Shown piece after piece: positions 1 to 34,717 of a stretch of 34,717 nt of DNA. The notes below the pieces were generated by a model. That model had not been told where the DNA came from, made no database searches, and saw only the letters and a list, made by a program, of their open reading frames with translations. Every line of letters starts with the position of its first letter. Within the stretch, counting starts at the first letter, position 1. Origin of the DNA: a virus; the IMG/VR virus record IMGVR_UViG_3300010885_002276, positions 1-34,717 of that record, one strand, 5' to 3'. Position numbers and translations under genes: made by a program.

Positions 1-1
1 A

Positions 2-682
2 ATTGCTCCCACGCTGGCCTCCACAACGGCCACAGGAAGTTCTGCCGCATTCACAATTGTGGTCAACAGCGCAACTGGCATTTTGCGAAACCAAGCCGTA
101 ACTGGAACAGGCATTGGGGCTGGTGCTGTGGTTACAGTTATTGCGGGAACTACGATAACCTTGTCTGTTGCCAACAGCGGTGCTGTATCTGGCACCCTTT
201 CGTTTGCTGGCTTGACGCTGACATTGTCAACAACAGCAACGGCCACAATCATAGAGACCGCAACCTTCAATAGTCAGGCAGGTCAAATTATTTTGTGGCA
301 ACACGAAATTGGAACCGACGAAGTAATTGGCACCGTTTCCAACGCCATTGAAAGTTCATTCCAAACATCTGACCTTGGTTGGGTTCAAGGCGGGCCATCG
401 CAGTCGTCTCCTGTGGGAGACAATTACTGGTTGCACTTAGAGCGCATAGAGCCTGACTTTATTCAATCTGGCGAGATGACTTTCCAAGTGACTGGTAGGG
501 CATTTGCTCAATCGGCGGATGTGACTTCCGCGCCGTATGCGTTTGATCCAGATACAGGCAAGATTGACCTGCGTGAACAGCGCCGAGAAATCCGCTTGAT
601 CTTCACAAGCAATGTGGCTGGGGGTAATTACCAGTTGGGAAAAGTTCTGCTCCATGCAAATGTTGGCGATGTGAGGCCATAA
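2..682 (+). CDS. Virion (tail-type) structural protein, 5' truncated
   Basis: The reading frame is open to the first bases of the window, so the true start lies outside; the GTG at 59 is only the first in-frame start-like codon. The visible 226 residues begin with a Thr/Ala/Val/Gly-rich beta-type stretch (roughly the first 95 residues, rich in TIT and VSGT-like runs). A globular C-terminus follows, with WLHLERIEPDF, PYAFDPDTGKIDLREQRR and a final GGNYQLGKVLLHANVGDVRP-like end. That ending recalls a conserved C-terminus of virion proteins in environmental podovirus-like phages (recollection, not a search). It lies 1 base before the next gene and heads the virion block. A tail or adsorption role is inferred from position and beta-rich composition; no enzymatic motif is visible. 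Confidence 0.7.
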   Translation: MAPTLASTTATGSSAAFTIVVNSATGILRNQAVTGTGIGAGAVVTVIAGTTITLSVANSGAVSGTLSFAGLTLTLSTTATATIIETATFNSQAGQIILWQHEIGTDEVIGTVSNAIESSFQTSDLGWVQGGPSQSSPVGDNYWLHLERIEPDFIQSGEMTFQVTGRAFAQSADVTSAPYAFDPDTGKIDLREQRREIRLIFTSNVAGGNYQLGKVLLHANVGDVRP

Positions 683-683
683 A

Positions 684-935
684 ATGGCGCTTGCTGTCGT
701 CTACGATCCACGGTTTCATACCTTTGAGTCATGGGCGGCGCTGATGTGTGAGGCGTATGCAGGCCAGCAGTTGGCAATACCCACCTCTCAAACGGATTGG
801 TATGAGTGGGCGGCTGGGCTGAAAGCCATTGACATCTTTGTGAACGAAAACATCCCCGGCCCCTACATTTTCAGTAACTGGCAAGATTGGGCCTCGGCGG
901 TTGTTGGTGCGGTAAACCAGCCAACAACACCTTAA
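684..935 (+). CDS. Small conserved phage protein of the tail region
   Basis: An 83-residue acidic, Trp-rich protein (WAALM, WYEWAAGL, NWQDWASAVV). The ATG is preceded by GAGG with a 7-base spacer and lies 1 base after the preceding stop, so it is translated with the virion block. No cysteine pairs, signal peptide or membrane segment are visible. The regular tryptophans suggest a small helical protein, perhaps a virion component or an assembly partner of the upstream protein. Function is not recognised; gene reality is supported by the Shine-Dalgarno site, tight spacing and position in a continuous operon. Confidence 0.8.
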   Translation: MALAVVYDPRFHTFESWAALMCEAYAGQQLAIPTSQTDWYEWAAGLKAIDIFVNENIPGPYIFSNWQDWASAVVGAVNQPTTP

Positions 936-960
936 TTTATATGATGCCGAAGGAATATAA

Positions 961-1407
961 ATGGAAATGGTAGACAGCAAACAAAAGAAGTTAACTGGCG
1001 AAGAAATTGCTGAGATTGCTATTGTTAATACTAAAGTTGGCAGACCAATGAAGCAAGCCAAAGAGATGCTAACCATTGAATTTGCTATGCCTAACACTTG
1101 GAAAATGCGCGAAGGCAACACCATGTTTATAGTACACAGAACACCAATACCCGGCGCTGGTTACTTTCGTCCTTTAAACGCCGACACTGCGCAAAACTTT
1201 GTTAATAACACTCAAATATTTCTTGATGCCGCCTATAAAGTGGGGTTTGATGTTTTGGTCTCTCAATTTAATGACCCAGCCATTTTGAGTCTTGCTAAGG
1301 TTCTTGCAAGAAGTTTCCCACCGGGGCGCGGATACATCGTTCAAAAAACCAAAGATGGTGGAAATCAAATCACCATTCAGGTCGGCCCAAACAGGGAGCA
1401 TAAATAA
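961..1407 (+). CDS. Conserved phage protein of unknown function, tail region
   Basis: A 148-residue protein with a mixed alpha/beta look. The start has AAGGA upstream (GAAGGAATATAA-ATG); a second ATG two codons later is possible. The middle (FIVHRTPIPGAGYFRPLNAD, then a helix-like segment QNFVNNTQIFLDAAYKVGF) and the end (FPPGRGYIVQKTKDGGNQI) look globular rather than low-complexity, unlike the genes that follow. Its stop overlaps the next start as TAATG, implying translational coupling to the large Ala/Val/Thr-rich gene. An acetyltransferase-like or chaperone-like role might be imagined from the fold pattern, but no diagnostic motif is visible, so no function is assigned. Confidence 0.8.
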   Translation: MEMVDSKQKKLTGEEIAEIAIVNTKVGRPMKQAKEMLTIEFAMPNTWKMREGNTMFIVHRTPIPGAGYFRPLNADTAQNFVNNTQIFLDAAYKVGFDVLVSQFNDPAILSLAKVLARSFPPGRGYIVQKTKDGGNQITIQVGPNREHK

Positions 1408-3080
1408 TGGGTGGCGTAGTAAGTGCTATTGGTGATGCTATTGGTGGTGTTGTTGATGCCGTTGGAGACATTGCAGGAGAAATTCTTGACGTTGCCACCA
1501 AAGTAGTGGATGCTGTTGCAGAAAATCCACTTTTAATTGTTGTTGCTGTTGCGGCCCCAGAACTTCTTGGGACTTTGGCCGCAGAAGCGGGTGTGGTGGG
1601 GGAAGTGTTAACTGTTGCCGAAACCACTACTGCTGTCGAAACTGGAACTGCAATACTTGAGGCAACAGGAACTACAACTGCTGTTGCCAGCGTAGAAACT
1701 GCTACGGCCGCTACTGTAATAGAAGGTGGCGCAACTGTTACCGAAGCCACTCAGGCAGTTACTTTAGTCAATCAAGGCGCGACTGTTGCCGACGCTGTAG
1801 CCACCGCCACATCTGGTGCAGTGCAAACAAGCACATTGACTGAGTTGGCAAGCACTGCGACTGAGACCATGACAAATGCATGGCAGACTCTTTCTACAGG
1901 CGCACAAAATGTTAGCCAAATAATTGGCGAGACTTTGATGCCCGGTGTCGACCCCACCATTTCAAAAGTTGTTGGTCAAATTGCAGTCAATACGGCTACC
2001 AATGGCGGGCATCTTGATGAAGCGCTGTTAAGCACTGGATTGTCGTTTGGAACAGGTTTACTCGGTAGTGAAGTTGCCGACGTTACTGGCTCAAAATTGG
2101 CTGGTAGTGTTGCTTCAAATGTTACTAATCAGTTGGTCAGAACTGGCGATGTCAACTTAACAAACTTGGCTGGCGGAACTTTGGGCAATCTTGTTGGTAG
2201 CGGAGTTGCTGACGAGACAGGTTCAAAGTTTGCGGGTAGCGTTGCATCCAGCCTGACAAACAGCACTGTCCGTGGAGTAGACCCAGTCACTGGCCTTATC
2301 AATGTTGGCGTTAATTCTGCCGTAAATAATGGGATTGACTCAGTCCTTGGTTTTTCTAAGTCTTCTGGTTTGGACGATGCTGTTACTGGTGAAGACCAAA
2401 GCGGTGTTACAAAAACGGGATCAGTTGCAAGCGGCTTAAACGCAATTGCAGAAGCAGATGCAAATAATGCAACGCCTGCAACTGGTGGATTGACTCAACT
2501 TGCTGAAAAACCATCTGCAAAAATTGAAGATATAACAACTTCAACAGGAAATGCAACGCCTTCAGCAAGTGTTAATGATATTGCAGTTCAAGCGCCTGTA
2601 ACAACTGGTGGGTTAAATCAACTTGCAACCGCTGATACGGCTGCTGATAATATTGTTACCGCACAAGAGCCGCCAATTGATGCTGTAAAAGCTGTAAAAC
2701 CCGATGATGTAGTTAAGCCTGCTGAGGATGCGCTTTCGGGCGCTGCTGCCGTAGGCGCAACGGCTTTGACAAACCAACTTACCTCTGGTGCTAAGAAGGT
2801 TGCTACGGGCGCGTTGACAAGTGCTTTGACTGGTGCAAAACCAGCGGCGCAACCAAGCCAACAGCAAATGACAGCGGCACAAATTTCGGCATCTAAGCCA
2901 AACAAACCGCCTGCGCAAGTAGATGTGTCCAAGCTGACGGCTATTGCAAAACCAACGACTACAGCGGTTAAGCCGCAGTTTGTTGCCGCACCCTTAAAGG
3001 CCGACGTAAGCAAACTTACTCCCATTAAGAGCGTAACGGGATTAACATCTATTTTGAATCAAGCGAAACAACCGGGATAA
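1407..3080 (+). CDS. Large Ala/Val/Thr/Gly-rich virion or ejection protein with internal repeats
   Basis: A 557-residue low-complexity protein. The first ~50 residues are Gly/Val/Asp-rich and weakly amphipathic (MGGVVSAIGDAIGGVVDAVG). Residues ~40-160 are extremely Ala/Val/Thr/Glu-rich. A ~44-residue unit is repeated around residues 223 and 267 (VAD-x-TGSK-x-AGSVAS). The C-terminal third contains two TGGL(T/N)QLA motifs and a Lys/Pro-rich tail. It overlaps the upstream gene by TAATG. Such proteins in podovirus-like phages are usually minor virion, inner-core or fibre components; that is family-level inference from composition and place. A glycine-alanine membrane-active segment for DNA ejection is an alternative reading. 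No enzymatic motif is seen. Confidence 0.75.
   Translation: MGGVVSAIGDAIGGVVDAVGDIAGEILDVATKVVDAVAENPLLIVVAVAAPELLGTLAAEAGVVGEVLTVAETTTAVETGTAILEATGTTTAVASVETATAATVIEGGATVTEATQAVTLVNQGATVADAVATATSGAVQTSTLTELASTATETMTNAWQTLSTGAQNVSQIIGETLMPGVDPTISKVVGQIAVNTATNGGHLDEALLSTGLSFGTGLLGSEVADVTGSKLAGSVASNVTNQLVRTGDVNLTNLAGGTLGNLVGSGVADETGSKFAGSVASSLTNSTVRGVDPVTGLINVGVNSAVNNGIDSVLGFSKSSGLDDAVTGEDQSGVTKTGSVASGLNAIAEADANNATPATGGLTQLAEKPSAKIEDITTSTGNATPSASVNDIAVQAPVTTGGLNQLATADTAADNIVTAQEPPIDAVKAVKPDDVVKPAEDALSGAAAVGATALTNQLTSGAKKVATGALTSALTGAKPAAQPSQQQMTAAQISASKPNKPPAQVDVSKLTAIAKPTTTAVKPQFVAAPLKADVSKLTPIKSVTGLTSILNQAKQPG
2073..2261 (+). repeat. Two protein-coding repeat units in the 557-residue virion protein
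   Basis: Nineteen-residue segments encoded at 2073-2129 and 2205-2261 are near-identical in protein (VAD-V/E-TGSK-L/F-AGSVAS-N/S-V/L-TN) but differ at many third codon positions. This indicates an old duplication with a 44-residue period kept by selection on protein. Confidence 0.8.
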
Positions 3081-3083
3081 AAC

Positions 3084-5582
3084 ATGGCAACCACCTTTCG
3101 CAACCCAATGGAAACTAGGACGCCCGTCCGAACTATCAGTTCGGTAATGCGCAACGCCCCTCGTCAAGTGTTCCAACCACAGCGCGTTAACCTCAACGCC
3201 CCAGTCGGCCAGAGAACCCCTACGAGTAATGTTGCTCCGTCTATCGTAAACCAGCCTAATGCGCCACTTTCGACAACAAAACCGATTGCTCCAATTTCAT
3301 CTACAGGCGCAGCCGTTAAACCTATAACGTCAGTGACGAAGCCTGCGACAGTGGTTAAGCCTGCATCTCCTGCGGTTAAGACCACACCCAAGTCAACTAT
3401 TGCCTCTAAGCCTTTGCCGCCAGTTGTCAAGCCAGTGACGCCCGTCAAACCTATTACAACTCCAGTTGCAAAGACTCCGATAGCGCCCGTAAAGCCTATC
3501 ACTGCGCCTACGACAAAGCCTGTTACCCCAATAACGGCCAAGCCAGCAACCTCTCCACTTAGCAGCGTTTTAAACAGTTCAATTGCAAAAATCCTCCTTG
3601 GTTCTGGCGCTGGCGCTGCATTGGGCAAGATTTTAGGTAAACCCACCACCCCGACTAGCGGAGCAGGCGTAACGCCGAAAGCCCCTGCTACTGGCGGAGA
3701 TGCAGCCCCTGCCGTAACCGCACCAAATGACATTTATCAATTTCCAAGCGGCCCAAATGGCGAAACGCCTTACGATGATGCGGGCAACTTAAACGGTGGC
3801 TGGCAACTAGACGAAAGCAACAATCCTGTCTGGGTTGGTTATCAGAACAATACCGTCGCCACCGATGGTGCGGGTAGCAATACTACCGTTGCTGATAATG
3901 CTAGTAGCGAAGGTTTTCAAGATGAATATGGAAATCGTTACGACGCCAGTGGCAATTTAGTATTTGACTCTGGAACGACGCTTGCCGACAACACTGTTGA
4001 CACAAATAATACGGTGGATACATCTACGGATACAACTGTTGCGGATACCACTTGGACAAATCCCGATACGGGAGAAACATATGCATTGGGAAGTGACGGT
4101 TCTTGGTCACTGAAGAAGTTAGGCAAGCCCCTAATTAGTAACGATACGACTGTGGCCGACAACACGGACTATACAGATTACCCGGTAGCCGACAACACTG
4201 ACTACTCTGGCGATTTTCTTGCGTCTAAGCGCGGTGGTTCAATCCGCACAAAAGGTGGGTTGCCTCGTTTCGATGAAGCAGGCGCTGTTGACACCAGCGG
4301 TTATTCTGATACAACTGAAAAGGTTCAACCTTGGCAAAATGTCGACGCTACTCCGCAAAGTCTTGCTATGGATAGTTCATCCTTTGATGATTCTTATGTT
4401 GCGCCAGACGTTAAATATTTTGCGGACGGTTCTTCTGTTAAAACATATTCTGACGGCAGCACTTTAACTATAGATGCTGAGGGCAATATCGTTAACGGCT
4501 CTACATCAACAGTTGATGCTGGGGGCAATACGACTGTAACAGATGGTTATGGGAACAGTACTCGGTATGACACATCGGGCAACGTTATTCCTGCTGGGGG
4601 TGATCGCGCACCAGTCGGCTCTCTAACATCTACAGGCAGTGGCAATAATGCTGCACAAGCAGCCGCCAATGCAGCAGCCAAAAAAGCAGCAGCCGATGCA
4701 GCGGGTAAGACGCCAGATACGGGTGTTTTAGATGCGCTGAAGGGTTACATCACCCAGAACCCCGGTCTTGCTGGTGGCGCTATTGGCGCGTTGCTCTCCT
4801 CCATGATGGCTGACTCTGGCTCGTCTGCTGGCCCAACACAACCTGCGGATATGTCGGCGCTGACTTCTTTTGCTCCGCGCACTACGGACTTTGGGCCGGG
4901 AATGGCGGGGGGCCGCACGGGTACGGGCAGTCCAGTTGTTTCGTACCAAAATTACTCGCAGGGCTACGACAATCAGTACACCCCTGATGAGCGCCTGTAC
5001 TCCGACATGGGCATCTCTGGCTATCTCAACGAACCCGAAATGACGGCTTACGTCGACGATCAGGGCAACCCAGTGGATCAGTTTGGCAACCCTGTTGACC
5101 AATACGGAAACGCTGCGGGTGATGCCGAAACGCCTACGGCTAGTGAAGTTTCAAAGGAGCCAGCAATGGCGACTGGCGGCCCAGCCACTCATTACACATA
5201 TGGCCGCGCAATTAACCCAGCGGAAATGCTTGGCTTAGGCCAAGGCATGAAACAGGGCGGTCTGTCTCAGGCCCACACCGTGCACAGCCACCACACAAAT
5301 CCCGTAGTTAACGAGCGCATTGATTTTCGTCAAGGCTCGGCAGTGAACGGCGCTGGTGATGGTCAGTCTGACGACATCCCTGCATGGTTGGCCGATGGCG
5401 AGTATGTGATGGACGCCGAACTGGTTGCCATGCTTGGCAATGGCTCCAACAAAGCGGGTGCAAAAGTTCTCGACAAATTTCGAGAGGATATTCGCGCCCA
5501 CAAAAGAAGCGCACCTCTCGGTAAAATACCTCCAAAGGCTAAATCACCTTTGAACTATATCAAGGAGTCTCTGAATGGCTGA
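3084..5582 (+). CDS. Modular low-complexity virion protein (KP-rich, VADNT and DxxGN repeats)
   Basis: An 832-residue mosaic. Residues ~60-160 are a Pro/Thr/Lys-rich rod (repeated VKPITTP-like units). Residues ~260-375 carry repeated T(V/L)ADNT and NNTVDT units. RHS-like DxxGN elements (YDDAGNLNGG, YDASGNLV, YDTSGNVI, DQFGNPVDQYGN) are scattered through it. An Ala-rich helix precedes a Gly-rich hinge near residue 570. The last ~110 residues look globular (MATGGPATHYTYG, then DDIPAWLADGEYVMDAELVAMLGNGS), a C-terminal module I recall from many phage virion-associated proteins. The stop overlaps the next start by 8 bases. A virion or ejection role is inferred from context; alternatively it may be an extended fibre-like or tape-like protein. 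Function unproven. Confidence 0.75.
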   Translation: MATTFRNPMETRTPVRTISSVMRNAPRQVFQPQRVNLNAPVGQRTPTSNVAPSIVNQPNAPLSTTKPIAPISSTGAAVKPITSVTKPATVVKPASPAVKTTPKSTIASKPLPPVVKPVTPVKPITTPVAKTPIAPVKPITAPTTKPVTPITAKPATSPLSSVLNSSIAKILLGSGAGAALGKILGKPTTPTSGAGVTPKAPATGGDAAPAVTAPNDIYQFPSGPNGETPYDDAGNLNGGWQLDESNNPVWVGYQNNTVATDGAGSNTTVADNASSEGFQDEYGNRYDASGNLVFDSGTTLADNTVDTNNTVDTSTDTTVADTTWTNPDTGETYALGSDGSWSLKKLGKPLISNDTTVADNTDYTDYPVADNTDYSGDFLASKRGGSIRTKGGLPRFDEAGAVDTSGYSDTTEKVQPWQNVDATPQSLAMDSSSFDDSYVAPDVKYFADGSSVKTYSDGSTLTIDAEGNIVNGSTSTVDAGGNTTVTDGYGNSTRYDTSGNVIPAGGDRAPVGSLTSTGSGNNAAQAAANAAAKKAAADAAGKTPDTGVLDALKGYITQNPGLAGGAIGALLSSMMADSGSSAGPTQPADMSALTSFAPRTTDFGPGMAGGRTGTGSPVVSYQNYSQGYDNQYTPDERLYSDMGISGYLNEPEMTAYVDDQGNPVDQFGNPVDQYGNAAGDAETPTASEVSKEPAMATGGPATHYTYGRAINPAEMLGLGQGMKQGGLSQAHTVHSHHTNPVVNERIDFRQGSAVNGAGDGQSDDIPAWLADGEYVMDAELVAMLGNGSNKAGAKVLDKFREDIRAHKRSAPLGKIPPKAKSPLNYIKESLNG

Positions 5583-6564
5583 TCTATTCCAAGGCGCGGC
5601 GCTGCCTGATGTAACAACAACAATTCAGAAGCAGGAGACCGCTCCCGAGTTTTACACAAACTATCTTCAAGACATTGCGAACTTGGGTCAGAGCGGCGTC
5701 CAACAGGGCGGCGTGGCAGGGTTTAGCCCGCTTCAGCAGCAGGCGATGCAAATGGCCCCAGACATGGCGTTTGCGGGTTCTGGCTCATTAGGCCAAGCCA
5801 GTCAAATGCTGACAGGTGCTGGCGGTACAGCGGCTCCTGAGATTGTCCAAGGCTACATGAACCCGTACCAGTCCAATGTTGTGGATGAGATGGGGCGCTT
5901 GGTCAATCGAAACGTACAAGAAAATGTTTTGCCTGCGCTGGGTGGCGCGGCGGCTGGCACAGGTCAATTTGGCTCACATCGCCAGCAACAAATTACTGGC
6001 AATGCACTGCGTGACATCCAGAGCGATTTGCTGGGCAGGCAGTACACAGCCCTCAGCGGTGGGTACGACACGGCTACAAAGGCCGCTCAGACCGATCTGT
6101 CGCGTCAATTGGCTGCGGGCCAAGGCTTGACATCGTTAGGCCAAGAGCAGTACCAAACTGGCACGGGTGGTTTGAATGCGCTGTATAACATGGGCGCGAA
6201 CGAGCAGAAGTTGGGTCAGGCATCATTGGACTACCCAATGATTGCAGCGCAGAACTACGCGAAGTTGTTGCCCCAAGGAATGGTTCCGATGGGTTCGACG
6301 CAGCAAACGGTGGCCCCGGGCACGCAGGGTCAGTTTGGCATTAGTCCGATGGCCCAAATCGGTTCGCTTGGATCAATTTTGGCTTCGCTTTACAGTGGCG
6401 ACCCGTCATCTGCGGCAAATACTGCGGCATTGGCGGGTAAGCCTGCTGTCACGGCAGCAGATGGCGGTGCGGTAATGATGTCGGACGGCGGTACGCCCGA
6501 GAATGCCTCCTACCATGATGGGCAGGGGAACTACTACGATCAACATGGCTACTTGGTAGGATAA
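5575..6564 (+). CDS. Putative internal virion/ejection protein
   Basis: A 329-residue Gln/Gly/Ala-rich protein starting after AAGGAG with a 7-base spacer, overlapping the upstream stop. Residues ~85-190 look like long amphipathic helices (YMNPYQSNVVDEMGRLVNRN, ALRDIQSDLLGRQYTAL). Glycine-rich linkers with regular Gln follow. The C-terminus has AADGGAVMMSDGG and then YHDGQGNYYDQHGYLVG, echoing the DxxGN elements of the upstream protein. I recall similar proteins in marine and freshwater podovirus-like virion blocks. Location between two other low-complexity virion genes supports a capsid-internal or tail-associated role. No catalytic motif is visible. Confidence 0.75.
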   Translation: MADLFQGAALPDVTTTIQKQETAPEFYTNYLQDIANLGQSGVQQGGVAGFSPLQQQAMQMAPDMAFAGSGSLGQASQMLTGAGGTAAPEIVQGYMNPYQSNVVDEMGRLVNRNVQENVLPALGGAAAGTGQFGSHRQQQITGNALRDIQSDLLGRQYTALSGGYDTATKAAQTDLSRQLAAGQGLTSLGQEQYQTGTGGLNALYNMGANEQKLGQASLDYPMIAAQNYAKLLPQGMVPMGSTQQTVAPGTQGQFGISPMAQIGSLGSILASLYSGDPSSAANTAALAGKPAVTAADGGAVMMSDGGTPENASYHDGQGNYYDQHGYLVG

Positions 6565-6567
6565 AAA

Positions 6568-8304
6568 ATGGACGTACAAGCACCACAAGGCGGCTTAAAT
6601 CAAGTCGCGGGGCCATCTAAATTTTCTGCTCCGCCAAGACCTGCTCCGCAAAAATTGGATCAGGCGACTGAGGCTGATCGCATTGCTTCGGAGCAAGTGG
6701 CAACGCCAGATGAGAAGTTTGACGTTAATAAAGAGATTACCAACCTGAACCGAGGGCGCACGCAACTGGATGCACAAATCCAACGGATGCAAGAATCCTT
6801 GATAAAGCGCCAGCAGTTGCCATATGATCCGCGTCTTATGGCGCTGGGGGTCGGCTTGGCTCAACCTACAAAGACTGGCAGTTTTGTTGAGTCGCTTGGT
6901 CAGGGCATGGGCGAGTTTCACAAGGCTACCATCGGCGAGAACGAGCGCCAGCAACAGGTTGATACTCAGAACCTTGACTTGATGATGAAGCAACAGGCTT
7001 TGCGTCAGAAGTTAGCAGGCTCTGCAATGCTGCAAGGTCTTGGTGGCCCACAGGGTGGTATGCCATCGCAGACGCCTGCTGGCGGCGCTCCGATTGGAAT
7101 GCCCTCTAACGCTCCTCAGAGTGGCGGGGTTCCTCAAAGCGGTGGCGCTCCGATGCCTGCAAGTCGCCCCGGTCTACCTACAACGGTCACGGGCTTTGCG
7201 CCTATTGGCCGTAGGGAATTAATTGCGGGCCAACAAATTGGCGACGCTGACACTGAAAAGTTTTTGTTCAACCTTCAAAAGGCTGAGGTCGAGGCCAAGA
7301 AGGCTGCGGACGCTGGCTACACTGAAGTCACGATCCCGTACAGCGACAAAAAGGTCAAGGTTCGCACCGAAGTAGCTGATGGCTTCTTTGATGCCGCACG
7401 TCAAGCGGCCACCACTGGCGACGAAAGTATTCTGGTGAGGTTTATGGCCGAGAACGGCATGATTACGCCAACTAGCCGCAAAAATGCTCAGGGCAAAATG
7501 GAGTACGACAAACCAATGTCGGCCATTGAAGAGGCGCAGCAAAAAGAAAAATTGACGCAAACTGAAAAGACTCGTGCGGAGTCGTCGGAAAAATCTGCTG
7601 AAGGCTTAAAAAACCGTGCACTTGTTGCATTTGACAACCAGCAAACTGCGCAGGACATGATTTCTTACGCAAAAAACAACCCAGAGGTGTTCCGCTTGCT
7701 CAACACAGGCGGTACTCGAGATGTAATTATGCGGGCAATGGGCGCGGGCATTACGACCCCCGGCGGTTCAATTAGCCTGCCAGTTAATGAACTCAAAAAG
7801 TTAAGGCTTACCGACGCGCAAATCGACACCTTGCAAATGTTTGCACAGTCGGCTGCGCAACTCAACATTCAGTTTCGCAAGACCATGCAGGGTCAAGGTC
7901 AGATCACCGAAAAAGAAAGCCAACTGGCCGCAGAATTGGGCGCAATGCCAAGCGACAGCGATGTGGTTATTCGGCTCAAGTCCGAGTTGCTCATGGAGCG
8001 CTCTAAGTTTGATGATCAAGCGTATGGAAAATGGCTTAAATACCGCGATACTGGAAAATCTTACGACGAGTATTTGCATTCCACGGAATACAAAGACCTC
8101 AAGTCTGAATACTCCGACGTGCTTAAAACCCTTCGTGAATCCAACGCTGATCTACTCAAGAAGCGACCAAGGACGTCCACAGCAGCCGCACCTACGGGAA
8201 CACCCAAGGCTACGCCGCTGCCGTCGACTGATTCGTCAGTGCCTCCCGGTTACACGCGAGACCCGCAAACTGGTGTGATCCGTAAGAAACGCGAAGGGGA
8301 GTGA
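6568..8304 (+). CDS. Putative internal virion protein, helical
   Basis: A 578-residue protein. The N-terminus contains GGLNQVAG, matching motifs in the 557-residue protein upstream. Residues ~50-90 form a coiled-coil-like segment (NLNRGRTQLDAQIQRMQESL) ending at LPYDPRLMALGVGLAQP. A Pro/Gly-rich linker lies at ~155-210, and a mostly helical, Lys/Glu/Gln-rich body spans ~230-530 (QMFAQSAAQLNIQFRKTMQG, KESQLAAELGAMPSDSD). The tail reads PPGYTRDPQTGVIRKKREGE, a pattern often found at C-termini of phage proteins with long helical bodies. The start has AGGAT upstream, 3 bases after the preceding stop. An inner-core or ejection role is inferred; a virion-associated scaffold is the alternative. Confidence 0.75.
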   Translation: MDVQAPQGGLNQVAGPSKFSAPPRPAPQKLDQATEADRIASEQVATPDEKFDVNKEITNLNRGRTQLDAQIQRMQESLIKRQQLPYDPRLMALGVGLAQPTKTGSFVESLGQGMGEFHKATIGENERQQQVDTQNLDLMMKQQALRQKLAGSAMLQGLGGPQGGMPSQTPAGGAPIGMPSNAPQSGGVPQSGGAPMPASRPGLPTTVTGFAPIGRRELIAGQQIGDADTEKFLFNLQKAEVEAKKAADAGYTEVTIPYSDKKVKVRTEVADGFFDAARQAATTGDESILVRFMAENGMITPTSRKNAQGKMEYDKPMSAIEEAQQKEKLTQTEKTRAESSEKSAEGLKNRALVAFDNQQTAQDMISYAKNNPEVFRLLNTGGTRDVIMRAMGAGITTPGGSISLPVNELKKLRLTDAQIDTLQMFAQSAAQLNIQFRKTMQGQGQITEKESQLAAELGAMPSDSDVVIRLKSELLMERSKFDDQAYGKWLKYRDTGKSYDEYLHSTEYKDLKSEYSDVLKTLRESNADLLKKRPRTSTAAAPTGTPKATPLPSTDSSVPPGYTRDPQTGVIRKKREGE

Positions 8305-8305
8305 T

Positions 8306-10153
8306 ATGGCAAATGACCATGTAAAGATGTTCACCGAAGAGTATGGCCCCATTGCCTTACAGGTGAGTTTAAAAACTGGTATTGCCCCCTCTGTTCTTTT
8401 GGCCCAGTGGGGCATGGAGTCAGACTATGGCCGTAAGTCCGTAGGTCACTTTAACTTTGGCAACATCAAAGATATGTCAGGCGCTGGAGCCGAGGCTACT
8501 GACAACAAAACCAAGTCCAAGGACAAGTATTTAAACTTTGAAAGCCCAGAGGCTTTTGGAGATTACTACGCGCATATGATGCGCCGCCTGTACCCAAGCA
8601 CGCTCAACACAGGCACAGACATTTCCAAGTATGCCGAGGGCTTACGCACAGGCGTCAAAGGCCCCTACGCCGAAGATGAAAATTATGAGGACGCAATTCG
8701 CGGGGCGCACACAGCAACTACTGCTTTTTACAAAGACCCAGACGAGTTGCCAAAAACTCGGATACCAACTCAAGCCGATCAGATTCGGCAAGAGCGCATA
8801 GAGCGCGGTGAAAACCCCGATGGGCCACCGCCATCAGCCGAGGCCGCAGAAGTTGTTAATCCGCTAGTCGCCGCAGGGGCTGGCGCTTTAACTTCTGGCG
8901 TGGGTCAAATTTTTGCTCGGCCTCCAGAATATGCCGCCAAGGCTCCAGACCTTACCAAACTAGAGGATGCGGCAGCCAAGGCCAGAACTCGCGCCGACAT
9001 TGCCGAGCAACGGTTGAGCCAACGCGCAACCAGCACAACGCCAATTACTGGCGGAACAGACCTGCCCACACTTGAGGCTGAGTACAAGCGTTCGCAATTC
9101 TTGTTCCAGCAAGCCGAGCAGGAATTGCAGGCCGCTACGTTAAGCCAAAAAGCCAAAGTGCCACCTACCCCTGCGGCGGTTGAAGTAAACGCCCCACAGG
9201 CGGGTTCTATGGCCTCCGCGACGCCTCAAATCATTACCGATCCAAATACTCCAACGATGGATCAGCAAACTCGTGCAATTCAGGGAACGACTGAAGATGG
9301 GGTAACTGGCCGCGCACGCCAGACAACTTACAACGAGCGAACCTCGCAGGTTGCGCGAAATGCGGCCAATCAACAACAGACTCTGCAAGCACTTGGTCAG
9401 CAAGGTCTTATTGACCCGAACAAGGCTATGGCTTTGACTGAGTCGATTAGTGGTTCTACGCCAAGCGGAATAAAGGTTAGCCCTGATCTTGCTGGAGAAA
9501 CGCAGCAAAAGGTTGAACTTGAACAACGCATGACCGACGACAAGGCCGCTCAAGAACGGGCGGCTCAACAGCGGGAAATGCAAAGCCTAAAGAACGAGCG
9601 GGCCTTACGATCTCAAGAGCACAGCGAGGCGCAGAGGCAACTTGAGCAGGCTCAACGCGCTAAGACTTCTGGCGTTACCCGTGCACAAAGCGTAGCAGAG
9701 ACCGCCGCTGACCGAGCCACTGCCGCACAAGCAGACTTGGCCGCTGGCCGTACTGCGGCAAAGAGCGCTCCCAGCGCAGCCGCCAGAGGATTGGAAAATG
9801 TTGGAGCAGCCGTTGGTAGAACTTCAATGTTTAACCCAGTTGGCCGAACCGTAATGGGCGGGCTAGGTGGACTAGGGGCCGCGACTGGGGTCAATACTCT
9901 GGCAAATATTCCCATTGCCGAGTTGATCAAGCGCTGGCAGGATGGTGATCGCAGCCCTGAGTTGCTCGATGCAATGAAGCAGGCTGCGGGCGCTACCGCT
10001 CAGACGGCGGCTGGTGTGGGCGCAATGCTACCCGCTACTGGGCCAAAAATGAACCGTATTAAAGGCGCTGGAACTTTAGGGACGGTGGGGCTGGGTGCTT
10101 ACCAATTGTTTAAAGAATTTCAAGATAAATCCGCACAGCCACCTGTACAATAA
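8306..10153 (+). CDS. Virion protein with N-terminal GH73-like peptidoglycan hydrolase domain
   Basis: 615 residues. Residues ~10-145 resemble the FlgJ/GH73 glucosaminidase fold: TGIAPSVLLAQWGMESDYGR with candidate catalytic Glu38, then HFNFGNIKDM (~48-57) and an FESPEAFGDYYAHMMRRLYP segment. The known family reaction is cleavage of beta-1,4 bonds in peptidoglycan glycan strands. The rest is helical and Glu/Gln/Ala-rich (coiled coil ~405-450), ending with Gly/Ala-rich hydrophobic stretches (~500-545 and near the end) that could touch membrane. This architecture fits a virion-carried enzyme that opens the wall during DNA ejection. AAGGGGAG precedes the start. It is the last gene before the late terminator. 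It could instead act at lysis, since no separate endolysin is visible. Confidence 0.75.
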   Translation: MANDHVKMFTEEYGPIALQVSLKTGIAPSVLLAQWGMESDYGRKSVGHFNFGNIKDMSGAGAEATDNKTKSKDKYLNFESPEAFGDYYAHMMRRLYPSTLNTGTDISKYAEGLRTGVKGPYAEDENYEDAIRGAHTATTAFYKDPDELPKTRIPTQADQIRQERIERGENPDGPPPSAEAAEVVNPLVAAGAGALTSGVGQIFARPPEYAAKAPDLTKLEDAAAKARTRADIAEQRLSQRATSTTPITGGTDLPTLEAEYKRSQFLFQQAEQELQAATLSQKAKVPPTPAAVEVNAPQAGSMASATPQIITDPNTPTMDQQTRAIQGTTEDGVTGRARQTTYNERTSQVARNAANQQQTLQALGQQGLIDPNKAMALTESISGSTPSGIKVSPDLAGETQQKVELEQRMTDDKAAQERAAQQREMQSLKNERALRSQEHSEAQRQLEQAQRAKTSGVTRAQSVAETAADRATAAQADLAAGRTAAKSAPSAAARGLENVGAAVGRTSMFNPVGRTVMGGLGGLGAATGVNTLANIPIAELIKRWQDGDRSPELLDAMKQAAGATAQTAAGVGAMLPATGPKMNRIKGAGTLGTVGLGAYQLFKEFQDKSAQPPVQ

Positions 10154-10184
10154 ATTTAGGAGCAGTTGCCACTCTCCGTTATTG

Positions 10185-10215
10185 GCCCCCCTCGTAAAAA
10201 AGGGGGGCTTTTTTT
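10185..10215 (+). terminator. Rho-independent terminator of the late operon
   Basis: A perfect 7-bp stem (GCCCCCC at 10185-10191 with GGGGGGC at 10202-10208), a 10-base loop and a run of seven T (10209-10215) lie 31 bases after the last virion gene. The opposite strand lacks a T-run after the stem, so it mainly stops + transcription before the convergent operon. Confidence 0.9.
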
Positions 10216-10339
10216 ATGCGTTACCGCCAGTGTGGAAGATTAAGAGTTGGGTCTGCATGAATTGCTCCTTGGCCTCCTCTACGCCAGCCTCAAAGCCTTC
10301 CTCATAACCTTGGTCAAAAGCATCCATCCAAGTGGTCAT
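10214..10339 (-). CDS. Small hypothetical protein, end of the minus-strand operon
   Basis: 41 residues, acidic with Glu/Gly-rich helix MTTWMDAFDQGYEEGFEAG. The frame can be opened to 10411, but the ATG at 10339 forms an ATGA overlap with the stop of the upstream gene, the rule in this genome, so the short form is preferred. The DQGYEEGFEAGVEEA pattern is a heptad-like repeat of acidic and glycine residues often seen in small phage proteins. Function unknown. The end overlaps the T-run of the convergent late terminator by two bases. Confidence 0.6.
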   Translation of the reverse strand: MTTWMDAFDQGYEEGFEAGVEEAKEQFMQTQLLIFHTGGNA

Positions 10340-10563
10340 TGACTCTTCGGTCTCTGACTTTCCAACGAGCGGGCCACTTCGGGGTTCATGTCGTTCACAA
10401 TTTTTACGCATCTTTGGTGCTCCCTTCCAGCAAGGATCGGTTGAAGGTACGCCTCCAGTTTATGCGCAAACTGGACAATGTCGACCTCGTCGGCAATTAC
10501 CGCATCGGGTTCGTATTGGTCACAGTAAAAAAAGATTTGTTTTATTTCTTCGCTACTCAGCAT
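10336..10563 (-). CDS. Small hypothetical protein of the recombination operon
   Basis: 75 residues, helical and acidic N-terminus (MLSSEEIKQIFFYCDQYEPDA), basic C-terminus (RSLESQRPKSQ). GAGG stands upstream with a 5-base spacer (GAGGTATCC-ATG). It follows the exonuclease gene by 7 bases and overlaps the next gene by ATGA, so it belongs to the same transcript. No motif identifies a function; an accessory to the exonuclease is possible only by position. Confidence 0.75.
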   Translation of the reverse strand: MLSSEEIKQIFFYCDQYEPDAVIADEVDIVQFAHKLEAYLQPILAGREHQRCVKIVNDMNPEVARSLESQRPKSQ

Positions 10564-10570
10564 GGATACC

Positions 10571-11338
10571 TCATTGATGTTGATTTTTTAATTGCCAGAA
10601 TGACAGCAGGTGCATGAACATATCGAAGCCTCGGTTCAAGTCTTCGGCTGACCATTCTTTGACGACGACTAAGCCGGGGACATTGCGGGACACAAATACG
10701 TTAGCGCACCGTGCCTGCGGGATGCCTAGACCAACTCGATATGCCGAGAGTTGCATAAGGTGCTCATCGTATGCGTCGACCTTTGCGGGGTCGGTAAACT
10801 CTTTGGTCTTGATGTCAATGACACCGTTAAGGGAGCCAGCGCAAAATAGATCGCACTTACCTCCATAACCCGCCTCGTGTGCGAATGATCTTTCAGAAAT
10901 CCAAATGGCGTCACCAAAATGCTCGGTGATTGCTTTGGTACAGGCGGCAACACTCTCTTGGTGTTTTCCTGTGGGGCTATCTTCATAATGTCCTTGAATA
11001 GATGCGTGGATGTCAGTTCCCGCATCCGCCGCCGAGCGACCCTGTTCTTTGGAATCTTTGATGATTCGGTCGATGTATTCCTTTTCAGGTTCGTCGGGGC
11101 GGCGGGGAAGGGTTAGCGCCGCATACAACACTTGTTGTTGCATCCAAGCCAGCAGGGCTGGTTTCGCGGCGGTATTCAAGATTGTAGTGACACTGGGCAC
11201 AAGATTCATTTTGCGGGCATCGCGCAGGGTTGTGTTGCGCTGACCGCCCTTCGCCGCCTCTACGGTGTATTGCGGCCAACCCTCGCGGGTATACCAATGA
11301 TTCGATTCAGATGCTCTTGGCGCTGATACTGATAGCAT
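10571..11338 (-). CDS. PD-(D/E)XK (RecB/Cas4-type) exonuclease
   Basis: 255 residues from the ATG at 11338, chosen because GGAGG lies 6 bases upstream; a longer frame to 11407 has no such site and would overlap the upstream gene more. Motifs: a GTDIH helix (His111), Glu149, Asp163 in GGKCDLF, Asp175 and Lys177 in VIDIKTK, and QLSAY at ~196-200. These match the metal-binding Asp, D-x-K and QxxxY elements of the Cas4/RecB nuclease fold. The known role is processive exonuclease digestion for recombination. With the SSB-like gene upstream it forms a recombination module, although no RecT/Erf annealase is recognised. I judge the fold confident; polarity and substrate are not visible. Confidence 0.88.
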   Translation of the reverse strand: MLSVSAPRASESNHWYTREGWPQYTVEAAKGGQRNTTLRDARKMNLVPSVTTILNTAAKPALLAWMQQQVLYAALTLPRRPDEPEKEYIDRIIKDSKEQGRSAADAGTDIHASIQGHYEDSPTGKHQESVAACTKAITEHFGDAIWISERSFAHEAGYGGKCDLFCAGSLNGVIDIKTKEFTDPAKVDAYDEHLMQLSAYRVGLGIPQARCANVFVSRNVPGLVVVKEWSAEDLNRGFDMFMHLLSFWQLKNQHQ

Positions 11339-11561
11339 TTTTGTCCTCCATGCGTTTTTTGGCTTGGTAGCGTTTTGAGTACTCGAGCTGCTTGGCTCGT
11401 TGCGCATCAGTCAGCTTATGCTTAGGCTTGTCTTTGACGCCGCTAAGAACCTTTACCCTTGCGACCAAGTACACAATTTCGGCGCTCATGTCGCCAACAA
11501 TTTTGCGCAGGGCGGCAATGTCCGATTTAAGTTGAATCCGTTCTTCGTTTGAGATAAACAT
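11307..11561 (-). CDS. Small coiled-coil, basic-tailed protein
   Basis: 84 residues. The N-terminal half is a leucine/isoleucine heptad helix (MFISNEERIQLKSDIAALRKIVGD). The C-terminal half is very basic and Gln/Lys-rich (KHKLTDAQRAKQLEYSKRYQAKKR), as in nucleic-acid-binding tails. AAGGA lies upstream with a suitable spacer. The 3' end overlaps the exonuclease start by 32 bases, and the gene starts 14 bases after the SSB-like gene. A DNA-binding accessory role is a guess from charge; no family recognised. Confidence 0.75.
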   Translation of the reverse strand: MFISNEERIQLKSDIAALRKIVGDMSAEIVYLVARVKVLSGVKDKPKHKLTDAQRAKQLEYSKRYQAKKRMEDKNAISISAKSI

Positions 11562-11575
11562 GGTGATCCTTTAAA

Positions 11576-12226
11576 TTAAAACGGCACGTCGTCAGCCATG
11601 TCATCAAAGCCAGAACTGGCCTTGGGCTTGGTAAACTTGTCACCGCTTTGGCGGTCTTTCCACTCGGGAGTGTTTTGAATCTTTTCCTTGGTCTTGTTTC
11701 CAAAGGTTTCAAACAACGCCATGTCTGGGTTGTCAAGATCAAAAATCTTCAACTCGTTGTGCGGCTCTGGTAGCCCAGCTTTTTTGATTTGTGGCGATAC
11801 GGGGTTGATGCTGGAAATGTTGGTGTAGTCATTCCCATCGTTGCCCTTTTCTTTCACAATCGACAGCAAGGCCCAAGCACCCAAAATGTTTTTGAGTTGG
11901 AACCCATCGAGTTCATCCGACGTAAACGCTCGAGAGCGCCAGTTCTCAAGTTCTTGACGCAAGATGGCCTTGTCGGCAAGGCTTGCAGTAAAGTTCTTGC
12001 TGATGGATAGCGGCTCACCCTTTTCTGTGGAAAGAGGCTTGCCGTCGGCATCCTCGCTGTGCACCTCAAACTGCAACATCACCTTTGGTTGCTGCTTGGT
12101 TGTGCCCTTCCAAGCGGTGGTTTGTGTTCCCATATCAACGATACGGTAGCAACGCGCTAGGTGCATCCCGGGCGGGACAGCCTTAAATGAGGACGTGCCC
12201 CCTGATGCTTTCACTGTTAATCCCAT
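11576..12226 (-). CDS. Single-stranded DNA-binding protein-like
   Basis: 216 residues with AAGGAG before the ATG. The body is a beta-rich domain (PPGMHLARCYRIVDMGTQ, KVMLQFEVHSED, then SISKNFTASL, followed by helix LRQELENWRSRAFTSDEL and AWALLSIVKEKGNDGNDYTNI) that resembles a phage protein family I associate with ssDNA binding. The decisive sign is the disordered C-terminus ending FDDMADDVPF, the acidic tip used by bacterial SSB proteins to dock replication and repair partners. The predicted role is to coat ssDNA in replication and recombination and recruit the neighbouring exonuclease. The sequence is not classic E. coli Ssb, so the assignment rests on tip, fold pattern and context. Confidence 0.75.
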   Translation of the reverse strand: MGLTVKASGGTSSFKAVPPGMHLARCYRIVDMGTQTTAWKGTTKQQPKVMLQFEVHSEDADGKPLSTEKGEPLSISKNFTASLADKAILRQELENWRSRAFTSDELDGFQLKNILGAWALLSIVKEKGNDGNDYTNISSINPVSPQIKKAGLPEPHNELKIFDLDNPDMALFETFGNKTKEKIQNTPEWKDRQSGDKFTKPKASSGFDDMADDVPF

Positions 12227-12414
12227 GATTCGCTCCTTGCAATTGAGATAGTTTCAAGTTTCACTGTCGCTTGCTTCTTAGGAAGTCCGCACTCATAGCG
12301 GATGATGTCCCAATCGGCCCCTGTAGCAAGACCAGCCTCAGCCCGTTCAAGAGCCTCCTCTAGTCCTTGCATTCTTTCCAACATAAGTTGGTGCATTTCG
12401 TCTTCGCTGTGCAT
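12217..12414 (-). CDS. Small helical protein, first gene of the minus operon
   Basis: 65 residues, acidic helix MHSEDEMHQLMLERMQGLEEALERAEAG followed by a small globular part (DWDIIRYECGLPKKQ). The stop overlaps the SSB-like start by 10 bases. The start has only a weak purine stretch upstream; a second ATG at 12396 is possible. It lies directly downstream of the minus-strand promoter of the divergent control region, so it is the first translated gene there. Function not recognised. Confidence 0.65.
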   Translation of the reverse strand: MHSEDEMHQLMLERMQGLEEALERAEAGLATGADWDIIRYECGLPKKQATVKLETISIARSESWD

Positions 12415-12533
12415 AGTTGTTCGCTTTCACGTTAAACTGACCTCACTGTACCATGTTTAATTTGAACATACAACATATCTTGCGCAAATAATTTTTTAGT
12501 GTAAGATGGCCTTAACTCACCGAAAGGAGCCGC
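12415..12533. promoter_or_regulatory. Divergent control region between the two early operons
   Basis: 119 AT-rich bases separating the minus recombination operon from the plus replication operon. The minus promoter has -35 TTGTAT (12473-12468) and -10 TACAGT (12450-12445) with a 17-base spacer. The plus promoter has -35 TTGCGC (12480-12485), spacer 16 and -10 TAAGAT (12502-12507). The adjacent HTH gene is a natural regulator. Several T/A-rich half sites exist but no clear repeated operator. Confidence 0.7.
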
Positions 12534-12746
12534 ATGACGTTAAATGAATTTTTTGAGGGTAAACCACGGGGAACCAAAATCGCTTTAGCCCGTAAATTAG
12601 GCATCAGCAAGACTTGGTTTTCATTGATTTGTACGGGGCGACAACTGCCTAGCCCAGAACTCGCAAGAGACATTGAAATACACACAGGCAGGAAAGTGAA
12701 GAGGGCTGAACTTCGGCCCGACATTTTTGGAAAGACAGCGAAATGA
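12534..12746 (+). CDS. Cro/YdaS-like HTH transcriptional regulator
   Basis: 70 residues, AAGGAG upstream. The sequence TKIALARKLGISKTWFSLICTGRQLPSPELARDIEIHTG (residues ~14-52) is a canonical five-helix lambda-repressor-like HTH: LARKLGIS is helix 2, KTWFSLICTGR the recognition helix. The pattern matches the YdaS/Cro-type phage antitoxin-repressor family. It sits beside the divergent control region and probably binds it to switch between early programmes. It is first in the replication operon and overlaps the next start by ATGA, so it is autoregulated if it binds the adjacent promoter (inference). The host equivalent would be CI/Cro control, yet no integrase is in the window. Confidence 0.85.
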   Translation: MTLNEFFEGKPRGTKIALARKLGISKTWFSLICTGRQLPSPELARDIEIHTGRKVKRAELRPDIFGKTAK

Positions 12747-13393
12747 TTTGGTACAAATTCCACATTGGCGATTACATCTCACACACCATGCACTTATACG
12801 ATGCCGAGGACTTGGCGTATCGACGATTGCTTGACTGGTACTACATGGGCGAGAAGCCTTTGCCGCTCGACACTGCGCTGGTTGCAAGGCGCATTCGTTT
12901 GGATGAAGACGTTGTAACGCCAGTGTTGAATGAGTTTTTTGAGAAGACCGAAGATGGGTACATCAACAGCCGAGCCGACAAAGAAATTGGGGCCTACAGC
13001 GTTAGGGTTGAATTAAACAGACGGTCAGCAAAAATGGGCGGTAGACCCAAAACCATTGTGGTTCCTAAAAACGATCCATTGTGTAACCCTAACAGAACAG
13101 AAACAGAACAGAAACAGAATAAAGAGATTACGTCGTCAAAGACGACTAGGTTCTCAGAGTTTTGGGATGCATGGCCGAAGTCACCCCGTAAGGTTGGCAA
13201 GTCCACCTGCGAGAAGAAGTGGAAGGCTGGTGGTCTTGATGGTGTGGCTGACCAAATCATTGCCCACGTTAATGCCTTAAAGGGTACAGAGCAGTGGACG
13301 ACGGGTTTTGAGCCATCCCCGCAGACTTACATCAACCAACGGCGGTGGAATGATGGGGATGAGCCTGAGAATGTCTTCAGGAGGGGCGTATGA
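12743..13393 (+). CDS. DUF1376-type phage replication initiation protein
   Basis: 216 residues. The N-terminus (MIWYKFHIGDYISHTMHL, then DLAYRRLLDWYYMGEKPLP) is the DUF1376/YdaU signature of phage replication-associated proteins, covering ~1-95. A basic Gly/Arg linker (KMGGRPKT) follows, then a C-terminal region with FWDAWPKSPRKVGKSTCEKKW (~135-160). That segment resembles phage replication O-like proteins and may contact DNA or helicase. Genes are joined by ATGA on both sides. Predicted role: origin binding and helicase recruitment before the zinc-primase and helicase genes. The exact origin is not identified; as in lambda O it may lie inside this gene. Confidence 0.8.
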   Translation: MIWYKFHIGDYISHTMHLYDAEDLAYRRLLDWYYMGEKPLPLDTALVARRIRLDEDVVTPVLNEFFEKTEDGYINSRADKEIGAYSVRVELNRRSAKMGGRPKTIVVPKNDPLCNPNRTETEQKQNKEITSSKTTRFSEFWDAWPKSPRKVGKSTCEKKWKAGGLDGVADQIIAHVNALKGTEQWTTGFEPSPQTYINQRRWNDGDEPENVFRRGV

Positions 13394-13800
13394 GCCTTGA
13401 GAGGCTTTTAAATTCATTGGTAAGGGTAAAGGGTCGAAAAGGCTCTTGGACGGCTTCCTGCCCCGCTCACGATGACAAGTCGCCATCGTTGGCGGTTCGG
13501 CAGTTGGAAGATGGGCGCATCTTGCTCCACTGCTTTGGTGGGTGCTCGGTGCATGACGTACTTGGGGCGGTGGGCTTGGAGATGGCCGACTTGTTCCCTG
13601 ACGGCGGTGAAAACAAAAAAGCGGCCAAGCCAGCGTTTTATGCCACAGACCTACTACGGGTCATTGCTTTTGAAACCTTAGTGGTTTCCATCGGGGCAAG
13701 TGACATGGGCAAAGGTAAGACACTCAACGATAAGGACATACAGAGAATGAAAATAGCAGCACAGCGAATTCAAGAAGCGGCGAGGTATGCAAATGTCTGA
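13390..13800 (+). CDS. Stand-alone CHC2-like zinc-finger domain of a primase
   Basis: 136 residues. Cys24-x2-His27 (CPAHDDKSPSL) and Cys48-x3-Cys52 (LHCFGGC) form the C-H-C-C zinc site of DnaG/T7 gp4-type primase N-terminal domains, which read the template trinucleotide. No TOPRIM or RNA polymerase domain follows. The remainder (~70-136) is short and helical. The gene overlaps the upstream gene by ATGA and the helicase gene by 8 bases. It might recruit host DnaG, or act with a primase elsewhere in the phage; the window does not decide. Length is far below a full primase (about 550-600 residues). Confidence 0.8.
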   Translation: MSLERLLNSLVRVKGRKGSWTASCPAHDDKSPSLAVRQLEDGRILLHCFGGCSVHDVLGAVGLEMADLFPDGGENKKAAKPAFYATDLLRVIAFETLVVSIGASDMGKGKTLNDKDIQRMKIAAQRIQEAARYANV

Positions 13801-14791
13801 CCTTGAGCAAATTGCACAGAGACTCGACCAGTCGCGCCAGAACCGAGAGTTTGGCCCCGACGACTTTGATGTCGACCAGTATTACGCACCCAGCGACGTT
13901 CACCTGAAGGTGCGCGTGGCGAAGGACTACATTGCCGAAATCATCGACGATGTGATCAACCCCAAGATTGAGCGGGTATCCACCATGCCGTGGGCCAAGT
14001 CGGTTCACAGTTTTAACTACCGCCCCGGAGAGGTGACGCTATACGCTGGCTCCAACGGTGGTGGCAAGTCCATGATCACGGGTCAAGTGGCTTTGGGGCT
14101 GATCAAGCAAAAGCAGCGCATTTGCATTGCGTCGTTTGAGATGAAACCCAAGCGCACGCTGTACCGAATGATGCGACAGTTTGCGGGTGAGGACATCAGC
14201 ATCCCCCGCTACATGGACAAAGAAAAATACATCGGTGGCATTGCCCAGCGGTTTGACGAGTTTTGCGGCCAGAACCTTTGGCTGTATGACCAGCAGGGCA
14301 CTACATCGACCATGCAAGTGATTGCTATGGCGAGGTACTGTGCGGTCGAGTTGGGCGTGACTCATATTTTTATCGACAGCTTGATGAAGGTTGTGTCGGG
14401 TGAGGACGATTACAACGCGCAGAAATCTTTTGTAGATGCCATCACCGCATTGGCTCGTGACCAAAACATCCATGTGCACCTGATTCACCACATCCGCAAG
14501 TTGGCGAACGAAGAGATGATGCCCAACAAGAACGACATCAAGGGTACGGGCGCGATTGCTGACCAAGTCGATAACGTGTTGCTCATGTGGCGCAACAAGA
14601 AAAAGGAACACGACGCACAACAGGGAAAGATGGTTGACCTGAAGACGCCTGACGCCATGCTGATGTGCGAGAAGCAGCGAAACGGTGAGGCCGAGGAGTG
14701 GTATCACCTTTGGTACAGAAAGGAAAGCCAGCAGTTTGTCGAGAACCCCGATAGCGTGCCGATGGCGTTTGATGCGGGGGGAAGGTTTTGA
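13793..14791 (+). CDS. DnaB-like replicative helicase ATPase
   Basis: 332 residues from the ATG at 13793, which has GAGG 7 bases upstream; the ATG at 13787 is too close to it. RecA-fold core: Walker A AGSNGGGKS (~85-93), SFEMKPKR with a candidate catalytic Glu116, Walker B THIFIDSLMK (Asp195), and HLIHHIRK (~229-236), the sensor-like H4 motif of DnaB/T7 gp4. A short N-terminal leader precedes the core and no DnaB N-terminal collar domain is evident. It unwinds DNA ahead of the polymerase, which must come from the host or unseen sequence. With the preceding zinc-finger gene it looks like a split version of a T7-gp4-type primase-helicase lacking the catalytic primase part. Confidence 0.9.
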   Translation: MSDLEQIAQRLDQSRQNREFGPDDFDVDQYYAPSDVHLKVRVAKDYIAEIIDDVINPKIERVSTMPWAKSVHSFNYRPGEVTLYAGSNGGGKSMITGQVALGLIKQKQRICIASFEMKPKRTLYRMMRQFAGEDISIPRYMDKEKYIGGIAQRFDEFCGQNLWLYDQQGTTSTMQVIAMARYCAVELGVTHIFIDSLMKVVSGEDDYNAQKSFVDAITALARDQNIHVHLIHHIRKLANEEMMPNKNDIKGTGAIADQVDNVLLMWRNKKKEHDAQQGKMVDLKTPDAMLMCEKQRNGEAEEWYHLWYRKESQQFVENPDSVPMAFDAGGRF

Positions 14792-15030
14792 GTACGTCGC
14801 AGGAGGGAGAGGGGGCCGACGAGAACCGACATCGGTGTCTTGTTCGGCACATCATCACGATGCGAATGAAGGATCGAGGCAGCGCATATGGTTGGATCAA
14901 TGGGTATGTTGACTACAACGGCAAACGCTTCAAGGGTTGGAACGAATTGCACCCCAACTCACGGTTAGAAAAAGATGTCAGGGATCAGTGGTCTAAAAAC
15001 AATCGCGGTAGCGAAGGAGAGTGGAAATGA
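14788..15030 (+). CDS. Small basic hypothetical protein
   Basis: 80 residues if a TTG at 14788 is used: it overlaps the helicase stop as TTGA and has GAAGG just upstream. The next start, ATG at 14860, has no good ribosome site. The C-terminal ~55 residues look folded (DRGSAYGWINGYVDYNGKRF, then KGWNELHP, KDVRDQWSKN). Aromatic and charged residues suggest a small nucleic-acid-associated protein, but no family is recognised. Confidence 0.55.
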   Translation: MSTSQEGEGADENRHRCLVRHIITMRMKDRGSAYGWINGYVDYNGKRFKGWNELHPNSRLEKDVRDQWSKNNRGSEGEWK

Positions 15031-15275
15031 ATATTTTTGAACAGGGCAAAACCCTTTTTACACAAAACGAATTTAACGAGGCATTGGCTCAAGCAAAGGC
15101 CGAGATCATGGCTATTGCAATTCAAGCGACCAAGCAGGCAATCTTCATTGAGCGCGAAGCCTGCGCTGAGTTAGTCATGCAAATTGCAGACCGCGAGGAC
15201 GAGGGTGAAGTCGCTACGGCGCTACGCAATGCGGCGAATGAAGTTATTAATCGGACGCCTGCGCCGCGCCAATGA
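15027..15275 (+). CDS. Small alanine-rich helical protein
   Basis: 82 residues from ATG 15027; a GTG at 15021 is in frame but AAGGAG lies exactly 7 bases before the ATG, so the ATG is preferred. Composition is Ala/Glu-rich, helical (FNEALAQAKAEIMAIAIQATK, FIEREACAELVMQIADREDEG). It overlaps the preceding stop and the RusA start by ATGA. Similar small proteins often accompany RusA in phage operons; function is unknown. Confidence 0.7.
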   Translation: MNIFEQGKTLFTQNEFNEALAQAKAEIMAIAIQATKQAIFIEREACAELVMQIADREDEGEVATALRNAANEVINRTPAPRQ

Positions 15276-15616
15276 CTGAGTTCACACTGCCTTGGCCCCC
15301 AAGCGTGAACACTTACTGGCGCACGTTTCGCGGGCGAATGATCATCAGCGCCAAGGGCAGGAAGTACCGAATAGCAGTTGCGCGGCAAATCATTGACCAG
15401 CAGTGCGGGAAGCGACTTGCGGGAAGGCTGAAAGTTGAGATCGAGGCGTGGAGACCTGACAACCGCCGCCGCGATTTGGACAACCTGTTTAAGGCAGCTT
15501 TAGACGGCTGCACTCATGCGGGTGTGTGGGAAGACGATAGCAACATTGTCGACCTGAGAATTTATTGGGCCGAGTCAATCGGTGGAATGTTAAAAGTGAA
15601 AGTGAGCGAAGTATGA
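15272..15616 (+). CDS. rusA: RusA-family Holliday junction resolvase
   Basis: 114 residues, close to the usual RusA length (about 120). LPWPPSVNTYWR at the N-terminus and RRRDLDNLFKAALDGCTHAGVWEDD (Asp68, Asp70, Lys74, Asp89) match the RusA catalytic acidic cluster and lysine. The enzyme dimerises and cuts Holliday junctions symmetrically, allowing resolution of recombined or branched DNA before packaging. Genes overlap at both ends by ATGA. Its neighbour set (helicase, replication proteins) is the typical phage context for RusA. Assignment is confident at the family level; cleavage preference was not assessed. Confidence 0.92.
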   Translation: MTEFTLPWPPSVNTYWRTFRGRMIISAKGRKYRIAVARQIIDQQCGKRLAGRLKVEIEAWRPDNRRRDLDNLFKAALDGCTHAGVWEDDSNIVDLRIYWAESIGGMLKVKVSEV

Positions 15617-15786
15617 AAACGGAACCAGATTGGATTGATGTTGTCGCGATGGTGGCAATGTTGGCGATTTTAAGTAAAGCAAAGGGTGGTACACCGCTGG
15701 CCGTGGCTAGGTCAGCGTATGACTTTGCCGAGGCAATGATGGAGGAGCGCGACAGGCTCTACCCAGATGGAGGCCGCAATGATTAA
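15613..15786 (+). CDS. Small hypothetical protein
   Basis: 57 residues from the ATG at 15613, which overlaps the rusA stop by ATGA; a frame opening at 15565 would run inside rusA and is rejected. A hydrophobic N-terminal helix (WIDVVAMVAMLAILSKAKGG) may be a membrane anchor or a buried helix; an acidic helix follows (FAEAMMEERDRLYPDGG). Function unknown; it may be membrane-associated if the first helix inserts. The end overlaps the next gene by 8 bases. Confidence 0.65.
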   Translation: MKTEPDWIDVVAMVAMLAILSKAKGGTPLAVARSAYDFAEAMMEERDRLYPDGGRND

Positions 15787-16219
15787 GCAATTTGATATGT
15801 TTGAACATGAAGACGATTACCACAAAACCTTCTGTCCGCATTGCCATCAAAAAATAAGAAAATTAAATCCTCACAGAATGTGTAGATCAAAGGTTGCACT
15901 GCTGGACTACATTGCCAAGCAAGATGATTGGGTGAAGATTTCAACAGGTAGCAAATTGCAATTAGTTGGCGATGCGGCTGTCTTGGCCTTGCGCCTTGAA
16001 TGGTTTGGGCTAATTGAGCATGGCCGCCAACGCTCAGGCTTGTACAGGGCTACCAAACAAGGCATAGATTTTTTACGAGGATTACACCAAGTACCTAGAG
16101 TAATTTGGTGTAGGGATGGAAAAGTTATTGAGCACGATTCAATTATGCAGTCCATTTATAGTGTCAAAAAAGTTGTGTTTGATAAAGAGTATTGGGATAA
16201 CTACCCCAAGGAATATTAA
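15779..16219 (+). CDS. Small zinc-ribbon protein with winged-helix-like C-terminus
   Basis: 146 residues from ATG 15779, with GGAGG 5 bases upstream. A CPHC pair at ~19-22 and a later Cys near RMCRS give an incomplete zinc-binding pattern. Residues ~55-105 (KLQLVGDAAVLALRLEWFGLIEH then RSGLYRATKQGIDFLRG) look like a winged-helix segment with the typical LYRAT-type wing. A regulator of phage or host transcription is possible, but the family is not named with confidence. The gene lies between rusA and a chain of small membrane proteins. Confidence 0.6.
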   Translation: MIKQFDMFEHEDDYHKTFCPHCHQKIRKLNPHRMCRSKVALLDYIAKQDDWVKISTGSKLQLVGDAAVLALRLEWFGLIEHGRQRSGLYRATKQGIDFLRGLHQVPRVIWCRDGKVIEHDSIMQSIYSVKKVVFDKEYWDNYPKEY

Positions 16220-16221
16220 CA

Positions 16222-16344
16222 ATGACCGATCTTTGGAACATTTTATTAATAACCTTGGTGCTGACGGGAGCGTTGTGCTGGCTGGTTATGATTTTATTAA
16301 CGACATATTTCTGGATGTGCAAGCGTCCGACTAGAGGCGAATGA
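16222..16344 (+). CDS. 40-residue single-span membrane protein
   Basis: ATG at 16222 with AAGGAAT about 8-10 bases upstream, two bases after the preceding stop. One hydrophobic segment covers residues ~5-31 (NILLITLVLTGALCWLVMILL), followed by WMCKRPTRGE with a positive end, implying cytoplasmic C-terminus by the positive-inside rule. The stop overlaps the next start. Small phage membrane proteins include holins and host-takeover factors; nothing decides between them. Confidence 0.65.
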   Translation: MTDLWNILLITLVLTGALCWLVMILLTTYFWMCKRPTRGE

Positions 16345-16676
16345 TGAGCGAAGACAGAGACCCGCACAAAGCAGTTGACTACATCCTGAAGCACGCCTCG
16401 TTGTTTGCCAAGGCCAAGGCCGAGCGCACCTACATCGAGCAGTACCGCAAGTCGCTAAAAGCCATCTTGATGAAGAGGTCAATGGAGTCCGCTATCGGAG
16501 CGCAGGAGCGAGAAGCCTACGCTCACCCAGAGATGCTGGAATTGATCAAGGGCTTGCAGGCGGCGGTGGAGATTGAGGAGAAGCTGAAGTGGGACATCAC
16601 CGCCGCAGAGATGCGCGTTGAGATATGGCGCACTGAGCAGGCCAACAATCGAGCAGAGGGAAAGGCGACGATGTGA
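16344..16676 (+). CDS. Conserved phage protein of unknown function, helical
   Basis: 110 residues. Two ATGs are adjacent (16341 and 16344); GAGG is 6 bases before the second, so 16344 is chosen. The protein is almost entirely helical and charged (HASLFAKAKAERTYIEQYRK, LIKGLQAAVEIEEKLKWDI, AEMRVEIWRTEQANN). I recall this widespread phage family, often near recombination genes, but its function is not established. Stop and next start overlap as TGATG. A DNA-recombination accessory is a guess from neighbours. Confidence 0.75.
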   Translation: MSEDRDPHKAVDYILKHASLFAKAKAERTYIEQYRKSLKAILMKRSMESAIGAQEREAYAHPEMLELIKGLQAAVEIEEKLKWDITAAEMRVEIWRTEQANNRAEGKATM

Positions 16677-16969
16677 TGCAGTCCCGCTATTTTCAATCTG
16701 GCGCACTGCATTTCATGGGGTTGGTGATGGTGGCGATTGATGATTTGATCACCCACAATGATTATCTTTTTGGCGCGGGTGCTGCGCTGCTCATTTATTC
16801 TTTATGGACTATGACATCTAAGCCTGAATTTGATTCAACAAAAAAGACGTGCCAAGTGTGCCGACTTCAGTTAGCCCAGAAATTGGGCAAGTCAAGCAAT
16901 GGGACTTCGCAGTGGCGATGCATTACTTGCCATGAACTTAAAAACCGCCAAGGTTTTACAAAGGGGTGA
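16676..16969 (+). CDS. Membrane protein with C-terminal zinc-ribbon-like motif
   Basis: 97 residues from ATG 16676 (overlaps the previous stop as TGATG). Two hydrophobic stretches (~10-27, FMGLVMVAIDDLI, and ~31-46, LFGAGAALLIYSLW) precede a soluble domain with Cys-x2-Cys (TCQVC) and Cys-x2-Cys (RCITC), a rubredoxin-like zinc ribbon. The soluble tail ends basic. Membrane topology with a cytoplasmic zinc module is unusual for so small a phage protein. Function not recognised. Confidence 0.6.
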   Translation: MQSRYFQSGALHFMGLVMVAIDDLITHNDYLFGAGAALLIYSLWTMTSKPEFDSTKKTCQVCRLQLAQKLGKSSNGTSQWRCITCHELKNRQGFTKG

Positions 16970-16971
16970 CC

Positions 16972-17214
16972 ATGAACCGTCGTTATTGCGATACGGGTCG
17001 CACCGAGTGCCCGCGCATTCCAGAATGCAAGTGGGACTGTCATTTTGATACAGCCAAGACTATCTCCATCAAGCTGGCGAAAGACATCCAAGAAGCGCCG
17101 AGCGAATGGTATTGGGTGTGGCAGTTTTTAGTTGGCATGATGTTCGCAGCCACGTTGGTGGCCTTAGCCTTTATGTTGCTGGCGGGGTTTTACGTTTGGA
17201 CGCTGTTGCTATGA
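16972..17214 (+). CDS. Small Cys-rich, single-span membrane protein
   Basis: 80 residues from ATG 16972, placed because AAGGGG lies 5 bases upstream; the in-frame GTG at 16966 overlaps that site. A Cys-rich N-terminal part (CDTGRTECPRIPECKWDC) may bind metal or form disulfides; residues ~52-78 form one strong transmembrane helix (FLVGMMFAATLVALAFMLLAG). The stop overlaps the Ref-like gene by ATGA. Function unknown. Confidence 0.65.
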   Translation: MNRRYCDTGRTECPRIPECKWDCHFDTAKTISIKLAKDIQEAPSEWYWVWQFLVGMMFAATLVALAFMLLAGFYVWTLLL

Positions 17215-17510
17215 CCACCATTGCAGAGAGAAAGCACATGAGCAGGGTGGCCGCACTTGGTTGCGCCGTTTGTAGACGCATGAATTACCCCGGCACGCCC
17301 GCTGAACTGCATCACAAAAGGGCAGGGACGGGGGCTGGAAGGCGCTCCAGTCACTTCGAGGTCATCCCACTATGCCCTGAGCACCACAGAGGCGCTACGG
17401 GCTTCCACGGCCTTGGGACTAAGGGATTCCCCAAGCACTATGGCTATGACGAGGCCGACCTGCTGCAAGATACTCTCGAACTGCTCGGTGTTGTCGAAAA
17501 GCAACATTAG
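17211..17510 (+). CDS. Ref-like HNH/zinc recombination nuclease
   Basis: 99 residues from ATG 17211 (ATGA overlap); a frame opening further up would run through the membrane gene. Motifs: Cys18-x2-Cys21, ELHH (His34-His35), SHFEVIPLC-P-EHH (His48, Cys55, His58, His59) and GFHGLG (His66). This matches the Ref/phage HNH family related to phage P1 Ref, a RecA-dependent nuclease. Known family role: a metal-dependent nuclease acting on DNA bound by RecA. Here it is the last gene of the replication operon, just before a promoter. Assignment is by motif and recollection, not a search. Confidence 0.75.
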   Translation: MTTIAERKHMSRVAALGCAVCRRMNYPGTPAELHHKRAGTGAGRRSSHFEVIPLCPEHHRGATGFHGLGTKGFPKHYGYDEADLLQDTLELLGVVEKQH

Positions 17511-17530
17511 GGTATGTCCTAATAAAATAA

Positions 17531-17560
17531 TTGTTGCATCGTTTAATTCTGTATTACACT
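17531..17560 (+). promoter_or_regulatory. Repeated promoter box, copy 1
   Basis: GTTTAAT (17541-17547), six bases, TTACACT (17554-17560). A TTGTTG at 17531-17536 lies 18 bases before TACACT, acceptable as a sigma70 -35. The leader to the next ATG contains ACAGCGAA (17606-17613). It would drive the gene at 17614 and those behind it. Confidence 0.75.
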
Positions 17561-17613
17561 AGCATCATCGACACAGCAATTTCGCACAGTCGATACAGTG
17601 AAGGAACAGCGAA

Positions 17614-17898
17614 ATGAACAACGATCTAAACCTCAACAGCGTAGACACCCTCGGTTCTTTGTTGGCGCAAATCAAAGACCTGACAGATCAGGCTGATGCG
17701 ATCAAAGACGGCATCAAAGAGTCTGCCTCTGCTGGCGGTGCAAAAGTAGTCGAGGGTGCGCTCTTCAAGGCCACTTACATCGAGAGCAACCGCACGGTGT
17801 TCGACAAGGACGCATTTATCAAAGCCTTCGGCGCAGAGGCTTACGCCAAGTACACCAAGGTCAGCGCAGTGTTCAGCGTCAAGGTCACATCACGTTAA
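17614..17898 (+). CDS. Conserved small phage protein
   Basis: 94 residues, ATG with AAGGA upstream after the leader ACAGCGAA. The N-terminal half is a helix with a hydrophobic seam (VDTLGSLLAQIKDLTDQADAI). The C-terminal half is beta-rich (GALFKATYIESNRTVFDKDA) with the ending FSVKVTSR. I recall related phage proteins that lie near recombination genes; function is not established. It is the first gene behind promoter copy 1, implying early expression. Confidence 0.8.
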   Translation: MNNDLNLNSVDTLGSLLAQIKDLTDQADAIKDGIKESASAGGAKVVEGALFKATYIESNRTVFDKDAFIKAFGAEAYAKYTKVSAVFSVKVTSR

Positions 17899-17905
17899 TC
17901 AACCC

Positions 17906-17921
17906 AGCCCCTTCGGGGGCT
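17906..17921 (+). promoter_or_regulatory. UUCG-capped hairpin in the intergenic leader
   Basis: AGCCCC (17906-17911), loop TTCG, GGGGCT (17916-17921): a perfect 6-bp stem with a stable UUCG loop. No T-run follows; ACAGCGAAGGAG comes directly after, so it more likely stabilises or shields mRNA than terminates. Confidence 0.65.
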
Positions 17922-17939
17922 ACAGCGAAGGAGAGCGAA

Positions 17940-18128
17940 ATGGATAGTTTTACAGCAACAGGTTTGGCAGAGGGCTTCATCGAAGCCGAGAGCGAAGAGC
18001 AAGTAATCGAGGCATGGCAATACCTTGTCGACACTGGCCTCGCATGGAGACTGCAAGGCTGGTTTGGCCGCACAGCCCAGCACCTTATCAACGAAGGCGT
18101 GATCAGCGCACCAGAGGTGACGGCATGA
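17940..18128 (+). CDS. Conserved small phage protein
   Basis: 62 residues, ATG preceded by AAGGAG. Sequence MDSFTATGLAEGFIEAESEE, followed by VIEAWQYLVDTGLAWRLQGW and FGRTAQHLINEGVIS. This type is familiar to me from many phages and is compact and mostly helical. It overlaps the next start by ATGA. The known families are uncharacterised; a host-directed or regulatory role is only a guess from early position. Confidence 0.75.
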   Translation: MDSFTATGLAEGFIEAESEEQVIEAWQYLVDTGLAWRLQGWFGRTAQHLINEGVISAPEVTA

Positions 18129-18319
18129 AACCACATTTAAGTTACAGCGAACGCGGTTGGATTTTGATTTACCAAGGCTCACCACTTTGCGACTACAAAA
18201 AAACCAAAGAAGAGGTCATGGCAGTAGTGAAGTTTTTTAAGATCACATTGCCAGACTGCACATGGAACGGTGACCGTAGTGAGTGGGTTATTACGAACAC
18301 AATTGAGGAGGTGGCATGA
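18125..18319 (+). CDS. Small hypothetical protein
   Basis: 64 residues. The start at 18125 overlaps the preceding stop by ATGA; a longer frame (from 18014) would run inside the previous gene and is rejected. Aromatic and basic residues dominate (YSERGWILIYQGSP, KKTKEEVMAVVKFFKI), and WNGDRSEWVITNTIEE follows. No motif identifies it. Next start overlaps by ATGA. Confidence 0.7.
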   Translation: MKPHLSYSERGWILIYQGSPLCDYKKTKEEVMAVVKFFKITLPDCTWNGDRSEWVITNTIEEVA

Positions 18320-18501
18320 AACACACCGAGCACCAATACGTCGACCTTGGCTATCGTTTTGAAAAGGCCACCAGCCCAGCGGCTGGGCAAGCCACCGCGC
18401 AGGCCATTAGAACCCTGCTGGAGGCCGAAACGATTGAAGACCGAACCGAGGCCCGCTACCTTGTCGAGCGTGGCCGTCAAGAGGCAAGGGAGACAGCATG
18501 A
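18316..18501 (+). CDS. Small hypothetical protein, helical
   Basis: 61 residues, ATG after GAGGTGGC. The helical charged stretch (AQAIRTLLEAETIEDRTEAR then YLVERGRQEARET) is preceded by YVDLGYRFEKAT. ATGA joins it to both neighbours, marking a coupled run of tiny genes. Function unknown. Confidence 0.7.
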   Translation: MKHTEHQYVDLGYRFEKATSPAAGQATAQAIRTLLEAETIEDRTEARYLVERGRQEARETA

Positions 18502-18674
18502 CGCTGGAGTTTTACGGGCGTGCCATAGAACTGTTCTGGCAATCTTCTGCAAACAAGGGCTGGAAGTACCTTTACACAACCAATGCTTTTCGCACTTGCC
18601 GAGAGGCAGTGGCGGACGCCAAAGTTACCTTCCCCCAACTTTCAATCAAGGGCAACTTTGCCAAAAGGAAATAG
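18498..18674 (+). CDS. Small hypothetical protein (58 residues)
   Basis: ATG at 18498 overlaps the preceding stop. Sequence TLEFYGRAIELFWQSSANKG, followed by WKYLYTTNAFRTCREAVADA and a basic end GNFAKRK. Its last codons supply AAAAGGAA, the ribosome site of the following gene. It ends with a TAG stop, so amber is not recoded in this phage. Function not recognised. Confidence 0.65.
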   Translation: MTLEFYGRAIELFWQSSANKGWKYLYTTNAFRTCREAVADAKVTFPQLSIKGNFAKRK

Positions 18675-18675
18675 C

Positions 18676-19017
18676 ATGAACATCGACCACATCATCACTG
18701 ACGCAAAGACGGGCAAATTTAAGTGTGAGTTTTGCGGGACGGAGGAGTCTCGGCCTTTCATGCCAGAACCCATTGACGTCACTCTTGACGCAATGGATTA
18801 TTTCATCGGCAATCATAAATATTGCAGCAAACCACCAGCGGAGGCAGTTATGTCAGAGTACATCAAGGGATTCGACGCAGGCTATTCATACGTCCTAACC
18901 GAAGTCGAGAAGTGGATCAAGCGTAAGGAGTACGACCCCCAGTGCATAGCCCTTGAACTGTCGTTGCTGGCTCACCTCAAAATGGAAAAGGAAAACGGCA
19001 CTAGGGAAAGTACCTAA
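18676..19017 (+). CDS. Small protein with Cys-x2-Cys zinc motif
   Basis: 113 residues, ATG 18676 with AAGGA upstream. CEFCG at ~17-21 and a later lone Cys in HKYCSKPP suggest an incomplete zinc site. The second half is helical (VMSEYIKGFDAGYSYVLTEVE, LELSLLAHLKMEKENG). A longer frame to 18583 has no ribosome site and is rejected. Function unknown; it closes the run of genes before promoter copy 2. Confidence 0.7.
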   Translation: MNIDHIITDAKTGKFKCEFCGTEESRPFMPEPIDVTLDAMDYFIGNHKYCSKPPAEAVMSEYIKGFDAGYSYVLTEVEKWIKRKEYDPQCIALELSLLAHLKMEKENGTREST

Positions 19018-19034
19018 AAAATAATTTGAAATAG

Positions 19035-19064
19035 TTGTTGACTCGTTTAATCTGGGGTTATACT
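19035..19064 (+). promoter_or_regulatory. Repeated promoter box, copy 2
   Basis: TTGTTG (19035-19040), 18-base spacer containing GTTTAAT (19045-19051), then TTATACT (19058-19064). This is the copy closest to a sigma70 consensus. ACAGCGAA follows at 19088-19095 in the leader of the ArdC gene. Confidence 0.8.
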
Positions 19065-19112
19065 AAACACACTGCAACATCGCAGTAACAGCGAAACTAA
19101 CGAAAGCGAATC

Positions 19113-19895
19113 ATGGAAAAAGCAAACTTCTCCCAACTGCTCAACGATGCCATTAGCCAGCCCGGCATCATCAGCAAGTGCTACAGCACCTTCCACGGTT
19201 ACAGCATTGGCAACCAACTTCTGGCCTATAGCCAGTGCATCGCCCGCGACATCCCTATTGGCCCCATCGCCACCTTTAAGAAGTGGAAAGACCTTGGCCG
19301 CTCAGTGAGCAAAGACCAGAAGGCCATTGCCTTGGTTATGCCCGTTACCATTGCCAAAAAGGATGAGGCAGGCGAAAAGACTGGCGACGTGTTCAGCCTG
19401 TTCACCCTGCGCAACAACTGGTTCGTGCTTGGCCAAACCGAAGGCGAAGAGTACGTCAACGAGGTGGTGATTCCATCATGGGACAAGGCCAAGGCTCTTG
19501 AGACTCTTAACATCACTGAGGTTTCGTTCAACCACACCGACGGCAATTGCCAAGGCTATGCAGTAGGCCAAAACATCGCCGTCAACCCTGTGGCCGTGTT
19601 ACCCCACAAAACCCGCTTCCATGAATTGGCTCACGTTGTGCTCGGCCACACCAAGGAAGGTCAACTGTCCGACAGTGAGAGCACACCGAAGGATGTGCGC
19701 GAAGTTGAGGCGGAAGGCGTCGCCTACATCCTGTGCGCATTGCTCAACCTGTCTGGCTTGCACGAGTCACGCGGCTACATCCAAAGCTGGTTGCAAGGCG
19801 CTGAGATCACCGACAAGACAGCCCAACGCATTTTCAGCACCGCCAACAAAATTCTTGAGGCTGGTCAACATAAGGGTAAGTCCTTAGAGAAATAA
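19113..19895 (+). CDS. ardC: ArdC-like anti-restriction protein, zincin domain
   Basis: 260 residues. The N-terminal part (~1-75: FHGYSIGNQLLAYSQCI, FKKWKDLGRSVSKDQKAI) matches the ArdC N-terminal domain, known to bind ssDNA. The C-terminal half carries FHELAHVVLGH (His170-Glu171-x2-His174), a zincin zinc-binding motif, with EVEAEGVAYIL downstream (Glu200 as candidate third ligand or family Glu). Family knowledge: ArdC protects incoming plasmid or phage DNA against type I restriction. The gene has its own promoter box (copy 2), consistent with immediate-early expression. Length is close to phage ArdC proteins. Assigned with confidence at family level; the protection target is not visible. Confidence 0.9.
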   Translation: MEKANFSQLLNDAISQPGIISKCYSTFHGYSIGNQLLAYSQCIARDIPIGPIATFKKWKDLGRSVSKDQKAIALVMPVTIAKKDEAGEKTGDVFSLFTLRNNWFVLGQTEGEEYVNEVVIPSWDKAKALETLNITEVSFNHTDGNCQGYAVGQNIAVNPVAVLPHKTRFHELAHVVLGHTKEGQLSDSESTPKDVREVEAEGVAYILCALLNLSGLHESRGYIQSWLQGAEITDKTAQRIFSTANKILEAGQHKGKSLEK

Positions 19896-19921
19896 ATTAA
19901 GCAAGGGGGTTGACGGCCCCT

Positions 19922-19943
19922 TTGTTTAATGTAGAATTACACT
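19922..19943 (+). promoter_or_regulatory. Repeated promoter box, copy 3
   Basis: GTTTAAT (19924-19930), six bases, TTACACT (19937-19943). A TTGACG at 19910-19915 is 22 bases from TACACT, too far for a normal -35, so the conserved core may matter more than -35. The 21 bases 19922-19942 are identical to copy 4. ACAGCGAA follows at 19970-19977. Confidence 0.7.
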
Positions 19944-19990
19944 CATGCACCGAACATCTCGATGCTACAACAGCGAATCAGGAGCGAACC

Positions 19991-20818
19991 ATGACACACC
20001 CCTTTGAAAAAGCAGGCTTAGGTAAGGCCCCATTTTCTTGCACGCACGTCAGCCAGAATTTGTTCTATTTACCCGATGGAACCTGCAAGGCTGGTGGCTG
20101 CTGCGACTATTGCGGCACGGGCATTCGCTGGGAATTTTGGATCAAGGGTAGCGTGGCTGGTGCAAAGCAGTTTAAAGTTGGCTGCGATTGCGTTGCCAAG
20201 ACTGGCTGGGGCATCGAAGGTTTTGAGAAAGTTCGCGCAGACAACGCGAAAGTCCGCCGTCAAGAGGGCGCAGAAAAACGTGCAGAGAAACGTCGCGAGG
20301 AGCGTAAGGCTTGGATTGATGAGCAGCACGCTAACAGAGCCATTGAACGCGCTGAGGCTACCAAAGTATGGCGTGAGGCCAACAGCGCCTTAGCGGCCCG
20401 TTTGGATTCCTACACTGGCAAAAATGACTTCCTGTTGTCAATGATTGAGCGGATCGGGTACTGGGGCACACTGTCAAGCAAGCAAATGGAAGCTGCTGAG
20501 TCTTGCTTTGCTGCGTTAGACCGCGCTGAAGTTGCGCGTTTGACCAGCAAGCACATCGGCGCAGTAGGCGACAAGGTTACCCTGACTATTACAGTCGAGC
20601 GCATTGTGGTGCTCAAGTCCGAGTTCTACGGCGACAACTACATCACCATCGCCACCGATGAGCAGGGCAACACGATTGTCTACAAAGGCCGTACCGACAT
20701 CGGCGGCAAGGGCGACACCTGCACCATCAAGGCCAGCGTCAAAGACCACACCGAGTACAACGGTGTGAAGCAGACACTCATTCAGCGCCCAAAGGTGCTG
20801 GAAGTGGCGCAAGGGTAA
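19991..20818 (+). CDS. Cys-rich phage protein with probable OB-like C-terminus
   Basis: 275 residues from ATG 19991 (AGGAG upstream); a TTG further up lies in the promoter region and is rejected. Residues ~17-67 contain seven Cys (C17, C32, C37, C38, C41, C65, C67), a zinc-cluster pattern with CCDYCG and GCDC. A charged coiled-coil stretch follows (~80-125, KVRRQEGAEKRAEKRREERK). The C-terminal ~90 residues are beta-rich (TLTITVERIVVLKSEFYGDN, then YITIATDEQGNTIVYKG, then TCTIKASVKDHTEYNGVKQT), a pattern I associate with OB-like nucleic-acid-binding phage proteins. It has its own promoter box. Function unproven; a nucleic-acid-binding role is inferred. Confidence 0.7.
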   Translation: MTHPFEKAGLGKAPFSCTHVSQNLFYLPDGTCKAGGCCDYCGTGIRWEFWIKGSVAGAKQFKVGCDCVAKTGWGIEGFEKVRADNAKVRRQEGAEKRAEKRREERKAWIDEQHANRAIERAEATKVWREANSALAARLDSYTGKNDFLLSMIERIGYWGTLSSKQMEAAESCFAALDRAEVARLTSKHIGAVGDKVTLTITVERIVVLKSEFYGDNYITIATDEQGNTIVYKGRTDIGGKGDTCTIKASVKDHTEYNGVKQTLIQRPKVLEVAQG

Positions 20819-20859
20819 GCACTTAAAAAATATTTGCGTCAACCTTCTTGTGGGGTTGA

Positions 20860-20881
20860 TTGTTTAATGTAGAATTACACC
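20860..20881 (+). promoter_or_regulatory. Repeated promoter box, copy 4
   Basis: GTTTAAT (20862-20868), six bases, TTACACC (20875-20881). Identical to copy 3 over 21 bases (20860-20880). The leader is short (22 bases) and has ACAGCGAA (20886-20893) followed by AAGGAAT before the ATG at 20904. Confidence 0.7.
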
Positions 20882-20903
20882 ATCAACAGCGAAGGAATTT
20901 AAA

Positions 20904-21098
20904 ATGTCACAAGAAATTGAAACAATCATCAGCACCGAGAACGGTGTTCGTGTCAGCGTTAGTGAGTGGTATGACGGCTGTGTTTGGCTGAGTCTTATCA
21001 ACCGAGGCAGTTCGGCATACACCTCATTGACTCGCGCTGAGGCTGATCAACTGCTGGCAGGGTTGCAGGCCATCTTGAGCAAAGAGGTGTCTACATGA
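20904..21098 (+). CDS. Small hypothetical protein
   Basis: 64 residues, first gene behind promoter copy 4, AAGGA upstream. The N-terminus is beta-like (IETIISTENGVRVSVSEWYD), the end helical (LTRAEADQLLAGLQAILSKE). Joined to the next gene by ATGA. No family recognised; its place suggests an early host-interaction protein. Confidence 0.75.
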   Translation: MSQEIETIISTENGVRVSVSEWYDGCVWLSLINRGSSAYTSLTRAEADQLLAGLQAILSKEVST

Positions 21099-21295
21099 CG
21101 GACGACATCAAGTATCGAGATGCATTCCCGAAGGACTACAAGCCTTCTAGGGAGTGGCAGGGCGTGAACCTCGACGACATTGACCACCAGTGGAAACTGT
21201 CCAAGGAGGTACACCCATCATTCGGGCAACAACTAGGGCATTTTGCCGCAGGCATTGACCACACACTGAAGGAGCGCAACCATGACACAAAATAA
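21095..21295 (+). CDS. Small hypothetical protein
   Basis: 66 residues, ATGA overlap at its start. Acidic and aromatic (KYRDAFPKDYKPSREWQGVN, LDDIDHQWKLSKEVHPSFGQ). The last codons, CTGAAGGAGCGCAAC, encode LKERN and at the same time hold the ribosome site of the next gene. Function unknown. Confidence 0.7.
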   Translation: MTDDIKYRDAFPKDYKPSREWQGVNLDDIDHQWKLSKEVHPSFGQQLGHFAAGIDHTLKERNHDTK

Positions 21296-21407
21296 ATTCA
21301 CTGAGCAGTTGCAGGCTGAGGAGGCCCGCATCGCTGAGTTAATTGCCGAGGGCATGAGTCGCTCAGACGCTCAGGCCGTGATGGAAGCCGAGGAGGTGTC
21401 GGAATGA
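21282..21407 (+). CDS. Small acidic helical protein (41 residues)
   Basis: ATG at 21282 with AAGGAG upstream, inside the end of the previous gene (14-base overlap). Single acidic helix (FTEQLQAEEARIAELIAEG, then DAQAVMEAEEVSE). Stop overlaps the next start by ATGA. Such Glu/Ala helices commonly bind a host protein, but nothing identifies a target. Confidence 0.65.
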   Translation: MTQNKFTEQLQAEEARIAELIAEGMSRSDAQAVMEAEEVSE

Positions 21408-21610
21408 CTACGAACACAGGTGGGCCAGCGTTTCCTTTACATAACCACGGCGCACAGACTCTTGGTTTGGAAATCACAGGCATGACCCTGCGCGATTACT
21501 TTGCGGCCAAGGCTATGCAAGCGTTAATTGACAACGATGGTTTATTTTCAGAGATACCAACACAAGCATACGCATTGGCAGACGCCATGCTGAAAGCGAG
21601 AGACGCATGA
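21404..21610 (+). CDS. Conserved small phage protein (GMTLRDYFAAKAM type)
   Basis: 68 residues containing GMTLRDYFAAKAMQALID, a signature of a family common in phages and prophages of proteobacteria. The start is coupled to the previous gene by ATGA. The sequence ends LADAMLKARDA. Known homologues are uncharacterised. It closes one coupled run just before the hairpin-rich leader at 21613. Confidence 0.8.
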   Translation: MTTNTGGPAFPLHNHGAQTLGLEITGMTLRDYFAAKAMQALIDNDGLFSEIPTQAYALADAMLKARDA

Positions 21611-21612
21611 AA

Positions 21613-21648
21613 ACAGGCTACCCACACTGCCTGTTTTTAAAGTGTGGG
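21613..21648 (+). promoter_or_regulatory. Pseudoknot-capable leader with overlapping terminator-like hairpin
   Basis: Stem 1 pairs ACAGGC (21613-21618) with GCCTGT (21629-21634), followed by TTTT: a short terminator-like hairpin. Its loop, CCCACACT (21621-21628), is fully complementary to AGTGTGGG (21641-21648). The two stems can form an H-type pseudoknot (loops of 2 and 6 bases) or be alternative structures. A Shine-Dalgarno GGAG comes 6 bases later (21655). Confidence 0.55.
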
Positions 21649-21667
21649 ACAAATGGAGATAAAACCC

Positions 21668-21811
21668 ATGGAAAACGAAATCAAAACTGCAATCAAACTG
21701 CTGTCTACAAAAATTGATGGCGCTGTGACAGGTAACGATGCGTTGAAATTTACTCAAGCAGCATTAAATCTTGCTCACGTACTTGCAACGATGGAACACC
21801 TTAAAAAGTAA
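21668..21811 (+). CDS. Small conserved helical phage protein (47 residues)
   Basis: ATG 21668 with GGAG 9 bases upstream; an in-frame ATG at 21653 overlaps that site and is less likely. Sequence MENEIKTAIKLLSTKIDGAV, followed by LKFTQAALNLAHVLATMEHL, entirely helical. I recall similar tiny proteins in many environmental phages, function unknown. It sits alone between two RNA structures (21613-21648 and 21820-21841), suggesting post-transcriptional control. Confidence 0.7.
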   Translation: MENEIKTAIKLLSTKIDGAVTGNDALKFTQAALNLAHVLATMEHLKK

Positions 21812-21819
21812 GCCAAACT

Positions 21820-21841
21820 GCACCCGCCTTCGGGTGGGTGC
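21820..21841 (+). promoter_or_regulatory. UUCG hairpin, possible weak terminator or mRNA stabiliser
   Basis: GCACCCGCC (21820-21828), loop TTCG, GGTGGGTGC (21833-21841): a 9-bp stem with one G-T pair and a stable loop. Only TTCT follows, so termination would be weak. AAGGAG of the next gene begins shortly after. Confidence 0.65.
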
Positions 21842-21858
21842 TTCTAAGGAGAAACAGA

Positions 21859-22215
21859 ATGACTAAAGACGAAGTTTTGAAGCTGGCGCTGGAGGCGCTG
21901 GATCAAAGCGTGGACACTTACTTCGAAAAACGGGATGCAGCAATCACCGCAATCAAAGAAGCCTTGGCACAGCCAGAGCAGGAGCCTGTGGCTTGGGCTT
22001 ATGTCAACAGCGACGATGAGTGTGAGCAGATTGAATATTGCACAGAATCGCCAATGCCTGAATTTGAGCCACTCTATAGAGCACCGCCAAGGCGAGCATG
22101 GGTAGGGCTGACGGATGAGGAGATACAAGAATGCTTACAAGGTTTGCCAACACAGACCATTGATGTTTACGCAAGACGCATAGAAGCCAAACTCAAGGAG
22201 AAGAACAATGGATAA
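21859..22215 (+). CDS. Phage Ea22-like modular protein
   Basis: 118 residues from ATG 21859 (AAGGAG upstream); a frame start at 21838 lies in the hairpin and is rejected. The N-terminus MTKDEVLKLALEALDQSVDT and the block AITAIKEALAQPEQEPVAWA are typical of a variable Ea22-type family in phages of proteobacteria. The C-terminal module (RAWVGLTDEEIQECL, ending EAKLKEKNNG) recurs in the next gene. Such proteins are thought to be early, recombining modules; their function is not known. Confidence 0.75.
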   Translation: MTKDEVLKLALEALDQSVDTYFEKRDAAITAIKEALAQPEQEPVAWAYVNSDDECEQIEYCTESPMPEFEPLYRAPPRRAWVGLTDEEIQECLQGLPTQTIDVYARRIEAKLKEKNNG

Positions 22216-22585
22216 AGACGGATACCACGGGTACGACAAGCCATCAATGAAAGTTGAAGGGCCACGTCATGTGGTTTGCCAATGCGATAAATGCAAGGCA
22301 GAAAGCCAAGAACCTGTTGTTAAGTTGCAGGAGCCTACGGTTGAACGTGCTTGGTTCACGATTGCTGAGTTGAACGCATGGGCTGACAAGAAGTTATCCG
22401 AGAATCCACATTGGGTAATGCCAAAAGAGGAGCCTGAGCGCAATGAACCCCCACCACAGCGCACATGGGTAGGGCTGACAGACAAGGAACGGGTATCTAT
22501 AGGAGGAAAACATATTGCTTCAAGTCAAACAGTACACAACTTTATTCTTGAAATCGAATCTGCACTAAAAGAAAAGAACACATGA
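22208..22585 (+). CDS. Ea22-like modular protein with Cys-x-Cys-x2-Cys motif
   Basis: 125 residues, start inside the end of the previous gene (8-base overlap). CQCDKC near residue 24-29 may bind zinc. The C-terminal module (RTWVGLTDKERVSIG, ending ESALKEKNT) parallels that of the previous gene, so the pair probably arose by duplication or module sharing. Function not recognised. ATGA joins it to the next gene. Confidence 0.7.
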   Translation: MDKDGYHGYDKPSMKVEGPRHVVCQCDKCKAESQEPVVKLQEPTVERAWFTIAELNAWADKKLSENPHWVMPKEEPERNEPPPQRTWVGLTDKERVSIGGKHIASSQTVHNFILEIESALKEKNT

Positions 22586-22725
22586 CTAGCCTTGTCCGAT
22601 GGGTGTATGCAGAAAACATTGTGACAATTATTTGTGCTTGTCTTTCCGCATACTTTATAGACCCTTGGTGTTTTTTGTTGTTGCTCAATATTTCCGAAGT
22701 CAAACTCAAGGAGCAAAACACATGA
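22582..22725 (+). CDS. 47-residue hydrophobic membrane protein
   Basis: ATG 22582 overlaps the previous stop; the end overlaps the next start (ATGA). Two hydrophobic stretches (NIVTIICACLSAYFI and WCFLLLLNI) separated by a DP turn suggest a hairpin in the membrane. The end VKLKEQNT holds the AAGGAG ribosome site of the next gene. A pinholin-like function cannot be excluded, nor is it shown. Confidence 0.6.
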   Translation: MTSLVRWVYAENIVTIICACLSAYFIDPWCFLLLLNISEVKLKEQNT

Positions 22726-22889
22726 GAGAAGAAACCTTGCTCGAGAAGGTGGTGATTGGTACAATGTTCATTGCTTTTCTAATGCTCTGGACGTGGATGC
22801 CAGACTTCACCCTGACCGAGACTGAGTGCGCAAAGCAAGACGCCCGTGCATACGTCGGGGGCCTATGCGAAAGAGTGACGAAACCTTAA
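22722..22889 (+). CDS. 55-residue single-span membrane protein with two periplasmic Cys
   Basis: ATG 22722 with AAGGAG upstream; a longer frame from 22599 has no ribosome site. A charged N-terminus (REETLLEK) precedes a hydrophobic span (~9-26, VVIGTMFIAFLMLWTW), then a short outer part with two Cys (TECAKQ, GLCERV), which may form a disulfide in the periplasm. It is the last gene of the early run; lysis accessory or exclusion protein are guesses. Confidence 0.65.
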   Translation: MREETLLEKVVIGTMFIAFLMLWTWMPDFTLTETECAKQDARAYVGGLCERVTKP

Positions 22890-23189
22890 TGGTTTCACAA
22901 TGGATTCTAAACATCTTGGACTCGCAGATGTAAAAGCGAAGAGGGATCGGGTGGAAGCCCCGAGCCATCACGCATGGGGATTGGCTAGTCAGGGATGCTC
23001 AAGCGGGTACATACAAATGGCCCGCCCATACAGGAATGCCCACCAGTCCCCAGCCGTGTTGGTGTGGCGAAAGCCTGAGACCGTCAACCTGCGTTAATGT
23101 TCAAGGCAGGACACCAACGCCCCACTGGCGTAAACCAATGAGGTTTGCTACACTCGCGGCAAGTAAACAAACCATAGGGAATACGGGTC
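22890..23189. other. 300-base region without a convincing gene, with nested hairpins before terS
   Basis: No frame has both a ribosome site and phage-like content. A 65-codon frame (22900-23097) and a 14-codon frame starting in TAATG at 22889 are unsupported. The region can form GTGTTGGTGT/ACACCAACGC (23056-23065 with 23111-23120), ACGCC/GGCGT (23117-23131), AAACC/GGTTT (23132-23146) and GGTTTG/CAAACC (23142-23173). Several of these are mutually exclusive. A -10-like TACACT is at 23149-23154. A late promoter, attenuator or packaging site are plausible; which is not known. Confidence 0.45.
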
Positions 23190-23777
23190 ATGCCAGAAAC
23201 CGTCAAGAAGGGGCCTAAGCGCCCCGCCAAGCCATCAAAGGCTAAGCCACAAGCCCAAGGCACTGCTACGCCCGCAAAGACGCCTATAGCCCCCAAAACA
23301 AAGAATCCCCCTCACAGACCTGTAGAGTACACAGAAGAGATAGCCGAAGAGGTATGCTGGAGACTCGCTCATGGAGAGTCTTTAGTCTCAATCTGTAGTG
23401 ATGAGCACGTCCCACACTGCGCCACAATTTATCGTTGGTTGATTCGGTTCCCAATCTTCTGCGAGATGTACGCACGCGCTCGTGAAGATCAGGCTGACAC
23501 CAACGCTGACGAAATCCTTGCCATCGCTGACGAGATGCCCCCTGAGTACACTGATGAGAAGGGGCGCACCGTCCTTGACCACACCTACCTAGCGTGGCAG
23601 AAGCAGCGCATTGAGGCCCGCAAGTGGACATCCGCCAAGCTGAAGCCCCGCAAGTACGGCGACCGTGTGGCGGTGGAGGGTGTGGACGGCGGAGCGGCAA
23701 TCAAGACCGAGGATGCCAGCGCAAACAAGTTCCTTGAGATCATCAAGAACATGGAAATGACCAAGCGTGCTGGGTAA
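23190..23777 (+). CDS. terS: Terminase small subunit
   Basis: 195 residues. A basic, Pro/Lys/Ala-rich N-terminal arm (~1-42) precedes a HTH-like region (~46-85: YTEEIAEEVCWRLAHGESLV, then CATIYRWLIRFP). A helical part follows (YARAREDQADTNADEILAIAD) and then EARKWTSAKLKPRKYGDRV (~142-160), a motif seen in many phage small terminases. Role: binds the packaging site on concatemeric DNA and regulates the large subunit. It lies 76 bases before terL. The ribosome site is weak (AGGGAAT further up). The C-terminal tail is short and charged. Confidence 0.88.
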   Translation: MPETVKKGPKRPAKPSKAKPQAQGTATPAKTPIAPKTKNPPHRPVEYTEEIAEEVCWRLAHGESLVSICSDEHVPHCATIYRWLIRFPIFCEMYARAREDQADTNADEILAIADEMPPEYTDEKGRTVLDHTYLAWQKQRIEARKWTSAKLKPRKYGDRVAVEGVDGGAAIKTEDASANKFLEIIKNMEMTKRAG

Positions 23778-23853
23778 TAAGCATTACAAAGACGCCGAGT
23801 CGGTGTCGGGAATCACGGGGTTTAACGCCCTGCTCTGGGTTTAGGTAGTACCT
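23778..23853 (+). other. terS-terL spacer with a hairpin
   Basis: GACGCC (23791-23796) pairs with GGTGTC (23802-23807) over a 5-base loop; no T-run follows. The same stretch is open in the terL frame from a GTG at 23767 to a TAG at 23842-23844, encoding 25 residues (see findings). No separate gene is called here. Confidence 0.4.
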
Positions 23854-25269
23854 ATGCTTGCAGAACTGCTCTCAGACCCTGAAGTAGCGGCAGAATTTGA
23901 TGCGAAGTCTGAGCATGACCGCATCGCTTACATCGCCCATGCATCATGGGTGGTTGGTGCTCACAAGTACCAAGTGCCCCCACCGCTGGCGATGGACTAC
24001 ACCGTCTGGATGATGCTGGCTGGCCGAGGGGCTGGTAAGACAAGGTCGGCGGCTGAGGCTCTGTGGTGGTGGGCGTGGATCACCCCCAACTCTCGGTGTC
24101 TGGTGCTGGCCCCCACATCCAACGACGTGAAGTTCACCTGCTTCGAGGGTCAGTCGGGTTTGCTGGCCGTGATCCCCAAGGAACTGATAGTCGACTACAA
24201 CAAGCAAGACCACCAGATCAAGTTGAGCAACGGCTCAATCATCCGAGGTATCAGTGCTGACGCCTACGAGCGGCTGCGCGGCCCCCAGTGGAACTACGCA
24301 TGGTGCGATGAGTTGGCCGCATTCCAATACCTTGGGGCTGGCGAAGCATGGGACATGATGATGATGGGCCTGCGTCTTGGTGACCAGCCTCGGGTGATTG
24401 TCACAACAACGCCTAAGCCCAAAGACCTGATCATCGACCTGATCGGACGTGAGGGGGCTGATGTGGTGATTGACCGCGCCAGCACTTATGCCAACAGGGC
24501 TAACCTAGCCGAGAGTTTCAGCAGGCAGCTTGAGCAGTACAAGGGGACGAAGCTGTACCAGCAGGAGGTGCTCGGCGAGATTGTCGACCTCGAGGACGGT
24601 AAGGTAGTCTCGCGGGATATGTTCAAGATGTGGCCCGCAGGCAGGCCGTTCCCTAAGTTCGAGTACATCATCCAGTCCTATGACTGCGCGTACACCGACA
24701 AGGAATACAACGACCCAACGGCCATGACCACTTGGGGCGTGTTCAAGCCCGACGATGGCCCGATGAGTGTCCTGCTGATCGACTGCTGGGCGGAGCACCT
24801 GACGTTCCCCAAGCTGAAGGAGCGCGTGCAAGATGAGTGGCGCGTGTCCTATGGCGAGGGCAGAGATGCCAAGCGGCCTGACCTGATATTGGTCGAGGAG
24901 AAGGCGGCTGGCCTGTCCCTGATTCAAGAGTTGCAGAAGGCGCACCTGATGGTGAGGGGCTACAACCCGGGCCGAGCGGACAAGATGCAGCGCCTTCAGA
25001 TCACAGCGGCCATCTTCGTTGCCAAGCGTGTCTGGCTTCCCGAGTCGGAGGTTCACAAGGGCTACGTCAAGGACTGGGTCGAGGGGTTCCTATCGCAGTT
25101 GTGCGCATTCCCTGACTCCCAGCATGACGACTACGTTGACTCGGCAACTCAGGCGATGAGGTGGCTCAAGGATATGGGCTGGCTCGACATCGACCCCGAG
25201 CCAAGATATGATGACGACGACGACTACTTCGATGCCCAACCTGTGCGGGTCAACCCCTACGCGGTCTAA
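23854..25269 (+). CDS. terL: Terminase large subunit (ATPase-nuclease)
   Basis: 471 residues; ATG 23854 is the first start in frame after a TAG. ATPase: Walker A GRGAGKT (57-63), Walker B-like WNYAWCDELAAF with Asp152-Glu153, and TTTPKP coupling motif (~184-189). Nuclease (RNase H-like): Asp277 in QSYDCAYTD, Glu348/Glu349 in LILVEEKAAG, and HDDYVDS (Asp425, Asp426, Asp429). It powers DNA translocation into the prohead and cuts concatemers. An acidic tail with five Asp near the end (~455-460) precedes the stop. Length and motif order are typical of podovirus and siphovirus enzymes. It follows terS and precedes the giant PcfJ gene. Confidence 0.97.
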   Translation: MLAELLSDPEVAAEFDAKSEHDRIAYIAHASWVVGAHKYQVPPPLAMDYTVWMMLAGRGAGKTRSAAEALWWWAWITPNSRCLVLAPTSNDVKFTCFEGQSGLLAVIPKELIVDYNKQDHQIKLSNGSIIRGISADAYERLRGPQWNYAWCDELAAFQYLGAGEAWDMMMMGLRLGDQPRVIVTTTPKPKDLIIDLIGREGADVVIDRASTYANRANLAESFSRQLEQYKGTKLYQQEVLGEIVDLEDGKVVSRDMFKMWPAGRPFPKFEYIIQSYDCAYTDKEYNDPTAMTTWGVFKPDDGPMSVLLIDCWAEHLTFPKLKERVQDEWRVSYGEGRDAKRPDLILVEEKAAGLSLIQELQKAHLMVRGYNPGRADKMQRLQITAAIFVAKRVWLPESEVHKGYVKDWVEGFLSQLCAFPDSQHDDYVDSATQAMRWLKDMGWLDIDPEPRYDDDDDYFDAQPVRVNPYAV

Positions 25270-25271
25270 CT

Positions 25272-28200
25272 ATGCCTGATTACTCAAAACTTGCCAAAGG
25301 ACTGACCAGCACACTGAAAGCCTCCAGTAAGGCTGGAGTTGCCCGCATGGCCCCCGGTGGCCTGATGAAGTTAGGCAAGCGCCTGATGAGTGGCGCTGAC
25401 GATACTATGCCAGCGGTCAAGGGCGGCACGCGCAAGTTCGGTGATGGCAGAGGTGGGCTGAACATCATCAAGGAGCCTAACGGCAACTGGCTGACTAACA
25501 GTGCTGGCAGTGTTGAGAATGCTTTGCAACCACTGAAGCGGAATCAATCGCCCACCGCCGAAGAGAAAGCATTCAGCGCTTGGTTAAAAGCCTTGCATGA
25601 GCGCAAGCCCCCGTCAGAGCAGCGTGAGCGCAGCATCCGCGCCGTGCAAGAAGACATCGACGCTGGCGCTCGTAATGAGGCGTTGAACAATTGGGTTGAG
25701 CGCAACCTGACCAACTACGTTAAAAAGCAGATGGGTACGGCTGACGACCCAGTGCGCAAGTTGGCTGAGGAGGGCGTCATTCATATCCCATCTGATCAGG
25801 TTGGGGTAAACAGATATAACGCAGGTAAAGCACGAGCGGCCAAAGGACAGCCGCAACTAGGAAAATCAGAAGCCGCCAAGGCATGGGAAGATAGCGTTGA
25901 CACTTTGATTTACCCTGCTCGGGCGAGTGAATACACGATGCCATTGACCGCATCAGAGATTCGACAAGGCAGTAAGTCCCTTGTTGATACCAATCCTTGG
26001 CTGACCAAGGTTGCGCCAGAAACTTCAGTCAATGCAGCGGGTTACGGTATTGGCAAAGACCTTGGCTTTGACCACATCATGGACGTGTTGCGTGCAGACA
26101 TAACTGCTGGCCGCATCCGTCCTGAGCAACTGAACAAGGTCAGCATGGAGCAGGCAGTACGCCGCACCCATGAGTTTGACCAAGACATGGCAAAGCAAAT
26201 GCGCGAGGCGCAGATCAAGGCCACTGAGGGGATGCCGACTCACAAGGAGTATCCCGAAGGATACAAGTGGGTTGAGTTGGCCCAGCCCAAGGACTTGCCA
26301 AAGGGTTGGACGCAGGAGGCGTCGGGTGCTTACATCGGCCCGACTGGTGAGCGCACTATCGTCAATCCCTCCCGCCAGAGTTTGGAAGACGCCTTGAAGT
26401 ACGAAGGCCAGACTATGGGCCACTGCGTTGGCTCTTACTGCGATGAAGTCGCTGGTGGTCAGTCCCGCATCTACAGCCTGCGTGATGCCAAGGGTGAGCC
26501 TCATGTAACGATTGAAACGTCCCAGCGCCAGCCTAAGACTGTGTACACCATCGGCTCGGACAATTATTCGCGCTTGGCCCCAGACATCAAGAAAGCAAAC
26601 CCAAACATTTCAAGTGAAGACCTCAACGCTTTAGTGCTTGAGGCTTTCAACAAGGAAGTTGCCAGCGGCCCGCCAGCCATCAAGCAGATCAAGGGCAAGC
26701 AGAATGCCGCACCCAACACAGAGTATTTGCCATTCGTGCAGGACTTTGTGAAGAGCGGCAAGTGGTCTGATGTAGGTGACTTGCAAAACACTGGCCTGCG
26801 TCGATCAAGCGATGCGTTGAATCAATTAGAGAAAACAACGCTGCAAAGCAAAGGGCATGAGATCGGCGATTATCTTTCACACAAAGAGATTGAAAACCTG
26901 CAAAACACATTTAAGCAAACTGAAATTGACCGTGAACTTGCACGCAAAGCCAAAATGAGCAAACCTTTTACTGAGGACGATATTAAGGGCGACTGGACAC
27001 CCGAAGGCATGGCTGAGGGCGGTGCAATCCATATGCAGGTTGGTGGCCTGAGTGCATTGGCAAAACTTGGCAAGGCTGGGACAACCCTAAGCAAGGCTGA
27101 GATGGCTGGATTGCGTGCCCGTGGCATGGGCGTGCCCGGTATTGACTTCGCTGATCCACTGAACCCCAAGGACATCATGCGGATGTCGGAGGCTTTGGGT
27201 GCGGCTGGCTCTGAGGGCAAGACCTTGAACCTAACGCAGGCTGACCGCTCACGAGTGTTCGGCCCCAACAAAGGCGGCACGGGATTTTCTGGCTTGCAGT
27301 TGACCAGTGAGCCGCACCAACAAGCGGGAACGACTTGGGGTGTGGGTAAGCCTAGTCACGTCACCCGCATGACCAACGCCAACACACCCGAGACTGTCTG
27401 GTCAACCTTCATTGGCTCACCGACTCAGCACATGAGCAACCCTGTGACTGTCGAGCGGATGTATGAGGCGCACAAGAATGCTGGCCCATCTGCCGACCTG
27501 ATCGAGAAAATGAACAAGCAACTCAACAGCGTTGTCAATCCAAAGACAAAGAAGCCCATCTTCCCTGACGGCATCGACATCAGCGACCCAGCATCACTTA
27601 ACAAGGCTCAGACCTTTGACCAGCGCAAAGCCATTGCTCAGGCCATGACCATCGGTGGCGAGAAGAAGGGCGAGAAGGCTACGCAAGAGGCTTTCAAGAT
27701 CATCAAGGAAGAGACCGACCCACTGCTGACCGAAGCGCCAACCTACGCCGTTGGCAACCGCCTGTTCACCATCGACAAGGACACGGGCATCTACCGCCCC
27801 GACCTTAACAAAGCATTCCCTGAGCAGACGACGGGCACAGACTTTGGCCTGATCTTTGACCCAGCCCCAGTTGAGCACGCCGCCCCAGACTTTGTGAAGA
27901 AGTTCGAGGGCCGTTTGAACAAGCATGGCAACCCGCAGGCAATGGGGCACAAGGACTTGACGGCCACCACGCCCAAGCAGTTCATCAGCGAAGAATATTT
28001 AACGAACCTTCAGAAGGAAGGCTACCAAGACGGAGGTTCTGTGAACCAATCATTCTCTCAGCGGCTCAGTTCCGCAATCGAAAAGCACATGGCTGGTGGT
28101 GGTGTGGTCAACATGAGCGATACAACGCCTGACAACACCGACAGCGGCAACATCATCCCTGTTAGTTTTTACGCAAAGGGTGGGCAGGCGAAGATGTCGT

Positions 28201-29489
28201 TGCGCAACCTCAAGCCCCGACATTACGCTGAGGCTGGCTATGTTGATCCATTGGGTGCGCCCGATTACCAGTCTGGGCCTGAGAACCAACGTTTGATGGA
28301 GTTGGCGGGCGGCATGATTCGAGACCAAGCGGGCAAAGAGGGCGCAGTCTTGAGCACACCCCAAGGTAGGCGCGACATTGCACTGAAGGTGGCTTCTCAT
28401 ATGCCCGGACTCGGCATGGGTGGTGACCTCATGGCATTGGCCGATTGGGTGCAGACGTTGATCCCGGGGATGTACACGGAGAAGCCCACCTTAGTTATGG
28501 AGTCTGACAAGAAGCCCCCAGCCCCTTACCGCGATACTCGAGAGTTGCAGAGAATACCCAAGTTCAAAATGCAAGAAACGTCTGGCTTACCAACAAGTGA
28601 GAAGTTCCAAGAAAAGTTTAAAGAGCGGGGTTGGCAGGGAGAGAACGAAGCGCCTGTCACTGAATTTATCGGCACACTGTTTACGGGCAACCCTTCCAAT
28701 ATTCCAAAGGCGGCTCGTGGTTTGGAGGGTGGTCTTAACTCCGCAACTGCCGCAGCCCGTCGGCCATTTACGCCTGCGGTCAACACGGTCGAGGCGGTCT
28801 CCCCAGACTTGGCAAAGTTCAAGCCTAGTGAATTTCAGGAGTACGCTACCAAGCAAATGATTGGTGAAGGCTCGGCGATGCCCATGTCCACAATGGGTGG
28901 GCGCAAGACTTCGCAGCGGTCAGGCCAAGGTATGTACCTCAACGAGGCTGGCGAGTTAGAGATGAACCCAATGCTTGGCATTTCGATGCCCCGCGCTGGT
29001 AACCTTGCAACGAACAAAGCATTGCGTGCCGACATGGCAACTGCTGGTCAAGAGTTAGGCCAAGAGGCAATGGCCGCACACCGCTTTTTGCCGATGGCAA
29101 CCAACAACATCAAAGACGCCTCGGCAATGATGATCAAAGGCCCAAATGGCCGTCCGCTAACAAACCAAGAGGTGATCGCAATGGGCAAAGAGTTGCCCGG
29201 AATGATTGCCACACATAGCCCCGCCAACGGGGGTTTGTTCGTTGCACCTTTTGGGATGACCAAGGGTCAAGTGCCTCAAGAGTTTTTAACTGCGCAAGCG
29301 GCTGCTCGTAGGGTGTTGGGCAAAGACGCAAAGATTCAATTTGGCAAGGCTGACGAAAAGAAAGACTTGATGTATATGCCTCGTGAGGATTACACCAAAG
29401 AGGGCGGACGGGGAACATCGCAAGGTGTGCAGGATGTACGCAAATCACTCAAGCGCATGGATCAAAACTTTCCATCATCGCGTAACTAA
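25272..29489 (+). CDS. Giant PcfJ-domain virion-associated protein (1405 residues)
   Basis: Between terL and portal, starting 2 bases after the terL stop. Residues ~1-80 are basic and Gly/Ala-rich; ~80-360 helical. Residues ~370-470 hold the PcfJ-like signature: YEGQTMGHCVGSYC (~377-390), SRIYSLRDAKGEPHVTIE and later IKQIKGKQNAAPN. The second half (from ~580) is a different module, Gly/Asn/Lys-rich with repeated GG-centred peptides (EGGAIHM ~582, DGGSVNQ ~920, GGGVVNM ~942, AKGGQAKM ~968). It ends in a mixed Gly/Ala-rich region with a basic tail. No nuclease or protease motif is obvious. PcfJ is known from plasmid and phage genes of unknown function. A packaged, host-injected multi-domain protein is my inference. 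Confidence 0.7.
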   Translation: MPDYSKLAKGLTSTLKASSKAGVARMAPGGLMKLGKRLMSGADDTMPAVKGGTRKFGDGRGGLNIIKEPNGNWLTNSAGSVENALQPLKRNQSPTAEEKAFSAWLKALHERKPPSEQRERSIRAVQEDIDAGARNEALNNWVERNLTNYVKKQMGTADDPVRKLAEEGVIHIPSDQVGVNRYNAGKARAAKGQPQLGKSEAAKAWEDSVDTLIYPARASEYTMPLTASEIRQGSKSLVDTNPWLTKVAPETSVNAAGYGIGKDLGFDHIMDVLRADITAGRIRPEQLNKVSMEQAVRRTHEFDQDMAKQMREAQIKATEGMPTHKEYPEGYKWVELAQPKDLPKGWTQEASGAYIGPTGERTIVNPSRQSLEDALKYEGQTMGHCVGSYCDEVAGGQSRIYSLRDAKGEPHVTIETSQRQPKTVYTIGSDNYSRLAPDIKKANPNISSEDLNALVLEAFNKEVASGPPAIKQIKGKQNAAPNTEYLPFVQDFVKSGKWSDVGDLQNTGLRRSSDALNQLEKTTLQSKGHEIGDYLSHKEIENLQNTFKQTEIDRELARKAKMSKPFTEDDIKGDWTPEGMAEGGAIHMQVGGLSALAKLGKAGTTLSKAEMAGLRARGMGVPGIDFADPLNPKDIMRMSEALGAAGSEGKTLNLTQADRSRVFGPNKGGTGFSGLQLTSEPHQQAGTTWGVGKPSHVTRMTNANTPETVWSTFIGSPTQHMSNPVTVERMYEAHKNAGPSADLIEKMNKQLNSVVNPKTKKPIFPDGIDISDPASLNKAQTFDQRKAIAQAMTIGGEKKGEKATQEAFKIIKEETDPLLTEAPTYAVGNRLFTIDKDTGIYRPDLNKAFPEQTTGTDFGLIFDPAPVEHAAPDFVKKFEGRLNKHGNPQAMGHKDLTATTPKQFISEEYLTNLQKEGYQDGGSVNQSFSQRLSSAIEKHMAGGGVVNMSDTTPDNTDSGNIIPVSFYAKGGQAKMSLRNLKPRHYAEAGYVDPLGAPDYQSGPENQRLMELAGGMIRDQAGKEGAVLSTPQGRRDIALKVASHMPGLGMGGDLMALADWVQTLIPGMYTEKPTLVMESDKKPPAPYRDTRELQRIPKFKMQETSGLPTSEKFQEKFKERGWQGENEAPVTEFIGTLFTGNPSNIPKAARGLEGGLNSATAAARRPFTPAVNTVEAVSPDLAKFKPSEFQEYATKQMIGEGSAMPMSTMGGRKTSQRSGQGMYLNEAGELEMNPMLGISMPRAGNLATNKALRADMATAGQELGQEAMAAHRFLPMATNNIKDASAMMIKGPNGRPLTNQEVIAMGKELPGMIATHSPANGGLFVAPFGMTKGQVPQEFLTAQAAARRVLGKDAKIQFGKADEKKDLMYMPREDYTKEGGRGTSQGVQDVRKSLKRMDQNFPSSRN

Positions 29490-29500
29490 GGAACAAGAAC

Positions 29501-31975
29501 ATGGCTACACAGATGCCCAATGACCCAGACTTTGACCGATTCATTGACGGGATTAAGAACAACAAAGACGGCGGTGCTGACGTAGAGTTAGACGAAGACA
29601 TCAACGATGTTGAGGAGTTAGAAGATGGTTCTGCCGTTGTTCGCATGGGTGAAGACAAAGGGCCAGAGGAAGACCCAGATTTTTATGAGAATCTTTCTGA
29701 GAGCATCAATCTATATGATCTGGAAAAGGTTGGTATGCGTTACCTTGACCTTATTGATAAGGACAAGGAAGCCCGTAAGAATCGAGACAAGCAATACGAA
29801 GAGGGACTGAAACGTACAGGCTTGGGGAATGATGCCCCGGGCGGTGCACAGTTCCAAGGCGCATCCAAGGTGGTTCACCCCATCATGGCCGAAGCCTGCG
29901 TCGACTTTGCTGCTCGTGCGATTAAGGAGTTGTTTCCGCCAGATGGCCCCGTGCGCACCAAGATCATGGGCGAGGCCACCGAGGAGAAGACAGACCGTGC
30001 CGAGCGCAAGCGTGATTGGACAAACTGGCAGTTGACCGAGCAGATCGAAGAGTTCCGCGACGAGCAGGAGCAATTGCTGACCCAGTTGCCATTGGGTGGT
30101 TCGCAGTACATGAAACTTTGGTACGACGAGCAGAAGAAGCGTCCCTGCGCTGAGTTCGTTCCTATTGACAACATCCTGCTGCCCTATGCGGCTGTGAACT
30201 TCTACACCGCCCAGCGCGTAACCGAGATGCAGGACATCACGGGCATGGAGTTCAAGCGCCGCATTGATGGCGGCTTGTACCGCGACATCGACTTTATCCG
30301 CGCTACGTCAGAGCCTGAGCAAACTGCATCCGAGAAGGCCAACGACAAGATCGAGGGCAAGTCATGGAGCGATAACGAGGATGGCTTGCGTCGGGTCTAC
30401 CACATCTACACATGGCTTGAGATTGAGGACGATTCAATCACCGACGGTGAGTTGGCCCCTTACATCCTAATGCTTGACGGGCTAGAGCACAAAGTGCTTG
30501 GCCTGTACCGCAACTGGGAAGAGGGCGACGATACGATGACCAAGCTGGATTGGATCATTGAGTTTAAATTCATTCCTTGGCGAGGCGCATACGCTATCGG
30601 GCTACCTCAGCTTATCGGTGGTCTTACTGCGGCCTTGACGGGTGCATTGCGGGCCTTGCTGGACACTGCGCACATTAACAACTCGGCAACAATGCTGAAG
30701 TTGAAAGGTGCAAAAATATCGGGCCAGTCGCAAAGCATTGATGTGACGCAAGTCACAGAGATTGAGGCGGGGCCGGGGGTCAACGACATCCGCTCCATTG
30801 CGATGCCCATGCCGTTCAACCCACCTAGCGCGGTGCTGTTTTCACTTTTGGGCTGGCTGACTACAGCCGCTAAGGGCGTTGTCACTACGGCTGAGGAAAA
30901 GATCGGCGATGTCTCGGCCAATACGCCTGTGGGCACAACCCAAGCATTGATCGAGCAGGGTGCTGCGGTCTTCTCCGCCATTCACGCCCGCTTGCATGAC
31001 AGCCAGCGCCGTGTGCTTGGAGTTTTGGGCCGTATCAACCGCTGGTACTTGGACGATATGCGCAAGGGTGACGATGTTGCCGACTTGCCAATCAGCCGTG
31101 ACGACTTTAAGAAGAACAGCGACATCGTTCCTGTGTCTGATCCGCACATCTTCTCTGAGACCCAGCGGATGGCTCAGATGCAGGCTGTGCTCCAGATGTC
31201 GGCGGCAAACCCCGGAATGTTTGACCAGAAGGCTGTGCTCAGTCGAATGCTTAAGCAGTTGAAGATTCCAGACATTCAGGAGTTGTTGCCCAATGCAGCC
31301 AAGCCAACCGAGCACAACGCCGCTGATGAGAACGCCGCTATGGCGTTGGGCAAGTCTGCGTTTGCGTATCCGGGCCAAGACCACTTGGCGCACATCCAGA
31401 CTCACCTTACGTTTGGACTCGACCCTGCGCTGGGTTCCAACAACCTCATGGCCCCGATGTTCATTCCACAGGCGCTGGAGCATATCAAGCAGCACATGAT
31501 GCTTTGGTACACCAGCCAGATGAACGGCTACGTCACCGCAGGCACAGACCTCAAACTTGGCCCATACGAAGACAGCAAGATGGCCTCCGAAATTGACAAG
31601 GCTATGGCTGTTGCCTCTGATCACGTTAAGTTGGATACCGCTGAGGTTTTCAAAGGTGTTATGCCCGCCCTTCAGCAGTTGGGTCAGGTCATGCAGCAGT
31701 TCAAGCCGCCACCTCCTCCTATGGATGGCGAGGCACAGGCCGTGTTGCAGGCATCTATGGCCGAGACACAACGACGTGCTGCCCGCGACCAGCAGGATAT
31801 GGCGCAGAAGGACAAAGATTTGCAAGCCCGTATTGCCATGAACGCCGAAAACAACCTGACGAAAGAACGGATGATCTCGGCAGACCTAACGGTCGAAGAG
31901 GCAAAGCTGCAAAGAGAGCAGGAGCAGACTGCTTTGAAACTGCAAAACACCACGCAACGCAACTTAGGAGAATGA
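29501..31975 (+). CDS. Portal protein
   Basis: 824 residues, AAGGAA upstream. The N-terminus is acidic (~20-60, ELDEDINDVEELEDGS). The core begins with helical NLYDLEKVGMRYLDLIDKDK and a SKVVHPIMAEACVDFAARAI segment, the pattern of podovirus head-to-tail connectors. Later YMKLWYDEQKKRPCAEFVPI and PWRGAYAIGLPQLIGGLTAA match the portal fold. A C-terminal Ala/Gln/Met-rich coiled coil (~740-824: AETQRRAARDQQDMAQKDKD) forms an extended barrel. It sits at a unique head vertex, forming the DNA channel and nucleating assembly. It is longer than T7 portal (about 535) and nearer the P22 class (about 725). Confidence 0.92.
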   Translation: MATQMPNDPDFDRFIDGIKNNKDGGADVELDEDINDVEELEDGSAVVRMGEDKGPEEDPDFYENLSESINLYDLEKVGMRYLDLIDKDKEARKNRDKQYEEGLKRTGLGNDAPGGAQFQGASKVVHPIMAEACVDFAARAIKELFPPDGPVRTKIMGEATEEKTDRAERKRDWTNWQLTEQIEEFRDEQEQLLTQLPLGGSQYMKLWYDEQKKRPCAEFVPIDNILLPYAAVNFYTAQRVTEMQDITGMEFKRRIDGGLYRDIDFIRATSEPEQTASEKANDKIEGKSWSDNEDGLRRVYHIYTWLEIEDDSITDGELAPYILMLDGLEHKVLGLYRNWEEGDDTMTKLDWIIEFKFIPWRGAYAIGLPQLIGGLTAALTGALRALLDTAHINNSATMLKLKGAKISGQSQSIDVTQVTEIEAGPGVNDIRSIAMPMPFNPPSAVLFSLLGWLTTAAKGVVTTAEEKIGDVSANTPVGTTQALIEQGAAVFSAIHARLHDSQRRVLGVLGRINRWYLDDMRKGDDVADLPISRDDFKKNSDIVPVSDPHIFSETQRMAQMQAVLQMSAANPGMFDQKAVLSRMLKQLKIPDIQELLPNAAKPTEHNAADENAAMALGKSAFAYPGQDHLAHIQTHLTFGLDPALGSNNLMAPMFIPQALEHIKQHMMLWYTSQMNGYVTAGTDLKLGPYEDSKMASEIDKAMAVASDHVKLDTAEVFKGVMPALQQLGQVMQQFKPPPPPMDGEAQAVLQASMAETQRRAARDQQDMAQKDKDLQARIAMNAENNLTKERMISADLTVEEAKLQREQEQTALKLQNTTQRNLGE

Positions 31976-31976
31976 C

Positions 31977-32156
31977 ATGGACGACAAAGTTAAAGAGTAT
32001 CAATCCGAAGAAGTACGTCAAAAGGCACGCAATGCCGCTGGCGCATGGATTAACGGCAGTGAATTAAAAGAGAAGGGTACAGCGACACAACCTTTAGCAA
32101 ACAGCGATCATGGGAATTTCTCCCAAAACAAGGGCGTAGATAAAAGCAACGCATGA
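31977..32156 (+). CDS. Small hypothetical protein of the head operon (59 residues)
   Basis: ATG 31977 with TTAGGAG upstream, 1 base after the portal stop. Basic-acidic helix VKEYQSEEVRQKARNAAGAW then a Gly/Asn/Ser-rich tail (HGNFSQNKGVDKSNA). The stop overlaps the next start by ATGA. Possibly a head-joining or assembly accessory; no family recognised. Confidence 0.75.
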   Translation: MDDKVKEYQSEEVRQKARNAAGAWINGSELKEKGTATQPLANSDHGNFSQNKGVDKSNA

Positions 32157-32338
32157 GATACGTTTCCGACTTCATCGGCGCTGTAAAGGCGCGTCAAACC
32201 GAGATTGCCGAGTCGGTCATTGCGGGTAACTGCATGACTTTCGAGGCATATCAGAGGTTGGTCGGTATCAATGCAGGGCTTGAAGAGGCTCTTGAAATCC
32301 TTAACAACCTTTTAAAGGAAGAAGAAAAAGATGACTGA
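32153..32338 (+). CDS. Small conserved phage protein
   Basis: 61 residues, one helical domain (FIGAVKARQTEIAESVIAGN then AYQRLVGINAGLEEALEILN). This pattern is common in phage head operons next to scaffold or portal. Joined to the previous gene by ATGA and overlapping the next start by 8 bases. Function unknown; an assembly accessory is inferred from position. Confidence 0.75.
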   Translation: MRYVSDFIGAVKARQTEIAESVIAGNCMTFEAYQRLVGINAGLEEALEILNNLLKEEEKDD

Positions 32339-32753
32339 AAGCACGGTAGCGTTTAGCGACGCTGATGTAGCGGAGGCTTTTCCGCTTGTAGACCCCGGTG
32401 CGAAGCCTTTGGGCGGTCGAGTATTAGTTCAAATGCGTTTAGCAAAGAAGAAACTCTCTTCTGGTATTTACTTGCCTGCTGAAACGCGAGATACGGAACG
32501 CGCACAGAACCCCGTGGGTAGAGTTGTTGCGATAGGCCCCTTGGCCTTTAAGAAGCGCGACTCAATGGAGCCTTGGCCTGAAGGGTCATGGTGTGAAGTC
32601 GGCGATTTTCTCCGCGTCCCTAAGTGGACTGGAGACCGCTGGACAGTCAAACTGCAAGACGGTGACGACGAGGTCGAATTTATGATTATGAATGACCATG
32701 AAGTTATCGCCAAGGTGACTGGCAACCCACTTGATGTGAAGGCGTTTGTATGA
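32331..32753 (+). CDS. Phage GroES-like co-chaperonin
   Basis: 140 residues. After a ~25-residue acidic extension comes PLGGRVLVQM (27-35), then RLAKKKLSSGIYLPAETRD: the mobile-loop position with SGIYLP (GroEL-binding tripeptide Ile46-Tyr47-Leu48 aligns with IVL of GroES). NPVGRVVAIGP (60-70) and GDFLRVPKW (91-99) are the GroES beta-barrel hallmarks, ending in HEVIAKV. It would cap host GroEL to help fold the capsid protein, as T4 gp31 does. Its place between portal and scaffold, overlapping the upstream gene, supports a head-folding task. Longer than bacterial GroES (about 97) because of the N-terminal and loop insertions. Confidence 0.85.
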   Translation: MTESTVAFSDADVAEAFPLVDPGAKPLGGRVLVQMRLAKKKLSSGIYLPAETRDTERAQNPVGRVVAIGPLAFKKRDSMEPWPEGSWCEVGDFLRVPKWTGDRWTVKLQDGDDEVEFMIMNDHEVIAKVTGNPLDVKAFV

Positions 32754-33748
32754 GCACAGACCAAAATTTGGCTGAAAAGCCAGAAGTAATTACGATTCAG
32801 GAGGAGATTGATGGTTCTGCAACGATTCAGTTGCCAGATAGCATCCCATCCCCTGACGTACAGGCTGGGTCAGAGCATGACGACTCTGACGAGGCTGATG
32901 ATCGAGCCAGACAAGCTGAAATGGCCGATGGTGGTGAGGTAGACGAGGACGCGGAAAAGATTCGTGAGGCCAAGCGCAACAAGCGACGCTCACGCAAGGA
33001 GTATCACCGCAATGTCGAGCAAGAAAAGAGCGTAAAAATCCAGCATTTGGAGCGCACAAATCAAGAATTGCTCGAGCGAATGGCTGTTTTGGAGAAGAAG
33101 TCGCATGGTTCTGAGGTTGCCCGCATAAATAAGGCAATTCAAGACCAACATGAGCGAATTGTTTTTGCAAAATCCAAAATGGCCGAGGCGGCGTCGACTG
33201 GTAATGGTGATTTGCTAACAAATGCACAAGAAATGTGGTTTGAAGCAAAGCGAAACGCTGAGGCTCTTGAGAATATCAAGAAGAAAGCCACTGCGCCGCG
33301 TGAGCACCGCACTATTCAAGCGCCAGATGCTACCGTCCAAAACTTTGCAAACCAATGGATGTCAAATAACGCATGGTATGACCCCAAGGGCAAGGATTCC
33401 GACTCAAAAATCGCTTTAACGATTGATGCGGCACTTGCTGAGGATGGTTATAGCCCCCAAACTTCCGAGTTTTGGGAGGAACTTGACAACCGCTTGCAAA
33501 AATACCTACCTCACCGTTATACTGATAACACGAATGAGAAACCAATGCAACGGAGACCCCGTAATGTTGTGACAAGTTCGGGACGCGAAGCAGCGTCGAG
33601 TAGTGGTGGTAGGAATACCTTTACTCTGAACCCAGATCAGGTTCGAGCCATGAAAGATGCGGGTATGTGGGACGATCCCGAGAAAAGAGCAAGAATGGTT
33701 GCTCGTTATGCCAAAGAGGCACGTCAAAACAACGGTAATAGGAGTTGA
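32750..33748 (+). CDS. Scaffolding protein
   Basis: 332 residues, start coupled by ATGA to the GroES-like gene. Strongly charged: an acidic, disordered N-terminus (DDSDEADDRARQAEMADGGE) and a long coiled coil (~80-175: EKSVKIQHLERTNQELLERM). The C-terminal region contains QWMSNNAWYDPKG and a basic tail with SSGG and RRPRN. Typical of phage scaffolds: acidic helical core with a basic coat-binding end. It organises capsid proteins into the prohead and is then lost or cleaved. Context (portal upstream, head protein downstream) is the classic order. It also carries a DGG motif like other virion proteins here. Confidence 0.88.
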   Translation: MSTDQNLAEKPEVITIQEEIDGSATIQLPDSIPSPDVQAGSEHDDSDEADDRARQAEMADGGEVDEDAEKIREAKRNKRRSRKEYHRNVEQEKSVKIQHLERTNQELLERMAVLEKKSHGSEVARINKAIQDQHERIVFAKSKMAEAASTGNGDLLTNAQEMWFEAKRNAEALENIKKKATAPREHRTIQAPDATVQNFANQWMSNNAWYDPKGKDSDSKIALTIDAALAEDGYSPQTSEFWEELDNRLQKYLPHRYTDNTNEKPMQRRPRNVVTSSGREAASSSGGRNTFTLNPDQVRAMKDAGMWDDPEKRARMVARYAKEARQNNGNRS

Positions 33749-33750
33749 AA

Positions 33751-34290
33751 ATGGATTCTCGTTTAAAGAAAAATTTGTCTGCTGGTGGACGCGAAAGCCG
33801 CGCAAGTCTTGACCAAGTTCGAGAGGCCCCAGAAGAGCAGTTCGTATCATCCGAAGAGCGTCGCAAGATGTGGAAAGATGAGTGGACACAAAGCGCGTTG
33901 CCCAATGTCCCTGTAATTAAGGGATGGCATCATTGCTGGTTATCGACAACCAATGCGTATGACAGCATTGACAAGAGGATTCGGCTTGGTTATCAACCCG
34001 TGAAAGCGGAGGAGATGCCCGGGTTCGACAACTATCGAGTCAAGTCTGGCGAACAAAGTGGTTATATTGCGTGTAATGAGATGATCTTGTACAAAATTCC
34101 AATGGAAATGTATCAAGACGTTATGGCTCATTTTCACCACGATGCACCGCTTGAGGAAGCGAACAAGATTCGACTTCAAGCAGAGCAACAAGTGGGACGC
34201 GATAGCCGAGGGAAACCTCTGGGTCAGATTGAAGGCGAAGGTTTGGACAACATCAATAAGCCGATACCTGCTCCGCATTTTGCTGGGTAG
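33751..34290 (+). CDS. Head-associated structural protein of unknown class
   Basis: 179 residues from ATG 33751 (GGAG 6 bases upstream; a TTG at 33745 is overlapped by the scaffold stop). The N-terminus is basic and helical (RLKKNLSAGGRESRASLDQV). The middle is folded (WHHCWLSTTNAYDSIDKRIR, LGYQPVKAEEMPGF, then EQSGYIACNEMILYKIPMEM). The C-terminus is Gly/Asp/Arg-rich. I recall this family between scaffold and capsid genes in environmental phages; its role is not defined. Being between two head genes, it is probably a head component or a head-completion factor. Confidence 0.75.
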   Translation: MDSRLKKNLSAGGRESRASLDQVREAPEEQFVSSEERRKMWKDEWTQSALPNVPVIKGWHHCWLSTTNAYDSIDKRIRLGYQPVKAEEMPGFDNYRVKSGEQSGYIACNEMILYKIPMEMYQDVMAHFHHDAPLEEANKIRLQAEQQVGRDSRGKPLGQIEGEGLDNINKPIPAPHFAG

Positions 34291-34320
34291 GAATGTTTTA
34301 ATAAACAAAGGAGTTAGACT

Positions 34321-34717
34321 ATGTCTTCAACAAATGCTCCGTTCGGTCTGCGCCCATCGTTCCACCCTTCGGGTCTGGATCGCGCTGTCGTGCTGGCTAA
34401 CGGTATTGCTTCGGCCTACAACACTGGTATCCTAAAAGGCCAGCCTGTAGCCCTCAACACTAGCGGTAACATCATTATCGCGACTGCTGGAAGTGCCTAC
34501 CAAGGTGCTTTTGCTGGTCACGAATACACCGACCTTACAGGCCGTCGTATTATCAGTAACCAATGGGTTGCAAACACTGCATACACCGCTGGTTCTGAAG
34601 TGACTTATTACTATTCTGACCCGAACATCGTTTACGACATTCAGGCAGATGGCAGTTTGGCACAGACCTCTATTGGAGACCAAGCAAACTTTACAAACAT
34701 CAGTGCTGGTTCTACCA
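34321..34717 (+). CDS. Head protein, 3' truncated: major capsid or decoration candidate
   Basis: Open from ATG 34321 (AAAGGAG upstream) to the window end, 132 codons. It reads TNAPFGLRPSFHPSGLDRAV, then LANGIASAYNTGILKGQPVA, GSAYQGAFAGHEYTDLTGRR, YYYSDPNIVYDIQADGSLAQ. The FGLRP start and IQADGS motif occur in a family of abundant virion head proteins in environmental phages, as I recall. Its position directly after scaffold suggests the major capsid protein, but the fold visible (beta-rich) also fits a decoration protein. The rest of the gene is outside the window, so no decision is possible. Confidence 0.75.
   Translation, partial: MSSTNAPFGLRPSFHPSGLDRAVVLANGIASAYNTGILKGQPVALNTSGNIIIATAGSAYQGAFAGHEYTDLTGRRIISNQWVANTAYTAGSEVTYYYSDPNIVYDIQADGSLAQTSIGDQANFTNISAGST

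Follow-up and report, generated by a model that had tools for sequence, protein, structure and literature searches.

Candidate operators of a Cro-like protein overlap repeated promoters in a group of freshwater phages

The closest described relatives of the element considered here belong to several well separated systems. In CP-933P, a cryptic prophage of Escherichia coli O157:H7, YdaS is the Cro analogue: it represses and leaves footprints over both promoters, where the inverted repeats have the half-site GTTTAGTAA (PMC8630535). In Cluster K mycobacteriophages, a short asymmetric motif (SAS) lies just 5' of many starts, its consensus varying by lineage, and about half of the SAS have an inverted repeat directly upstream (SAS/ESAS; PMC3203893, PMC12699233). 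The stoperators of Cluster A mycobacteriophages are asymmetric 13-bp sites, mostly located outside promoters, that block elongation (PMC6550527). Finally, in the ArdK/CUP system of IncN plasmids, as outlined in PMC6289460 (citing Delver and Belogurov 1997), a 13-nt consensus goes with units, anti-restriction genes included, that are under a small self-controlling repressor.

Here we analyse a window of 34,717 nt, the viral record IMGVR_UViG_3300010885_002276 from a freshwater phage, against hundreds of related viral contigs. We propose, with a probability of about 0.77, that its repeated promoters are of the sigma70 type and carry 19-bp operators which would be bound and repressed by a dimer of a 70-aa Cro-like protein acting without CI. 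The relevant features are the following.

12431-12461, no strand assigned: half-site pair in the divergent cro intergenic region, GTTAAAC (12431-12437) and GTTTAAT (12455-12461), 17 bp apart
12499-12517, plus strand: weak operator-like dyad, GTGTAAG-ATGGC-CTTAACT, covering the -10 and start in the promoter of the cro-like gene itself
12534-12746, plus strand: gene for the YdaS/Cro-like HTH protein, 70 aa, proposed as the trans regulator; residues 26-34 are the recognition helix (S25-K-T-W-F-S-L31)
17531-17560, plus strand: promoter copy 1, class I, TTGTTG-N18 or TTGCAT-N15 with -10 TACACT (17555-17560); dyad 17541-17559
17567-17594, plus strand: leader stem-loop of copy 1, ATCGAC (17567-17572) / GTCGAT (17589-17594)
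17606-17613, plus strand: ACAGCGAA before the 94-aa gene
17614-17898, plus strand: 94-aa gene (phrog_6244), whose homologues carry perfect palindromes in many relatives
17922-17929, plus strand: fifth ACAGCGAA, ahead of the gene at 17940 and lacking the promoter core
19038-19064, plus strand: promoter copy 2, class I, TTGACT (19038-19043), N15, TATACT (19059-19064); dyad 19045-19063
19071-19086, plus strand: leader stem-loop of copy 2, ACTGC / GCAGT, followed by ACAGCGAA (19088-19095)
19113-19895, plus strand: ArdC-like anti-restriction gene (Pfam ArdcN, 38.5 bits, cut-off 22.6)
19910-19942, plus strand: promoter copy 3, class II, TTGACG (19910-19915), N16, TAGAAT (19932-19937); dyad 19924-19942
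19947-19965, plus strand: leader stem-loop of copy 3, GCACCGA-ACATC-TCGATGC, one mismatch, followed by ACAGCGAA (19970-19977)
19991-20818, plus strand: 275-aa gene (phrog_27218 and others)
20848-20880, plus strand: promoter copy 4, class II, TTGTGG (20848-20853), N16, TAGAAT (20870-20875); dyad 20862-20880
20904-21098, plus strand: 64-aa gene, driven by copy 4

The preliminary description had recognised a repeated promoter element, and this is borne out by four exact copies of GTTTAAT-N6-TTAYACY (at 17541, 19045, 19924 and 20862, all on the plus strand). Each lies in a gap 5' of a start codon and has ACAGCGAA after it (17606, 19088, 19970, 20886); copies 3 and 4 are, as had been stated, identical over 21 bases (ttGTTTAATGTAGAATTACAC), and the extra ACAGCGAA reported in another gap, at 17922, is present. 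A fifth core-like site, with 2 mismatches, lies at 12455; at up to 2 mismatches, shuffles yield a mean of 0.44 matches and a maximum of 2. The idea of a single inseparable composite did not hold, the operator with its promoter, the leader hairpin and the start-associated ACAGCGAA being separable parts. In 84,980 bacterial and archaeal genomes the core together with ACAGCGAA gave just two scattered matches (Rheinheimera, Ca. Minthenecus), and the cassette is therefore no host feature. Limnohabitans phage DC33 was discarded as a carrier: only the 94-aa gene region is common to both, the core is absent, and AGCGAA precedes 0 of its 46 genes.

A 19-bp dyad, GTTTAAn-N5-nTTAnAC, makes up the core. 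Among the relatives, the perfect palindrome GTTTAA-N7-TTAAAC, a form that was part of no search pattern, occurs at 53 sites (106 strand readings, each site being read on both strands), all with a spacing of 7 and none with spacings of 0-6 or 8-24. The 15 large records each contain 1-5 forward and 0-3 reverse matches to the dyad, mostly the same sites seen from either strand; a control with the pattern reversed gave no match in them. The four sites of the window are imperfect dyads with one arm bent towards the -10, and all of them, as well as those read in relatives, overlap promoters. The earlier interpretation holds in part; its suggestion that the conserved core is an operator is, so far as sequence can tell, supported.

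Superimposed on the dyad are two ordinary sigma70-type promoter layouts. In class I (copies 1 and 2), the right arm doubles as the -10, and TTGTTG does stand 18 bp from TAYACT in both copies, as previously noted; in class II (copies 3 and 4), the -10 is TAGAAT in the centre of the dyad. The claim that copies 3 and 4 lack a normally spaced -35 proved wrong because it placed the -10 in another register: TTGACG or TTGTGG is found 16 bp upstream of TAGAAT. Plain spacers of 15 or 22 bp for these two copies were dropped after the TAGAAT register emerged. Among relatives of the class II layout, the -35 position is most often TTGACA (25 of 45), and in 34 class II promoters picked solely by TTGAC-N17-TAnAAT plus leader, the left arm (G/A)TTTAA and a right-arm start of TACA or TAAAC are retained without exception, even though the -10 lies elsewhere. 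From one class to the other the -10 is displaced by 6 bp against the core, the arms staying in place. Apparent exceptions with left arms of the CCCTTTG or CTTCAAG type turned out to be class II promoters in the wrong register or sites of the TKQW type (see below) with TTTCAC after the -10.

The previous reading had invoked a transcription factor or a modified RNA polymerase. The latter is not needed, since hexamers of the sigma70 type, 15-16 bp apart, fit; for the former a likely candidate can be named. The 70-aa protein matches Pfam YdaS_toxin (PF15943; 38.1 bits, cut-off 30), its AlphaFold model contains an HTH (pLDDT 88.8), and the first-ranking Foldseek match is YdaS of CP-933P (8co2_A; TM 0.85, 38% identity). 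Exactly one YdaS is encoded in each of the 15 large records. Its gene sits at a divergent promoter, with conserved half-sites in the gap 12415-12533 and its homologues, and the positions of the half-site pair are kept across many cro-like loci; the dyad of its own promoter reads GTGTATG-N5-CTTAAAC in relatives, or GTTTCAC in TKQW genomes. This protein of the phage is very probably what binds the dyad.

Evidence also comes from relatives in which the recognition helix differs. Operators of the GTGAA (GTGAAA) type are found in 24 of 24 contigs with the TKQW helix (TKQWMAA) versus 0 of 53 with other helices; in the promoter of the 94-aa gene alone, GTGAAA occurs in 17 of 17 versus 0 of 55. The regulator's own promoter has TTTCAC in 20 of 21 TKQW loci and in no SKTW locus, the latter having mostly TTAAAC or TTAA(C/T), and the residues that differ between regulator types sit in the recognition helix. 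A distant complete phage, with a 45% identical regulator and the helix TLTWLGI, carries [AG]TCTAA-N7-TTAGA[CT] twice before genes, at spacing 7 only, and half-sites of the same TCTAA type before its regulator gene; a third regulator/operator pair is found in MW202545. In L276, the helix SKTWLSL goes with GTGTAA operators; the helix alone is therefore not the whole code. The comparison shows that the DNA site and the DNA-reading helix change together.

Could some other trans factor, be it a regulator of the host or a phage protein that escaped recognition, read the dyad, with the Cro-like protein merely co-varying by lineage? Shared ancestry does inflate the association, because the TKQW regulators form one close-knit group, so that independent switches are few. 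The tree of the 94-aa gene shows 2 of them if well-supported branches alone are counted and 7 in its best version, and each time the operator follows; with only 2 pairs on supported branches, a sign test cannot reach 0.05. In the ardC tree, however, GTGAA promoters appear in three places, and a single clade is rejected (p 3.9e-5). Both gene trees are thus discordant with the regulator type, yet the operator type tracks the resident regulator. The changed helix residues, the identical change in the regulator's own promoter and the third pair also speak against another factor, and in the scan of genes around the cassettes Pfam and PHROGs recognise no other regulator. We consider such a factor unlikely, albeit the foremost of the alternatives.

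Next to it, and likewise improbable, stands the view that the primary element is an RNA leader, the stem-loop plus ACAGCGAA, acting in antitermination or translational control, with the promoter incidental. Most leaders do open with a stem-loop: in 84% of the 207 distinct leaders, versus 27% of shuffles, the motif has a stem of at least 4 bp beside it, the stems measuring 4-9 bp and ending 0-6 nt before the start-associated motif in most cases. Compared directly (a MAFFT alignment of ardC leaders leaves the stems out of register), they fall into 45 types, with cross-pairing in just 21 of 402 combinations; the mismatched stem of copy 3 is perfect in a relative (GCACCGA/TCGGTGC). AGCGAA, in turn, is strongly associated with starts, being present in 10.9% of 3109 upstream 30-mers versus 1.3% in genes, with peaks at -8 and -6. 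Still, the symmetric DNA core and its covariation with the regulator would be left unexplained, copy 4 has a short leader with ACAGCGAA (20886-20893) and no stem-loop, and the leader has no match in Rfam. ACAGCGAA is a separate start-associated sequence: several of its 9 copies in the window (1.5 expected) precede genes that have no such promoter. Leader control may, nevertheless, exist in addition to the operator; the stem-loop would probably protect or regulate the 5' end of the mRNA, and AGCGAA probably aids translation start.

As to what the Cro-like protein would do on the dyad, the preliminary description left open whether the core was an operator or an activator site. The operator stood; with the -10 lying under the dyad, activation appears less likely. 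Class I promoters, whose spacers are 15-16 bp and whose -10s are weak (TAAACT or TACACT, for example), might need help, but class II and palindromic promoters are near-consensus, with TTGACA-N16, a site over the -10 and spacer is not the normal seat for activators of this fold, and the characterised YdaS acts as Cro (PMC8630535); we rank activation third among the alternatives and doubt it. A promoter read by a sigma factor of the phage or by a modified RNA polymerase, for which the core being better conserved than the -35 could be adduced, is very improbable given hexamers of the sigma70 type at N15-16 in class I and class II alike, the 6-bp displacement of the -10 against fixed arms, the symmetry of these arms and their covariation with the regulator, and the window families scanned, which include no sigma factor or RNA polymerase.

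By site position and by analogy, repression is the most likely mode. The four copies can be envisaged as sigma70-type phage promoters, each overlapped by an operator; a dimer of the YdaS/Cro-like protein would bind the dyad and, as this extends over the -10 and spacer, most likely block RNA polymerase. On accumulating, the protein would turn down its own promoter and the divergent leftward one, as well as the downstream units of the 94-aa gene, ardC, the 275-aa gene and the 64-aa gene, with a presumed timing that resembles the shut-off of early transcription by Cro, without a CI partner. The earlier notion of a phage regulon that includes ardC is upheld. The 15 large records, which were called linear and may be incomplete, gave no match to Phage_integrase, Resolvase or S24 peptidase and none above the cut-off to HTH_3; neither an integrase nor a CI-type repressor gene of a lambda-type lysis/lysogeny switch was thus found in them. 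Cro-type early shut-off therefore appears to be the best-supported function.

In a wider sense, a lone Cro-like protein might govern several scattered units in a large group of freshwater phages that have no recognisable integrase or CI, its specificity having switched repeatedly (GTTTAA, GTGAAA, GTGTAA and TCTAA half-sites) with all operators of a genome following, a tentative picture to which we give somewhat less than an even chance. If true, this would amount to a natural series of protein-DNA recognition in a Cro system that works without lysogeny. The hundreds of regulator/operator pairs found in nature, in which clear helix switches come with matching DNA changes, make a testable set for specificity change in Cro-like proteins. 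A widespread group of uncultured freshwater phages would gain a named regulator and operators, several of its genes, ardC among them, could be placed in one regulon, and the role of Cro in phages without CI would come into question.

Compared with the known systems, the locus resembles ArdK/CUP, as far as that account goes, in that repeated upstream elements place separate units, anti-restriction included, under one small repressor; that system belongs to plasmids and has a different regulator, the likeness being one of description. With the Cluster A stoperators it shares many sites per genome and a sequence that drifts with the phage's own regulator, but the sites here are symmetric and overlap promoters, unlike stoperators. 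A short motif close 5' of start codons (AGCGAA) recalls SAS, and the inverted repeat beside it recalls ESAS, with stems of 4-9 bp instead of 17-bp repeats. However, the Cluster K sequence is GGGATAGGAGCCC, which has one match in the window with 2 mismatches (at 25084; 0.63 expected, not above chance), and here a separate symmetric operator with its promoter is found upstream, and there is a candidate trans factor; AGCGAA and the leader stem-loop parallel the still unexplained SAS/ESAS and could be easier to test in a proteobacterial system. CP-933P differs in having PaaR2 as CI analogue and YdaT as CII analogue, neither of which was found here, and 18-bp repeats in place of the 19-bp dyad; in the phage described here, sites also occur in several distal promoters 5-8 kb downstream. 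Yet the regulator belongs to the same Pfam family and has the same fold as the CP-933P YdaS (PDB 8co2, 8c7k), the ydaS-type gene lies by a divergent promoter ahead of replication genes in both, and the CP-933P half-site is close to the GTTTAAT found here.

The 34.7-kb virus record does carry four exact copies of GTTTAAT-N6-TTAYACY where the preliminary description had placed them, each inside a gap ahead of a start codon and each with the leader motif ACAGCGAA standing 3' of it; the chance expectation for matches with at most 2 mismatches is 0.44 (maximum 2). The copies and the genes behind them are:

17541, + strand: copy 1, gene for a 94-aa protein (phrog_6244)
19045, + strand: copy 2, gene for an ArdC-like protein (Pfam ArdcN)
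19924, + strand: copy 3, gene for a 275-aa protein of unknown function
20862, + strand: copy 4, gene for a 64-aa protein

At 17507-17522 and 19002-19016, copies 1 and 2 have a second inverted repeat, of the form TTAGG-N6-CCTAA or TAGG-N7-CCTA, immediately upstream of their A/T-rich tract. Conserved in many relatives (TTAGGGAAARTACYTA, TTAGGGTTTTCCTTAG), with a GC-rich hairpin at that place in others, it may be the terminator of the upstream unit or a further binding site.

Within the core, the left arm GTTTAAn is almost mirrored by the right arm nTTAYAC. The full palindrome GTTTAA-N7-TTAAAC, which was part of no search pattern, occurs in relatives at 53 sites (106 readings, both strands), with a spacing of 7 every time and none at spacings of 0-6 or 8-24. 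Per record, the 15 large records contain 1-5 forward and 0-3 reverse matches to the relaxed dyad, mostly one site read on both strands; the reversed control pattern has no match in them. Core plus ACAGCGAA is present in 87 stretches of viral DNA, ardC homologues are found on 44 viral contigs, and the upstream regions of relatives show the same cassette ahead of many different genes. In 307 cassettes for which only the leader motif and the -10 served as selection criteria, conservation is highest, apart from that -10, in GTTTAAT at -26 to -20. One core-plus-ACAGCGAA match, perhaps there by chance or within a prophage, was also seen in Rheinheimera nanhaiensis (L131, 941-990).

The dyad carries two promoter layouts. 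In class I (copies 1 and 2), the right arm doubles as the -10, with -35-like hexamers 15-16 bp upstream; palindromic versions read TTGACA-N16-TAAACT. In class II (copies 3 and 4), the centre of the dyad contains the -10, TAGAAT or TACAAT, and in 25 of 45 cases TTGACA stands 16 bp upstream of it. With this register, the puzzle of a -35 that seemed missing from copies 3 and 4 disappears. Since the left arm and the beginning of the right one persist in all 34 class II promoters selected by hexamers and leader alone, the arms are conserved where RNA polymerase has no need of them.

ACAGCGAA itself is start-associated and does not depend on the promoter: in the window it also precedes core-less genes (12743, 13787, 15021 and, leftward, 12217 and 11576), and its AGCGAA occurs in 10.9% of 30-nt stretches ahead of starts vs 1.3% within genes, peaking 8 and 6 nt ahead of ATG. 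It resembles the SAS of Cluster K mycobacteriophages in position but not in sequence (PMC3203893). None of 46 genes checked in Limnohabitans phage DC33 is preceded by it, so that it is not general among Limnohabitans phages; the DC33 record (PQ492659.1) is filed as Inoviridae, whereas the paper on the 39-kb genome gives Caudoviricetes (PMC12195039). Stems of 4 bp or longer end 0-6 nt ahead of a ACAGCGAA-type motif in 84% of 207 distinct leaders (27% of shuffles), and those of 5 bp or longer in 46% (7%). The arms of the 45 stem types cross-pair in only 21 of 402 combinations, and thus pairing has been preserved through sequence changes. Copies 1-3 have the stem-loop (one mismatch in copy 3); the leader of copy 4 is without it. 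The leader behind an operator of the distant complete phage MW202545 (4700-4800) likewise has a long inverted repeat (CTCTCCTCA...TGAGGAGAG) at its beginning.

The candidate regulator is a 70-aa YdaS/Cro-like protein encoded at 12534-12746, with a predicted helix-turn-helix and YdaS of CP-933P as its closest match. In the divergent cro region, outward-facing half-sites, GTTAAAC-N17-GTTTAAT (12431-12461), keep their spacing in many relatives and may offer the regulator a second way to bind. Among homologues collected by protein, not by operator, the recognition helix reads SKTW(F/M/L)SL in GTTTAA genomes vs TKQWMAA in GTGAAA genomes. By contig, GTGAA cassettes accompany TKQW in 24/24 cases vs 0/53 others (Fisher's p ignores relatedness), and the promoter of the 94-aa gene has the GTGAAA operator in 17/17 TKQW cases vs 0/55 others. 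The regulator's own promoter contains TTTCAC in 20 of 21 TKQW loci and in no SKTW locus, the latter having mostly TTAAAC or TTAA(C/T). On the 94-aa gene tree, the operator follows each of 7 helix-type switches, 2 of them on well-supported branches; on the ardC tree, GTGAA promoters fall in three places, a single clade being rejected (p 3.9e-5). Phylogenetically, this is a strong pattern with few independent switches. In MW202545, where the regulator is 45% identical and the helix reads TLTWLGI, two [AG]TCTAA-N7-TTAGA[CT] dyads lie ahead of genes and such half-sites also precede the regulator gene. On this evidence, the YdaS/Cro-like protein probably binds the dyads. On one contig, ardC with a GTGAAA promoter lies next to GTTTAA sites, possibly a freshly imported unit with its operator still mismatched.

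Because the sites cover the -10 and the spacer, repression is indicated, and the best reading is a Cro-type, self-limiting shut-off of putative early units. Each of the 15 large records encodes one YdaS; integrase, resolvase and S24 repressor genes were found in none of them. This is a real, coherent, multi-part phage regulon with a nameable regulator, valuable for its many natural regulator/operator pairs and for having no recognisable lysogeny module. In CP-933P, YdaS footprints extend over both divergent promoters, its behaviour is Cro-like, and the same region contains repeats with the half-site GTTTAGTAA, which the authors were unable to assign to YdaS alone (PMC8630535). The regulon varies a known scheme, Cro/YdaS regulation, and does not open a category of its own.
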